DNA of 56,016 nucleotides from a bacterium (GTDB taxonomy: Bacteria; Elusimicrobiota; Elusimicrobia; UBA1565; UBA9628): contig JAKAQO010000010.1 of NCBI GenBank assembly GCA_021822495.1, positions 1 through 56,016 on the forward strand. Direction: 5' to 3'. The notes under the pieces are model-generated. The model made no database searches, was not told the DNA's origin, and worked only from the letters and a program-made list of their open reading frames with translations. This document shows positions 1-56,016 of this stretch, piece by piece (within the stretch, counting starts at the first letter, position 1; every line of letters starts with the position of its first letter). The translations under genes were made by a program, and so were the position numbers.

Positions 1-62
1 ACCGCCAAAACCGCCGCCGCGTTTTTTTTCATCTCGCCGCGCTCACTCACAAGATTCTCCAT
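1..62 (-). CDS. 5' end of a gene running off the left edge
   Basis: Only about 20 codons are visible. An ATG at 62..60 opens a leftward frame beginning MENLVSERGEMKKNAAAV, with a second in-frame ATG at 32..30 (MKKNAAAV). The second start would give a lysine pair followed by an alanine-rich stretch, as at the start of a signal peptide. The frame has no stop before the edge. A well-formed promoter lies just upstream and a G-rich tract sits immediately before the first ATG. The function cannot be judged from this piece. Confidence 0.5.
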   Translation of the reverse strand, partial: MENLVSERGEMKKNAAAVLA

Positions 63-75
63 TTCCCCCGATTAG

Positions 76-104
76 TTTATAACCCCGCTTTTGAAATCTG
101 TCAA
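76..104 (-). promoter_or_regulatory. sigma70-type promoter for the left-edge gene
   Basis: On the minus strand TTGACA (104..99), a 17-nt spacer and TATAAA (81..76) form a near-consensus promoter 13 nt before the ATG at 62. Confidence 0.7.
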
Positions 105-137
105 GGGCCCACGCGATTTTTTACCGAATCCTTACTT

Positions 138-785
138 TTAATGCGAGCAGAGAACCGAGGGCTTTCCGCCGAAGAAATTGGTATTTTTACCAAGGCCGGG
201 ATGGGTGCAAAGAGAATAGACGACCGCGAGCGGATCATTTCCATAAATAAAATAATAATAGCGGCGGCTCTTGCCTTTTTTTACCGATACAACGCTTAAG
301 GTAAAATTGCAAACCATATCCTGCTGCGAGCATTGGGTTTTTTTCCGAAGGCAGGGCATAAAGTCTGACGATAGACGGGAGAAATGCCCTAGACGAAGCA
401 ATCGAAATATCTCGGGAAGGCTGTGCCCCTCCATGAGAGGCTTAGAAAAAACCGAACTATACATCCGGATTCCTTTCTTGACATGAAATTCCCGGCAAGA
501 AGGCGAAGAATCATCCGGCGTCCGAACAAAACCCTGCTTATTGCCTTCGGCCACGTTTCTCAGCGCGTAAAGTTCCATCACCTTCGAAATATATCCCTGG
601 CGGAACTTAGAGGGCAAGTTTTTTTCGCCGACCGCCAAAAAAGCGGGCACCAAATCGGGGTTGAGACTTTTGGTCGGGGTTTTCAAGAAATATTTCACTA
701 GTTTTATTTGATCAGGACTGGCCTTTGCGTGGAGAAAAGCTGGGAACAAAAAAAACAAAACGGTCAAGATTAATTTCTTATTCAT
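138..785 (-). CDS. hypothetical exported protein, last gene of the lspA-recA-xerC cluster
   Basis: A 215-aa protein with a clear signal peptide: MNKK, a hydrophobic core (LILTVLFFLFPAFL), then HAKA. The mature part is basic, contains six cysteines and has no motif I recognise. Its ATG (785..783) overlaps the xerC stop (784..782) as ATGA, so it is probably translationally coupled to xerC and is the last gene of the leftward cluster. The envelope location is inferred from the signal peptide; the function is unknown. Confidence 0.75.
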   Translation of the reverse strand: MNKKLILTVLFFLFPAFLHAKASPDQIKLVKYFLKTPTKSLNPDLVPAFLAVGEKNLPSKFRQGYISKVMELYALRNVAEGNKQGFVRTPDDSSPSCREFHVKKGIRMYSSVFSKPLMEGHSLPEIFRLLRLGHFSRLSSDFMPCLRKKTQCSQQDMVCNFTLSVVSVKKGKSRRYYYFIYGNDPLAVVYSLCTHPGLGKNTNFFGGKPSVLCSH

Positions 786-1690
786 GGCCTTGGGTGAAAG
801 CGCTCATGGGCTTTTTTAAGCCCCGAGCGATCGACCGAGGTATAAATTTCGGTCGTGGACAAGCTCGCGTGCCCTAGAAGTTCCTGCACCGATCTTAAAT
901 CCGCGCCGTTTTGAAGCAGATGCGTCGCGAAGGAATGGCGGAACAAATGAGGGTGAAGATTGGAAATCCCGACCTTCCGCCCCAAATCTCTCATCTCCCG
1001 CCAAAATTGAACGCGGCTCAACTTTTTTCCTCTTCGGCTGAGGAAAAATTCCGCAGCATCCTGACGGGGAAAACGAGCGTCTCTTAACTCCGCATACCTT
1101 TTCAGCCAGGCAATTGCCGTCGCGTGAATGGGAATAAGCCTCTCTTTAGAACCCTTGCCGAAAACCCGCACCCAGCCGTCCTGGAAATTAATGGCATCTG
1201 ATTTTAAGGCCAAAATCTCGGAAACCCGCATTCCGGCGGCATAAAGAAGTTCAAGCATCGCGCGCCTTCTTAATTCCTCAAAAGTCTTAAAATCTTCCGC
1301 CCGCAGGAGGGATTCAACCTCCGGAACCGAGAGAGTTTTCGGCAAACGCTGGGGCATTTTGGGGGAACGAAAAGAAGCCGCCGGGCTTTTTTCTATTTTT
1401 TTATCGGAGACGAGAAAAACGTAGAAAGATTTAATCGCCTCCATTTTCCGAAACAAAGACGCGGCGGAGAGATTCTTTTCGGTTTTGAGTTTCCAGAAAT
1501 AATTCTCAAGGGCCCGGGAATCAATTTTTTCAAACGCAATTCCAGCCTTCTTTAAATGGGCCGCGAATTGCCTTAAGTCCGAAAGATAGGCCTCAACCGT
1601 GTTGGGAGAAAGACCGCGCTCAAGACGGATATAGCGCGAGTATTCCTCCAGCCAAGGCAAAGGCCCAGAGGCCGCCTCCTCTTCCAACAC
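782..1690 (-). CDS. xerC: XerC/XerD-type tyrosine site-specific recombinase
   Basis: A 302-aa protein, the usual Xer length. The N-terminal SAM-like core-binding domain (about residues 13-105) is followed by the catalytic domain with the full set of active-site residues: Arg155 in AAGMRVSEIL, the beta-hairpin lysine in GKGSKER (179-182), His248 and Arg251 in HLFRHSF, His274 in LGHASLST and the nucleophile Tyr283 in TTEIYTSVD. Xer recombinases resolve chromosome dimers at dif. It follows recA by 6 nt and overlaps the next gene by 4 nt, so it sits in a housekeeping recombination cluster and not in an integron or phage. XerC and XerD cannot be told apart by eye; the xerC name is provisional. Confidence 0.9.
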   Translation of the reverse strand: MLEEEAASGPLPWLEEYSRYIRLERGLSPNTVEAYLSDLRQFAAHLKKAGIAFEKIDSRALENYFWKLKTEKNLSAASLFRKMEAIKSFYVFLVSDKKIEKSPAASFRSPKMPQRLPKTLSVPEVESLLRAEDFKTFEELRRRAMLELLYAAGMRVSEILALKSDAINFQDGWVRVFGKGSKERLIPIHATAIAWLKRYAELRDARFPRQDAAEFFLSRRGKKLSRVQFWREMRDLGRKVGISNLHPHLFRHSFATHLLQNGADLRSVQELLGHASLSTTEIYTSVDRSGLKKAHERFHPRP

Positions 1691-1696
1691 CGAAAA

Positions 1697-2794
1697 CTAG
1701 CGGCTGGCCACAGCGGCTTTACCAGTGGGCGCGGGAGAAGCTTTCACCTCTTTTCCGTCCTTCAAAGCCGGCGCCCCATTCTCAGCGGGAGCGGTTGCCG
1801 CCAAGAACTTGGCCTTAAGGGCCTTCTCGATTTTAGAGGCCATTTCTGGATTATCCTTAAGCGTCGCTTTGGCGTTCTCGCGGCCCTGGCCGAGGCGTTC
1901 ATTGCCGTACAAAAACCACGAACCCGATTTCTCGATAATCTGGGCCTCAACCGCCGTATCCAAAAGCCCGCCTTCCTTGGAAACCCCATGGCCGTGAATC
2001 ATGTCAAATTCCGCCGTTCGGTAAGGCGGGGCGACCTTATTTTTAACCACCTTCACTCTGGTCCGCGCGCCGATGACGACGTCTCCTTCTTTAATCGTCT
2101 CCGCTTTGCGAATTTCAAGGCGCATGGTAGCGTAAAACTTCAAGGCCAAACCCCCGGTCGTCGTCTCCGGGTTCATATAAGAAGGAACGCCAATTTTATT
2201 GCGAATTTGATTGATGAAGATAAGGCAAGTTCGACTCTGGGACACGGCAGCAGTGAGTTTCCGAAGGGCCTGGCTCATGAGACGCGCTTGAAGACCGACA
2301 TGACTGTCTCCCATCTCGCCGTCAATCTCGGCTTTGGGAACCAAGGCCGCGACAGAATCGACGACGATGATATCCACTGCGCTTGAGCGCGTTAGTTTTT
2401 CGGTAATTTCCAAAGCTTCTTCTCCCGAATCCGGCTGAGAAATGAGAAGGCTGTCGACGTCCACGCCTAGTTGGCGGGAATAAGCCGGGTCCATGGCGTG
2501 CTCAGCGTCAATATAGGCGGCGGTTCCGCCCATTTTCTGAGCTTGCGCGACCGCCTCAAGGGCCAAGGTGGTTTTTCCGGAAGATTCCGGCCCGTAAATT
2601 TCAATGATACGCCCCCGCGGGAAACCGCCGACTCCCAAGGCGAGATCGAGGGGCAAAATTCCAGTGGGAATCGCTTCAACCTTGATTTTTGCCGCGCGCT
2701 CTCCCATGCGCATGATGGATTCTTTTCCATAAGACTTCTCGATTTGAGACAACGCCAACTCTAAAGCCTTTCCCTTCTCGCTCGTTGTTTGCAT
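1697..2794 (-). CDS. recA: RecA recombinase
   Basis: RecA, the DNA-dependent ATPase of homologous recombination and the SOS response. I place the start at the ATG 2794..2792 ([15 protein letters not shown]), giving 365 aa: it matches the family start and has a strong Shine-Dalgarno (AAAGGGGG) just upstream, whereas the open frame extends 37 codons further without family similarity. Walker A is GPESSGKT (68-75), the Walker B region is [14 protein letters not shown], loop L1 is [16 protein letters not shown], and the L2 region is NQIRNKIGV followed by MNPETTTGG. The C-terminal tail is Ala/Lys-rich and, unlike many RecAs, not strongly acidic. No convincing LexA box was seen upstream. Confidence 0.97.
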
Positions 2795-2837
2795 GGTTTT
2801 ATCCCCCTTTCCGACGTTAGTTAAGACTATTCTACTT

Positions 2838-2866
2838 ATTATACGGCTAAACGCCCTAAAAAGTTC
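2838..2866 (-). promoter_or_regulatory. possible recA promoter inside the lspA 3' end
   Basis: A perfect TATAAT (2843..2838) overlaps the lspA stop codon, with a weak -35 (GAACTT, 2866..2861) at 17 nt. It would give a leader of about 35 nt carrying the recA Shine-Dalgarno. recA could therefore be transcribed independently of lspA. Confidence 0.4.
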
Positions 2867-3372
2867 CCTCCCTTTTCTTCTTTTTGAAATCCCCAGGCCA
2901 AACACGCGGCCCCAACCGTGATACAGGAATCGGCCACGTTAAAGACCGGCCAATAATGAAGGTAGAGAAAATCAACGACGTAACCGTAAGCAATGCGGTC
3001 ATAGAGATTTCCCAGGGCCCCGGCAGTCACCAGCAAAAGCCCCGCCTGAATCCAATAATTTTTAGCGCGCCAATTCCACTGAAGAAACAAGAGAACCGGC
3101 AAAAGAAGACAGGTGATAATCGTAAAGAAAAGATTTTGATGGTGGCCGAGGCCAAAGGCCATGCCCGTATTTTCAACATAGGTGAGTGAAAAGAAAGGCA
3201 AAATGGGGATAAAGCCGACCGCGCGCAAATCCGTCATGGCCCAGATTTTAGTCCAGCGGTCGATCCCCACAAGACCCGCCAGGGAAAAAAATTTGAGCGT
3301 CCAAACGCCAAGGGATTTTGTTTTATTCAATGAAATTAAACCGCTTTTGAAATTATAGAATAAAAGCCCCAT
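2839..3372 (-). CDS. lspA: lipoprotein signal peptidase (signal peptidase II)
   Basis: A polytopic inner-membrane aspartic protease that removes the signal peptide of prolipoproteins. Family landmarks in order: DRWTK near the first membrane segment, [19 protein letters not shown] with one catalytic Asp, and [18 protein letters not shown] with the second. Four hydrophobic segments are visible. The frame is open upstream to 3465, but that part encodes no family sequence and overlaps the divergent gene. ATG 3372 gives 177 aa; a TTG at 3330..3328 ([10 protein letters not shown]) gives a more typical charged N-terminus and is a serious alternative. A TATAAT lies at 3357..3352. It is the first gene of the leftward lspA-recA-xerC cluster. 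Confidence 0.92.
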
Positions 3373-4180
3373 GACGCTTTTAGGAATTTTTCTCGCGCTC
3401 CTTCTCGGCCCCGCCGCGCCCGGGCTTTGGGCGCAGACGACAGCTTCTCTTCCGGGCGGCGACACGCAAGTGCCTACTCCCCAGGAAATTCAACAGGGTC
3501 GAAAAAATTGGGGCATGGACCTGGGATTTGGGGGCAGCTTCGTTCAAGGGCAAACTACGGACAATTCCTTAAACGGAAACTTCGACGCTTTTAAGACCCT
3601 GTCTCCCGACCGCTCGGAGGCTTATCTCAACGGAGAATTCATCAATAACACCGTCAATTCCAACAGCATCGTCAATCAAGGCTCCTTGACCGCTCTCTAC
3701 AATAACCGGCTTTTTCTCCCCAAGGCTTTCAAATTCTTCGTTTATGACACCGAGGCCTATAACAATCTCTTTCAGCTCAATTACCGCACGACCAACATGG
3801 CCGGCATTTGTCTTGATGACCTGCGTCTTGGTTCCTCCCTTCAAACGCTCAGCCTCGCCGTGGGCCAGGAACACGAGGACTTTAACACGGGAAAAAGCGA
3901 CACGACCGGGCGCGCGGTCTTTCACGATGAGTTCAAAATGAAGATTTCAAAAACGGCGCGCATCCACGCCGATTTTTTCTACATGCCCGCGCTTATCGCG
4001 GCGAGCAATTACCGGCTTTCGGGGGAAATCAGCCTGGAAACTCTGATCTGGGCCAAATTCTTGGGGCTTAAAGTCGCCTGGGAAGATGAATACGACAGCT
4101 ATCTGCGCCAGTATGCTCCGGTCGCGAGCCTCAATTATTCCGTTTGGACCACCGCGCTGACCTACCATTTCGGAACCTAG
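3371..4180 (+). CDS. DUF481-family outer-membrane beta-barrel protein
   Basis: A 269-aa protein with a signal peptide ([22 protein letters not shown]) and a mature part of alternating polar/hydrophobic strands ending in WTTALTYHFGT. This matches the DUF481 (YdiY-like, salt-induced outer-membrane protein) family: an early GGSFVQGQTTDNSLNGN segment and a final aromatic strand. Role in the outer membrane unknown. Its ATG (3371-3373) shares the palindrome CATG with the lspA ATG on the other strand. A TAGAAT hexamer 9 nt upstream fits the leaderless pattern of this window. The next gene starts 9 nt after its stop, suggesting a two-gene unit. Confidence 0.75.
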   Translation: MTLLGIFLALLLGPAAPGLWAQTTASLPGGDTQVPTPQEIQQGRKNWGMDLGFGGSFVQGQTTDNSLNGNFDAFKTLSPDRSEAYLNGEFINNTVNSNSIVNQGSLTALYNNRLFLPKAFKFFVYDTEAYNNLFQLNYRTTNMAGICLDDLRLGSSLQTLSLAVGQEHEDFNTGKSDTTGRAVFHDEFKMKISKTARIHADFFYMPALIAASNYRLSGEISLETLIWAKFLGLKVAWEDEYDSYLRQYAPVASLNYSVWTTALTYHFGT

Positions 4181-4189
4181 AGAAATATC

Positions 4190-4681
4190 GTGAAAGAAAA
4201 CGTCATCTCTATTTGGAACAATGGATTGACGACAAGCTTAAATCAGGGAGGATTCCAGGCCCATCGCGTGGTTGTCGGAGTGACTTCCCTGTGCGTCATC
4301 CTCGCTTCGGTTCCGCAAGCTGGCGCCTGGACGCGAGAAGGGAATATTCCCCATGTCTCTAGTCATACGCTTATGGGCCTCAAATCGCCTCTCGTCTTGG
4401 GAGTGAGATATCGCGACATGATCACGCCGCTTAAAGAAGCCGCAAAACGTCAACCCTCGCTCCTTGGCGGGAAACAAAAAAACAGCTCGGGTTTTTGGCG
4501 CATCAGAGAGGGACGTCCTCTGGAAACGGTGCTCTGGGGCAGCGGAGGCGCCATCGCGGGCAGTATCGCGGGCCCCATTGGAACCGTGATTGGCGCATCC
4601 ATTGGTTGCGTCATTGGACTCATCATCGGCACCGTCATACCGCGCGAACAGAAATCCCCTACCTTCCGCGACGAACCTTGA
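4190..4681 (+). CDS. hypothetical membrane protein with glycine-zipper C-terminus
   Basis: A 163-aa protein with a GTG start, 9 nt after the DUF481 gene. An internal hydrophobic segment (about residues 27-45, ending PQAGAW) could be a late signal anchor. The C-terminal third is a glycine-zipper (GSGGAIAGSIAGPIGTVIGASIG followed by VIGLIIGTVI), a pattern found in outer-membrane and pore-forming small proteins. The name rests only on this pattern. A shorter start near residue 25 is possible. Together with the upstream barrel it may be an envelope pair; the function is unknown. Confidence 0.6.
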   Translation: MKENVISIWNNGLTTSLNQGGFQAHRVVVGVTSLCVILASVPQAGAWTREGNIPHVSSHTLMGLKSPLVLGVRYRDMITPLKEAAKRQPSLLGGKQKNSSGFWRIREGRPLETVLWGSGGAIAGSIAGPIGTVIGASIGCVIGLIIGTVIPREQKSPTFRDEP

Positions 4682-4713
4682 AATTTACCACCTTAACTGG
4701 TAAAATTCAAGGT
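4678..4713 (+). promoter_or_regulatory. promoter with embedded inverted repeat for the first DUF4143 gene
   Basis: TTGAAA (4678-4683), 17-nt spacer, TAAAAT (4701-4706). A perfect 7-bp inverted repeat, TTTACCA (4684-4690) and TGGTAAA (4698-4704), fills the spacer and runs into the -10. The hexamer ends 7 nt before an ATG at 4714 that is followed after one codon by an in-frame TAG. Confidence 0.6.
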
Positions 4714-4752
4714 ATGCGCTAGCATCCAAGGAAAGTTCTTAAGGAAAGGGTT

Positions 4753-5862
4753 TTGCGCTCCATTCAAAATTCTCCCATCACCCTTTTAGCAGGGCCGCGC
4801 CAATGCGGGAAGACGACCCTGGCCAAGCGAATCGCCGAACGAAAGGACGCCGTTTTTTTCGATCTTGAGGATCCCGCGGTTCCACTGCAAAAAGAAACCC
4901 TCGGTCTGACCCTGCGCGGCTTGCGCGGCCTGGTCGTGATTGATGAATGTCAGAGAGAGCCGATGTTGTTTCCGCTCTTGAGGGTTCTGGCCGACCGCAA
5001 GCCTCTTCCGGCAAGGTTCTTGCTTTTGGGAAGCGCTTCTCCCGAGCTCGCGGGCCGAGCTTCCGAGTCTCTCGCGGGCCGAGTTCGCCATGTCGACATG
5101 GGGGGCTTTATCTTGGAAGAAGCGGGAGCGCCCGCGGCCGAAAAACTTTGGCTCAGAGGCGGATTGCCGATATCTTTTTTAGCGAAGTCCGAGGAGGAGA
5201 GTTTTCGTTGGCGGCTTGATTTTATTCGCGCTCATCTGGAAAGAGACATTCCCGCCCTGGGCATTCGCGTTCCCGCCGCGGCTTTGCGCCGATTTTGGAT
5301 GATGCTGTCCCATGTTCACGCGCAAACATGGAATTCCTCGGATATGGCGCGCTCCATGGGAACCCAGGAAGATACCGCGCGCAGATACTTGGATATTCTC
5401 TCGGGTTCCTTCATGATTCGGCAACTACAGCCGTGGTTTGAGAATCTCGGGAAAAGGCTGGTCAAGGCCCCCAAAATTTACTTTCGGGACAGCGGGCTTT
5501 TGCACGCTTTCCTGGGGCTGAAAACGCGGCGGGAAATGTTGACCTTTCCGCGTTTAGGTTTTTCTTGGGAAGGATTCATCTTGGAACAGATTATCGGGCG
5601 TTTTGACGCCGAGCGCAGCGCCTATTTTTATAAAACCCATGCCGGCGCCGAGCTTGATTTGATGATCCTCAAAGGCGGCCGGCGCTATGGATTTGAGATC
5701 AAATACGCGGACGCCCCAACCATGACGCGTTCCATGCACGTTGCCCTCGCGGACTTAAAACTTAAACGCTTGTGGGTGGTTTATCCCGGAACCCGCCGCT
5801 ACAAGCTCTCCAATTTGGTTGAAGCCCTGCCAAGCTCAGAACTCGCGGCGCTTAAAATTTAA
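4753..5862 (+). CDS. AAA+ ATPase with DUF4143 C-terminal domain (copy a)
   Basis: A 369-aa ATP-binding protein of the AAA_14/DUF4143 type: Walker A GPRQCGKTT near the N-terminus, Walker B LVVIDECQR, sensor-like LLLGSASPEL, a central helical/winged-helix part (SSDMARSMGTQEDTARRYLDIL), PKIYFRDSGLLHAFLG, and a C-terminal PD-(D/E)XK-like signature (AELDLMIL then GFEIK). The biological role of the family is unknown. The start used is TTG 4753, preceded by AAGGAAAGGG. An ATG at 4714 is in frame, at the position its promoter predicts, and the intervening codons (HPRKVLKERVLRSIQ) resemble family N-termini, but codon 3 is TAG. The gene may be nonsense-mutated and rescued by the TTG start. Confidence 0.85.
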   Translation: MRSIQNSPITLLAGPRQCGKTTLAKRIAERKDAVFFDLEDPAVPLQKETLGLTLRGLRGLVVIDECQREPMLFPLLRVLADRKPLPARFLLLGSASPELAGRASESLAGRVRHVDMGGFILEEAGAPAAEKLWLRGGLPISFLAKSEEESFRWRLDFIRAHLERDIPALGIRVPAAALRRFWMMLSHVHAQTWNSSDMARSMGTQEDTARRYLDILSGSFMIRQLQPWFENLGKRLVKAPKIYFRDSGLLHAFLGLKTRREMLTFPRLGFSWEGFILEQIIGRFDAERSAYFYKTHAGAELDLMILKGGRRYGFEIKYADAPTMTRSMHVALADLKLKRLWVVYPGTRRYKLSNLVEALPSSELAALKI

Positions 5863-5936
5863 AGAGCGGCCCTTAGGGCTTAAAAAAAATAAGACGCCCA
5901 TCTTGCCGGGGGCGATTTTGGGTTGCGCCTATTGAA

Positions 5937-6296
5937 TCAAGTTTTTCCCAAGTATTCCTTCAAGGCCAAGGCATGGTTATGAAGCAGGTCTTTCGCGGCA
6001 AAAAGAAGGGTCACGCGCTCTTTTTTTGCGCGTATGACAAGAGAGGAAACTTCTTGAGAGCGCGTTTTAAGCTCGGCGAAATAGCGCTTTTTAAATTCCG
6101 CCCACTTCTCAGGTTCATGATTAAACCAGCGTCTTAAAGAATCGCTGGGCGCGATTTCCTTAAACCACAAGTCTATTCTTGCAATTTCTTTAGAAAGTCC
6201 GCGCGGCCAAAGCCGGTCCACCAAAACGCGAAACCCGTCGGACTTTTCCGGCTCCTCATAAATACGCTTGATTTGAAAACCTTTTGATTTAGCCAA
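5937..6296 (-). CDS. DUF488 family protein (YeaO-like)
   Basis: The recognisable domain begins FQIKRIYEEP and contains the family hallmark DRLWPRG, then WFKEIAPSDSLRRWF, WAEFKKRY and a C-terminal LLFAAKDLLHNHALALKEYL. The open frame extends upstream to 6491, but that part lies over the ileS 3' end and is not DUF488-like. The best start is TTG at 6296..6294, overlapping the ileS stop by 8 nt and giving 119 aa, the usual length for the family. Translation is probably coupled to ileS. DUF488 proteins have no established function. Confidence 0.8.
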   Translation of the reverse strand: MAKSKGFQIKRIYEEPEKSDGFRVLVDRLWPRGLSKEIARIDLWFKEIAPSDSLRRWFNHEPEKWAEFKKRYFAELKTRSQEVSSLVIRAKKERVTLLFAAKDLLHNHALALKEYLGKT

Positions 6297-9132
6297 GGGT
6301 TTGAGCGCAGCGGCCGCAGAGTTCGGGATGTTTAGAGGACAGACCAACATCGGTTTGATATCTCCAGCAACGCGCGCATTTTTTTCCGTCAGCGCGAGAC
6401 ACCACAATTTCAACTTCCGATTCGCCGGAAGCGGACTCAAATTGAGAGACAATAAAGAACTCAGCCCAATTAAAATTTTGTAAGCGCTCATCCGCGCTGT
6501 TTGGAAATTTCCCCTTCAAAAAAACTTTCGCCTCAAGAGAACTGCCAATCAGTTTGGCCATGCGGGCTTCTTCCAATTTTTTCTGAACCTTCTCACGAAG
6601 TTCCCGCGCTTCCTCGATAAAAGAGCCGCCCGCGCCTTCCAAAAGATTCGGCAAAGGGTCTAACACATACAAAAGAACGCTTTCGCACTCCTCCCATATT
6701 TTTGGCTTTTCCTGCCACGCCTCTTCCATAGTAAACGGAAGAATGGGCGCCGCCAGAGCGCAAAGATTAATCAAACATCGGGATAAAACTGTTTGCGCTG
6801 CCCTTCTGTCTGGGTGATTTGGGCTCAGCGTATAAAGACGGTCTTTGACGATATCGCAATAAAAGGCGGATAGGTCAAAAGAACAAAAATTGATTATTTT
6901 TTGCGCCGCCGTTCGGAAATGAAAATTTTGATAGTCCCGCAAAACTTCGTTTTTAAGCGTCTCAAGCCGGTTGAGCATATAAATCTCAAGCGGCGGCAAT
7001 CTTTGATGGGGAACGCTCATGGTTTGAGGGTTAAAATCAAAGGTGTTTCCCAAAAGATATCGCAAGGTGTTGCGGATTTTGCGGTATCCCTCGATGGGAA
7101 CTTCCAGAATTTTATCCGAGATGCGAACGTCGTCAGAATAATCAGATAAGGAAACCCACAGCCTCAAAATGTCGGCCCCGTATTTCTTGATGATGTCTTG
7201 CGGGCTGACGACGTTCCCTGCGGATTTGTGCATCGCACGGCCTTTTTCATCCAAAACAAAACCGTGCGTGAGGACGCTTTTGTAGGGCGCACGAGATTCA
7301 AGGCCCACCGACAAAACTAATGAACTTTGAAACCAGCCGCGATGCTGGTCCGAACCTTCCAAATAGAGATCGGCGCGAACTTCTTTTTTTTCTTCTTCCT
7401 GCAAAACCGCGGCCCAGGACATTCCCGAATCCATCCAGACATCCAGTATGTCTTTTTCCCGGTGGAATTTCTCCGAGCCGCAACCACACTTGAGGTTTTC
7501 CGGTAAAAACGGCCAAAGCACTCGGTCCACCGCTAAGTCCCAATCTTTAAACCAAAAATCATCGCCGTTTTGACGGATTTCCTTTTCAATGGCTTTAAGC
7601 GTGGCGTCATCCGTCAAAGGCTTTTTGCAATCGGCGCAATAGAGAATGGGAATCGGGGTTCCCCAAAGTCTTTGCCTCGACAAACACCAATCGGGCCGGT
7701 TTTGGACCATCGCCGCGATGCGGCTTTTTCCGGCTTCGGGAATCCAACGCACGGAATCTTCGATTTTCCTAAGGAGCTGTCCCCGCAGGTTTGAGCGATC
7801 CATGGTCATGAACCACTGATTGGTCGCGCGGAAAATGACGGGGTTCTTGCATCTCCAGCAATGGGGATAGCTGTGGCTAATATTCTCTTCAAGCAAAAGT
7901 AGTTCCCGATTTCTTAAATCATTAATGACCGACTCGTTTCCCTGAGGAAAAACTTTTTGGCCGCGCAAAAATTCCGGGACCTCATCGGTGAATCTTCCCG
8001 AGGCGTCCACCGGGCAAAAAGTTCCAAGACCGTATTTTTGTCCGGTCACAAAATCATCCGCGCCATGCCCCGGGGCGGTATGAACCAAACCAGTGCCGTC
8101 CTCGGCGGTTACATAATCCGCCCCGATAACAATTCCCAGCCCTTCCCCATAGAGAAGCGAGTAATGAATCCGATTTTCCTCAAATTCAGAAATCAAATCC
8201 GAACCCATTGTAATTTTATTTGATAGCTCTAGTTCTTCTGCCCCGATCTTTTTAAGAGTGTCATCCTTACGCGCCACGGCAATAAGCAATTTCCGTTCCT
8301 TGTTATTGTTATTCCGTTCCTTGTTATTGATTTTTACGCGAACCACCTGATACTTGAAATCAGGATTAATCGCAACGGCTTTATTTGCTGGTAAAGTCCA
8401 AGGCGTAGTGGTCCAAATTAAAAGCTCCACCCCTTCAAGCATTTCAAGTCCTTTCGGAAAAGGTTTTGCCACTGGCATTGCAACACACACCGAAGGCGAG
8501 GTCTTGTCTTTGTATTCGATTTCAGCTTCGGCGAGCGCGGTTTCGCAAGAAATGCACCAATAAACGGGTTTAAGCCCGCGATAAATTAAACCCTTTTTAA
8601 GCAATTTCCTAAAAGCGCCGACGACTTCCGCCTCATATTCCTTGTCCATCGTCTTATAAGGATTCGGCCAATCGGCAAGAACGCCCAGCCGCTTAAAATC
8701 AGCTTTTTGAAGTTCGATAAAGCGCTCGGCAAAATCTGCCGCATCTTTACGAAAACCGCAAACGTCTTTAATCCCGCGCTGAGACATTTTCTTTTCTTTG
8801 AGAAGCGCCGATTCAATGGGAAGGCCATGACAATCCCAACCCGGCCTGTAGGGAACTTTTTTCCCCACCAAAGCCCGGGATTTAAGAACCATGTCTTTTA
8901 AAATTTTATTGAGCGCATGACCGATATGAATGTGACCGTTTGCATAGGGCGGACCGTCGTGAAGAACGAACTTATTTTGATCATCGCGTTCTTGAAGCTT
9001 TAAATAAACGCCGAGCTTTTCCCAGAACTCGATGCGAGCGGGCTCTTTGACCGGCAAATCTCCCCTCATCGGGAAATCAGTCTTTGGGAGATTCAGCGTC
9101 TGGGAATATTTCGCGGTTTCCACTTCAGCCAT
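6289..9132 (-). CDS. ileS: isoleucyl-tRNA synthetase
   Basis: A 947-aa class I aminoacyl-tRNA synthetase charging tRNA-Ile. HIGH is residues 69-72 in PPYANGHIHIGH; the KMSKS loop reads AMHKS (633-637) followed by AGN, a variant keeping the last lysine. The editing (CP1) domain includes WTTTPWTLPANKAVAI and GTGLVHTAPGHGADDF. Cysteine clusters occur at CISC, YCADCKKP, CGCG and the C-terminal zinc site CARCW...CGRCAQTLG, so this is a full-length bacterial enzyme. The start MAEVETAKYSQTLNLPKTDFPMRG is usual. No Shine-Dalgarno is seen; a TAAAAT hexamer (9146..9141) ends 8 nt before the ATG, suggesting a leaderless mRNA. The DUF488 gene overlaps its 3' end. Confidence 0.97.
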   Translation of the reverse strand: MAEVETAKYSQTLNLPKTDFPMRGDLPVKEPARIEFWEKLGVYLKLQERDDQNKFVLHDGPPYANGHIHIGHALNKILKDMVLKSRALVGKKVPYRPGWDCHGLPIESALLKEKKMSQRGIKDVCGFRKDAADFAERFIELQKADFKRLGVLADWPNPYKTMDKEYEAEVVGAFRKLLKKGLIYRGLKPVYWCISCETALAEAEIEYKDKTSPSVCVAMPVAKPFPKGLEMLEGVELLIWTTTPWTLPANKAVAINPDFKYQVVRVKINNKERNNNNKERKLLIAVARKDDTLKKIGAEELELSNKITMGSDLISEFEENRIHYSLLYGEGLGIVIGADYVTAEDGTGLVHTAPGHGADDFVTGQKYGLGTFCPVDASGRFTDEVPEFLRGQKVFPQGNESVINDLRNRELLLLEENISHSYPHCWRCKNPVIFRATNQWFMTMDRSNLRGQLLRKIEDSVRWIPEAGKSRIAAMVQNRPDWCLSRQRLWGTPIPILYCADCKKPLTDDATLKAIEKEIRQNGDDFWFKDWDLAVDRVLWPFLPENLKCGCGSEKFHREKDILDVWMDSGMSWAAVLQEEEKKEVRADLYLEGSDQHRGWFQSSLVLSVGLESRAPYKSVLTHGFVLDEKGRAMHKSAGNVVSPQDIIKKYGADILRLWVSLSDYSDDVRISDKILEVPIEGYRKIRNTLRYLLGNTFDFNPQTMSVPHQRLPPLEIYMLNRLETLKNEVLRDYQNFHFRTAAQKIINFCSFDLSAFYCDIVKDRLYTLSPNHPDRRAAQTVLSRCLINLCALAAPILPFTMEEAWQEKPKIWEECESVLLYVLDPLPNLLEGAGGSFIEEARELREKVQKKLEEARMAKLIGSSLEAKVFLKGKFPNSADERLQNFNWAEFFIVSQFESASGESEVEIVVSRADGKKCARCWRYQTDVGLSSKHPELCGRCAQTLG

Positions 9133-9140
9133 GATGATTT

Positions 9141-9146
9141 ATTTTA
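9141..9146 (-). promoter_or_regulatory. -10 hexamer for ileS, leaderless spacing
   Basis: TAAAAT on the minus strand ends 8 nt before the ileS ATG at 9132. No clear -35 is seen at 17-18 nt, where the arm of the hairpin at 9157-9208 begins. Confidence 0.45.
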
Positions 9147-9156
9147 GCAATTCGGC

Positions 9157-9208
9157 AATTCTGGGGACACATCACTTAATTGGAATTAAGTGATGTGTCC
9201 CCAGAATT
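9157..9208. repeat. perfect inverted repeat, 24-bp arms and 4-nt loop
   Basis: The arm at 9157-9180 and its exact complement at 9185-9208 flank the loop TGGA. Each arm contains CTGGGGACACATCAC. The right arm runs into the stop codon (9207-9209) of the giant gene and the left arm ends upstream of ileS. It could terminate the giant transcript, although no T-tract follows, and it resembles the GGGGAC/GTCCCC palindromes found at two other gene ends here. Confidence 0.85.
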
Positions 9209-12200
9209 ATGGTTTCTTTTGTTTCAGGGCGGCGCCTATTCTTGAGAAAATTCCGGGCATGGGCGGGCGATTAATGCCTGAAGCCTCTATCGCCTTAAGT
9301 TCGGCGGCGTCCTGCATTTTTTCCATCAATTCTCCAAGCAAAAGATCGGCGACCTTGGGGGTTTTCAGGAAAGTGTCCGCAGCCTTGGCATTTTTGGCAT
9401 CCAAAAGCTCTTTCGCCTTTTCCGGGGTCACCACATGAGAAAGTTTCTTTAAGGTCCGGTAGCGCTTTAATAAATCCCGGGCCGCAACGATGTCTGGGTT
9501 TTCCAAAGCCTTGGGGTCCAAGGTTAAGCGCTTGACGCTCTTATAAGTCACCGGCGCCTCGGGGTCTTCCGCACTCTCTTTCACTAGTTCAGTGATTTGA
9601 TTCCAAATTTCCGCCTCTTTTTCTTGGGGTTTTTCAGAGATTTCATGCAAATTATCCCAGGCGACTTTCAGATAAGAGGGCGAATCTTCCAGAATTTTTC
9701 CGTCTACAACCCCGGTCACGTTGACCTTGACCCCTTTGGGAATGCGCCCGCTGTCGATGCGGCCCATGAGCTGCTTAAAATTGACCGTGGCCAGATTCTC
9801 GGGATTACTCACATACATCCTAAATTTTCCGTTTTTATAGGCTTCCCCGAATGGCAAATCCAGACCTCTAAACCCGGCTTGACCGACCAGGATCAGGACC
9901 TTCGCCTTCCCGTCTTTCAAAGCGGCTAAATTTTTATATTCCTCGACGCCCGTCTGGCGGCGGTTTTCTTTTTGGAAATTGGTGTCGGGAGTAATTCCGA
10001 CGACAATCTCATCATTAGGAATTTCATTCATCCGCAAGGATTTTCGGAGAGACTCATACTCAGCCTTGGTATCCGCGTAAATAATCGAGAGATTGGGCTT
10101 TTTCTCAAGCATGTCTTTGAGAATAAAATCCTGCGCGGCGTTTTGGGCATTATTACCCGCCTCCGGCTTTAAAATTTGATAATCCACCTGGTACCCCGCG
10201 CTTTCATCTCCAATCACCTTAAAACCCATCTTGTCTTGCATAAAAGGGCGAATGGAATGGGCCAGGGTTCCGGAAAGCCCCAGCATCACGGTTCCGGCCG
10301 CTTTAGCTTTATTATTAAATTTCGCGAAATCAACCACCGCCAGGGAATCAAAATCCAGGGTCAGGGGCTTTCCGTAAAGAGCTTCTAAATAGGAGCGATA
10401 TTCGGTGTCGAGATTGTCCAAGGGAACGCCGTTGAAATATTGGATGACCTCTTGTTTGTTTTTATCGACATTAGTCGCGAAAAGGTCTTGCAGGTTTTTC
10501 TTGGACAACGCCTGAAACCCGCCGCCGTAAATTTTTTCAATCCATTTTTTCGGAGTTCCGTATTGACGGCCAATGACCCCGCCCCAACCCAGGCCCGTCT
10601 TTTTGGCCACCGCGTCAAAAAGCCCTCCGCCAAAGGCGTGTTGATGGCTTTTGAGCATATCAAAATAAACCTGTTCGGGATCCATTTTATAGCGCGCCTT
10701 GAAGTCGGCAAGACTCTTAAGTCCCAATTTTTCATAGAGCGGCGAATGCGGGTCTAAGAGCTGCGCGCGATAAGCCTTGGAGTTGGTGTAATCAACCGCC
10801 TTTCTAAAATCCCGCGTCTGGGCGGCCACCAAGTCCTCAAAATCTTCTTTAAATTCCGGGTTGTTTTTTAAAAGCTCTTTAAAGGTAGCCGGATCGAGTT
10901 CTTTCTTAGGGTCGTATTTCTTAAAGAGCTCCTGGAGTTTTTCCGCCCCTTCGCGAAGAGAGGTTTGAACCGGGTCCAATTCCGGATAACGGCCGACGAT
11001 GCCGTTAAATGAACCCAGGGACAAGGCGGTCGTCATCGCCATCATGTCGTATTCGTCTAAAACCATGTCGTAAAGCTCAAGAGGGTTTGAGCCGCCGAAT
11101 TTATCGGCCTGGGCGAGTTCCGCCCAAAAATCGGAATAGGTTTTGATTTTAAAGCGCGGCTTTCGGCCGCTAAAGGTCGCCAGATACTGATCCATAGTCT
11201 GAGAGGCCAAGTCAGGGTTGGTCGTCAAATACGCCGCGCCGAGTTTCCCGCGAGAGCGAGCGTAGTAATCTAAAAAGTCAAGCATCACGAAACTAAGCAG
11301 GGTTTTTCCGCCCGAGGTTTTAAGCAAATTGAAAATGCGGTTTTCGCCTTTCGACAGTTCTTTTAAGGTCGCTAGTATTTGGCGCGCCTGAAGCTCCCTA
11401 AAACTCTTAATCGGGTTTCCGCGCGCGTCCCGCAATTGCCGGTCTTGAGGAACTTCAAGCTCGCGGGTTCCATCCGGCAAGGTTTTCCATTCTCCAAAGC
11501 GCTGTCCAAAAACTCCTCTTTCCCAGACGGATTTGACTAAATTGACGGACAAATCCATCCGGGTCTGGGAAATTTTTCCCTTCTGATAGGCCTTAAAATT
11601 TTCCGCCAGTTGCCGGTCCACCGCCTGCGTATAGGCGTCGGACTCCAAGGTTTTTCTCATTACCCGAAGGGCCTCGGCGGTCTTGACGTGCCCCGCGCTT
11701 GAAAGAGACGAAATCTTTTCATCCATTGTCTTGTGAATCGAATCAATCAATTCGTCCGCAGCGGCGTCCGAAGCGGTTTGAATGAGATGATTCTTGGCGG
11801 TTTCCAAAGCCTGGGCGCGCGTATTATTTCCGTCTTTCTCAAGAGAGGCGATTTTTTCATTCGCCGCGTCGACCAAATCGCCCAAGGAACCGTTTAAATT
11901 AAGCCCATTTTTTTTAATTTCCTCGTCAATAGCCGACGCCCGCGATTCATCTCCCGAAGCCTTCATCTCCTCTAAAGCGCTCGCGGCTTTCTCTTGCCCG
12001 GCCTTTTCCCACCAACTCTCAGAAGCGCCGTTTTTCCCGGCTGATTGCGCAAGGCCCTCGACTAAAATATCCTGCGGAGCGTAAACATCTCGGCCTAAAT
12101 GCAAACTCGCGTTCCAAAAATTCTTGCGCAGAAATTTCAGGGTCCCTGAAGAATTAATCTGGGCGATTGCCGCCATGGATTTAAGTTTCTCAAGCTCCGG

Positions 12201-15200
12201 CCCTGAGACAACCGCCGATGTCCCGTCCTTTGATGCCAAAGTCAGGGAATCTCCCGCATCCAATACCTGGACCCTTAAAGATGAACTCTTCATGAGCCGC
12301 TGGTTTAAAATCTTTCTCGCGACATCAACAATGGAATCAGACAAGCGAAAATCTGAATTTTTTGCGAGAGTCTCTATTTCTTCCTGGGACAAGGTTTTAG
12401 GCCCCGCCTCTTCCGTCTTTCCGGCGCCGCCGAGAACAGCGTTTTCATCAATTTTTCCGAGACTCAGAGAAGCGGAGGGCGCGCGAGTAAATTTAAAAAA
12501 CTGGTTATTGTCTTTTTTGTCGGCATTGAGAAGAAGGGCAAGTTCTGAATCCGAAAAGCTGTCCAAACGTTTTCGCATCGCTTCTTCTCTCCACTGGGAA
12601 GTGACTTTAAAAACCCCCATGGGAGGACGTTTCTTCACCCAAGAATCCCACGCCCACTGGGCTCTTTCCTTCCATGCCCTGGGAGAAAGAATCCCCACCG
12701 AATCCGAAAACGATTTTTTATAAGTCAGCGTGTAATCATCCGGCAAGGCTTCGATTTCTTTGCTCCGGCCTTCCGCCATGAGATTGGCAAAACCAGCCTG
12801 TTCTTCTTGTTGATCCGCGATATCCTCGCTTTTTCTCATCGCCGTGGTCGGCAAAAAGAGCCAGGAAACTTGATTGGCGGCTTGCCCGGCCTGGAAGGAA
12901 TTGGCGATATTTTGGTCCCGGGCGGTTTTCCCGGTTTCGGGATTATCCTTATAATCGCCCATCTTCGAATGATAACCATAGTCGGCTTGTTCAACCAATA
13001 TCTGCGCGCCAAGACCGGTGAAAAAATACTTCGCCATGCCGTCGGCCATGCCTCCGGCCCAAATAGCAACCCGGTAAAGAGGCCTCAAAAGACTCGGAGC
13101 GGTTTGAGCGTACATCTGCAGCGCCCCCAAGGGTCCGGATTCGGCCACCGACTCTGAAACACGCGGAATCAGTTTCAGTTTCGCCGCCGATTGAATGGTC
13201 CAACTGAGCGGCCCCGGGGTATCGGCGACGCTTTTAACGAAGGAGCTGAATCTGTTTCCAAGAACTCCGAAGGCCGGAGCCTGAATGGGACTGGCCATCA
13301 TCAAAGGGGTCGCGCGGGCGCCGAAAGCCGCTCCATAAACCGCGCCTTCTTTAAAAGCCTCTCCTGCGGTTTCGTATTGAGAGGTTTGCGGGTTTAACCA
13401 GTAAGAACCCGCGCTCATAACTCCTGAAGCCCCTCCCATAATCAGGGCATTAGTCCCTTGCATCTTTAAGGAATTAACCACGCTTTTACGGCCGATTTGA
13501 ACGACGGTTTGGAGGGGAGATAAAGATTCTCCCTTGGATCCGATTTCGGCCAGCCCCAGGGCGTTTTTAGTCCCGGTCGCCCAACCATGGGCCGTTCGAC
13601 CAAAGAACTCAACCGTCCCGCCCAAAACCTTTTTCGTCCACGCGCCGACTCGCCCCAGAGAATCCAGGCTCTGAGATAACCGCCCCAAGGCCGAGGCGTC
13701 ATCAGCCGCTTCGGCCGCGCGCAGAGCCTGTCCAGAGTCAATGACGAACTGGGTCAATCTTTCCGCTCCGATGGCGGCGCCCCCAATAAAAGTCGAATAA
13801 GCGCTGAAAGCGGCCGCGTCCACGGCGGCCGAGGCTAACTGATAGCCCAAAATCAAGGTTTTAACATGGGAAAAAAGATCTCCCATAACGCCTTGAGCCT
13901 CCGTCCCGGCGCTATCCTCCGGAATCTCGGTCATAAAGCCCTCGAAGCTCAAATTCGCCGCGGGGTCTTTAAGCAACTGATCCGCCGTATAATTTTTAAG
14001 AGTCGTTGCGGCCATCTCCGGGTCCAGAGCGCCAATTTTTTTGAATGCCTCGCTATAATTGCCCTGATTCATTAAGTAAAGAACTCGATCGCGTAACGGC
14101 TCGTTGGCCATCAATTTTTGATAAGCCTCCTTCGTCAACCAATTATGGGCAAGCAAAATCCCTGTCGCGCGGTCTCTTTGTCCCAATTCGGCTTTATTCG
14201 CCCCCGTGTTGAGAAATCTTAAACTTCCCAAATACTGGAGTTTTTGCCAGAAACCCTTTGGATGAGCCAAGGAGGGTTTGGAACTGGCGTTTTCCCTTAA
14301 AATTTCATCAAGCTCATTAAGTTCGGTAAAGGCCTGAATGCGACCCGTAAAATTCTGAAACCCAGCCAAAATCTGACTATTAAAGATGCTGAGCTTAAGA
14401 CTTTTCTCCTTAATTTCTTTTTTATCCAGAACTTTTTGAAGGCCGAGCTCCGAAAGAAGGTTGGGAAAGCGGTCTCTCAAAAGAGCCGCCGCCCGGGCTC
14501 TGATAGAGCCGTCATCGGGCAAATCTCCAGCGGCTTTGAGTTTGGAGGAGAAGGCGAGAAGATCGTCGGATACTTTTTTTTGTTCGGGCGAAAGATGGGC
14601 CAGAAAATCTTGATAAGTTTGGCCCTTTATCTCCGAAAGAGAGTTCTTAGCCTGATAATGATCCTCGACCTTGGCGAATTCCCGCGCGAGATAAAGGGCC
14701 CTTAAATCTTCCACCTCCGCCTGGGACTTCTCCATCTTCTTTTTCAACTGAGACCCGTAAAGTTCGGCTAAGGACGCGTTGAGCAGATTAAAATAGAGAT
14801 TCGAGGCGTCTTTTTGAAGAGCCGCGGCCTCTTCCTTGTCTGAAATCTCTCGCATCTCTTTTTCATATTCCTTGGCCACTTTTTCAAGCCTTTTGGCCTC
14901 TTGTTTGGCCGCCACACTCGTAAGGCCCAGATAAGTTTGAAATTCTCCATTTTTGAGTTGCCCGACCTGTTCGGACAAATTCTCAAGCTGAAGGATGCGG
15001 ATATTGTTTTGGGCGATTTGGAGCCAATGATCGCTGAGAGACAAGGCCTCATTTTTTTCTTCTTTCGAGAGTCCCATCTTTCCGGCTCTTTTACGGCTTG
15101 TTTCGGCATAAGCCATCGCCAGCATCGCGTTGGAGGAGGCCGCTAAAACAGCAGGCGGAACGAATTTTCCCGAGCGTTCATTGACCTTGGATTTGACCCA

Positions 15201-16430
15201 ATGATGGGCGAGTTTTCCTTCATTCAAATCGGTTAAGGTTTTCTGGAGTTCTTCCGGCGTATGAGAGCCTAAACCCAAAGCGCCGGACTGTTTGTTGGAT
15301 AACTGAGTTCCAGTAAGCTGACTCACCTCCTGGGTTAAAATCCCTAAAAGAGCTTTTTGCGTTTGCCTGGTTTTTTTCTTGATTTCAAACGCCATTACGG
15401 CCTGGCGGGCCGCGTCCAAGGTTCTCCAGTTCATATTTTGAAGAACGCTTTGATTTTCCAAGCCCCCATTGTTTGAAATGGTTTCCAAATCTTGCAGATA
15501 TTCGAGAAAAGTGACCGTCTGGCCATGGGCATCCTTAAAAGAGGCCGCGGCAAATTCCGCCTGATTTTTTTTATATTTTTCGTAAAGCTTCTGGATATCC
15601 GCCCGGCTCAAACCCTCTCTTTTGCTCCCGAGAGGATTTGCGCAATCCGTATTGGGAATACGCGGCGGGTTTTCTCCATTATTAATTAGGCGGACGACCG
15701 CGCATTGGTCATAATAAATTTTTTTAAGATTTTCGAGCATCCGCTGAAAAGCGCGGCTGTAGAGAAGTTTTTTGTCATGCGCCGCGCCTTTTTTAATATC
15801 CACAAAAACAACGTCTACATAACGCTTCCCTGGATTTTGGGGATCGTCTTTTTCCATCGTGACCAAAAAACTCTGGTATCCCAAATCCGTCACTTTCTGA
15901 TACCCCAGGGTTTTCCCCAAGCTCATTTGTTCGATGCGGAAAACGCGGGTATCGCCCTCGGATGAAATCTGTTCGGTATTGACGTCTTTATCGTAGGCCC
16001 ACTTGGCCGCAGGGGCCATGCCGTCAAACAAATGAGCCATTTGGATTCCGACGTCTTGACTCTGAATGGAAGAGCCCCCTTTTCCCTTTGGGGACGCGCC
16101 CACGGTCGTTTGAACCATGGTTTTAAGGGTCTTCGTCACCGAGGGCGGCAAAGCCACTTGCGCGCAAGACGCATCGTGGCTTTGCGGGTCGCACCCGACC
16201 GACTTTCCGTAGCGTTCAAGAAAATCCATCGCGTGCTGGCGCATTTCTTCCGACATTCCGGCAACGATGGACTGATTTTGGAGTTGCGTAAAAACAGAAC
16301 TCAGGCTGACATCACTGGTATCGACATTATGGGAAACTGCCTCTTGAGCCAGGGCCGGGGAAGCCGCCTCAAAAAGCGGCAAAAACGCCAGAATTCCAGA
16401 TAACCCCGCGCCGATGATTTTCTTTTGCAT
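9207..16430 (-). CDS. giant exported protein with C-terminal SecA-like SF2 helicase motifs
   Basis: A 2407-aa protein. The N-terminus is a convincing signal peptide (MQKKIIGAGLSGILAFLPLF then ASPALAQ). Residues of about 30-850 and 1200-1690 are helix-rich and highly charged; small-residue hydrophobic stretches occur near 857-889 and 993-1010. The C-terminal 600 residues carry an SF2 set: TSGGKT (1705-1710, motif I), DEYD (1792-1795, motif II), LSGT near 2051 (motif III-like), AGFRGLD near 2185 (motif V) and QLMGRIDSGR near 2220 (motif VI). The order and spacing resemble the SecA DEAD core, but SecA-specific domains are not recognisable. It lies 31 nt after another exported protein and probably shares its promoter. 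Export of an ATPase-like protein is unexpected; the function is unknown. Confidence 0.8.
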   Translation of the reverse strand: MQKKIIGAGLSGILAFLPLFEAASPALAQEAVSHNVDTSDVSLSSVFTQLQNQSIVAGMSEEMRQHAMDFLERYGKSVGCDPQSHDASCAQVALPPSVTKTLKTMVQTTVGASPKGKGGSSIQSQDVGIQMAHLFDGMAPAAKWAYDKDVNTEQISSEGDTRVFRIEQMSLGKTLGYQKVTDLGYQSFLVTMEKDDPQNPGKRYVDVVFVDIKKGAAHDKKLLYSRAFQRMLENLKKIYYDQCAVVRLINNGENPPRIPNTDCANPLGSKREGLSRADIQKLYEKYKKNQAEFAAASFKDAHGQTVTFLEYLQDLETISNNGGLENQSVLQNMNWRTLDAARQAVMAFEIKKKTRQTQKALLGILTQEVSQLTGTQLSNKQSGALGLGSHTPEELQKTLTDLNEGKLAHHWVKSKVNERSGKFVPPAVLAASSNAMLAMAYAETSRKRAGKMGLSKEEKNEALSLSDHWLQIAQNNIRILQLENLSEQVGQLKNGEFQTYLGLTSVAAKQEAKRLEKVAKEYEKEMREISDKEEAAALQKDASNLYFNLLNASLAELYGSQLKKKMEKSQAEVEDLRALYLAREFAKVEDHYQAKNSLSEIKGQTYQDFLAHLSPEQKKVSDDLLAFSSKLKAAGDLPDDGSIRARAAALLRDRFPNLLSELGLQKVLDKKEIKEKSLKLSIFNSQILAGFQNFTGRIQAFTELNELDEILRENASSKPSLAHPKGFWQKLQYLGSLRFLNTGANKAELGQRDRATGILLAHNWLTKEAYQKLMANEPLRDRVLYLMNQGNYSEAFKKIGALDPEMAATTLKNYTADQLLKDPAANLSFEGFMTEIPEDSAGTEAQGVMGDLFSHVKTLILGYQLASAAVDAAAFSAYSTFIGGAAIGAERLTQFVIDSGQALRAAEAADDASALGRLSQSLDSLGRVGAWTKKVLGGTVEFFGRTAHGWATGTKNALGLAEIGSKGESLSPLQTVVQIGRKSVVNSLKMQGTNALIMGGASGVMSAGSYWLNPQTSQYETAGEAFKEGAVYGAAFGARATPLMMASPIQAPAFGVLGNRFSSFVKSVADTPGPLSWTIQSAAKLKLIPRVSESVAESGPLGALQMYAQTAPSLLRPLYRVAIWAGGMADGMAKYFFTGLGAQILVEQADYGYHSKMGDYKDNPETGKTARDQNIANSFQAGQAANQVSWLFLPTTAMRKSEDIADQQEEQAGFANLMAEGRSKEIEALPDDYTLTYKKSFSDSVGILSPRAWKERAQWAWDSWVKKRPPMGVFKVTSQWREEAMRKRLDSFSDSELALLLNADKKDNNQFFKFTRAPSASLSLGKIDENAVLGGAGKTEEAGPKTLSQEEIETLAKNSDFRLSDSIVDVARKILNQRLMKSSSLRVQVLDAGDSLTLASKDGTSAVVSGPELEKLKSMAAIAQINSSGTLKFLRKNFWNASLHLGRDVYAPQDILVEGLAQSAGKNGASESWWEKAGQEKAASALEEMKASGDESRASAIDEEIKKNGLNLNGSLGDLVDAANEKIASLEKDGNNTRAQALETAKNHLIQTASDAAADELIDSIHKTMDEKISSLSSAGHVKTAEALRVMRKTLESDAYTQAVDRQLAENFKAYQKGKISQTRMDLSVNLVKSVWERGVFGQRFGEWKTLPDGTRELEVPQDRQLRDARGNPIKSFRELQARQILATLKELSKGENRIFNLLKTSGGKTLLSFVMLDFLDYYARSRGKLGAAYLTTNPDLASQTMDQYLATFSGRKPRFKIKTYSDFWAELAQADKFGGSNPLELYDMVLDEYDMMAMTTALSLGSFNGIVGRYPELDPVQTSLREGAEKLQELFKKYDPKKELDPATFKELLKNNPEFKEDFEDLVAAQTRDFRKAVDYTNSKAYRAQLLDPHSPLYEKLGLKSLADFKARYKMDPEQVYFDMLKSHQHAFGGGLFDAVAKKTGLGWGGVIGRQYGTPKKWIEKIYGGGFQALSKKNLQDLFATNVDKNKQEVIQYFNGVPLDNLDTEYRSYLEALYGKPLTLDFDSLAVVDFAKFNNKAKAAGTVMLGLSGTLAHSIRPFMQDKMGFKVIGDESAGYQVDYQILKPEAGNNAQNAAQDFILKDMLEKKPNLSIIYADTKAEYESLRKSLRMNEIPNDEIVVGITPDTNFQKENRRQTGVEEYKNLAALKDGKAKVLILVGQAGFRGLDLPFGEAYKNGKFRMYVSNPENLATVNFKQLMGRIDSGRIPKGVKVNVTGVVDGKILEDSPSYLKVAWDNLHEISEKPQEKEAEIWNQITELVKESAEDPEAPVTYKSVKRLTLDPKALENPDIVAARDLLKRYRTLKKLSHVVTPEKAKELLDAKNAKAADTFLKTPKVADLLLGELMEKMQDAAELKAIEASGINRPPMPGIFSRIGAALKQKKP

Positions 16431-16461
16431 GGCTAGACACGGCTCTAGGACGCCGCTTCAT

Positions 16462-18681
16462 TCAATTCAATAGACTCTGAACGGTCAACTTATTTTTCCC
16501 GCAAGTCACCACGGCTTGATCGGGCTGAGCGCTCTTTATCTCATTTCCAAGCAAAGGTCTAATTTTTATGCGTTCTCCGCCCGTGAAACCTTGCGAGCAC
16601 TGGCTGCTTTTTAAGAAATCGTTTATTTTTCCATAATAAGGATATTTTGCACGATATGAGCTCCAAGTGGATTGGGCACTGGCTGAATTGGAAGCCGAAA
16701 TCTGGACCAGCGAAGCATGAAATTTTCCTCCGTTATCAGCCGCTACGTCCTCGATCACAGAGCTATCGGCAAGATTCTTCACGTTTTGAACATATTTGGA
16801 TGCGGACATATTCTTCAAAGTGCTAGAGGACAGGCTGTAGGTTTTCACCTGCTTTATGGGGATATCGTAAACCGTGGGGAAACTTGAAGTCAAATTCGCT
16901 CCGCGATCTTCATGTTTGACGACGGGTGTTGACTGAAGAGACTGGCTATAGATGGTCTGGTAATCCGGTTTAGGCCCCTTGAAGTCTTTAGGAATATCGG
17001 TGGTGGCCACTTGCAATACGACGCCACCATCTTTATTTTTTTTAACGGCCATAAGCAAGCCATTATTCACAACCATCTCATTTCCATCAACGCAAAGGCG
17101 CAAAGAAGCATTTTCCTCCGGAACAAACAAAACCCCATCTTGGTTTATAGGATTTTTGAAGTTACTGTCACCGCTACAATCTCCCGCCTTACTGACGTCT
17201 CCGGAATTATCCGTTCCCCCGGCAGACTGGCCGCCTCCGGTTTTTCCACCTTTGTCCTTGGCAGCAGGTTGCTGCGCGGGCTTCCAATTGCATTTCTCGC
17301 CGACTTTTTCAGCCTCGCTTTCTTGGCAAACCACGGGCTCAAAATAAGACATATCGCCTGAACCCATGCGCTTCATGTAGTAGAAATTAGTCGTTCCGTC
17401 TTTCCCGGTAAAAAACCCCAAACCCGTGTGGTAGGGCGTAGAGGACAAATCTTTTACTCCGGTATCCGTCATTTCATTGACATTGGCTATCGCCACCGGA
17501 TCAATCTCGGAAACCCGCCCCTGAGCGTCTTCCTTAAAAAAGAGAAGCGCGCCCTCGGCCCCGCCTTGCCCGATCACTTTAAAGGTCTGATTTCCGATTG
17601 TTTGTTCATAACCTTCCTTATTAACTTGGGCCAGGCGCCGTTGTTTGAGATTGGAGAGAGTGGTTCTAATCGCGGGCTGAGAACTTCCAGCGGCGGAAAC
17701 CGTCACTTCTCCATTTTTGATGGTCACGTGGAACTTCGCACGGTTGGGAACCAAGTCAAGATTGTCGGCGTCCATATCCTGTCCAACGGCGTATCTGCGC
17801 CCATAAATCTGGGATGGGTTTTCCGTGTAATCAAAGACGCCGACTTGTTGAATGAGTTTGTCGGTTCCCGGCTCTCTCTGGGTAAAATATTTAACCGAAA
17901 TCCAGCGCCCGGCCCCAGTTTTGGGATTGGTGACCACCCAACTCGTCACCGCCCCGTCTTGATAGAGTTGTTCAACCCCAAAGGAACGAGAAACCCCGCC
18001 TGCGGGAGTTTTTCCCGCGCCTGTTCCAAAAGCGGAAGAAGGCCCCGAATTTTTCTGAATTGATTTCAAGGTTTTACTCGCGCTCGCTTTTCCGACCTTG
18101 ACCCGGTAAAAATAATGCGCGTTATCCATCGCGGCGGCAATAAAGCCCGGAATCCAACGATCCGGGGTGTCACGGCCATCCCATTTCTTGCAGGGTTTGG
18201 ACTTAAAACCTTGAATTTGGGTTTTGCCCGAACACGCCTGGGCGAGCTTCGCCGCAGTGTCTTGGTTTTTAAGAACGACCAAAAGCTCCGCGAGATTTCC
18301 CCGGCCTTTTTGAATTTGAAGGAAGGGACTCTTGGGGCGGAAGATCACAGCACCTACGCCGGCTTGAAGCCGCGCCGCCCCGTGGTCTTTGCCGCAAGGA
18401 AAGAAAGAGTTCTGGCAAATAAATTGAGAGATTGTTCGCGCCGCTTTTTCTTGTCCACATACGCGAAACCCCGCGCGGCGATCGGTTTTGAGCGCATTTT
18501 GACAGTTGTTAGCTTCTTTTTGGATTTCCACAAATTCCTGGTCTCGCGCGTCGTCGGTTTTTCCCACGGAAACAGGTTTGACAGAAGGCGCAGTCGAAGC
18601 CGCCGCGGCCAATAAAAACGGCAACGCCCCAAACAGGACACATATATCCAAAGCGAAAACCCGCCAATTTTTTTGACTCAT
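16462..18681 (-). CDS. large exported protein of unknown function, partner of the giant gene
   Basis: The start is ATG 18681 (MSQKNWRVFALDICVLFGAL), giving 739 aa with a signal peptide ending near LLAAAAST; the open frame further upstream lacks support and would run through the promoter. The mature protein has several cysteines (NCQNALK, RVCGQEK, FICQNSFFPCG), a Gly/Ser/Asp-rich linker near the middle (GGGQSAGGTDNSGD) and a C-terminal part ending AVVTCGKNKLTVQSLLN. I recognise no family. A near-consensus promoter places the transcription start almost at the ATG. The giant helicase-like gene follows after 31 nt, so the two are probably one operon and may act together in the envelope or outside the cell. 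Confidence 0.75.
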   Translation of the reverse strand: MSQKNWRVFALDICVLFGALPFLLAAAASTAPSVKPVSVGKTDDARDQEFVEIQKEANNCQNALKTDRRAGFRVCGQEKAARTISQFICQNSFFPCGKDHGAARLQAGVGAVIFRPKSPFLQIQKGRGNLAELLVVLKNQDTAAKLAQACSGKTQIQGFKSKPCKKWDGRDTPDRWIPGFIAAAMDNAHYFYRVKVGKASASKTLKSIQKNSGPSSAFGTGAGKTPAGGVSRSFGVEQLYQDGAVTSWVVTNPKTGAGRWISVKYFTQREPGTDKLIQQVGVFDYTENPSQIYGRRYAVGQDMDADNLDLVPNRAKFHVTIKNGEVTVSAAGSSQPAIRTTLSNLKQRRLAQVNKEGYEQTIGNQTFKVIGQGGAEGALLFFKEDAQGRVSEIDPVAIANVNEMTDTGVKDLSSTPYHTGLGFFTGKDGTTNFYYMKRMGSGDMSYFEPVVCQESEAEKVGEKCNWKPAQQPAAKDKGGKTGGGQSAGGTDNSGDVSKAGDCSGDSNFKNPINQDGVLFVPEENASLRLCVDGNEMVVNNGLLMAVKKNKDGGVVLQVATTDIPKDFKGPKPDYQTIYSQSLQSTPVVKHEDRGANLTSSFPTVYDIPIKQVKTYSLSSSTLKNMSASKYVQNVKNLADSSVIEDVAADNGGKFHASLVQISASNSASAQSTWSSYRAKYPYYGKINDFLKSSQCSQGFTGGERIKIRPLLGNEIKSAQPDQAVVTCGKNKLTVQSLLN

Positions 18682-18687
18682 GAAAAA

Positions 18688-18716
18688 AGGATAAACGCTT
18701 TTTGCCTTTTCGTCAA
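18688..18716 (-). promoter_or_regulatory. leaderless promoter for the two-gene exported-protein operon
   Basis: TTGACG (18716..18711), 17-nt spacer, TATCCT (18693..18688), then 6 nt to the ATG at 18681. The divergent gene at 18803 has the same -10 sequence and spacing. Confidence 0.75.
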
Positions 18717-18766
18717 GGCCCAAAGGTCCTAGTCCGTCTAGGCCCTGGTTTTTAAAATTTTGCGCC

Positions 18767-18795
18767 TTGACAAAGCGCAGTTTTGGGTCTATCCT
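18767..18795 (+). promoter_or_regulatory. leaderless promoter for the exported protein at 18803
   Basis: TTGACA (18767-18772), 17-nt spacer, TATCCT (18790-18795), then 7 nt to the ATG at 18803. This shows that the upstream in-frame TTG, which is part of the -35 itself, is not the start codon. Confidence 0.8.
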
Positions 18796-18802
18796 TCTGT
18801 AT

Positions 18803-19615
18803 ATGAGAAGAAAGACCATCGGGAGCTTAATCGCAAGCGCGTTTCTTATTTGCGCTTCGTCGCTAGAAGCCTCCCTCACTCCGGGGGAGCGTCCATGTTC
18901 ATTTCCCAAAAAACCTCTTCTGGCTAGAGTGGACCAGGTACTTCCTTTTCTCGGGTCTTCAGCGCCGTCCAAAAATTCCGCTTTCTGCGCGAAAGAAGTT
19001 CAAATCTTTATTCAAAAGGACCCTCTCTATCGAAAGCGTTGGGAAGAAGCCGCGAAAAATCCCCGCGCCCAAAAACGATTATTAGAAGAAGCAAATATCC
19101 TTTTTTACCGCACCGGCAAACAACTGAAGAAAACCATCATGGCGGCCCAAAAATTCAGCCGCCTCAGCGCCAAAGGCCGCGCCTCTCCCCCAAGTCTGTC
19201 CTTAACTCCCTGGCGCATCGGACACGCGGCGCGGAAGGTGAAAAAAAATCTTAAAGTTCTCAATCTCGCGGTTAAAAAAGCCGGGGCCAACGCGAAGCTC
19301 TCCTGGTTTTCCCCGCAATGGCAAAAAAGCTTAGATATATCTCTCAACCAGGCCCAAAGCCAATACGCCCTTTTTGTCGCCAATGAACAAAAACAAGAAA
19401 AAGCCCGCCGAGAAAAACTTGCTCTGGCCAAGAGCCGTTTAAACGAGATGGGAGCTTCGGGAAAAAATTTTGACGATCCCGCTCTCAACTCCACTCTCGA
19501 CTCCAACGCTTCCGCATCCCCCCATCCAGCGGGTGCAAGCGAAGCCGGAGCGGTCATGGCGGTCTTTTTCGGGCAAAAAGTCCTCGATAAAAACGGACAA
19601 GCCACGGGAAAATGA
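18803..19615 (+). CDS. hypothetical exported protein
   Basis: A 270-aa protein starting MRRKTIGSLIASAFLICASS with a signal peptide ending near SLEA. The mature part is very basic and helical (long Lys/Arg/Ala stretches such as AARKVKKNLKVLNLAVKKAG and NEQKQEKARREKLALAKSRL), with two cysteines near the N-terminus and a Ser/Ala/Pro-rich tail. No family recognised. The start is set by the promoter that ends 7 nt before it. It is transcribed away from the two-gene exported operon with a matching promoter, which suggests co-regulation, and is followed 42 nt later by prc. Confidence 0.7.
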   Translation: MRRKTIGSLIASAFLICASSLEASLTPGERPCSFPKKPLLARVDQVLPFLGSSAPSKNSAFCAKEVQIFIQKDPLYRKRWEEAAKNPRAQKRLLEEANILFYRTGKQLKKTIMAAQKFSRLSAKGRASPPSLSLTPWRIGHAARKVKKNLKVLNLAVKKAGANAKLSWFSPQWQKSLDISLNQAQSQYALFVANEQKQEKARREKLALAKSRLNEMGASGKNFDDPALNSTLDSNASASPHPAGASEAGAVMAVFFGQKVLDKNGQATGK

Positions 19616-19657
19616 AGCAAGCGGAAGAAAGCCCGCGAGTTTGTTATGATTGAGGGA

Positions 19658-21907
19658 ATGGCTCCGAAAAAATTTTTGTGGATTTTCCTGGCCGGTCTTT
19701 TTATCTCAAGACCTGTTTTTGCCGTACTCACCCCGGGCCCCGGAGCGCCGCTAGTCGGGCAAATCGTCGCGCGCTTTCTCGAAGAAGATCAATACGATCA
19801 TCATCCAATTGACCCGGCCGTCTCCCAAAACTTCCTGCAGAATTATCTTGAAGCCTTCGATTACAACCATATGTTTTTTCTTCAGTCGGACGTGGATGGT
19901 TTCAAAAAACGCTACGGCGATACATTGGGAGAAAAATTAAAGGAAGGGGATTTAAGCCCCGCTTATGAAATTTTTGATCTTTTTCTCAAGAGACTCCAAA
20001 ACAGGGAAGAATACGTCATCTCTTTATCCTCCACCTCCTTTAACTTCAAGGAAAATGAAAAAATAACCCTTGACCGCCACAAGCTTCCCTGGCCGAAGAA
20101 CTGGAAAGAATCGGATGTCCTGTGGAGACAGCAAGTCAAATATGAAAGACTTGAGGAAATTCTCAACAAAACCAAGCCCGCCGACCAAGGCAAGGAAATC
20201 CGCCACCGCTACCGCAGGCTATTGAAAAGCTATCATGAGTTTGACGCTATTGATGTTCTTCAAGAGTATTTGTCGGCCTTAACCCACGCTTACGACCCCC
20301 ATTCCGATTACATGGCGCAGGAACAGAAGGAGAACTTTGACATCAGCATGCAGTTGTCTTTAGTCGGAATCGGAGCCGTGCTCAAAGAATCCGACGGTTA
20401 CGCGCAAATTGTGTCCCTGGTCCCTGGCGGCCCCGCCGATAAAGATGGACGTCTTCATCCAAAAGACAGAATCGAAGCGGTATCGGAGGGAGTAGACGGC
20501 CCCTGGGTTAATGTCACCGGAATGAGGCTGGACCATGTCGTTGAAAAAATCCGCGGTAAAAAAGGCACGACCGTGCGCCTTCGCGTGATTCCAGCCGACA
20601 CCATTGACCGCTCGACCCGAACCGTCATTTCCATTGTTCGGGATGAGATCAAATTAACCGATCAAGAAGCCAAGGCGGAAATTTTGAAGGGACAAGACCT
20701 TCAAGGCAACCCCGTTAAAATCGGCGTAATCGATTTGCCGTCCTTTTATGAAGACATGAAATCCGGAGGCGAGAAAAAAAGCACGACTAAAGACGTGAAA
20801 AAACTCCTCCTCGCCTTGGAAGCAAAAGGAATCCAAGGGCTAATTTTAGACCTTCGTCGAAACGGCGGCGGCGCTTTATCCGAAGCGATTAACCTGACCG
20901 GACTTTTCATCCCGCCGGGCCCCGTGGTTCAGGTACGAGATTCCCGAGGCGTCATCCGCTCTCTTGAGCATTCAGATTCCATGATTTATTCCGGACCCAT
21001 GATTGTTTTGACCAGCCATGCTTCCGCCTCCGCCTCCGAAATTTTCGCGGCTGCCCTCCAGGACTACGGACGGGCCGTCATTGTGGGAAACAAAAAGACT
21101 TTTGGAAAAGGAACAGTCCAGACGCTCATTGATCTCTCTCAATACGTCCCTCGCATTGATCCCAAAACCGGACCGGGAGCGCTCAAACTCACGATTCAAA
21201 AATTTTACCGCGTCTCTGGAGGCTCCACTCAAAACAAAGGCGTGATCCCCGACATTCAGCTCCCTTCAATCGAAGACTATATGGATATCGCGGAATCGGC
21301 TCTTGAGAACGCTCTTCCCTATGATGAAATAGACCCCGCTTCTTATCAAAAGATGAATCTCGTAACCCCGCCCTTGATCGAAAATTTGAGAGAGGCTTCA
21401 GAAAACCGCGTCACGGCTTCCCGTGAATTCGGCTACGTTCGCCAGGATATCGCGCTTTTCAAGCAGGAAGACGAGGGAAAAGTCGAATCTCTCAATGAAG
21501 CGGAGCGTCTCAAGGAGCAAAAAGATGCGGAAAATTTGGACAAAGAGAGAAAAGAAGAGCGCTTAGTCGTGGGTCCGGATGAATTTACCAAGACTGAAAT
21601 TACCCTTGAATCCATTACCGGCAGCACGGCCCCGGCGGTCTCTGAAAAGATATTAGCCAAGGCCTCATCTGCGGACAAACACAAAGACAAAACCAAAAAC
21701 TCCGCCAAGAAAAAAGAAAAGAAGCCCAATATTCCCGATATCGAGCTTGAGGAAAGCGCCCGCATTATCAACGATATGCTCCACCCAACAGAAATCCCCC
21801 AGGAACTCTCTCAGATCGCGGAGAAGACTAAAGCGGCCTTGTCAGCGATCGCCAAAGCCGAAGCCAAACAAAAATCATCAAACGAATTAGACGAAATTTT
21901 GCCTTAA
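19658..21907 (+). CDS. prc: tail-specific (C-terminal processing) protease, S41 family
   Basis: A 749-aa periplasmic serine protease of the Prc/CtpA type. The start at ATG 19658 gives a good signal peptide (MAPKKFLWIFLAGLFISRPVFA) and lies 7 nt after a TATGAT hexamer; an ATG four codons upstream is less likely. The N-terminal helical region is followed by a PDZ domain (IGAVLKESDGYAQIVSLVPG, about 230-310) and the S41 core. The Ser/Lys dyad is in SASASE (Ser about 458) and TFGKGTVQ (Lys about 484). A C-terminal DUF3340-like region is Lys/Glu-rich, ending in a coiled segment. It processes or degrades envelope proteins from their C-termini and could act on the exported proteins encoded next door. 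Confidence 0.9.
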   Translation: MAPKKFLWIFLAGLFISRPVFAVLTPGPGAPLVGQIVARFLEEDQYDHHPIDPAVSQNFLQNYLEAFDYNHMFFLQSDVDGFKKRYGDTLGEKLKEGDLSPAYEIFDLFLKRLQNREEYVISLSSTSFNFKENEKITLDRHKLPWPKNWKESDVLWRQQVKYERLEEILNKTKPADQGKEIRHRYRRLLKSYHEFDAIDVLQEYLSALTHAYDPHSDYMAQEQKENFDISMQLSLVGIGAVLKESDGYAQIVSLVPGGPADKDGRLHPKDRIEAVSEGVDGPWVNVTGMRLDHVVEKIRGKKGTTVRLRVIPADTIDRSTRTVISIVRDEIKLTDQEAKAEILKGQDLQGNPVKIGVIDLPSFYEDMKSGGEKKSTTKDVKKLLLALEAKGIQGLILDLRRNGGGALSEAINLTGLFIPPGPVVQVRDSRGVIRSLEHSDSMIYSGPMIVLTSHASASASEIFAAALQDYGRAVIVGNKKTFGKGTVQTLIDLSQYVPRIDPKTGPGALKLTIQKFYRVSGGSTQNKGVIPDIQLPSIEDYMDIAESALENALPYDEIDPASYQKMNLVTPPLIENLREASENRVTASREFGYVRQDIALFKQEDEGKVESLNEAERLKEQKDAENLDKERKEERLVVGPDEFTKTEITLESITGSTAPAVSEKILAKASSADKHKDKTKNSAKKKEKKPNIPDIELEESARIINDMLHPTEIPQELSQIAEKTKAALSAIAKAEAKQKSSNELDEILP

Positions 21908-21919
21908 TAAAAAGAGATA

Positions 21920-21930
21920 GGGACAGTCCC
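21920..21930. repeat. GGGAC-A-GTCCC palindrome
   Basis: A short palindrome (followed by another C) between prc and clpB. The same GGGGAC/GTCCCC core is found in the hairpins at 9157-9208 and 39220-39242, suggesting a dispersed intergenic repeat family. Confidence 0.5.
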
Positions 21931-21947
21931 CAACTCCGCTTTTTTAG

Positions 21948-21953
21948 TAAAAT
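21948..21953 (+). promoter_or_regulatory. -10 hexamer for clpB, leaderless spacing
   Basis: TAAAAT ends 6 nt before the clpB ATG at 21960. There is no Shine-Dalgarno. The -35 is not clear. Confidence 0.5.
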
Positions 21954-21959
21954 AAGATC

Positions 21960-24101
21960 ATGCCTCCGAGAGAGACTACCGCCGAAAGTTCCTCTTCAAA
22001 TCCAAAGACCGCTCTGGAATTTTTCGGGCGCGATTTGACCGAGGCCGCCAAAAAGGGAAAACTAGATCCCGTCATCGGCCGCGATAGCGAAATTCGCCGC
22101 GTCATTCAGGTCCTCAGTCGCCGCACCAAGAATAATCCCGTTCTCATCGGCGAACCCGGGGTGGGAAAAACCGCGATTGTTGAAGGCCTCGCCCAACGCG
22201 TTTCCTCGGGAGATGTTCCCGAAACCATGAAAGACAAGCGCGTGATTTCACTCGACATGGGAAGTTTGGTCGCCGGAGCAAAATACAAGGGCGAATTTGA
22301 AGAAAGGCTTAAAGCCGTTCTTAAAGAAGTCACCGACGCTTCCGGCCAGATTATTCTTTTTATCGATGAAATCCACACTTTAGTCGGCGCCGGAGGCGGG
22401 GAAGGCGGAATGGACGCGGCCAATATGCTCAAGCCCATGCTGGCGCGGGGAGAACTCCGTTGCGTCGGGGCCACGACCCTGGATGAATATAAAAAATATA
22501 TCGAAAAAGACGCCGCGCTGGAACGCCGATTTGCTCCAGTGACGGTCGGCCCCCCAAGCGTTGAAGACACTATCGCCATTTTGCGCGGACTTAAAGAAAA
22601 ATACGAAATCCACCACGGGGTTCGTATTCTTGATTCCGCTTTAGTGGCGGCGGCCGCAATGTCTGAGCGATATATTTCCGATCGTTTTCTGCCGGATAAG
22701 GCCATTGACCTCATTGACGAGGCCTCCAGCCGCTTGCGGATGGAAATTGATTCCATGCCGACTGAGCTTGACGAAATGGACCGCAAGCTCCGCCAGCTTG
22801 GGATTGAAGAAGCCGCGCTTAAAAAAGAAAAAGACGAAGCGAGCCGCGAGAGAATCCGCGCTATTCAATCTGAAATCTCGACTCTTAAGTCCGAATTTGA
22901 AAAGTTGCGCGCCCACTGGGAGAAAGAGAAATCGCTGATTAAAGGCCTTCGCGAGCTTAAAGTAAAAATGGAATCGCTTAAGGCCGATGGGCAACGCGCC
23001 GAACGAACGGGAGATCTCAACCGCGCGGCTGAAATCCGCTACGGTTTAATTCCAGAACTCTCCAAGAAAATCGAAGCCTCGGAAAAAGATTTAGCCGCAC
23101 TTCAGATGGAAAAAAAGCTTCTCAAAGAAGAGGTGGATTCCCAAGACATCGCGCGCGTGATTTCCCGCTGGACCGGGATTCCGGTTGAGAAAATTGGCCA
23201 AACTCAGGCGCAAAAACTCTTAAAACTTGAAGATATTCTCCATGAGCGAATCATCGGGCAAGATGAGGCCGTTCAAGCCGTCGCTGCGGCGGTCCGGCGC
23301 GCCCAAAGCGGCATCGCCGACCCGGAACGCCCGTTGGGGGTCTTTTTGATGCTGGGACCAACCGGAGTGGGAAAGACAGAACTCGCCAGAGCCCTGGCTG
23401 ATTTTCTTTTTGATTCCGAAAAAAACCTGGTTCGATTAGATATGTCTGAATATATGGAAAAACATTCAGTCTCCCGTCTCATTGGCGCCCCGCCGGGATA
23501 TATAGGATATGAAGAAGGCGGACAATTGACCGAAGCCGTGCGCCGGAAGCCTTACTCCGTCGTTTTGCTTGATGAAATTGAAAAGGCTCATCCCGATGTC
23601 TTCAATATTCTTCTTCAAGTCACCGATGACGGTCGCCTGACCGACGGCCAAGGCCGAACGGTTAACTTCAAAAACACGATCATTCTCATGACCTCTAATC
23701 TCGCGGAAAAAGACCTCGAAGTTCGCTTTAGGCCCGAATTTCTAAATCGCCTGGATGAAATATTGATCTTCCATCCCCTGGACGCGGAAAATTTGCGCCG
23801 CATTATCGACATCCAAATTCCCCGCGCCTTGTCGCGATTAGAAGACAAGCGCATCACCTTTACTCTCAATGAAAAAGCCAAGAATTTTCTTTCTCAAAAG
23901 GGATATGACCCCACTTTCGGCGCCAGACCCCTTAAGCGCGCCATCCAGAAATATCTTCTGGACCCCATCTCAAAACTACTCATCTCCGGCGAAATTAAGG
24001 AAGGCGATTCCGTCTCCGTCAGCGCGGATTTAGCGAAAGAAGCTCTCTCGTTTGAAACGCAAGTAAAAAAGCCTAAAAAAAACTCGCACCCGGCGCAATA
24101 A
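21960..24101 (+). CDS. clpB: ClpB-type disaggregase lacking the N-terminal domain
   Basis: A 713-aa Hsp100 AAA+ ATPase. The first Walker A is GEPGVGKT (64-71) with [17 protein letters not shown]; the second is GPTGVGKT (466-473) with [15 protein letters not shown]. Between them lies a long charged coiled coil (about residues 270-400) that fits the ClpB middle domain, so this is ClpB and not ClpC/ClpA. The double Clp_N domain of about 145 residues is missing: the protein starts shortly before [24 protein letters not shown]. In NBD2 the segment after MTSNLA is shortened before [12 protein letters not shown]. Family knowledge: ClpB with DnaK disaggregates proteins, and N-domain-less ClpB remains active in E. 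coli. Confidence 0.9.
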
Positions 24102-24114
24102 AGCGAGAAATTAA

Positions 24115-26532
<2,418 letters not shown>

Positions 26533-26552
<20 letters not shown>

Positions 26553-27813
26553 GGCCCGGGTTCTTCAACGCCTCAACTGGGGCGCAAACACCCGTCTTTT
26601 TCTGCGCGGAATTTTTGCCCTGGCGCCTTTTATGCTCTTGTCTAGAGTTGTCGCGATGGGAACGCATATTCTAGCCGGACGCTGGCTGGGTCCGGATCAA
26701 TACGGAATGGCAAGTTTAACTCTCGCCACAAGCAAATTATGGCTTTTATTTATTTCCCTGGGGTTTTTGACCGCTTCCGCCCGCGTCGCGGCGTTGCCCG
26801 CTGAAAAAAGAACTCTCGCCGTCTCAAGCCTCACCTGGAGCGCTCTTATCTGGATTGGGTTTGGATCATTACTCCTCTTTGTTTTCCATTCCCCGCTTAC
26901 GCGGAAATTTAAAATTTCTCCGGAGGTTTATTTTTGGAGCGTTCTCTATGCCGAAGCGCAGTTCTTATACGCCGTTTCTTCCGGGCTTTTGGCGGGGCTT
27001 CAAAAATTCAAAGCCCGCGGAATTTTTGAACTGACCTATAGCTTGATTGTTTTGACTCTTTTCTCCGCCTCTTTTGTCTTTAAGCCCCAAATTAGTTTTG
27101 CCTTACTCCTCAGAGCCATGAGCCTGGGCTGCGCCCTGGGGGCTTTGTTATGCTTCTATGGAATCCGGGAATTTATCCGTCCGGTTTTCTCGTTTTCAGC
27201 CATTCGAGACGTCTGGGATTACGCCGGGCCTTATCTGATGGGATGGGGCTGCATGGTTGGAGCTGAATCTTTGGTCACCCTTATCGTCTCCTGGAATCTA
27301 AGCCCTCATGAACTGGGTTTTTATAGCGCTTATCAGACCGCAATTTTTAGACCCGTTTTAGTCGCTTCCGCCCTCATCGGAATCGTCCTAGGCCCTCTCT
27401 CCAGCATTCGGGAAAAACAAAAAAAAATATGGAAAAAATTTCTTAGTCTCTCACCCTTGATTTTGCTCGCCGCCTGGATACTATTTTCTCTTTCCGGCTG
27501 CGTCGTCATCAAACTTATGGGAAACCGCTACCCACTGATTTTTTCATGGGTTTTGATTTTTGGAGGGGCCGCCGCCTTCTTTTTTCTGTCCTCTTTTCCC
27601 GGAACCATCCTCGGCTTTCGGGATTCAAAAAGCGCCTGGCTGTCCAGTTTCTCCGCCGTTTGTGGAGCGATACTCAGCGCCGCCATTGGTTTTTGGGCCA
27701 TCCCCCGGTTTAAGATCATGGGAGCGGCGCTTGCCTTGGCGGGGCTTTATGCCGGGAGTTTTATCTGGAATTCTCTTTCCAGCCACCGCGTCATCAGCTT
27801 AGATGACTCCTAA
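26533..27813 (+). CDS. polysaccharide flippase-like membrane protein
   Basis: A 426-aa protein with about 12 hydrophobic segments and the layout of the MATE/PST (Wzx-like) superfamily: an N-terminal amphipathic part, ILAGRWLGPDQYGMASL typical of the first loop, and a motif-poor remainder. Such proteins move lipid-linked oligosaccharides across the inner membrane. It overlaps manC by 20 nt, so translation is coupled, and its product probably belongs to the same glycan pathway. It converges with the thiolase gene, sharing 4 nt at the stops. Substrate unknown. Confidence 0.8.
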
Positions 27814-29156
27814 TTATATTTTTCAACCACCATCGCCCCGCCCATGCCGCCCCCAGCGCAAGCCGCGAGCATCCCGTAACGGCCCTTGGGGTTTTTCTTA
27901 AGCGCGTGCGCTAAGTTGAGCATGAGGCGAGTTCCGGTCGCGCCCAAGGGATGCCCCAAGGCGATAGACCCTCCGTTGGGGTTTAAGGCGCCGGAATCAA
28001 ATTTAGCCTTCCAATCATGCCCGAATCTCTCGCGTCCGATTTTAAAGATGGACAAAACCGTCGCCGCAAAGGGCTCATGAAGCTCGATTTGGTCGAGATC
28101 GCTAAACGAAATTCCCGCCCGCTCCAAGGCGACCGGCGCCGCCAAGGCCGGAGACACCCCCATATGCGCGGGATTATTTCCGTAAAAACCCCAGCCCTTG
28201 ATTTTGGCCAAAATCTCAAGCCCCAATTCCCTGGCTTTTTTCTCAGTTGAGACAATCGTGGCGGCCGCGCCGTCGGAGCGCCCGCAGGAATTAAATAAGG
28301 TCACTGTTCCCTTGTCGCCTTCCTGATAGGTTTTTCCCTCGACATATTTTCCATAATCGGCGTAGAAATTTTTAAGCGGATAAGACGGTCCGTCAAAAAG
28401 AAGCGGAGCCTTGGCAAACATCTGCGGCTTTTCAACCAAGTCTTCTCTCAGAAATGGATATTCGTCTTTGTCTAAAAGAACCTGGTCTTGGACCTGGGCT
28501 TTCTCCACATGGGAATCATAAAAGCCCGCCTTCCAACCGGAAATCGCGCGGCGGAAACTCTCGCGGGCGTAATCATCTTCCTCGGAACGGGTGATGCCAT
28601 ACATCTGCGCGCAAACTTCAGCGGTCGCGGCCATGTTGATTTTTTTAACCGGATCGGTGAGACCTTGCTCCAGGGAATCAATAACCGCCACCTCCGAACT
28701 CTCCAAAAGCCCCGCCCATTTAGCCTTGACGGTGTCAAAACTCCGGAGTTCTTTTAAGCCCCTAGAGCCTTCGATGGAATAAGGCATCCTGGACATACAC
28801 TCAGTTCCGCCGGCGATATAAAGTTCGCCTTCCCCGCAACGGATAAAGCGCGCGGCCGCGGCGATAGACTCAATGGATGAAATGCAGTTATTTTGAACCG
28901 TGACCGCCTGGGTTTTTTCAGGAAGCCCGCAGTTGAGCGCGGTGACTCTTGCGATATTGGGCGCGGAGAAACTTTGCGCGACCCATCCAACCAAAACCCC
29001 GTCCACCGCTTCCTTGGGAAGCCGCGATTTTTTAAGCAAAGAATTAACCGCCATGACCATCAAATTCTCGGCTCTAAGGCCGGATAAGGATCTCGCCATA
29101 TGCCCAATAGGCGTGCGGGCTCCGGAACTAATCACGATTGTGTCTTTTGATTCCAT
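27810..29156 (-). CDS. thiolase family protein (acetyl-CoA acyltransferase)
   Basis: A 448-aa thiolase catalysing Claisen condensation or thiolysis of acyl-CoAs. The nucleophile Cys91 is in TVQNNCISSIESIA, the His is in GGSIALGHPLGATGTR, and the second Cys is in AACAGGGMGGA. The usual NEAFA motif reads HEPFAA, as in FadI-type trifunctional-protein thiolases. A good Shine-Dalgarno (AAGGAG) precedes the ATG. It is the last gene of a leftward run with the LPG-synthase-like gene 14 nt upstream. No other beta-oxidation gene is present, so direction and substrate cannot be assigned. Confidence 0.9.
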   Translation of the reverse strand: MESKDTIVISSGARTPIGHMARSLSGLRAENLMVMAVNSLLKKSRLPKEAVDGVLVGWVAQSFSAPNIARVTALNCGLPEKTQAVTVQNNCISSIESIAAAARFIRCGEGELYIAGGTECMSRMPYSIEGSRGLKELRSFDTVKAKWAGLLESSEVAVIDSLEQGLTDPVKKINMAATAEVCAQMYGITRSEEDDYARESFRRAISGWKAGFYDSHVEKAQVQDQVLLDKDEYPFLREDLVEKPQMFAKAPLLFDGPSYPLKNFYADYGKYVEGKTYQEGDKGTVTLFNSCGRSDGAAATIVSTEKKARELGLEILAKIKGWGFYGNNPAHMGVSPALAAPVALERAGISFSDLDQIELHEPFAATVLSIFKIGRERFGHDWKAKFDSGALNPNGGSIALGHPLGATGTRLMLNLAHALKKNPKGRYGMLAACAGGGMGGAMVVEKYN

Positions 29157-29170
29157 ACCAGTTTTCTCCT

Positions 29171-30244
29171 TTATTTCTCGCAGAGAGAATTTCCCTCTTG
29201 GTTTTGTTCATTGGCCATCGCTTCACGGCTCAGCAAAGGCTCTGAAATTTTAAGCCCCCAAAAGACAAAAACGCTCATGAGACCGGGAAGGGCCTGATAG
29301 GCCAAGCGGTAAAGAAGAGCGGCCACCAAGGCCTTGTCCCAGTCTATTCCAAAGCCGGAAAAAACCGCCGCTAATGATCCTTCCATAATGCCTAGTCCCG
29401 CCGGCAATACCGGTACCAGCATCGCCGCCATTGCCATGGTAAAACCGGCGGTTAAATAACCGACCGACAAACTCACCCCCACCGCGCGAAAAGCGAAATA
29501 AAGAGAGCTCATGAGAAAAACCCAATCCGCCCCGGTAAAAACAATCATCCGAGTCAACCGCACGCGCCCTCGGCGAACCCTCGACAAACCTTCTTCAAGC
29601 TGCCGCTCAAAAGCCTCGAAACTCTCTTTCGGGATTCCAGTTTTGAGAAAAAAGAAAATCCCGCGCTCAACCCGGTTCGACAGACGATTCATGATTTTTC
29701 CGCGGATGCCGCGGCTAAATAAAAAGACGAGTATCGGAACGCTGACGGCCAGTAAAATCAAAAGCCCGGCCGCGCTTTCCATGACCGCAATTCTGGTTCC
29801 GTGGATGTGCAGCATCAAATAAAGAAGCCCCTGGGCTAAAATAAGAGCCAAGACTAAGTAGAGAATGACCGAGCTTAAGACTGAAACTAAGACCGTCGTC
29901 CCATAGGGAACCCCGCGTTTTCTGAGCAAATGCGCCTTTAAGGCGAAACCGCTGGCGCCCGCAGTTGAGATGAAATAATTGATGGTGGTCGAAACCAGGG
30001 CGATTCCCAAGGACTCCGTCAAAAGAAGCTTGTGTTCAAAAATCAAAAGCGCTTCTTCCAAGGCGAACCCCGCCATGGAGTAGCTCCCAAAAGCGCAAAA
30101 GGCGGAAACCCACACCCAGCCCCACTCGATTTTATCTCCAATCGCCTCGACCGCCGCGAAATGTTTAGAGAAGAGATAAAATAAAATCGCGCCCGACAGA
30201 AGAAGACCCAGGGCCAGGGGGATTTTTTTCTTGATGGCGTTCAT
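29171..30244 (-). CDS. lysylphosphatidylglycerol synthase TM-region family protein
   Basis: A 357-aa polytopic membrane protein of the UPF0104/LPG_synthase_TM (YbhN/AglD-like) family. Seven to eight hydrophobic segments are visible, with STTINYFISTAGASGFALKA near the first third and AAMLVPVLPAGLGIMEGSLA near the end; the G-x-x-E segment is a family hallmark. There is no cytosolic synthetase domain. Members are linked to lipid or glycan transport. The ATG overlaps the upstream membrane gene by 4 nt. Confidence 0.8.
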   Translation of the reverse strand: MNAIKKKIPLALGLLLSGAILFYLFSKHFAAVEAIGDKIEWGWVWVSAFCAFGSYSMAGFALEEALLIFEHKLLLTESLGIALVSTTINYFISTAGASGFALKAHLLRKRGVPYGTTVLVSVLSSVILYLVLALILAQGLLYLMLHIHGTRIAVMESAAGLLILLAVSVPILVFLFSRGIRGKIMNRLSNRVERGIFFFLKTGIPKESFEAFERQLEEGLSRVRRGRVRLTRMIVFTGADWVFLMSSLYFAFRAVGVSLSVGYLTAGFTMAMAAMLVPVLPAGLGIMEGSLAAVFSGFGIDWDKALVAALLYRLAYQALPGLMSVFVFWGLKISEPLLSREAMANEQNQEGNSLCEK

Positions 30245-31083
30245 GGCCCCAGCATCCCCTGGTAACTCGATAAAAATGCCTGCGCTTGACCCCTAAAATG
30301 CTGATGAACCAAAGGCCATAAAGCCGCCAGGCGAAAAGCAAAGAGAACGGGAATAAGAAGCCCGGCCAATGAAACTAAAATTATTTTTTTTCCATAAGCG
30401 GGTTCGGGCGGCCCGGCGGTTTCCTTGAGCTGAAGATAAAGACGGGATGTAAAAATAAGCGCGAAGGGAAACGTAAAAAATCCGGAAAAAAGACCTAGAA
30501 TCGGAATCTTAGACAAAATCCACGCGGACAGGCTGATGAAAATGAGCCTCCCGGCCACCGTCATCCAGCGATCTTTGACGTAAGACAAACTTCTTTGGAG
30601 AGACTCAAGTCCCCCAATATTTTCCGAAACAAAAACAAAAGGGACAAAGCTGAGCGAAAAAGCCAAAAAAATTCCCGGCAAAATGAAAAGATAAATTCCG
30701 CCAATCGCGGAAAGAAAAGCCAAAAGACACGCCCAGGAAAAGGGCGTCAGTTTAGCCCAGGATTCTTGGTAGATGGAAAGGGCGTCTTTGGAGTTTCCCA
30801 AGGCGACTTCCATTAAGGCAACCTGAGTCCAACTCACTCCCCATAAACCCAGGAAAACCGAAAGACCTCCCGCCGCCGCCCACAACCACCAATGCGAATA
30901 TCCCGTGCCGAACCAAATGAGAAGGGCCAATCCAAAGGGAATAATCACGGCGAGTATCGTTAAGATTCCGCCAAGACCTCCGGCCGCCATCAGCGCCCAA
31001 AAGCGCGACTTAAAAAGAGGCCAGGTTTCCTTGAGCAAATCGCTCAATGAAGGCAACGGAGAAACCGCCGAACTCCCATCCAT
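30241..31083 (-). CDS. hypothetical polytopic membrane protein
   Basis: A 280-aa protein with about six hydrophobic segments and a soluble N-terminal helix (SLSDLLKETWPLFKSRFWAL). The layout resembles proteins with a glycerophosphodiester-phosphodiesterase membrane domain or YciC-like families (long segments with SFVPFVFVSENIGGLESLQRSLSYVKDRW between them), but I would not assign a family firmly. It is the first gene of the three-gene leftward unit and has a TATAAT 6 nt before its ATG. Confidence 0.65.
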   Translation of the reverse strand: MDGSSAVSPLPSLSDLLKETWPLFKSRFWALMAAGGLGGILTILAVIIPFGLALLIWFGTGYSHWWLWAAAGGLSVFLGLWGVSWTQVALMEVALGNSKDALSIYQESWAKLTPFSWACLLAFLSAIGGIYLFILPGIFLAFSLSFVPFVFVSENIGGLESLQRSLSYVKDRWMTVAGRLIFISLSAWILSKIPILGLFSGFFTFPFALIFTSRLYLQLKETAGPPEPAYGKKIILVSLAGLLIPVLFAFRLAALWPLVHQHFRGQAQAFLSSYQGMLGP

Positions 31084-31089
31084 AACGCG

Positions 31090-31095
31090 ATTATA
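31090..31095 (-). promoter_or_regulatory. -10 hexamer, leaderless spacing
   Basis: A perfect TATAAT on the minus strand ends 6 nt before the ATG at 31083. A weak -35 (TTTTGC) lies 17 nt upstream. Confidence 0.6.
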
Positions 31096-31098
31096 TCT

Positions 31099-32271
31099 TT
31101 AAATCAGGGCAAGCAAAAACTTATCCGCCGATAGGATTCGGGTCCCTTCGCTCAGAACATCGACGCCGCTTTTTTTAATCACTTGGTATGAAAAAGGAAT
31201 TTTCAGCTTTTCCCTAAAATACCTCAAGTGAGGCGACGCGCTTAACTCCTGCAATTTAACCTCAACCGCAAACCAGGGGCGCTCATCCACCGTCACTAAA
31301 AAATCCGCTTCGCGCTGAGCTTCGTCCCGCAAGAAATAAAGCTCAGCTTTATAGCCTTCTCGGTCTCTCAGCCAGTGAACCAACTTTAAAAGATTTGACG
31401 CAATCAAATTCTCGAACCGCGCGGCTTCGCCCGAAACTTCCGACCAATCCCACAGATAAAGTTTGGGAACTTTCTTAAGCGAACGGAAGGAAGACCGCGC
31501 GTAGGGATGAATACGAAAGTGGTAATAGAAAGATTCCAGAATGTCGAGCCAATGCGCGGCCGCGCGGTAGCTGACGCCTAAGTCCTCGCGAATGGAGTTA
31601 ACCGATAGGAGAGCCCCGACTTTTTCCGGAAGCATGTCGCTTAAAAGCTTCATGCGCCCCAAATCGCGGATCAGCTCCACATCTTGGATATCCTCGCGGA
31701 AAAGCCGCTCATTGCGTTCATTATGCCAGCGCCTGAGCAGGCGCTCTTCCTGAGAAAGAAACGGTTCGGGAAAACCGCCGAACTTGTCCAATGCCGTCAA
31801 GAGATCCCCGAAAAAAACCTCTTGAATAGGAAGTTCCTTAAAGGGCTGCAAATTTGCTTTTCTTCCGCTTAACTCCGCCAGGGAAAACGGATGCAAGCGG
31901 TAAAGATGATAACGCCCTTGAAGGGAATCGCCTCCTCTTCGATAGATGTCCAGCCGCGCGCTTCCAGTAATGAGAAATTTGTAACGAGTCTTAAGGGAAT
32001 CGTATTGCCCTTTGAGAAAGCCCTTCCACCCCTTGAACTTATGAATTTCATCCAAAATTAAAAGTTTCGCCGAAGCAGGCCAACGGGCCGCCATTAAATC
32101 CCTCCGATTTCCCTGGTTATCCCAATTAAAATAAGCCGCCTGCCGGAAATGTTTTCCAATGATATCGGCAGCCAGCGTCGTTTTACCGATTTGCCGCGGT
32201 CCCGCGACGAAGACCATTTTCTTAGACAAATCCTCGAGAATGGAAGATTCAAGATAGCGGCTACGGACCAT
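31099..32271 (-). CDS. AAA+ ATPase with DUF4143 C-terminal domain (copy b)
   Basis: Start ATG 32271 (MVRSRYLESSILEDL), 390 aa; a further 15 open codons upstream would run into the operator. Walker A is GPRQIGKTT, Walker B LLILDEIHK, sensor LITGSARLD, then a region with HPFSLAEL. The winged-helix-like part is NSIREDLGVSYRAAAHWLDIL, then PKLYLWDWS, and the nuclease-like signature is EADFLVTVDERPWFAVEVK. The Walker A, Walker B and EVK residues are all kept, so the gene looks functional. Role unknown. It stands alone between an unrelated membrane operon and ssrA. A TATACT hexamer ends 6 nt before the ATG. Confidence 0.88.
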   Translation of the reverse strand: MVRSRYLESSILEDLSKKMVFVAGPRQIGKTTLAADIIGKHFRQAAYFNWDNQGNRRDLMAARWPASAKLLILDEIHKFKGWKGFLKGQYDSLKTRYKFLITGSARLDIYRRGGDSLQGRYHLYRLHPFSLAELSGRKANLQPFKELPIQEVFFGDLLTALDKFGGFPEPFLSQEERLLRRWHNERNERLFREDIQDVELIRDLGRMKLLSDMLPEKVGALLSVNSIREDLGVSYRAAAHWLDILESFYYHFRIHPYARSSFRSLKKVPKLYLWDWSEVSGEAARFENLIASNLLKLVHWLRDREGYKAELYFLRDEAQREADFLVTVDERPWFAVEVKLQELSASPHLRYFREKLKIPFSYQVIKKSGVDVLSEGTRILSADKFLLALI

Positions 32272-32277
32272 GAAGAT

Positions 32278-32331
32278 AGTATATAAATAATTTACCCCCA
32301 AAGCAAAAAAATACATATATTTTTTTGCTTT
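32278..32331 (-). promoter_or_regulatory. promoter of DUF4143 copy b with 14-bp inverted repeat
   Basis: TTGCTT, 17-nt spacer and TATACT end 6 nt before the ATG at 32271. A perfect 14-bp inverted repeat (32300-32313 and 32318-32331, arm AAAGCAAAAAAATA, loop CATA) overlaps the -35 and extends upstream. Its position suits an operator; its T-tract could also make it a terminator. Confidence 0.6.
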
Positions 32332-32378
32332 GATGCAAAAAATTTATTCAACAAGACCGCAAGCTCGACATTTTTTCA

Positions 32379-32407
32379 TTGAAGAAGCCGTAAGGGTCTG
32401 TTATAAT
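32379..32407 (+). promoter_or_regulatory. ssrA promoter
   Basis: TTGAAG (32379-32384), 17-nt spacer and a perfect TATAAT (32402-32407). Transcription would begin at or next to the first G of tmRNA at 32416. Confidence 0.85.
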
Positions 32408-32415
32408 GAAGATAC

Positions 32416-32770
32416 GGGGGTGAATTAGGTTCGACAGGAGTGGACGGACCCTCGGTCGCAGGCCCTGGAAGGTCTGAGCCAGGATAAAATCAGGCCAAAA
32501 AAATAAAAGCCAACACACAGCTGGCCTGGGCCACCGCCTAATCCGCGGCTGACCTACGTCGATCCCTGACGCCCGCTAGGGGAATTCCGACGTCATGAGC
32601 GGGATGCGGGCCTTTCTCGCTTTTTCCGTCGAGAAGACCTAAAGACACAACGGAGATAGTTCGGGGATACTCGTTCGGCTGTTTTCCCCGAATGAAACCA
32701 AAGCCGGACTAAGCCTGTAGTGACCTGGGTCGGCCTCTTTTGGACGCGGGTGCGATTCCCGCCACCTCCA
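32416..32770 (+). ncRNA. ssrA: transfer-messenger RNA (tmRNA)
   Basis: The 5' end GGGGGUG (32416-32422) pairs with CACCUCC (32763-32769), followed by discriminator A; CCA is not encoded. The 5' part shows the tmRNA consensus GAATTAGGTTCGACAGGAG, and the 3' part a T-arm with stem GCGGG/CCCGC around TGCGATT. The tag reading frame begins at GCC 32509 after AAAATAAAA and encodes A-N-T-Q-L-A-W-A-T-A, then TAA (32539-32541) and a second in-frame-independent stretch of stems (pseudoknots). tmRNA with SmpB rescues stalled ribosomes and tags products for ClpXP. The tag ends WATA where most bacteria have ALAA. A T-rich tract follows the 3' end. Confidence 0.93.
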
Positions 32771-32798
32771 CGGTTTTTTGTTTTTTTAGATAAACTCA

Positions 32799-34112
32799 AT
32801 GCCCTCTCGCACGCTGACGCTAACATTCTCAAGCCTGTTTTTTTTTGCCCTCGCCGCCGCTTCCATCCCCGACCCTCGCCTCGCCCCGATTTTATTTCCC
32901 CTCTATGGATTTCTTTTTTTATGGATGGGTCTTCGCCAAGAAAGAGAATTGCCGTTCGTATTTCTTTTTTTAGTTTCGGTCACGGCTCTTCTTTCGGCCT
33001 CCCGCCTTAAGTCTCCCTGGAACCGGGAGATTTTTTTTGAACTAGGGGCTTTGTGGTTTTTTCAATTTTCCTGGGGCGCTTATCAAAACGCGATTTTAGG
33101 ATCGCGACGGGACCGCGAAGTCAAGGTCAACGCGCTCCGCCTCAAAATATCGGAGGAAGAAAAAGACGTCGAATACTACCAGTCCTATCGAACCAAGGCC
33201 TTGTCTCAAATTCAAAACGCCCAAAACCTCACCGCCAGCGCCAAAAGCCTCGCCAATACTCTTTCAGCCGCCGAGGTTCACGATCGTTTGATTTCAATTC
33301 TCTCCTCTCGCTTTCCCTCGGCTCAAGTCGAAATCGTCGCTTCTCCTGGAAAGGACCCACTTCTCAATTTCACCCAAACCAGAAACGCCCCAACCCTTAT
33401 CCGGGACGCTTGGGCGGACAAGCGCTTTCACGAACTATTGTCTCCTTACCGATCCGGGCTCTCCATTCCGCTTAAGGTCATGCGCCAGCCCGCGGGATTT
33501 CTTAAGATTACCTCCAAAGAGCCCGACGCTTTCGGAGCCGAAGAAGCGAAAGCCGCCGAACTTTTCGTCGCCATGGCTTCCATGAGCCTTGAAAATATCC
33601 GCTTCTACGAACAGGTTCAAGCTCAATCGGTAAGAGATCCCTTGACTCAACTCTACAGCCACCGGGCGTTTCAAACCCAGCTTCAGGAAGAGCTTTTGCG
33701 CGCCGGCCGTAGCCAGACGCCGCTTTCTTTAATCATGATGGATATCGATCACTTCAAATCCTATAACGACCGCTATGGACATCCGGCCGGAGATTCTCTC
33801 CTTAAGACCGTATCCGCCATTCTCAATTCTTTCGCCCGGCCCGTGGATTTCGCGGCCCGCTACGGAGGCGAGGAATTTTGCCTGATTTTGCCTAATTTCG
33901 TGCGCACGGAAGCCGTCGAAATAGCCAACCGTTTGAGGCTCAGGGTCGCCGCTCAACCGTTTTTCTTTAACGGAGAAAAAAGTTCCGTGACCATCAGCCT
34001 TGGGGTCGCGAGTTTTCCGCAAGACGCGACCACCGCCAGTCAAATTATTCGCGTCGCTGATGAGAGGCTCTATCAAGCCAAACACGGCGGGCGCAACCAG
34101 GTGGTCGGATGA
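32799..34112 (+). CDS. membrane-bound GAF-GGDEF diguanylate cyclase (first of two)
   Basis: A 437-aa protein: about three N-terminal membrane segments (1-85), a coiled coil (about 105-155), a GAF-like sensor (about 160-270) and a GGDEF domain with GGEEF at 356-360, DPLTQLYSHRAF and MDIDHFKSYNDRYGH. An RxxD inhibitory site (RPVD) sits exactly five residues before GGEEF, so product feedback inhibition by c-di-GMP is expected. All catalytic residues are present, so it should make c-di-GMP. A TAGATA hexamer ends 6 nt before the ATG. It overlaps the second GGDEF gene by 4 nt. Confidence 0.9.
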   Translation: MPSRTLTLTFSSLFFFALAAASIPDPRLAPILFPLYGFLFLWMGLRQERELPFVFLFLVSVTALLSASRLKSPWNREIFFELGALWFFQFSWGAYQNAILGSRRDREVKVNALRLKISEEEKDVEYYQSYRTKALSQIQNAQNLTASAKSLANTLSAAEVHDRLISILSSRFPSAQVEIVASPGKDPLLNFTQTRNAPTLIRDAWADKRFHELLSPYRSGLSIPLKVMRQPAGFLKITSKEPDAFGAEEAKAAELFVAMASMSLENIRFYEQVQAQSVRDPLTQLYSHRAFQTQLQEELLRAGRSQTPLSLIMMDIDHFKSYNDRYGHPAGDSLLKTVSAILNSFARPVDFAARYGGEEFCLILPNFVRTEAVEIANRLRLRVAAQPFFFNGEKSSVTISLGVASFPQDATTASQIIRVADERLYQAKHGGRNQVVG

Positions 34113-35401
34113 ACTGGGTCTTTCCGTTTCTTTGCGCTTCTCCGGCTTTGATTTTTTGGAGCGCCAGGTTTTCTCAAAAGCGTTTTCTCTGGGGCATTCT
34201 GGGATTTGTCTTTTTCCTGGACGCCCTCACCGCGCTGGTCTCTCCACTGAACCTTAAGGCGGTCGCCCTAGTCTGCGCGTTCTGGTCAAGCGCGGCTTCT
34301 TTTTGGGCTTACACAGAATACGCCAGGGATCAGAAAAAAGACGCGGCTTCCAAGGCCTCCCTTCAAAAGTTGCTCGCAAAATCCGACGAAGTTTCCAATC
34401 GCCTCTCGGAACTTAAACTTGAAAGCGTCAAAATCGAGCGCGAACAAAAAAAGACTTTAGCCCTTTACGGGGCGGTCAAAAGCCTAGCCCAAGCCTTGGG
34501 ATGGGAAGACACTAAACCCATTCTCGAATCGGCGGTCGATCAATATCTGGGGGCGACGGCATATTCTTTCTATGTGAGTTCATCGAGCGGAAGCGCTAAT
34601 TTCGACGCTCTCTTATGCCGCGGCCTTCATGATTCCCCCGGAGCCTCTTTTTCGTCCTTAAAAAAATGTATTGAATCCCACTCCCAGTCTTATCGCCAAG
34701 CCTGTCTCATTCATTCGCCGGAAGAGGCGATGGTGACCCCCTTTGAAGACAACGGCGAAGTTTTAGGGCTTTTCTACGCCAAGATTCCGCATGGAACCAA
34801 CGCGGAAGAGTTCCTCAGAAACTCTAAAATTTTCGCCGGGGAAATCGCTTTCGCTTTTAGAAGACTTAAGCTCTTTCAAGACGTGGAGAACCTTTCCCGC
34901 ATTGACGGGCTGACCGGGGCGCATCGCCGGGGAGAGTTTGAAGAAAGACTCCGCCATGAAATCGTCCGCGCGCGAACCTTTAAAACGACGGTTGGAATTT
35001 TAATGCTCGACATCGACCACTTCAAGAAACTCAACGATCGCTACGGCCACCCCTTCGGAGATCAGGTTTTAAAAAGAGTCGGGGAGATTTTAAACGCCTC
35101 GGTCTATGAAACCGACTTCGTCGCCCGCTATGGCGGAGAAGAATTCGTCGTCATTTTGCCGCGCGCGGAACCCGCGGGAGCCCTCAGAAAGGCCGAAGCC
35201 ATTCGCGCCGCGATAGAAGCCGAGAAATTTTCCATCGCTTTTGAGACGATCTCAATTTCAGTCTCCATCGGCATGTCCCATTTTCCCAGAGACGCCTCCG
35301 ACCCCGAGAGCCTGGTCCAGGAAGCCGACCAGGCTCTTTATGCGGCAAAGGACCGAGGGAGAAACCAAGTCGCAGACGCAAGCCAGGTCAAAAAATCGTA
35401 A
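34109..35401 (+). CDS. membrane-bound GGDEF diguanylate cyclase (second of two)
   Basis: A 430-aa protein with the same plan as its neighbour: about three N-terminal membrane segments, a coiled coil (about 85-130), a divergent sensor region (about 135-260) and a GGDEF domain with GGEEF at 342-346, DGLTGAHRRGEF and LDIDHFKKLNDRYGH. The position of the RxxD inhibitory site reads YETD, so it is probably not product-inhibited. The pair looks like a tandem duplication whose sensors and feedback have diverged. Start overlaps the previous stop as ATGA. Confidence 0.9.
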   Translation: MNWVFPFLCASPALIFWSARFSQKRFLWGILGFVFFLDALTALVSPLNLKAVALVCAFWSSAASFWAYTEYARDQKKDAASKASLQKLLAKSDEVSNRLSELKLESVKIEREQKKTLALYGAVKSLAQALGWEDTKPILESAVDQYLGATAYSFYVSSSSGSANFDALLCRGLHDSPGASFSSLKKCIESHSQSYRQACLIHSPEEAMVTPFEDNGEVLGLFYAKIPHGTNAEEFLRNSKIFAGEIAFAFRRLKLFQDVENLSRIDGLTGAHRRGEFEERLRHEIVRARTFKTTVGILMLDIDHFKKLNDRYGHPFGDQVLKRVGEILNASVYETDFVARYGGEEFVVILPRAEPAGALRKAEAIRAAIEAEKFSIAFETISISVSIGMSHFPRDASDPESLVQEADQALYAAKDRGRNQVADASQVKKS

Positions 35402-35438
35402 CAAAAAGAAAGCATTATAGTGTTTAAAAGGAAAAACA

Positions 35439-36464
35439 ATGGATAACCTCGCGCCCGAACCAGCCCCCTCGCCGGAAACGCCGTCCAGACAGCCCGTCAA
35501 AAAAAAGCTGGTCAAGTCTCTCATCGTCGTTTACGCCTTGACGATTTTATTGGGGTTAGTTCTTCTGATCAAAAAACGCCCCTCAAACCCCGATTTTAAT
35601 ATCGGAAAACAAGCGGAAAGTTTTCTAGCCTTATCCAAGGAAGATAAAATCGGCGTCGTCGCCATTCACGGACCGATTTATTTTTCCGACGATGGAAGAC
35701 CTTGGGACAACTCCGGGGCCGAGGGATGGGAGAAGCGAATCATTAAGCTCGCCAACACCCGCGGAGTAAAAGCCATTATTCTCGATATTAATTCCCCGGG
35801 GGGCTCGGTTGGAGCGGTTCAGGAACTCTATAGCGAAATTCTTCGCATCCGCAAAACCAAGCATATTCCCTTCGTCGCGTCTTTTGGAGACGTCGCCGCT
35901 TCCGGCGGCTATTATATCGCTTCCGCCTGCGATAAAATTGTCGCCCATCCGGGAACCCTGACGGGTTCTATCGGCGTTATTTTTGACGCGACCGATCTGC
36001 AAGGTCTTTTTCACAAAATCGGGGTTAAGATGTCGCCGATTAAATCCGGGAAATTTAAGGATATCGGTTCTCCCGCGCGCGCAATGACCCCGGAAGAGAA
36101 ACGCCTTCTTCAAAGAATTATTGACGATACTTATGAGCAGTTTCTATCCGCGGTCAGCCTGGGGCGAAATATTCCCAAAGAAAAACTTCGCCCTATCGCC
36201 GATGGGCGCATTTTTTCAGGCAATCAAGCCCTCAAAGATCATCTCGTCGATCAACTGGGAGATTTTCACGACGCGGTGGCCTTAGCCGCCAAGCTCGGCG
36301 GCGTTGTCGGAAAACCTCGACTTATTCGCGGACACGGGAATTTGGATGAGATTTTGAATATGATTAATTCCAAATTCCTGGGCGGGCCGCTCTCAAGCGC
36401 GTCTTTGATTAGCCAAATTTCGCTGCCGCGTGCGGGGCTCGAATATTTATGGACGGGATATTGA
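35439..36464 (+). CDS. sppA: signal peptide peptidase SppA, 36K type (S49 family)
   Basis: A 341-aa membrane-anchored serine protease that degrades cleaved signal peptides. A Pro-rich N-terminus precedes one membrane segment (about 27-45). The S49 core contains LDINSPGGSVGAVQE, the nucleophile Ser155 in AASGGYY, and the general-base Lys in SGKFKDIG (about 205). A Shine-Dalgarno (AAAAGGA) lies 6-8 nt before the ATG. It is the first gene of a compact rightward operon with the Yip1-like gene, nnrE, xseA and xseB. Confidence 0.93.
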   Translation: MDNLAPEPAPSPETPSRQPVKKKLVKSLIVVYALTILLGLVLLIKKRPSNPDFNIGKQAESFLALSKEDKIGVVAIHGPIYFSDDGRPWDNSGAEGWEKRIIKLANTRGVKAIILDINSPGGSVGAVQELYSEILRIRKTKHIPFVASFGDVAASGGYYIASACDKIVAHPGTLTGSIGVIFDATDLQGLFHKIGVKMSPIKSGKFKDIGSPARAMTPEEKRLLQRIIDDTYEQFLSAVSLGRNIPKEKLRPIADGRIFSGNQALKDHLVDQLGDFHDAVALAAKLGGVVGKPRLIRGHGNLDEILNMINSKFLGGPLSSASLISQISLPRAGLEYLWTGY

Positions 36465-36467
36465 TCC

Positions 36468-37031
36468 ATGAGCCTTTCTGAAATTTTTTACGATTATCTG
36501 GAAGCCCCGGAAAAAGCCCAGGAAGCGATTCTCGCGCGTCCGCCGATGGCGCTGGCCCTTTGCGGCTTTTTAGCGGCGGCCCTTTCCTTGTCTCTCTGGA
36601 ACAGCATTAAAACCGGGGGGCTTGTCTTTTTTACCCTCAAGACGGCATCCATTTTCCTTTGGAATCTCTTGTCGGCCTTTTTATGGGCCGCTTTGATTCA
36701 TTGGTACGCTTCGATGAGAAGCCCCGAACCTCTAGCGCCCAAAACGGCAAAATCCATCCTCGTCTATTTCGGGTTTTCTGATTTTGCCTGGAGCTTGACG
36801 GCGGTCGCGGCCTTTACTTCTCTCCTTGAAAGTCCTTGGCGATATCTTTCTCTCCTGATTTTCGCCGTCGCCGGATTTTTAAATCTCGCCCTCAAAGCGC
36901 GAGGGATCAAAAGCGTTTACCATTTCTCCGGGCCCAAATCCTGGCTCTTAATTCTAGCTCCCTACGCCGCGTTTTTCATTTTAGGACTGTGCTTTCTGGT
37001 TTTTAGTCTTTTAGGATTATTCTTTCGCTAA
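36468..37031 (+). CDS. Yip1-like polytopic membrane protein
   Basis: A 187-aa protein with five hydrophobic segments after an N-terminal helix (SLSEIFYDYLEAPEKAQEAI). The length, the early FxxYLxxPxKA pattern and the segment spacing resemble bacterial Yip1-domain proteins. It starts 3 nt after sppA and is followed 9 nt later by nnrE. The function is unknown. Confidence 0.65.
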   Translation: MSLSEIFYDYLEAPEKAQEAILARPPMALALCGFLAAALSLSLWNSIKTGGLVFFTLKTASIFLWNLLSAFLWAALIHWYASMRSPEPLAPKTAKSILVYFGFSDFAWSLTAVAAFTSLLESPWRYLSLLIFAVAGFLNLALKARGIKSVYHFSGPKSWLLILAPYAAFFILGLCFLVFSLLGLFFR

Positions 37032-37040
37032 TTTGCGTTC

Positions 37041-37760
37041 ATGGGACAAGAAATTATTTCGGAAACCTTTGACGGCCTTCCGGCGGCGACGAGCGCCGAG
37101 ATGCGGCTTTTGGATTTGCGGGCCGAAGAGCGTTACGGACTTTCCTCCGAACAGCTCATGGAAAACGCGGGAAAAGCCGCCGCCAAGGAAATTGGCCGTT
37201 TTCCAGGGCTTGTGCCCCAAGCTCAAATCGCCGTCGCCTGCGGGCGAGGCTTTAACGGCGGAGACGGCCTTGTCATCGCCCGGCTTTTATCCGAACAAAA
37301 ATTTTTGGTCGTAGTTTTTATTTGCCCCCCGAAAAAAGACGCGGTCTACCCGCCCTTGGTTTCCGCTCAAATGGAGCGCGCCCAAAAAGCCGGGGCCCGC
37401 GTCATTTCTTTCGAGGAAAACGGGGCTTTTTCGGAAGAGCTTAAAAAATCCGCGCTCGTGATTGACGCCCTTTTGGGAACCGGTTCCAGCGGAAAACCCA
37501 CCGGGTGCGCCCATTTCATGATTCAGGAAATTTCGCGCTCCAAAAAACCGGTCATCGCCATAGACATTCCCTCGGGAATCAACCCCGACACCGGACACCA
37601 CAGCGGCGCTTTTGTAACGGCGGCGGAAACCCTCACCTTCGGGCTTCCCAAACGCGGCCTTCTTTTTCCCCACTCCCAAAAAAATGTCGGACGCCTTAAA
37701 GTTCTGGACATCGGGTATCCGCCGGATTTAATTCAATCCGTTCTCGCCCGCAGAAAATGA
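37041..37760 (+). CDS. nnrE: NAD(P)H-hydrate epimerase (YjeF N-terminal domain)
   Basis: A 239-aa protein with only the YjeF_N domain; the dehydratase half (NnrD) is not fused and not nearby. Motifs: SSEQLMENAGKAAA, GRGFNGGDGLVIARLL (phosphate binding), VIDALLGTGSSGKP, VIAIDIPSGINPDTG and ETLTFGLPKRGL. The enzyme epimerises damaged R-NAD(P)HX for repair by the dehydratase. Its stop overlaps the xseA start (ATGA). Confidence 0.9.
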   Translation: MGQEIISETFDGLPAATSAEMRLLDLRAEERYGLSSEQLMENAGKAAAKEIGRFPGLVPQAQIAVACGRGFNGGDGLVIARLLSEQKFLVVVFICPPKKDAVYPPLVSAQMERAQKAGARVISFEENGAFSEELKKSALVIDALLGTGSSGKPTGCAHFMIQEISRSKKPVIAIDIPSGINPDTGHHSGAFVTAAETLTFGLPKRGLLFPHSQKNVGRLKVLDIGYPPDLIQSVLARRK

Positions 37761-38971
37761 ATCTGACTGTTTCGCGTCCCAAGGCCCTTTCGGTTTCGCA
37801 GCTTTGCGCCCAGATTCACGATCTCCTCGAACAGACCTACCCCCAGATTTGGGTGGAAGGCGAAATTTCCAATTGCCGCTTGTATCCTTCCGGACACACT
37901 TATTTAACTCTTAAAGACGCCGAGGCCCAAATTCCGGCGGTTCTCTTTCGCGGCGTAGCCATGGGAATAAAATTTAAGCCGGAGGACGGACTCAAAGTTT
38001 TAGTCAGCGGCCGCGTTTCAGTTTACACAAAAAGAGGAGACTTACAGCTGATTCTTTCCTCCATCGAACCTTTGGAAAAAGGCGGCCTGCAACTGGCCTT
38101 TGAACAACTCAAAGCCAAACTGGAAAAAGAAGGCCTCTTTGACGCCGCAAGAAAAAAACCCATTCCGGAATATCCTCAAACCGCGGGCGTCATTACTTCC
38201 CTTCAAGGGGCCGCAGTTCGGGACATCGTCCATGTTCTCACCCGCCGCTGGCCGGAAATTCACGTTCTCATTTTGCCGGTCCAGGTTCAGGGAGACGCAG
38301 CCGCTCCTGAAATTGCCCAGGCCATTCAAGATTTCAATCAACATTTTCCCAAGACCGATGTTTTGCTCGTTGGACGCGGGGGCGGAAGCCTTGAGGATTT
38401 ATGGGCCTTTAATGAGGAAGTCGTCGCCCGCGCTATTGCCGCATCAAAAATTCCCATCATTTCCTGCGTGGGACATGAAACCGACTTTACCATTGCCGAT
38501 TTTGTGGCGGACCTTCGCGCTCCCACGCCGTCTGCCGCGGCCGAAATGGCGGTTCCCGACGCCGAAAATGTTCAAAAAAATATCGCGGCGCTTAAAAGAT
38601 CTCTTGTTCAAAACATGACGAGAATTCTTCAAATTTCTGAACATCGGCTGAAAGCCTTGGCCCAACACCCTTTTCTCAAAAGCCCGCGCCGAATGTATGA
38701 GGAATTTACCCGCCGCCTGGATGAAGCCGCTTCCGAACTTGAGCGAGCGTTCAAGGCAAAACTCGATATTTTAGAGAATCGTTTAGCCCTTCAAAGCGGA
38801 CGCTTAGACGCCTTAAGCCCGCTTAAGGTGCTTGCGCGCGGATATGCGGTCGCCCGCAAATGGCCGAACCTTCAAGTCATCCGTTCCGAAAAAGACGTTC
38901 AAACCAAGGACGTTATTTTACTTCGCCTAAGCCTAGGCGAAATTTTCTGCGAGGTCAAGGAAAAAACATGA
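37757..38971 (+). CDS. xseA: exodeoxyribonuclease VII large subunit
   Basis: A 404-aa protein. The N-terminal OB fold (WVEGEISNCRLYPSGHTYLTLKD), the catalytic centre region (VITSLQGAAVRDIVHVLTRRWP, GRGGGSLEDLWAFNEE, SCVGHETDFTIADFVADLRAPTPSAAAE) and a long C-terminal coiled coil are all in place. With XseB it degrades single-stranded DNA to oligonucleotides. It overlaps both nnrE and xseB by 4 nt. Confidence 0.95.
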   Translation: MNLTVSRPKALSVSQLCAQIHDLLEQTYPQIWVEGEISNCRLYPSGHTYLTLKDAEAQIPAVLFRGVAMGIKFKPEDGLKVLVSGRVSVYTKRGDLQLILSSIEPLEKGGLQLAFEQLKAKLEKEGLFDAARKKPIPEYPQTAGVITSLQGAAVRDIVHVLTRRWPEIHVLILPVQVQGDAAAPEIAQAIQDFNQHFPKTDVLLVGRGGGSLEDLWAFNEEVVARAIAASKIPIISCVGHETDFTIADFVADLRAPTPSAAAEMAVPDAENVQKNIAALKRSLVQNMTRILQISEHRLKALAQHPFLKSPRRMYEEFTRRLDEAASELERAFKAKLDILENRLALQSGRLDALSPLKVLARGYAVARKWPNLQVIRSEKDVQTKDVILLRLSLGEIFCEVKEKT

Positions 38972-39219
38972 GCAAAGAAACTAAAGAACCCAAAAAAGAG
39001 TCGTTTGAGGCCTCCCTCAAAAAGTTGGAAAACTACGTTCAGGCGCTTGAAGCCGGAGACAAGGGCATCGAGGAAAGCCTTGAGGTTTTCGAGAAAGGCG
39101 TGGCCTTGGCGAGAGAGCTGTCTCAACGCCTGGAAGAGGCCAAGCAAAAGGTAGAGGTTCTTGCGAAGGGTGAAAACGGTTTTTCCAAAAAGCCTTTGTC
39201 CAAACTGGACCAAGAATGA
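38968..39219 (+). CDS. xseB: exodeoxyribonuclease VII small subunit
   Basis: An 83-aa protein starting MSKETKEPKKESFEASLKKL; the ATG overlaps the xseA stop as ATGA and follows AAGGA. The family signature is FEASLKKLENYVQALEAGD then LEESLEVFEKGVALARELSQRLEEAKQKVEVL, here with IEESLEVF. An extended tail (GFSKKPLSKLDQE) follows. It forms helical hairpins that bind XseA. Last gene of the operon; a palindrome follows immediately. Confidence 0.93.
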   Translation: MSKETKEPKKESFEASLKKLENYVQALEAGDKGIEESLEVFEKGVALARELSQRLEEAKQKVEVLAKGENGFSKKPLSKLDQE

Positions 39220-39242
39220 AAAAAGGGGACTGTCCCCTTTTT
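39220..39242. terminator. bidirectional hairpin between xseB and a glycosyltransferase
   Basis: Perfect 11-bp arms AAAAAGGGGAC and GTCCCCTTTTT around a single T, lying exactly between two convergent genes. The T-tract after the stem on both strands fits a two-way intrinsic terminator; the GGGGAC/GTCCCC core is shared with repeats at 9157 and 21920. Confidence 0.75.
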
Positions 39243-40332
39243 ACTTTTCCACGAAATCTATAAATTCTCGCTGGAATTTTTCAACGGAAAACTCTTCCGC
39301 GCGAGCGCGCAAGACGCGAAAATCAAAGTTTTTCTCAACCGACATAAATTTTTCAACCGCAGTTTTTAAACTCTGCACGGTTTGCTCCATAAAATAGACT
39401 CCGTCAAGGCCGTCTCGAACGGTTTCCGCGAGCCCCCCCGCGCCAAAGCCAATCACCGGCGTTCCACAGGCCAAAGCCTCAACGGGGGCAATCCCAAAAT
39501 CTTCAAGGGCCGCAAAAATAAAAGCCCGCGCGCCTTCAAGCAAATGCGCGACTTCGGCGTCTTTTAGATTTCCCAAAAATTCAACCGTAGGACCTGCCTT
39601 CTTCAAGATGCGACTTTTCTCAGGCCCGTCTCCCACGACCTTAAGAGGGAGCCCCATTTCGGAAAAAGCCTCGACGATGAGATCGATTTTCTTGTAGGGA
39701 ACCAATCTTGAGACCGTCAGAAAATAATTTTCCTTCTCGCCAGAAGCCTTAAAGCGCTCAATATCCACCGCAGGGTAAATGACCCGCGCATCCCGGCCGT
39801 AAGCGCGTTTAATTCTGTCTGCGATAAAATGGGAAATGCAGGCGAAACCCGTCACCCTTTGCGAAGACTCTAAGTCCCAGGCTTTAAGACGATCTAAAAT
39901 TGGCCCTGCAATCATGCGGCGCACGGGATCAAGAGAAGCCATGTATTGTTCCCTCAAATCCCAGGCGTACCGCATCGGCGTAAAGCAGTAGCACAAATGG
40001 GTCTGCCCCGGGCGCACGCGAACGCCTTTAGCCGCCGCATGGCTAATCGAGACAATGAGATCGTATCCAGACAAATCAAAACCTTCAATAGCCCAGGGAT
40101 AAAAAGCCAAATATTGGCGATAGTAACGCTTAGCCCATGGAAAAAACTGGAGCCGCGAAGGAATAATTTTCGCTCTTTCAAGGGATGTCCCCTTCAAAAT
40201 TTCAGGATTGACGACTAGGACATGCGTATCCGCTTCGGGATAGAGACCGAGCACGTGCGACAAAACGCGCTCGCCGCCGCCCCAGGACGTCAGCCAGTCA
40301 TAAACAACCGCGATTCTTTTAAATTTTTTCAT
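39241..40332 (-). CDS. GT4-family glycosyltransferase
   Basis: Start ATG 40332 (MKKFKRIAVVYDWLTSWGGGERVL), 363 aa; the frame stays open upstream through a remnant but that part is not GT4-like. GT-B fold: the acceptor-side GGGERV loop, SISHAAAKGVRVRPGQTH and CYCFTPMRYAWDLREQYM typical of O-antigen mannosyltransferase-like (WbaZ-type) GT4 enzymes, and the donor site FGIAPVEALACGTPVIGFGAGGLAETV with the E-x7-E pattern. It probably adds a sugar to a surface polysaccharide, consistent with gmd/manC in the window. Its 5' end has been copied at 41651-41717, where a related gene has collapsed. Confidence 0.88.
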   Translation of the reverse strand: MKKFKRIAVVYDWLTSWGGGERVLSHVLGLYPEADTHVLVVNPEILKGTSLERAKIIPSRLQFFPWAKRYYRQYLAFYPWAIEGFDLSGYDLIVSISHAAAKGVRVRPGQTHLCYCFTPMRYAWDLREQYMASLDPVRRMIAGPILDRLKAWDLESSQRVTGFACISHFIADRIKRAYGRDARVIYPAVDIERFKASGEKENYFLTVSRLVPYKKIDLIVEAFSEMGLPLKVVGDGPEKSRILKKAGPTVEFLGNLKDAEVAHLLEGARAFIFAALEDFGIAPVEALACGTPVIGFGAGGLAETVRDGLDGVYFMEQTVQSLKTAVEKFMSVEKNFDFRVLRARAEEFSVEKFQREFIDFVEK

Positions 40333-40393
40333 CTCTTTTAGGCGCACGCCGCCCAGGCGATTCCCCCGCAAAACTGAAACAAAAAACGCCCAT

Positions 40394-41590
40394 TCACCCC
40401 GACACCCAGTTCTCGCAAGGCGCGGAAAAGAAATCCTTAAGCGGCATTCCTGATGCGCCCACCAAGAGCTTTCTTTGAGGATGAAATTCCCGGGCAAACT
40501 CAGACATCCCTGGCAACGAATTCACCGCTCGGGAAGTCTTGACCTCAATGGCCGTCACCCCCGCCTTGGTCTTGACCACGAAATCAACCTCATGATTACC
40601 TTGCCGCCAGTAGAAAACATTGGTCCCTGTTCCAACAAGGCCGTTGACCAAATGCGCCCCGACCGCCGATTCGACCAGACGACCCCAAAAATGAGGATTT
40701 TCCCGCGCGGCGGAGAAAGAATAATCGGCCATGCTCGTCATGAGCGCGGTATTAAGGACCAAAAATTTGGGGCTTGAACCCCGCTGTTTAACCCGGCTAC
40801 CAGAATACTTCTGAAGTCCGGTCAGCATCCCCGCTCCCGAGAGTAAATCCAAATAATGCGCCAGCGTCACGGTATTTCCGGCATCATGAAGCTGCCCCAA
40901 CATTTTATGAAAGGAAAGAATCTGCCCGGAATAATCGCAGCCCAAGTGAAACAACCGTCTTAAAAGGGCCGGCTTATCCACCCGAACTTGAAATAAAATA
41001 TCCTTTGAGAGAGTCGTCTCGATGAGGGAATCCAAAACGTAGCGGCGCCACCTCTCTTCCTCGGCGATAAGGCCCGCGGCTCCGGGGTAGCTCCCAAAAT
41101 ACAGATATTGCTCGAGATTCCAGCCAAAAGCCTCTTTCATCTCGGAAAAAGACCAATGCCCCACGCGCACGACCTCAAAGCGCCCGGCCAGACTTTCGCT
41201 TAAGCCCTTTTGCATCAAAAGCGGGGAAGAGCCGAGCAACACGGTCTTAAGGTTGATCCCCGAGGCCGTATCCTCGTCCCATAATCTCTTGACCAGTTCG
41301 GACCAGCCAACCACTTTTTGAATCTCATCGAGAACAAGCGCACAGGAGCCTCCACTTCTAGCCCGCAGCCGAGCGATGTCCCATTGCGCTTCAAGCCAAG
41401 TCGGGTCCCGGGGGGCGGGCGCGTCAGCCGCGGCATAATGCGCGTCTTCACCAAAAACCTCAAGGGCCTGCCGAATGAGCGTCGTTTTCCCCACTTGTCG
41501 CGGGCCAATGATGATTTGAATAAACTTTCGAGGCTCCTTGAGCCGCCTCAAAATAGTCTTCAAAACAGGGCGTTGATAAGCGGGTTTCAT
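40394..41590 (-). CDS. AAA+ ATPase with DUF4143 C-terminal domain (copy c)
   Basis: A 398-aa protein. Walker A GPRQVGKTT, Walker B ALVLDEIQK, sensor VLLGSSPLL, FEVVRVGHWSFSEM, a winged-helix-like part (LSFHKMLGQLHDAGNTVTLAHYLDLL), PKFLVLNTALMTSM and the nuclease-like HEVDFVV then AIEVKTS. It looks intact. The ATG at 41590 lies inside the promoter palindrome and has no Shine-Dalgarno; the mRNA should be leaderless. It separates two glycosyltransferase remnants, so it has displaced glycan genes. Role unknown. Confidence 0.88.
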   Translation of the reverse strand: MKPAYQRPVLKTILRRLKEPRKFIQIIIGPRQVGKTTLIRQALEVFGEDAHYAAADAPAPRDPTWLEAQWDIARLRARSGGSCALVLDEIQKVVGWSELVKRLWDEDTASGINLKTVLLGSSPLLMQKGLSESLAGRFEVVRVGHWSFSEMKEAFGWNLEQYLYFGSYPGAAGLIAEEERWRRYVLDSLIETTLSKDILFQVRVDKPALLRRLFHLGCDYSGQILSFHKMLGQLHDAGNTVTLAHYLDLLSGAGMLTGLQKYSGSRVKQRGSSPKFLVLNTALMTSMADYSFSAARENPHFWGRLVESAVGAHLVNGLVGTGTNVFYWRQGNHEVDFVVKTKAGVTAIEVKTSRAVNSLPGMSEFAREFHPQRKLLVGASGMPLKDFFSAPCENWVSG

Positions 41591-41629
41591 ATTTTACTCA
41601 TTATACTGAGTAAAATATATTAGAATCAA
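41589..41629 (-). promoter_or_regulatory. promoter of DUF4143 copy c with 12-bp inverted repeat
   Basis: TTGATT (41629..41624), 18-nt spacer, TATAAT (41605..41600), 9 nt to ATG 41590. A perfect 12-bp inverted repeat (41589-41600 and 41607-41618, 6-nt centre) covers the -10, the start site and the first two bases of the ATG: an obvious operator candidate. Confidence 0.7.
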
Positions 41630-41650
41630 GAGATATTTTTTATTTTAATT

Positions 41651-41717
41651 TCAGGCCTCCACCGCCCCAGGACGTCAGCCAGTCATAAACAATCGCGATT
41701 TTTTTCGTTTTTTCCAT
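41651..41717 (-). pseudogene. collapsed GT4 glycosyltransferase: first 20 codons joined to a stop
   Basis: ATG 41717..41715 begins MEKTKKIAIVYDWLTSWGG, nearly identical in DNA to the start of the intact GT4 gene at 40332. After TGGGGCGG the sequence runs into GTGGAGGCCTGA, the same end found at the C-terminal remnant 42942. The simplest reading is one internal deletion between G/C-rich microhomologies that removed almost the whole gene. DUF4143 copies c and d now flank it. Confidence 0.65.
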
Positions 41718-41744
41718 TGTTTTTAGAAATTCCTAAATGATACT
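41717..41744 (+). promoter_or_regulatory. promoter of DUF4143 copy d with imperfect palindrome
   Basis: TTGTTT (41717-41722), 16-nt spacer, GATACT (41739-41744), 6 nt to TTG 41751. Between the hexamers lies TTTAGAAATTCCTAAA (41722-41737), palindromic at 14 of 16 positions. It abuts the start codon of the collapsed glycosyltransferase. Confidence 0.45.
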
Positions 41745-41750
41745 ATAAAT

Positions 41751-42929
41751 TTGCCGGACATATTTAAACCAATGTTTACCCGCGTTATCAAGCCCAGTTT
41801 GAATTCTAGTTTTTTTCTCTTCGGTCCGCGCGGATCGGGAAAAACTCATTTCATAAAAAATTATTTCCCGGAATCAGAGGCTTTTTATTTAGACCTTCTC
41901 GATCCAGACGCGCAACAGAATTTAGTTCTTCGTCCACGAGGACTCACGGAAAGATTAGCGGCTCTTTCTCCCAAGGTCCAATGGGTCATTATTGATGAAA
42001 TCCAAAAAATTCCATCCCTGCTGGACGTGGTTCACCAACAAATCGAGCGAAAACGATTTAAATTCGCCCTCACAGGCTCAAGCGCGCGGAAATTAAGACG
42101 CGGAGCGGCCAATCTCTTGGCCGGACGAGCCTTCCTTTACCACCTTTTCCCGCTTTCAAGCCGCGAAATCGGAGAGGACTTTTCGCTGGAAAAAGCTTTG
42201 CAATGGGGAACTCTCCCCCGGCTCTTTTCCTTGCCCGAAAAACAAGACAAAATCGATTACCTGCGCGGTTACGCCCATGTCTATCTTCAAGAAGAAATCA
42301 TGCAGGAACAAATCGTACGTCGCCTTGAGCCTTTTCGGCGTTTTCTACAAATCGCCGCTCAAATGAGCGGACAGATCGTCAATTTCTCAAAAATCGCGCG
42401 GGATTGTCAAACGACGGTTCCAAGCGCCCAAACCTATTTTCAAATCCTCGAGGATACCCTGGTCGGATTTTTCCTGGAACCCTTTCATGAATCCGTCAGA
42501 AAAAGACAAAGAGAAAGCCCCAAATTTTATTTCCGCGACCTGGGAATCTCACGCGCCTTGGCCGGGGTTTTATCAGTGGACGTCCTGCCTCAAACCTCCG
42601 AATTCGGCGCCGCTTTCGAGAATTTTCTCATCAATGAAATTCTGCGTTTGGCGGATTATCAAAGAAAGGAATGGCGATTCTCTTATTTGAGGACCAAGGA
42701 CGGGGTCGAGGCGGATATGATCATCGAACGCCCAGGCCTTAAACGCGCGGTCATTGAAATCAAATCCTCCGAGCGCATTGTTTCTGAGGATTTGCGCGGC
42801 TTAAGACTTTTAGCTCCAGACATTTCTCATAGCGAAGCTTTTTGTCTTTCCCGCGATCCTAACGCCAAAAAAATCGACGGCATTCATTGTCTTCCATGGA
42901 CGCGCGGGCTTATTGAACTCGGGCTTTAA
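41751..42929 (+). CDS. AAA+ ATPase with DUF4143 C-terminal domain (copy d)
   Basis: A 392-aa protein if it starts at TTG 41751, 385 aa from ATG 41772 (MFTRVIKPSL), which resembles family starts; the promoter spacing favours the TTG. Walker A GPRGSGKTH, Walker B WVIIDEIQK, sensor ALTGSSARKLRRGAANLLAGRAF, HLFPLSSREIG, GTLPRL, LQEEIMQEQ, a winged-helix-like FSKIARDCQTTVPSAQTYFQIL, PKFYFRDLGISRALAG and EADMII then AVIEIKSS. It belongs to the ARKLKRG-ANLLAGR subgroup, like copy g and the fragments at 47, 50 and 53 kb. It looks intact; role unknown. Confidence 0.88.
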   Translation: MPDIFKPMFTRVIKPSLNSSFFLFGPRGSGKTHFIKNYFPESEAFYLDLLDPDAQQNLVLRPRGLTERLAALSPKVQWVIIDEIQKIPSLLDVVHQQIERKRFKFALTGSSARKLRRGAANLLAGRAFLYHLFPLSSREIGEDFSLEKALQWGTLPRLFSLPEKQDKIDYLRGYAHVYLQEEIMQEQIVRRLEPFRRFLQIAAQMSGQIVNFSKIARDCQTTVPSAQTYFQILEDTLVGFFLEPFHESVRKRQRESPKFYFRDLGISRALAGVLSVDVLPQTSEFGAAFENFLINEILRLADYQRKEWRFSYLRTKDGVEADMIIERPGLKRAVIEIKSSERIVSEDLRGLRLLAPDISHSEAFCLSRDPNAKKIDGIHCLPWTRGLIELGL

Positions 42930-42941
42930 AAACCATGATTC

Positions 42942-43010
42942 TCAGGCCTCCACCGCTCGCGCGATTTTCTCCCGCAAAGCTAAAACAAAAAACGTCCCGA
43001 CATTTTCCAT
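42942..43010 (-). pseudogene. C-terminal remnant of a glycan-locus gene
   Basis: A short leftward frame reads VGTFFVLALREKIARAVEA, then stop (42944..42942), typical of the last helix of a glycosyltransferase. About 40 nt of it (42961-43000) closely match 40355-40395, just upstream of the intact GT4 gene, and the last 14 nt match 41651-41665. The body of the gene is gone. It ends where higA ends. Confidence 0.5.
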
Positions 43011-43333
43011 TACGCGGAATTTGAAGCCAACAAACGAGAATGTTCCATGAAAACCCGCGCTCGTTCCCAAGCGCGTGATTCATGAGAAACACGCCAAAGA
43101 TCATAGCTTTGCTGAAGATTAAGCCAGAGTTCCGGACTAGTACCAAACGCTCTGGAAAGACGCAGGGCCATGTCAGGGGTCACGGAGCCCCGTTCGTTGA
43201 CGAGTTTGGAAATCGTCTTCCGAGAAACCTTTAGGCCACTGGCAGCATCGGAAACGGTCAGATGAAGCGGCTTGAGGTAATGTCTTTTGAGAATGGCGCC
43301 CGGATGCGCGGGCGGACGAGTTCTTTCTCTCAT
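43010..43333 (-). CDS. higA: HigA-type antitoxin
   Basis: A 107-aa XRE-family protein: PAHPGAILKRHYLKPLHLTVSDAASGLKVSRKTISKLVNERGSVTPDMALRLSRAFGTSPELWLNLQQSYDLW is the HigA/VapI helix-turn-helix with the typical C-terminal extension. It should neutralise HigB and repress the operon through the palindrome in the promoter. The ATG overlaps the higB frame by 4 nt and has a perfect Shine-Dalgarno (AGGAGG). higB is the upstream gene, as usual for HigBA. Confidence 0.9.
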   Translation of the reverse strand: MRERTRPPAHPGAILKRHYLKPLHLTVSDAASGLKVSRKTISKLVNERGSVTPDMALRLSRAFGTSPELWLNLQQSYDLWRVSHESRAWERARVFMEHSRLLASNSA

Positions 43334-43587
43334 AAATTTAACCTCCTAGTGATAATCCATATAATCACGCGCCAATTGCCGGATACTTTGACGGCCCAAC
43401 AGTCTTTGAGATGCCTTTTCAGCAAGTGAAGCATCGAACCTGGATAGTCCATGTCCATGACAATCCGCGCGGCATCCAGGCGATCCAAAATATCCATCAG
43501 TTTTTGCGCCTGACGAGGTTGTATACCTCTCTTTGATCCGTCATAAAAGAGACTCTCTAATCCCTTATGCCTAAAGCCCTTTATCAC
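43330..43587 (-). CDS. higB: HigB-type toxin with damaged C-terminus
   Basis: An 85-aa RelE-superfamily mRNA interferase: MIKGFRHKGLESLFYDGSKRGIQPRQAQKLMDILDRLDAARIVMDMDYPGSMLHLLKRHLKDCWAVKVSGNWRV is classic HigB. After GNWRV the protein ends IIWIITRRLNL, whereas family members continue for about 15 residues to a DYxDYH end. That end exists in another frame: DYMDYH then TAG at 43366..43346. A short frameshifting deletion has therefore cut the C-terminus, which in characterised HigB carries an active-site Tyr. The toxin is probably inactive or weakened. GTG start, leaderless promoter. Confidence 0.85.
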   Translation of the reverse strand: MIKGFRHKGLESLFYDGSKRGIQPRQAQKLMDILDRLDAARIVMDMDYPGSMLHLLKRHLKDCWAVKVSGNWRVIIWIITRRLNL

Positions 43588-43593
43588 TATTTA

Positions 43594-43622
43594 AGTGTAA
43601 CCTATGTAGTTACATCTGTCAA
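43594..43622 (-). promoter_or_regulatory. higBA promoter and operator
   Basis: TTGACA (43622..43617), 17-nt spacer, TACACT (43599..43594), 6 nt to the GTG of higB. The inverted repeat TGTAAC (43596-43601) / GTTACA (43609-43614) overlaps the -10 and is the likely HigA operator. Confidence 0.8.
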
Positions 43623-43818
43623 GAGGCAACCCATGCAGCCGCCCGCACGATTTCCTCTAGCGAAAAATTAGAAAGAATTCCATTGCGAACTTATTATGCT
43701 CTTTATGATGATAAACGGCAACTATGTTTCACTTTGCCCCACCCTTGAAATATCTTGCTCCAAACGCCCCAGCCACTAATGGCCATTCTGATGTTCGTTA
43801 TCTTTCTTTTTTTAATAG

Positions 43819-43824
43819 TAAAAT
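43819..43824 (+). promoter_or_regulatory. -10 hexamer of a truncated DUF4143 gene, now in front of a methyltransferase
   Basis: TAAAAT ends 7 nt before the ATG at 43832, the same spacing as in the intact DUF4143 copies. Confidence 0.5.
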
Positions 43825-43831
43825 ATAAGCC

Positions 43832-45130
43832 ATGAAAGAACGTCCCTATCTTCGTCTTTGGGAAAATATCTCCGAAAGCAAGTGCATGGCGTTTATTTCT
43901 GGCCCTAGGCAAGCAGGAAAAAAGATCCCAGCCCAAGCCGTCGGCGCTGCGATCGCGATCGCTCTCATATCTCTTCCGACAACCTTACCGTTCAAGGGGA
44001 TTTGCGCGGCGGCAATCGTCGCGGCCGCGATCTGCCTGGGATTCTTGACGCGATTTCGATTTCCATTCCGCCCTAACGCGGCCCCTCCCCGCCCGCCGCC
44101 CGATTGGCCTTCCGATGGCCTTCAAAAGCTCGGCTCTTGCCCCGTCTGCCAAAGCCCGCGGCGACAGACACTTTACGAAGGCCTCACCGATCGGACATTC
44201 TTCTGCGCCCCCGGCTCGTGGACGTTGCATCAATGCTCTGACTGCGGTTGCGCCTATTTGGATCCCCGGCCGGCTCCGGAAGCCATCTCCCTGGCCTACA
44301 GCTCCTATTTCACCCATGACAGTAGCAATGGCCGCGATACAGCAAATCTTTCCGGCTTGGCCTTCTGGCGCCGGGCCTTTGACAACAGCTATGTGAATTG
44401 GCGCTTTGGAACTCGCTTCCATCCCGTGGCTCCGATATGGGGAAGAATCCTTGTCTCCATAATACCCTTCGAACGGGCCAAATTGGAAGCTGAAGGACGG
44501 AATCTGCCAAAGCCGAAGGACGGTTCCAGGCTTTTGGACGTAGGTTGCGGCAACGGCGCCTTTCTCACTTTTGCCCGGAGCATGGGTTATGACACTATGG
44601 GAACCGATGTGGATCCCAAAGCTCTCGATATCGCCCGCTCGCAAGGCCTTCGGGTTTTCCAAGGAAGCGTGGATGATTTGTCAGGGTTTGAAGCGGCCTT
44701 TGACGTCATTACCCTTTGTCACGTCATCGAACACGTGCATGATCCGACGCGACTATTGCGCCGTTGCCGTGAGCTCCTTAAGCCTGGCGGCTTCCTTTGG
44801 ATAGACACGCCCAACATCGACAGCCAAGGCCACCGCATCTACGGGGCGCATTGGCGAGGATTGGAACCGCCGAGGCATCTCGTAGTGTTCTCGTGGGCCT
44901 CCTTGGAAGCGGCGCTTCGCCAGGCAGACTTCGGGAGAATCGAACGTCTTCCCTGGCAACCTTCTTGCGCTGGCATGTTCATGAAGAGCGAGGTGATTCG
45001 CTCGGGGAACGACCCCCGAGCGAGAGTCAATCTTTCTTTCCGGGACCGAGCTCGAGGCTTGGCCCCGGAATGCCGCGCCCTCCTGAATCCAAGCGTCAGG
45101 GAAACAATCGGGCTCAGAGCGTGGAGTTGA
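43832..45130 (+). CDS. SAM-dependent methyltransferase fused to a DUF4143 N-terminal remnant
   Basis: A 432-aa frame in three parts. Residues 1-30 (MKERPYLRLWENISESKCMAFISGPRQAGK) are the start of a DUF4143 ATPase, cut inside Walker A. About 31-75 hold two hydrophobic segments of unknown origin. From about 98, a zinc-ribbon-like CPVCQSP...CSDCG is followed by a class I methyltransferase: LLDVGCGNG (motif I), VIEHVHDP and LLKPGGFLWIDTPN. Such proteins occur in glycan clusters. Codon use in the methyltransferase part is more GC-rich than in its neighbours, suggesting recent transfer. The fusion keeps the frame and the DUF4143 promoter, so the gene may be expressed from a captured promoter. Whether the fused head is kept in the protein is unknown. 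Confidence 0.7.
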   Translation: MKERPYLRLWENISESKCMAFISGPRQAGKKIPAQAVGAAIAIALISLPTTLPFKGICAAAIVAAAICLGFLTRFRFPFRPNAAPPRPPPDWPSDGLQKLGSCPVCQSPRRQTLYEGLTDRTFFCAPGSWTLHQCSDCGCAYLDPRPAPEAISLAYSSYFTHDSSNGRDTANLSGLAFWRRAFDNSYVNWRFGTRFHPVAPIWGRILVSIIPFERAKLEAEGRNLPKPKDGSRLLDVGCGNGAFLTFARSMGYDTMGTDVDPKALDIARSQGLRVFQGSVDDLSGFEAAFDVITLCHVIEHVHDPTRLLRRCRELLKPGGFLWIDTPNIDSQGHRIYGAHWRGLEPPRHLVVFSWASLEAALRQADFGRIERLPWQPSCAGMFMKSEVIRSGNDPRARVNLSFRDRARGLAPECRALLNPSVRETIGLRAWS

Positions 45131-45212
45131 GCAAGGACGTCCGTTAATTCCCGCGAGCGCGCTTCAACAAATAGCGCGGAAATTCCATCATGAGCAAGTT
45201 TAGTAGAATGAG

Positions 45213-45218
45213 TATGGT
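45213..45218 (+). promoter_or_regulatory. -10 hexamer, leaderless spacing
   Basis: TATGGT ends 6 nt before the ATG at 45225; no Shine-Dalgarno is present and the -35 is weak. Confidence 0.4.
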
Positions 45219-45224
45219 TTACTT

Positions 45225-47135
45225 ATGAGCGTGTCCTCAAAGACAGAAAATCCTTTATCGTTTAACTGGAGAAAACTTGTATGGAATTTTGGTCGGGACG
45301 CTCTCAGGAAATCGCCCCTCCCGAGAACTGTAAAACTTTATCTTCTTTCAAAGGCCATGTATCTGTGGTCATGGTTCTCTCCTGATTATTCTGATTGGAT
45401 CAAATCTTGTGATAGTTTTAGCGAAGAAGATTTTAAAAGAATAAGAAACCACATCCTTACCTTTTCCCCAAAACCCCTCATCAGCGTCCTCATGCCCGTT
45501 TATAACACTCCTGAAACCTATCTGCGCGCGGCTATTGAATCCGTTATTAATCAGGTTTATCCCAACTGGGAACTTTGCATCTCAGATGACGCCTCCACGG
45601 GGATATCCGTGAAAAAAATTTTAGAGGAATATCGCAAGAAAGATTCGCGTATAAAGATTCATTATCGCGATTCAAATGGCCATATTAGCGTTAATTCCAA
45701 TAGCGCTTTGGCTCTAGCCACTGGAGATTATGTCGCTCTTTTTGATTCAGATAATGTCTTACCAGAATATGCGCTCTATTTTGTCGCCTTAGAAATCAAC
45801 CTCTATCCTGAAGCCCGATTAATCTATAGTGATCATGACCAAATAACCGCCAATGGGAAACGGGTGAGGCCTTACTTTAAGCCTGATTTCTCTATTGATC
45901 TCCTTCTTTCTCAAAACATGATTAACCATCTTGGGATTTACGACTCTGCCCTGTTGCGCGAGATTGGCGGTTTTAGACAAGGATATGAAGGAGCCCAAGA
46001 CTGGGACTTGGCCTTGCGTTGCGTTGAAAAAATTAGGCCCGATCAAATTCGACATATTCCGCGCATTCTCTATCATTGGAGAATTATCCCTGGGTCCACA
46101 GCTCTTCATATTGATGAGAAATCTTACGCTGTTACTCGCGCGCAAAAGGCGGTTCAAGAATACCTGGATAGACATTCCCCCGGAGCGCAGGCAAGCCCAT
46201 TGGGCACATCTTCATTTCAAAGGGTCGTTTATCCGCTTCCCAAAAAACCGCCCCTCGTTTCCATCTTAATTCCTACCACTGGAGAATTTAATCTTTTATC
46301 TACCTGCATCAATGGATTAATTCACAAGACGGATTATCCCGCTATGGAGATACTTGTGGACAACAACGGGAATAATGATGACCCACGGGGTTTAGAATAT
46401 ATTGAAGATTTAGAAAAACGCTCTTTGGTACGGGTCATTCGCAGGCGCCGCCCGGAAAATTTTGTTTTTAATTATTCCGCCATTATGAATGAACTGGCCC
46501 ACAAAGCCACAGGCGAGATACTACTTTTTCTCAATGATGATGTGGAACCCATCAATCCTGATTGGCTAAGGGAAATGGTTTCCCTCGCGCTAAGGCCCGA
46601 GATCGGAGTTGTCGGCGCTAAACTGTATTATCCCAATGACACCATTCAACACGCTGGAATTGTTCTAGGTTTAGGAGGAATCGCCCGCCACGCTTTCCTG
46701 GGATTTCCTAAAGATTCGAAAGGTTACCTAGATTATCTCTTTCTTCTTCGGGAAGTAAGCGCAGTCACGTTTGCCTGCGCCGCGGTTAAAAAGAGGATTT
46801 TTGATGATCTCAATGGACTAGATGAAAAAAATTTATCCGTGGCGTATAATGACGTTGATTTTTGTCTTCGCGCCATGGAACATGGATATCGCAATCTTTG
46901 GACCCCCCATGCCGAACTTTATCACCATGAATCTGTTTCTCGAGGTTATGATAACACGGTAGAAAAAAGAGAACGTTTCAAAAATGAGGGCGCATTTATG
47001 CTTAAAAAATGGGGGAATTTTATCAAACATGATCCAATGTACAACCCCAACCTAAGCCTGATAGGAACCGGATATACCATAGAAAATATTCCAAGATATA
47101 CTCTCCGCCCTTGGGAGGCAGGGGAAACTTTTTGA
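45225..47135 (+). CDS. two-domain GT2 glycosyltransferase
   Basis: A 636-aa protein with two GT-A domains. The first (about 85-310) begins PLISVLMPVYNTPETYLRAAIESV and has LFDSDN as its DxD-like motif; the second (about 345-600) begins PLVSILIPTTGEFNLLSTCI with FLNDDVEP and a characteristic WLREMVSLALRPEIGVVGAKLYYPN segment. Such tandem enzymes extend O-antigen or rhamnan-type chains. The composition is more AT-rich than the flanking methyltransferase, so the two adjoining genes probably have different origins. Confidence 0.9.
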   Translation: MSVSSKTENPLSFNWRKLVWNFGRDALRKSPLPRTVKLYLLSKAMYLWSWFSPDYSDWIKSCDSFSEEDFKRIRNHILTFSPKPLISVLMPVYNTPETYLRAAIESVINQVYPNWELCISDDASTGISVKKILEEYRKKDSRIKIHYRDSNGHISVNSNSALALATGDYVALFDSDNVLPEYALYFVALEINLYPEARLIYSDHDQITANGKRVRPYFKPDFSIDLLLSQNMINHLGIYDSALLREIGGFRQGYEGAQDWDLALRCVEKIRPDQIRHIPRILYHWRIIPGSTALHIDEKSYAVTRAQKAVQEYLDRHSPGAQASPLGTSSFQRVVYPLPKKPPLVSILIPTTGEFNLLSTCINGLIHKTDYPAMEILVDNNGNNDDPRGLEYIEDLEKRSLVRVIRRRRPENFVFNYSAIMNELAHKATGEILLFLNDDVEPINPDWLREMVSLALRPEIGVVGAKLYYPNDTIQHAGIVLGLGGIARHAFLGFPKDSKGYLDYLFLLREVSAVTFACAAVKKRIFDDLNGLDEKNLSVAYNDVDFCLRAMEHGYRNLWTPHAELYHHESVSRGYDNTVEKRERFKNEGAFMLKKWGNFIKHDPMYNPNLSLIGTGYTIENIPRYTLRPWEAGETF

Positions 47136-47147
47136 GGGCGTAAAAAC

Positions 47148-47215
47148 CGTCATCTCCAGCAGCCTTAAGCGGGGAATCTAGGCCGAACGTTGCGGCCTGC
47201 ATTCCTCACCTATGC
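47148..47215. repeat. degenerate copy of the MITE-like repeat found at 48970-49250
   Basis: CCGTCATCTCCAGCAGCCTT and the following GGGGAATCTAGG match, in inverted orientation, the CTGGATTCCCTG...GGAATGACGG end at 49175-49210; GTTGCGGCCTGCATTCCTCA matches 49233-49252. Confidence 0.55.
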
Positions 47216-47275
47216 TCGGTCACCGCAATGACCATTGATTTTCTAGGCTCATTTTAGGATTGGAAAATGCTCCGT

Positions 47276-47755
47276 CTAAATAAGCGCGAAAAAATCTCTC
47301 CACGGAATAAATTCGATGGAACCTTCTCGATAGGCCCTTGGAGTCCCGCAAACGCACAGGGCGCGGGAGACTTCATGGTCTTTCAAGAAACTTCTTAGGC
47401 CGCGGAGTTCGCTTGAGGAAGGCGCGGACGGTTTTCGCGTCAATTCCCAAAGCCTGGGACAAATTGGAGAAATGAAGCAAACGCCCATCTTCAAAGCCCG
47501 CCAAATCCAGAAAACGAGCGAAGGCCGGAATGTTCCGGACCAAGGCCTCTTGTTGGATTTCTTCCTTTAAATAAGTTTCCACATAACTTCGCAGAAGCCT
47601 TATTCGCGCGGAAACATCCGGTTCAAGAATTATTTTGGGGAGGCTGCCAAACCGCAGAACCTCTTCCAGGGCGAATCTTTCGCCTAATTCCTCATGCGTC
47701 AGCGGATGGAGCCTCAAAGTCACGGCCCGGCCCGCCAAAAGATTGGCGCCGGACG
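47276..47755 (-). pseudogene. DUF4143 ATPase fragment, N-truncated with internal deletion (copy 1)
   Basis: Reading leftward from 47750: GANLLAGRAVTLRLHPLTHEELGERF through the middle of the protein to LSQALGIDAKTVRAFLKRTPR. There the frame breaks and the C-terminal end follows in another frame: ELRGLRSFLKDHEVSRALCVCGTPRAYREG, ending IEFIPWRDFFALI and stop at 47276. The ATPase core (Walker A and B) and the nuclease-like signature are both missing. Nearly identical in sequence to 50473-50842, of which it is a duplicate. Confidence 0.85.
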
Positions 47756-47919
47756 AGATTCGGAAAAGCAAAATCGAGAGTTCGGTTTTTCCGTATTACC
47801 TAAAAAGGGAACGGCTTTATTGCGCGGTCGCCAAGCGCGAAAGCGAGCAAAGAAGCTTTCTTCTCACCGCCTATCCGGCCGATAAAATAAAGGAAGGAGA
47901 AATAATATGGAAAAAGTAA
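47746..47919 (+). pseudogene. N-truncated small protein of the DUF2283-linked pair (copy 1)
   Basis: The frame APDEIRKSKIESSVFPYYLKRERL continues to TAYPADKIKEGEIIWKK, stop at 47919. It lacks the start found in copy 2 because of the 94-bp deletion, which joined it to the DUF4143 fragment at GGCGCC. It resembles DUF4258-like small toxins or nuclease-fold proteins that are often paired with DUF2283 genes; this assignment is tentative. Confidence 0.6.
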
Positions 47920-48083
47920 TGGTCTATTACCACAAAGAAACCGACACGTTGGACATTTGGTTCGGAAATCCCCAGGATGAACATTCCTGCGAGGAAATGG
48001 GGGAGGGGGTGGTTTTGAAAAGCTCTATGTCCATAAAAGCTTGGACTGATTACCCTCATCCAAGCCGGCGCCGTTTGAGCTGA
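47907..48083 (+). CDS. DUF2283 protein, C-terminus frameshifted (copy 1)
   Basis: A 58-aa frame: MEKVMVYYHKETDTLDIWFGNPQDEHSCEEMGEGVVLK is DUF2283; a Shine-Dalgarno (AGGAAGGAG) precedes the ATG and it overlaps the upstream gene. After VVLK the residues (SSMSIKAWTDYPHPS) are not family-like, whereas another frame reads FEKLYVHKSLDRLPSSKPAP, then FELIVS and stop, as expected for a DUF2283 end. A deletion between two copies of GGTTTTGAAAA would explain this. Probably a degraded antitoxin-like partner. Confidence 0.65.
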   Translation: MEKVMVYYHKETDTLDIWFGNPQDEHSCEEMGEGVVLKSSMSIKAWTDYPHPSRRRLS

Positions 48084-48216
48084 TCGTGTCCTGATGGCGG
48101 CGGCATGAGATAATTTTTTCCCCAATTCGGTTTTGGCGCGATGAAAAGAAAGGCGTTCGGAAATCAGGCGCCCGCCGCCCGATGGAACTCATGCCGGCGC
48201 CCGGACTATCCGTCAT

Positions 48217-48582
48217 TTATTTAGAATAAGCAAGATGCGCCGCGCGCCTTTCCGCGCGCGCGGTGGAAATCAAATAAAGGGCATATTGGTTTACCGAAAT
48301 TCCCTCCTCAATCGCATCTTCTTTCAAATCGCGTTGAAGCGCCCGGGGCAAGCGCAGCAAAATCTTCCCTTCCATTTTTTGGCCGCCGATGGGCTTAGGA
48401 ATGGCGAAACCCCGCTTCCTACGCACGGACAGGTGCCCTTCAATGGCGACATCCAACTCCCTCAAGGCAGCGGCATCCGTTTTGCCGAAAGCGGAGCATC
48501 CCGGAATCTCGGGAGCGACGGCAATCCATCCCCGATCCTCCTTACTGTAAAATACTTTTCGCGTATAGCGAGATGTATTCAT
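48217..48582 (-). CDS. hicB: HicB-type antitoxin
   Basis: Start ATG 48582 (MNTSRYTRKVFYSKEDRGWIAV), 121 aa, preceded by GGGGG; an upstream in-frame start at 48633 lacks support. The HicB partial RNase H-like fold (EDRGWIAVAPEIPGCSAFGKT, ELDVAIEGHL, IPKPIGG) is followed by a ribbon-helix-helix DNA-binding tail (KILLRLPRALQRDLKEDAIEEGISVNQYALYLISTA). It should bind HicA and repress the operon. It follows hicA after 60 nt. Confidence 0.88.
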   Translation of the reverse strand: MNTSRYTRKVFYSKEDRGWIAVAPEIPGCSAFGKTDAAALRELDVAIEGHLSVRRKRGFAIPKPIGGQKMEGKILLRLPRALQRDLKEDAIEEGISVNQYALYLISTARAERRAAHLAYSK

Positions 48583-48642
48583 ATAGCCCCCTTTTTTTGG
48601 TCTCTTTTGTACAGCTCTCGCCTCCGACACCAAGAAGCGATT

Positions 48643-48885
48643 TTATGGCAGTCGAAGCCCGTAAGAATCAACCGCGTTCAAAAATTCCCGAATCTGATAC
48701 GGTTTCGCCCGACCGTGATCATTTTGTAAATTCAAGACGGCGCCGCACCGATGAGCGAATATGCGATGACTGCCGGTCTGTCTTTCCTCTTCAAACCCCA
48801 TCGCCTCAACCAGCCTTACAAAATCATTAAAATGAACGTTTTGTCTCTTGCGTCGAATTCTCTCAAGAAGCCTGTCCTCTCTCAC
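48643..48885 (-). CDS. hicA: HicA-type mRNA interferase toxin
   Basis: An 80-aa protein with the small dsRBD-like HicA fold: VRLVEAMGFEEERQTGSHRIFAH carries the catalytic His in GSHRIF, then LNLQNDHGRAKPYQIREFL, the typical second half. The N-terminus is about 20 residues longer than the shortest family members. GTG start at 48885, 6 nt after the -10. It looks intact, so unlike higBA this toxin-antitoxin pair is probably functional. Confidence 0.88.
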   Translation of the reverse strand: MREDRLLERIRRKRQNVHFNDFVRLVEAMGFEEERQTGSHRIFAHRCGAVLNLQNDHGRAKPYQIREFLNAVDSYGLRLP

Positions 48886-48890
48886 TTGAT

Positions 48891-48920
48891 AATGATATCA
48901 CCCGCGATATTATTTGTCAA
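48891..48920 (-). promoter_or_regulatory. hicAB promoter and operator
   Basis: TTGACA (48920..48915), 17-nt spacer, TATCAT (48897..48892), 6 nt to the GTG of hicA. An inverted repeat with one mismatch, AATGATATC (48891-48899) / GATATTATT (48906-48914), fills the spacer and the -10: the likely HicB operator. Confidence 0.8.
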
Positions 48921-48969
48921 GGGAAAAGTTATTATGGGGCGCAGGACCTTCATCTCGAAATTTTTTCTT

Positions 48970-49250
48970 CGTCATTCCAGACGTCCCAGTCCTCGTCATT
49001 CCGGCGACCGAGCGTCAGCGAGGAAGTGTGACCGAGGGATATCCCGAGGAAATGCCGTTTCCAGAATCCGCGGAAAAACGGCGCGCTTCCAAGTTTGTTG
49101 GGGAGCGACCGCAAGCCGCCTGCCTGCCGGACAGGCAGGGAATCCAGTATTTCATGCAGACGGAATGGTTCGATCTGGATTCCCTGCTTAAGACTGCGGG
49201 GAATGACGGCTTCTGTATGAAATTTCTGGATTGCGGCCTGCGTTCCTCAA
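48970..49250. repeat. MITE-like nested inverted repeat
   Basis: CGTCATTCC (48970-48978 and again 48994-49002) pairs with GGAATGACG (49200-49208); inside, GGAATCCAG (49139-49147) pairs with CTGGATTCC (49175-49183), and CCTGCCTG/CAGGCAGG (49119-49139) forms a hairpin with loop CCGGA. No gene is seen in this 400-nt gap. A degenerate relative lies at 47148-47215. Confidence 0.7.
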
Positions 49251-49283
49251 TCCCCCGCCGTTATAAAGGCCGATTTTCACGGG

Positions 49284-50435
49284 TCAAGACTCAAAAAGCT
49301 CGCGAAGCCCGCTTTGCCAGGGTCTGATAGCCACTCCCCGGATCGCTTTCGCGGCGTGGCCCTCGTAAAAAAGCCAACAGCGATGCGGACGGCGGTAATA
49401 ATTTTTAAAGCTCTCGAAACCCTTTAATTCCTCGCTCCGGACATTTTGGGAGGCCTTGATTTCGACGGCGTGCGTTTCTCCCCCCATTTCAACGATTAAA
49501 TCCACCTCGGCCCCATGCTCGGTTCGGTATCCGCTGAGCCGAATATCCAAATCCCGAGCGGCGGCCTCATGAAGAATTTGGGTGACGATCAGATGCTCAA
49601 AGAGAACCCCCCGGCGATCCGAAGACACCGTGAAATTGCCGAGAAGCCCGTTGAGAACCCCGGGGTCAAAGAAATAAAAGCGCGGGTGTTGAATCAGGCG
49701 CCTGACCGAGCTTTGGGCGAAAGGCTCTATTTTTCGCGCCAGAAGAGAATCCTCCAATATCTCAAAAAACCGCACCACCGATTGCCGGGGCGTTTGAGCG
49801 GCGGAGGCTATTTTAGAGAGGTCCAGGAACTTCCCTGAACTTTCCGCGGCGTGGCGCAGAAAACGCGCAAACCCCTCCAGATTTCTCGCGAGACCCTCGG
49901 CCTGAACTTCTTCTTTGACATAGGCGGCCGCGTAAGTTCTCAAGGTCTTTTCTTTCTCCAGCGCGTTTGGCTCCGTCCATATCCCGGGCAAGGTCCCATG
50001 GCTCATGGCTTCATCGCCGCTGAAATCATATCCCAGTTCCCCGGCGCAAAGAGGCCCCATCGTAAAGGAATGGATTCTTCCCGGAAGGAGATTAGCGCGC
50101 CCGCGCTTGAGTTTGCGAGCGTTAGAGCCGGTCAGATAAAACCGAAAGCGGCCGGGAAACTTGTCGAGGAGAAATTGAATCGTGTTGAGGATGCTCGGCA
50201 GGCGCTGGATTTCATCAATAAAGACCGTCATTGGAGAGGCCGCGGCTTTAAGGCGTTCCTCGAGTTCCCGGGGATTGCCTAAAAAATCAAGATAGGTCGG
50301 CTCATGCGCCAGATCGATCTCGATGTCCGGGAGCAGGCTTTTCATCAAGGTTGATTTTCCCGTCTGCCGCGGGCCGAGAAGGAGAACGCTCTTTTTTCCG
50401 CCCGCCAGAACGCGGCCCAGCCCTCTTGTTATCAT
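49284..50435 (-). CDS. AAA+ ATPase with DUF4143 C-terminal domain (copy g)
   Basis: A 383-aa protein. Walker A GPRQTGKST, Walker B VFIDEIQRLPSI, sensor LTGSNARKLKRGRANLLPGR, then MGPLCAGELGYDF, GTLPGIW, VKEEVQAEGLARNLEGFARFL, LDLSKIASAAQTPRQSVVRFFEIL, PRFYFFDPGVLNGLLG and AEVDLIV then HAVEIKAS. All core motifs are intact. The ATG lies 6 nt after TAAAAT with no Shine-Dalgarno. Its promoter starts exactly where an older DUF4143 fragment (50473-50842) is interrupted, so this copy has landed in a previous one. Role unknown. Confidence 0.9.
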   Translation of the reverse strand: MITRGLGRVLAGGKKSVLLLGPRQTGKSTLMKSLLPDIEIDLAHEPTYLDFLGNPRELEERLKAAASPMTVFIDEIQRLPSILNTIQFLLDKFPGRFRFYLTGSNARKLKRGRANLLPGRIHSFTMGPLCAGELGYDFSGDEAMSHGTLPGIWTEPNALEKEKTLRTYAAAYVKEEVQAEGLARNLEGFARFLRHAAESSGKFLDLSKIASAAQTPRQSVVRFFEILEDSLLARKIEPFAQSSVRRLIQHPRFYFFDPGVLNGLLGNFTVSSDRRGVLFEHLIVTQILHEAAARDLDIRLSGYRTEHGAEVDLIVEMGGETHAVEIKASQNVRSEELKGFESFKNYYRRPHRCWLFYEGHAAKAIRGVAIRPWQSGLRELFES

Positions 50436-50441
50436 GCGGTT

Positions 50442-50471
50442 ATTTTACGCTGTATTTTAACCTCATGTCAA
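50442..50471 (-). promoter_or_regulatory. promoter of DUF4143 copy g
   Basis: A perfect TTGACA (50471..50466), 18-nt spacer, TAAAAT (50447..50442), 6 nt to ATG 50435. A short inverted repeat GGTTA/TAACC and a direct repeat TAAAATA lie between and over the hexamers. One nt beyond the -35 the sequence becomes the interrupted older fragment. Confidence 0.75.
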
Positions 50472-50472
50472 C

Positions 50473-50842
50473 AGTCCCGCAAACGCACAGGGCGCGGAGT
50501 TCTCTTGAGGAAGGCGCGGACGGTTTTCGCGTCAATTCCCAGAGCCTGCGACAACTGGGAAAAATGAAGCAAACGCCCGTCTTCAAAGCCCGCCAAATCC
50601 AGAAAACGAGCGAAGGCCGGAATGTTCCGGACCAAGGCCTCTTGTTGGATTTCTTCCTTTAAATAAGTTTCCACATAACTTCGCAGAAGCCTTATTCGCG
50701 CGGAAACATCCGGTTCAAGAATTATTTTGGGGAGGCTGCCGAACCGCAGAACCTCTTCCAGGGCGAATCTTTCGCCTAATTCCTCATGCGTCAGCGGATG
50801 GAGCCTCAAAGTCACGGCCCGGCCCGCCAAGAGGTTGGCGCC
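50473..50842 (-). pseudogene. DUF4143 ATPase fragment (copy 2), interrupted by copy g
   Basis: It reads leftward GANLLAGRAVTLRLHPLTHEELGERF to LSQALGIDAKTVRAFLKRTPR and then, out of frame, to GCGTTTGCGGGACT at 50473, where it stops abruptly at the copy g promoter. In copy 1 the same sequence continues to a C-terminus. The N-terminal third, with Walker A and B, is missing, cut at the same GANLL codons as in copy 1. Confidence 0.85.
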
Positions 50843-50910
50843 GCCGCTATTATACGAATTTTTAGGAATGAGTTCCTGTATTTGTCGTAAAAATAGGAAT
50901 AACTTGGAAA

Positions 50911-51105
50911 ATGGTCGAGGAAATCCTTGCGGCGCCGGACGAGATTCGGAAAAGCAAAATCGAGAGTTCGGTTTTTCCGTATTACCTAAAAAGGGAACGG
51001 CTTTATTGCGCGGTCGCCAAGCGCGAAAGCGAGCAAAGAAGCTTTCTTCTCACCGCCTATCCGGCCGATAAAATAAAGGAAGGAGAAATAATATGGAAAA
51101 AGTAA
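50911..51105 (+). CDS. small protein paired with DUF2283, DUF4258-like (copy 2)
   Basis: A 64-aa frame from ATG 50911: MVEEILAAPDEIRKSKIESS, then VFPYYLKRERLYCAVAKRES and TAYPADKIKEGEIIWKK. The pattern (EEIL-x-x-PDEI ... YCAVAK ... TAYPADKI) resembles DUF4258-type small proteins found as putative toxins. In-frame codons upstream (VKIGITWK) also look family-like but no start is available there before a TGA, so the N-terminus is probably already lost. It overlaps the DUF2283 gene by 13 nt. Confidence 0.55.
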   Translation: MVEEILAAPDEIRKSKIESSVFPYYLKRERLYCAVAKRESEQRSFLLTAYPADKIKEGEIIWKK

Positions 51106-51269
51106 TGGTCTATTACCACAAAGAAACCGACACGTTAGACATTTGGTTCGGAAATCCCCAGGATGAACATTCCTGCGAGGAAATGGGGGAGGGGGTGGTT
51201 TTGAAAAGCTCTATGTCCATAAAAGCTTGGACCGATTACCCTCATCCAAGCCAGCGCCGTTTGAGCTGA
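51093..51269 (+). CDS. DUF2283 protein, C-terminus frameshifted (copy 2)
   Basis: Almost the same 58-aa frame as copy 1 (one residue differs near the end: PSQRRLS against PSRRRLS). The same out-of-frame tail (FEKLYVHKSLD to FELIVS, stop at 51280) shows that the frameshift predates the duplication. A strong Shine-Dalgarno precedes the ATG. A putative antitoxin or accessory partner of the preceding small gene, probably degraded. Confidence 0.65.
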   Translation: MEKVMVYYHKETDTLDIWFGNPQDEHSCEEMGEGVVLKSSMSIKAWTDYPHPSQRRLS

Positions 51270-51322
51270 TCGTGTCCTGATGGCGGCGGCATTGGAGGCC
51301 CAACTCCCGACTTGGCGCGGCC
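51232..51322. repeat. 91-bp direct repeat left of DUF4143 copy e
   Basis: Matches 52645-52735 with two mismatches and, for its first 59 nt, 48048-48106. It contains the ancestral DUF2283 tail. The two full copies bracket the DUF4143 copy e gene and its promoter. Confidence 0.85.
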
Positions 51323-51382
51323 TCCTGGAACTCGGGAATTTTTCACATGCATTCTATTCGACGGAATAACTTTGTATATTTA

Positions 51383-51406
51383 TTTAAATTAAATTTAAAG
51401 TAAACT
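51383..51406 (+). promoter_or_regulatory. promoter of DUF4143 copy e with 8-bp palindrome
   Basis: A perfect palindrome TTTAAATT-A-AATTTAAA (51383-51399) is followed by TAAACT (51401-51406), 6 nt before GTG 51413. The -35 is not clear. Confidence 0.55.
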
Positions 51407-51412
51407 ATAGTT

Positions 51413-52633
51413 GTGTTTAAAAATATTTTCAAGCGGGATATTATTGATCAAATCGACAAATATTTGGAGACCGACGACGTCGTGGTCCTCCATGGGGCCC
51501 GCCAGGTCGGGAAAACCTCCATTTTACTTTACCTTCAGGATCGTCTCAAAGTTGCGGGGCGCCCGGTCTATTATCTCGATCTCGAGGATGGGCGATACAA
51601 ATCCCTTCTGGACCTAGGCCCCGGAGAATTCATCAAACACCTCCGGGAAAAAGGCTTTGACGCGGAAAGCCGCGTTTTTGCCCTAGTAGATGAGATTCAA
51701 TATCTTGAAAATCCCTCTTCCTTTCTTAAGCTGATGGCGGATCACCATAAAAACATCAAGCTGATCGTCTCCGGGTCCTCTAGTTTCGCGATTAAAAGCA
51801 AGTTCAAGGATTCCTTGGTCGGGCGTACGGTGGATTTCGAGGTTTTTAACCTTTCCTTTCGCGAGTTCTTGTCTTTTAAAAAAATTCCTCCCCCTCCCGA
51901 ATCGGCCGGGGAAATGACGGCGCCGGGACTTGAGGAACTGATTTCTCTCTATAAAGAATATGCCCTTTACGGCGGGTACCCCAAAATCATCTTGACGGAT
52001 TCCATCGAGGCCAAGGAAAAATATCTCCAGCAAATCATTGATACCTATGTGAGAAAAGATATTGGGGATCTGGCGGGGGTGCGGGACATAGGGAAATTCA
52101 ACAAACTCCTTGAGGTTTTGGCGTCTCAAAGCGGGCAATTGCTGAATGTCCGGGAAATTTCCAGCACCTGCGCGATAGCCAAGCAAACGGTCGAGAAATA
52201 TCTCTTTATTTTGGAGAACACCTATATCTTGAAGCTCGTTAAACCCTATAGCCGCAATATCCGCTCGGAATTGTTCAAGGCGCCTAAAATATATTTTTAT
52301 GATTCCGGGATCATGCAGATGCTCTGGCTGAAATCCCTCCAGTCGGAACTAATGGGAAATGTCCTTGAAACGAGCGTTTTTTCCGATTTGGCCAAGAAGT
52401 ATTCGGTGCGGGATGTTTATTATTGGCGGACACAGGACAAGAAAGAAATTGATTTTATCCTTAGGCGGAAAGCTTCGGTTTTGCCGATCGAGGTCAAGAT
52501 GAATTTTGGGCAGTTTAACCCCCATCCCGTGAATTATTTCCTGCGCCGCTACGCCCTTTCCGAATACCGGCTCGTGGGCCTTAAGGGCAAGGCCGAAGGG
52601 CAGTTTGCAACCTATCCCTGGTGGATTTCCTAG
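51413..52633 (+). CDS. AAA+ ATPase with DUF4143 C-terminal domain (copy e)
   Basis: A 406-aa protein with GTG start (MFKNIFKRDIIDQIDKYLE). Walker A GARQVGKTS, Walker B FALVDEIQYLENPSSF, sensor LIVSGSSSF, FNLSFREFLSFKK, GGYPKIIL, TYVRKDIGDLAGVRD, a winged-helix-like NVREISSTCAIAKQTVEKYLFIL, PKIYFYDSGIMQML and EIDFILRR then PIEVKMN. It is of a different subgroup from copies d and g (no ARKLKRG motif). Intact. Flanked by 91-bp direct repeats. Role unknown. Confidence 0.9.
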   Translation: MFKNIFKRDIIDQIDKYLETDDVVVLHGARQVGKTSILLYLQDRLKVAGRPVYYLDLEDGRYKSLLDLGPGEFIKHLREKGFDAESRVFALVDEIQYLENPSSFLKLMADHHKNIKLIVSGSSSFAIKSKFKDSLVGRTVDFEVFNLSFREFLSFKKIPPPPESAGEMTAPGLEELISLYKEYALYGGYPKIILTDSIEAKEKYLQQIIDTYVRKDIGDLAGVRDIGKFNKLLEVLASQSGQLLNVREISSTCAIAKQTVEKYLFILENTYILKLVKPYSRNIRSELFKAPKIYFYDSGIMQMLWLKSLQSELMGNVLETSVFSDLAKKYSVRDVYYWRTQDKKEIDFILRRKASVLPIEVKMNFGQFNPHPVNYFLRRYALSEYRLVGLKGKAEGQFATYPWWIS

Positions 52634-52644
52634 TCCCGCTGGGG

Positions 52645-52735
52645 CCGATTACCCTCATCCAAGCCAGCGCCGTTTGAGCTGATCGTGTCATGACGGCGGC
52701 GGCATTGGAGGCCCAACTCCCGACTTGGCGCGGCC
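52645..52735. repeat. 91-bp direct repeat right of DUF4143 copy e
   Basis: Partner of 51232-51322. It starts 11 nt after the copy e stop codon. Confidence 0.85.
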
Positions 52736-52870
52736 CTACCCTAAAAAATATCATAGTTTACGTGCGAAGGTCTGCAGAAAATGAGAAAACGTTTTACTAA
52801 TTCCATTTTGAGACTCAATATGGAACTGGTATATCAAATTTTTACAACAGCGTTAATTCATCAGTCCTGA
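52736..52870. other. AT-rich gap without recognisable content
   Basis: I see no coding frame, hairpin or known repeat here. It lies between the right-hand direct repeat and a DUF4143 remnant. Confidence 0.4.
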
Positions 52871-52957
52871 CAGGCTTTTCATCAAGATTGATTTTCCCGT
52901 CTGCCGCGGGCCGAAAAGGAGAACGCTCTTTTTTCCGCCCGAACCTCATGTCAACAG
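52871..52957 (-). pseudogene. 87-bp DUF4143 remnant, promoter -35 joined to Walker A
   Basis: Reading leftward, the -35 region of copy g (TTGACATGAGG) is joined to codons for FGPRQTGKSILMKSL, differing from copy g by a few bases. About 72 bp with the -10, start codon and first codons are deleted, and everything after the Walker A helix is absent. The upstream edge coincides, to within about 3 nt, with the upstream edge of copy g. Confidence 0.75.
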
Positions 52958-53012
52958 CCCTGCCATCAGAGCATATCCCTAGTCTAGTTGAAAAAAGTTG
53001 AGGCGATATAAA

Positions 53013-53826
53013 CTAGAGAGATTGATAGCGCTTGAGGGCCTGGGCCCAAGGGAGAACCTCGACTCCAAATTCCAACCGGCGGGGGACAAAGTCTTGAAGA
53101 GAAGCCACAATCAAGGGAACCTCTCCAAAGCGCGCCCGGAAGGCCTTGACGGTTTGGAGAGAGATTTCGCCGCACCCGCTTTTGTCCCAGGGCCATAGAA
53201 AATCGCCCAAAAGCGTGTCCTCTAAAATCGAGTAATATTCTTTCAGCGTGCTGGAAGGAACCAGGCATTCTCGAGAAAGATTGGCAAATTCTATAACCCG
53301 GGCGTTATCTTGCGCCGCCACCTGGAGAAAACGCTGAAAGGCCCCAACGTTCCGCGTGAGGGCTTCGGCTTGAATTTCTTCTTTGACGTAAGTCGTCGCA
53401 TAGGAACGCAAAAGAGACCGCGCCTCCCCCTCATCTCCCTCGGCCCAGCGTTGTGCAGTCTGGGGCAAGGTTCCAAATTGACACGCTTTTTCGATGTTAA
53501 AGACATCGCCCAATTCCTGATGCGTCAAGGGATGAATTTTTAAATCCATCGCCCGCCCCCCCAAGGAGATTAGCGCCGCCGCGCTTAAGCTTGCGCGCGC
53601 TGGACTTCATCGACAATGACCAGCCCCCGGCCTTGAGGGCTAAAATCTGTTCCCAAAACAAACGCGGGGAGCGCTTGAGTTTTAGTTCGAGTTCGGGGTC
53701 CAATAGGTCAACCAAAAGATCATAAGACAATGCGCGCAACAAAGAAGTTTTTCCCGTCATCCTGGGACCAAACAAAAAAGCGGAACGCTTAAGGCTTCTC
53801 AATTCCAAAATCCGTTTAAAAAACAT
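53013..53826 (-). pseudogene. broken DUF4143 ATPase gene (copy f)
   Basis: N-terminal part from ATG 53826: MFFKRILELRSLKRSAFLFGPRMTGKTSLLRAL with Walker A intact, to LVIVDEVQR (Walker B, in another frame). Then a deletion joins it to SARKLKRGGANLLGGRAMDLKIHPLTHQELGDVF, again out of frame with the start. The second half continues through YVKEEIQAEALTRNVGAFQRFL and YYSILEDTLLGDFLW, then jumps by another deletion to the last 45 residues, ending VEVLPWAQALKRYQSL at 53013. At least two deletions have occurred, with two frame changes, so no functional ATPase can be made. Confidence 0.85.
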
Positions 53827-53960
53827 GGTCTGGGGCCTCAATAATAGAACTAAATAACATAATTCCCGGGAACATTTTAGCCCCAAAGCCGTATGAATAA
53901 TAGAGGGGAAATGCCCCTGGCGCAAGCCGACGGGAACTGCTAAAATAAGGAGGTAGGAAT

Positions 53961-54506
53961 ATGTTCAAAAGAGACACGGCCATGGAAATCTTAATGTCGT
54001 TTCTGGATCGCAAAGTGAAAGAAGCGGAAGAGGAAATCACCAAAACGGGAATTCTCTCCGATGACAAGGCCATTCCCCTGATGCTCAAGACCCAGTTTAA
54101 CCATATCGCTCATCTGGGAGAGAGCATGGACGGGGAATTTGGGCATATGCGACTTCAGTTTAAGGAAGTTGAGGGGCAATTCAAGGAAGTCCAGGGGCAG
54201 TTCAAAGAAGTCCAAGGGCAATTCAAAGAAGTCCAAGGGCAATTCAAAGAAGTTCAGGGACAATTTAAGGAAGTCCAGGGGCAATTCAAAGAAGTTCAGA
54301 AAGAAATGGATGAACGGTTCAAGAAAGTAGACAAAAAATTTGACGAAGTCCGCTCAGAGCTTCGCACGGAGATCAAGAACTTAGACGATAAAATGGAACG
54401 CCGCTTTGAGCATATGGAAAAGCGGCTGGACCTTTTCGGGCGGAACGTCTTAACCGGTTTTAGCGCCCTGGCGGCTCTTATGACCGTCTTTCATTTCATT
54501 CGCTAA
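53961..54506 (+). CDS. coiled-coil protein with seven heptad repeats and a C-terminal membrane anchor
   Basis: A 181-aa protein. The N-terminal part (MFKRDTAMEILMSFLDRKVKEAEEEI) is helical, then seven perfect or near-perfect copies of QFKEVQG (about 66-114), a further coiled coil (KKFDEVRSELRTEIKNLDDKMERRFEHMEKRL) and a C-terminal hydrophobic segment (VLTGFSALAALMTVFHFI). A perfect Shine-Dalgarno (AAGGAGG) precedes the ATG, and TAAAAT lies just upstream of it. Proteins of this type are common next to mobile genes in related genomes, but the function is unknown. The repeat number is probably variable. Confidence 0.75.
   Translation: MFKRDTAMEILMSFLDRKVKEAEEEITKTGILSDDKAIPLMLKTQFNHIAHLGESMDGEFGHMRLQFKEVEGQFKEVQGQFKEVQGQFKEVQGQFKEVQGQFKEVQGQFKEVQKEMDERFKKVDKKFDEVRSELRTEIKNLDDKMERRFEHMEKRLDLFGRNVLTGFSALAALMTVFHFIR
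54156..54302 (+). repeat. 21-bp tandem repeat, seven units, in frame
   Basis: Each unit encodes QFKEVxG, with silent differences between units. Because the unit is seven codons, changes in copy number keep the frame and lengthen the coiled coil by whole heptads. Confidence 0.9.
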
Positions 54507-54537
54507 AAGGGTTTTCGCCTTTTCTCCAAAACATCCT

Positions 54538-54666
54538 CAAAAAGATTATAACGAGCAAAGGCCGCATGGAGCACTCAACGGCTTAACGCCTAGAGAATTT
54601 GCTCAACAACACACCACAATGCTAAATAATATTAACCCCAAAAATAACCAATTCACCCTGGCCTAA
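54538..54666 (+). pseudogene. C-terminal remnant of an IS3-family transposase
   Basis: An open frame without start reads QKDYNEQRPHGALNGLTPRE and continues FAQQHTTMLNN to a TAA at 54664. The YNxxRPHGALxGLTPxEF pattern is the end of the rve integrase domain of IS3/IS2-type OrfB. Nothing else of the element is visible. Confidence 0.7.
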
Positions 54667-54752
54667 AAAATGGGGGAACGTCAAGCCGCCAAGTCATCCC
54701 AAGCCTTGGATTCAGTCCAACCGAGAGTTTGAGCGTCCACGCGGTGGTATTA

Positions 54753-55532
54753 TCAAGACGTTTTTTCTTTGATTCGTTGTTTGTGATAATCTCCCCTTGA
54801 GAAATATTTTTCCAGCCAAACATAGAGGCAGATGAAAAGGTAGCGGCTACCCATCTCTTTAATCTTAAATTTAGCCTCGCCCGCTTTTCGGTTTCGCCAA
54901 GTGATGGGGACGACGGTCCAAGAATAACCGCGCACAATGGCCTTGAGCGGCAACTCCACCGTTAAGTTAAAATGAGGGGATAAGAACGGACGGCAGCCAT
55001 CAATGACTTCTCTTCGGTAAGCCTTGAAGGCATTGGTCGTGTCATTGAGCTTAAAGCCAAACAAGACCCGAATAAACAAATTGGCTAGACGATTAAGGGT
55101 GAGTTTGATGCGCGGATAATCAATCACGCCGCCGCCTTTCAGAAACCGGCTTCCAAAAACGCAGTCAAACCCCTCGCCCAGCTTTTGCCAGTAACGCGTC
55201 ACATCCCGGCAATCATCGGACTCATCGGCCATCATGATGACGACCGCATTGCCCTGATAATGTTCTAAGCCCAGTTGAACCGCGCGGCCAAAACCGTGTT
55301 CACCCTCGTTTTTAAATGGTTTTATCCCAGGAATGCGCTGAGAAAGTTTTTGTAAGATTTCCCAGGTCCGGTCCTTGCTTCCATCATCAATGACGACAAT
55401 CTCATGCGGAATATTTTGGAGTCTTAGTTCCACGTGCAGATGTTCGACGGTCGCTTCGATACAGCCTTCTTCATCGCGGGCAGGAATAACAACGGACAAA
55501 AGTTTTAATGGCGTCGCCGATGGCCCGTTCAT
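54753..55532 (-). CDS. GT2 glycosyltransferase, dolichyl-phosphate-mannose-synthase-like
   Basis: Start ATG 55532 (MNGPSATPLKLLSVVIPARDEEGC), 259 aa; the open frame upstream overlaps the epimerase gene. GT-A motifs: SVVIPARDEEGCIEATVEHL, EIVVIDDGSKDRTWEIL, MMADESDD as the DxD-like motif, GSRFLKGGG, LNDTTNAFKAYRRE and ITWRNRKAGEAKFKIKEMGSRYL. There is no C-terminal pair of membrane helices, only one hydrophobic stretch (LFICLYVWL). It probably transfers a sugar to a polyprenyl phosphate. The start follows the epimerase stop after 4 nt, so the two are co-transcribed. Confidence 0.88.
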   Translation of the reverse strand: MNGPSATPLKLLSVVIPARDEEGCIEATVEHLHVELRLQNIPHEIVVIDDGSKDRTWEILQKLSQRIPGIKPFKNEGEHGFGRAVQLGLEHYQGNAVVIMMADESDDCRDVTRYWQKLGEGFDCVFGSRFLKGGGVIDYPRIKLTLNRLANLFIRVLFGFKLNDTTNAFKAYRREVIDGCRPFLSPHFNLTVELPLKAIVRGYSWTVVPITWRNRKAGEAKFKIKEMGSRYLFICLYVWLEKYFSRGDYHKQRIKEKTS

Positions 55533-55536
55533 TTGT

Positions 55537-56016
55537 TCAAGAGTGAGAAATCTGCGTCCAATTTGGATTTTTCTCAGCAAACGCGGCGATCTCAGATAGA
55601 ATGTCTTGAATCTTGAGTTGAGGCTTCCAATTCCAGGTTTTTTGAGCGAGGGAAGAATCCAAAACGAGCCAGGCAATATCAAAGGGCCGCGTTTGATTTT
55701 CCGAACTCACGGCGTGTTTTCCAAATCTTTGCTCGCACCATAAGGATAGCTGCGCCAGAGACATACTGTTTTCTAAACCGCCGGAAACGTTTAGGATTTT
55801 GGGAGCCGAAGATTTCGGAGAGCCGATTTGCTTTTCCAAAAGGGCCGCCAAATCGCCCGGGTGCAGACAGTCTCGAACCTGATAGCCCTGGCCTTTAAAG
55901 CCAATGTAGCGAAGCGGCCGCTTTTCCCGCCAGGAATGAATCCAATAGCTAAATATCCCCTGTTCTGCGTGGCCAAATTGCCCGGCTCCGGATAAAACCC
56001 CGCAGCGGTTGATAAA
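55537..56016 (-). CDS. NAD-dependent sugar epimerase, C-terminal part (runs off the edge)
   Basis: The visible 159 codons start inside the gene: FINRCGVLSGAGQFGHAEQG, then REKRPLRYIGFKGQGYQVRDCLHPGDLAALLEKQ and ILNVSGGLENSMSLAQLSLW, ending QISHS. The NRCGVLxGxGQFG and LRYIGFxGQGxQVRD blocks are typical of extended SDR CDP-paratose/CDP-tyvelose 2-epimerase-like enzymes. The NAD-binding N-terminus lies outside the window. Part of the glycan locus. Confidence 0.85.
   Translation of the reverse strand, partial: FINRCGVLSGAGQFGHAEQGIFSYWIHSWREKRPLRYIGFKGQGYQVRDCLHPGDLAALLEKQIGSPKSSAPKILNVSGGLENSMSLAQLSLWCEQRFGKHAVSSENQTRPFDIAWLVLDSSLAQKTWNWKPQLKIQDILSEIAAFAEKNPNWTQISHS

Follow-up and report, generated by a model that had tools for sequence, protein, structure and literature searches.

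The closest described relatives of the protein reported here are the SF2 helicases and translocases (DEAD-box, ResIII, Snf2, RIG-I and Mfd) and SecA. ATP is not expected in the extracytoplasmic space, which counts against the export of a motor of this kind. Preprints have described giant proteins from the Omnitrophota, which may have domains in common with it. Huge proteins are reported to be enriched in Elusimicrobiota and Omnitrophota and to be functionally unassigned in them (PMC11573180); those proteins are longer than 5000 aa and the main text of that paper includes neither a helicase nor SecA, whereas most members of the family described here measure 2400-3400 aa.

The window, meaning the whole stretch of DNA analysed (56,016 nucleotides from a member of the Elusimicrobiota), encodes a giant protein of this family (component C), in which a signal peptide is combined with an SF2 core, and a second exported protein (component B) directly upstream of it. 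The giant has no above-cut-off match in Pfam or NCBIfam and no clear match in PHROGs or PADLOC, and no paper on such an exported SF2 system was found in a literature search that lay outside preprints and most subscription journals. According to the initial annotation, no described system of this type is known, and both the curated families and the searched literature agree with it.

Export signal and architecture of the giant protein

The giant gene is an uninterrupted open reading frame of 2407 aa on the minus strand, a strand that the initial annotation had left unnamed, with its ATG at 16430, and it is present in one copy in its own 2.2-Mb genome (its parts are listed in Table 1). The protein begins with MQKKIIGAGLSGILAFLPLFEAASPALA (residues 1-28), whose start is basic and which goes on to a hydrophobic core and an AxA cleavage site, the predicted cut falling between ALA and QE. 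Net-positive start, hydrophobic core and AxA site are kept in 28 of 28 relatives with a readable N-terminus, the calls being based on these three classical features and on conservation, with relatives that end at contig ends left out. The Sec signal peptide first read from the sequence is therefore borne out, none of the 28 readable relatives being without one, and two distant members of another family (5022 and 6078 aa) bear a signal peptide too. At the signal-peptide end a PGxxx[YW]-type motif, mostly after A, S or T, is seen in both giant families (for example in the giants of loci L036, L039, L044, L055 and L167, and in protein c7 of L038), and it may be a sorting signal.

Table 1. Features of the giant gene, its partner and the second giant found in relatives
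Feature	Position	Strand	Basis
Giant exported SF2 protein (component C)	9207..16430	-	ORF; single copy; relatives by protein search
Sec signal peptide, residues 1-28, predicted cleavage after ALA	16347..16430	-	sequence; conservation
N-terminal region, residues 29-840, helix-rich by eye	13911..16346	-	sequence, cysteine counts
Middle region, residues 841-1250, conserved Gly/Ala-rich mildly hydrophobic helical segments	12681..13910	-	alignment, hydrophobicity scan
Linker, residues 1251-1639, evolves fastest	11514..12680	-	dN
SF2 lobe 1, residues 1640-1822	10965..11513	-	motifs, profiles, dN/dS
Motif I TSGGKT, residues 1705-1710	11301-11318	-	sequence
Motif II DEYD, residues 1792-1795	11046-11057	-	sequence
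Insertion between motifs II and III, residues 1823-2029	10344..10964	-	alignment lengths
SF2 lobe 2, residues 2030-2271	9618..10343	-	motifs, profiles, model match
Motif III SGT, residues 2053-2055	10266-10274	-	sequence
Motif V GFRGLD, residues 2186-2191	9858-9875	-	sequence
Motif VI QLMGRIDSGR, residues 2220-2229	9744-9773	-	sequence
C-terminal tail, residues 2272-2407	9210..9617	-	sequence
Exported partner (component B), 739 aa, signal peptide MSQKNWRVFALDICVLFGALPFLLAAAA	16462..18681	-	ORF; homologues upstream of giant
c7, examples in relatives	L037 3-10589; L038 14748-19001; L036 15769-18999		

A conserved SF2 core

Motifs I, II, III, V and VI occur in order with their catalytic residues and are conserved in about 32 family members. 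Pfam profiles recognise the region in relatives: among 26 lobe-1 sequences, 22 match ResIII, at a best E of 1.7e-8, and 15 match DEAD, and 9 of 20 lobe-2 sequences match Helicase_C, weakly. In profile comparisons both lobes align in register with DEAD-box helicases, taken from the same genomes as the giants, and with SecA, the respective E values being 1.2e-5 and 3.4e-5 for lobe 1, and 4e-7 and 2.6e-5 for lobe 2. The AlphaFold2 model of residues 1620-2407, for which five close sequences were the input, has a mean pLDDT of 43 with lobe 1 poorly modelled, and a Foldseek search with it gave no match at E <= 0.001. Lobe 2 of this low-confidence model matches the second lobes of SF2 proteins, with Z of 7-9 and rmsd of ~3-4 A over ~120-135 residues in most of the matches, and all 50 chains among the matches listed are SF2 proteins, a comparison that leaves room for other families.

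The giant thus appears to carry an intact SF2 core, an assignment to the superfamily that can be called secure on motifs and profiles. With SecA and DEAD-box profiles scoring at about the same level, the SecA label is insecure, and of the initial annotation the SF2 motifs stand, together with the SF2 fold in the modelled lobe, whereas the description of the core as SecA-like has to be given up, DEAD-box profiles matching at least as well. The sole SecA-like feature is the long insertion between motifs II and III, placed where SecA has its cross-linking domain and, by alignment lengths, much longer in other families of the window's order. A SecA paralogue working as an ordinary preprotein translocase would account for this insertion and for the hhalign alignment to SecA in motif register, but this reading is very improbable and was rejected: the match to DEAD-box profiles is as good or better, SecA_DEAD (PF07517) is matched by just 1 of 26 lobe-1 sequences, weakly, and its cut-off is passed by no giant in the 28 genomes searched, the giant bears a signal peptide, and a normal SecA is encoded separately in the window's genome. 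Some genomes of family f2 (G034, G037, G039 and G041) encode a second SecA_DEAD protein that is longer, with open frames of 1110-1643 aa.

Within the genus, dN/dS is 0.034 for lobe 1, 0.060 for lobe 2, 0.061 for the insertion and ~0.10-0.12 for the rest of the mature protein, rough values with dS near or above 1, and dN is highest in the linker. Purifying selection acts throughout the protein and the SF2 core is its most constrained part. Because the constraint is strongest where the ATP motifs lie, the motor probably hydrolyses ATP, and SF2 catalysis seems to have been kept. These data also bear on an artefact, be it a gene fusion, a mis-assembly or a spurious signal peptide, which the strangeness of the combination alone would suggest, the close relatives coming from metagenome-assembled genomes; the chance of this is negligible, as the same single-ORF architecture, under purifying selection throughout, recurs in about 28 separate assemblies, which rules out an assembly error.

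Location of the SF2 region

Secreted proteins are low in cysteine, autotransporters above all, according to a review (PMC3297439). The SF2 region of the giants has 6 cysteines in 33,669 residues (0.018%) and none in 28 of 31 relatives, the rows of these counts being kin to each other and not independent samples. In the same genomes, cysteine makes up 0.69% of DEAD-box helicases (present in 29/29) and 0.59% of SecA (present in 14/14), and in exported S41 proteases it is at most 0.17%, with none in 22 of 30, some of the residues counted there coming from upstream non-coding extension. Near-absence of cysteine, unlike cytosolic DEAD-box helicases and SecA and like S41 proteases, is indirect evidence in favour of a place outside the cytoplasm, and the SF2 region is probably extracytoplasmic. 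Elsewhere, the cysteine content is 0.024% in c7, a second exported giant of the gene cluster described below, and only 0.14% in a cytosolic ClpA-type ATPase of the window; c1 to c4, which are smaller exported proteins of the cluster, are not poor in cysteine, and the N-terminal part of the giant does have cysteines, in even number in most relatives having any. An oxidising periplasm is a weak explanation of the pattern, because DsbB or VKOR was found in few of these genomes.

The hydrophobicity scan places the most hydrophobic segment of the middle region near residue 872; an AlphaFold2 model of this region (491 aa), with five close sequences as input, reached a pLDDT of 35. If the N-terminal part were exported and this segment stopped transfer, the SF2 domain would remain cytoplasmic and its ATP hydrolysis would drive an envelope machine, an arrangement that would remove the ATP problem and would go well with the inner-membrane-anchored proteins of the cluster. 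Several relatives (L051, L061, L053 and L054) have a TM-like version of the conserved segment, and in some of them, such as L051 and L061, it could hold the SF2 domain inside. In the window's genus, by contrast, it is not TM-like and is too weak (estimated dG about +3), a positive-inside bias is absent across it (46 vs 49 K/R), and the SF2 region is almost cysteine-free, unlike cytosolic SF2 proteins, so that a motor held in this way is considered unlikely.

ATP hydrolysis and export fit together if the motor works in an ATP-containing compartment beyond the cell's own envelope, or if a membrane segment holds it inside, and the first of these is preferred because of the cysteine exclusion. The initial annotation had left the choice between a protein held across the membrane, one delivered into another cell and a domain with a new use; cysteine exclusion and, in this genus, weak mid-protein hydrophobicity oppose a cytoplasmic SF2 domain, and none of the three options is proven.

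Distribution and gene cluster

Relatives of the giant were found by protein search in 40 of 57 genomes, and the lobe-2 profile matches 40 of 295 genomes of the phylum, nearly all in families f1-f3, which are the window's order, and none of the listed genomes of f12, which are small; genomes scored as having no giant may be incomplete assemblies. Most genomes of the order encode one such giant, usually with B directly upstream. A scan of wider genome contigs with the window protein alone, which reaches close relatives only, gave 4 records, and when viral contigs were searched with single proteins, and likewise plasmids and phages, no relative came up.

The exported 739-aa protein already singled out as the partner of the giant is a conserved one: in about 19 other loci, a homologue lies immediately upstream of the giant. 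In loci with more sequence, a frequent order is c3 (1-4 copies) - c4 - c2 (A) - B - giant, after which c5 and c7 sometimes come. Protein A starts with a hydrophobic anchor and is otherwise Gly-rich, and its gene lies on another contig in the window's genome. Both c3 and c4 look membrane-anchored from their sequences; c3 forms a Gly-rich family of up to four neighbouring copies, anchored at the N-terminus and bearing hydrophobic segments at the C-terminus (L102, L103, L105 and L106), and c7 follows the first giant in several relatives, neither family being in Pfam. Cluster proteins have no informative Pfam match except c5, a Y1_Tnp-type protein. Close to the giant there is often a single Y1_Tnp-type gene, REP-associated transposase-like (L044 16327-17259; L036 14635-15624; L054 3206-4123).

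The A gene is more broadly distributed than the giant, being found in 85 genomes, family f13 included, and no giant adjoins A in the five f13 genomes read; an older membrane cluster therefore seems either to have gained giant and B or to have lost them. In f13, the A gene lying apart from any giant is near dnaX-like and ComEC-like genes (L210, L213 and L214).

Elsewhere in the window, six AAA_14 + DUF4143 ATPase genes are scattered within 48 kb (4753-5862, 31099-32316, 40394-41590, 41751-42929, 49284-50435 and 51413-52633). A further ORF at 43832-45130 has an AAA_14 ATPase-like start (GPRQAGK) and a Pfam methyltransferase domain at 223-367, and is possibly a remnant of one gene joined to another.

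A possible motor outside the cell

In the reading that we favour, the giant chain would be threaded through Sec, its N-terminal part would assemble with B in the envelope, the mildly hydrophobic middle region would let it enter or cross a membrane, and the motor would act where ATP exists, most probably once it has been presented to another cell or delivered into one. Giant and B, along with the inner-membrane-anchored cluster proteins present in most relatives, would form an envelope or surface apparatus. Taken as a full chain of steps from Sec export of the giant, with its SF2 motor extracytoplasmic, to delivery, this proposal is tentative and falls short of being probable. The broader proposition, that a phylum-specific export apparatus puts an SF2 motor that works and runs on ATP outside its own cell, in a target cell or at the surface, has in our judgement an even chance of being right.

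With regard to delivery of the giant, neither an immunity gene nor a variable toxin end was identified, nor was a secretion system. A strict polymorphic toxin was rejected, the SF2 C-terminal region being the most conserved and no small downstream gene recurring among ORFs of at least 100 aa. The vertical single-copy conservation of the giant makes it look more like a housekeeping part than a weapon. Such conservation would also suit a core physiological role in the handling of nucleic acids at the surface or in the periplasm, where an SF2 core of the envelope would bind or move DNA or RNA, using released extracellular ATP or working with no turnover. Nucleic acids are the typical substrates of SF2 cores, and the export evidence (signal peptides and cysteine comparison) applies to this role equally; it is nonetheless unlikely, given that motifs for ATP hydrolysis under such strong constraint speak for a real use of ATP and that a sustained ATP supply in the envelope is not known.

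Should the motor work outside the cytoplasm, it would break the rule by which SF2 ATPases usually remain in places that have ATP, and would point, in a little-studied phylum, to an unknown system concerned with delivery, the surface or nucleic acids. An SF2 domain that faces the cytoplasm would instead be a motor of a new kind for an envelope machine. At either location, the conserved pair and its cluster, nearly all of whose proteins have no known family, are directly testable.

Comparison with known systems

Large delivered toxins and contact-dependent effectors resemble the giant in being exported and of giant size, with a hydrophobic middle and an enzymatic domain near the C-terminus. The giant is unlike them in its conserved, single-copy enzyme domain and in that no variable C-terminal end, no immunity gene and no known delivery domain are seen. 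With SecA it shares an SF2 core in which an insertion separates motif II from motif III, and an in-register alignment, but it has a signal peptide, is no nearer to SecA than to DEAD-box helicases, and is accompanied by a true SecA encoded separately. From the known SF2 proteins it is set apart by its signal peptide, its huge size, the exclusion of cysteine, the long stretch inserted between motifs II and III and the want of an assignable SF2 family, while the order of the motifs, the Pfam matches and the match of the modelled lobe 2 are what it has in common with the SF2 helicases and translocases.
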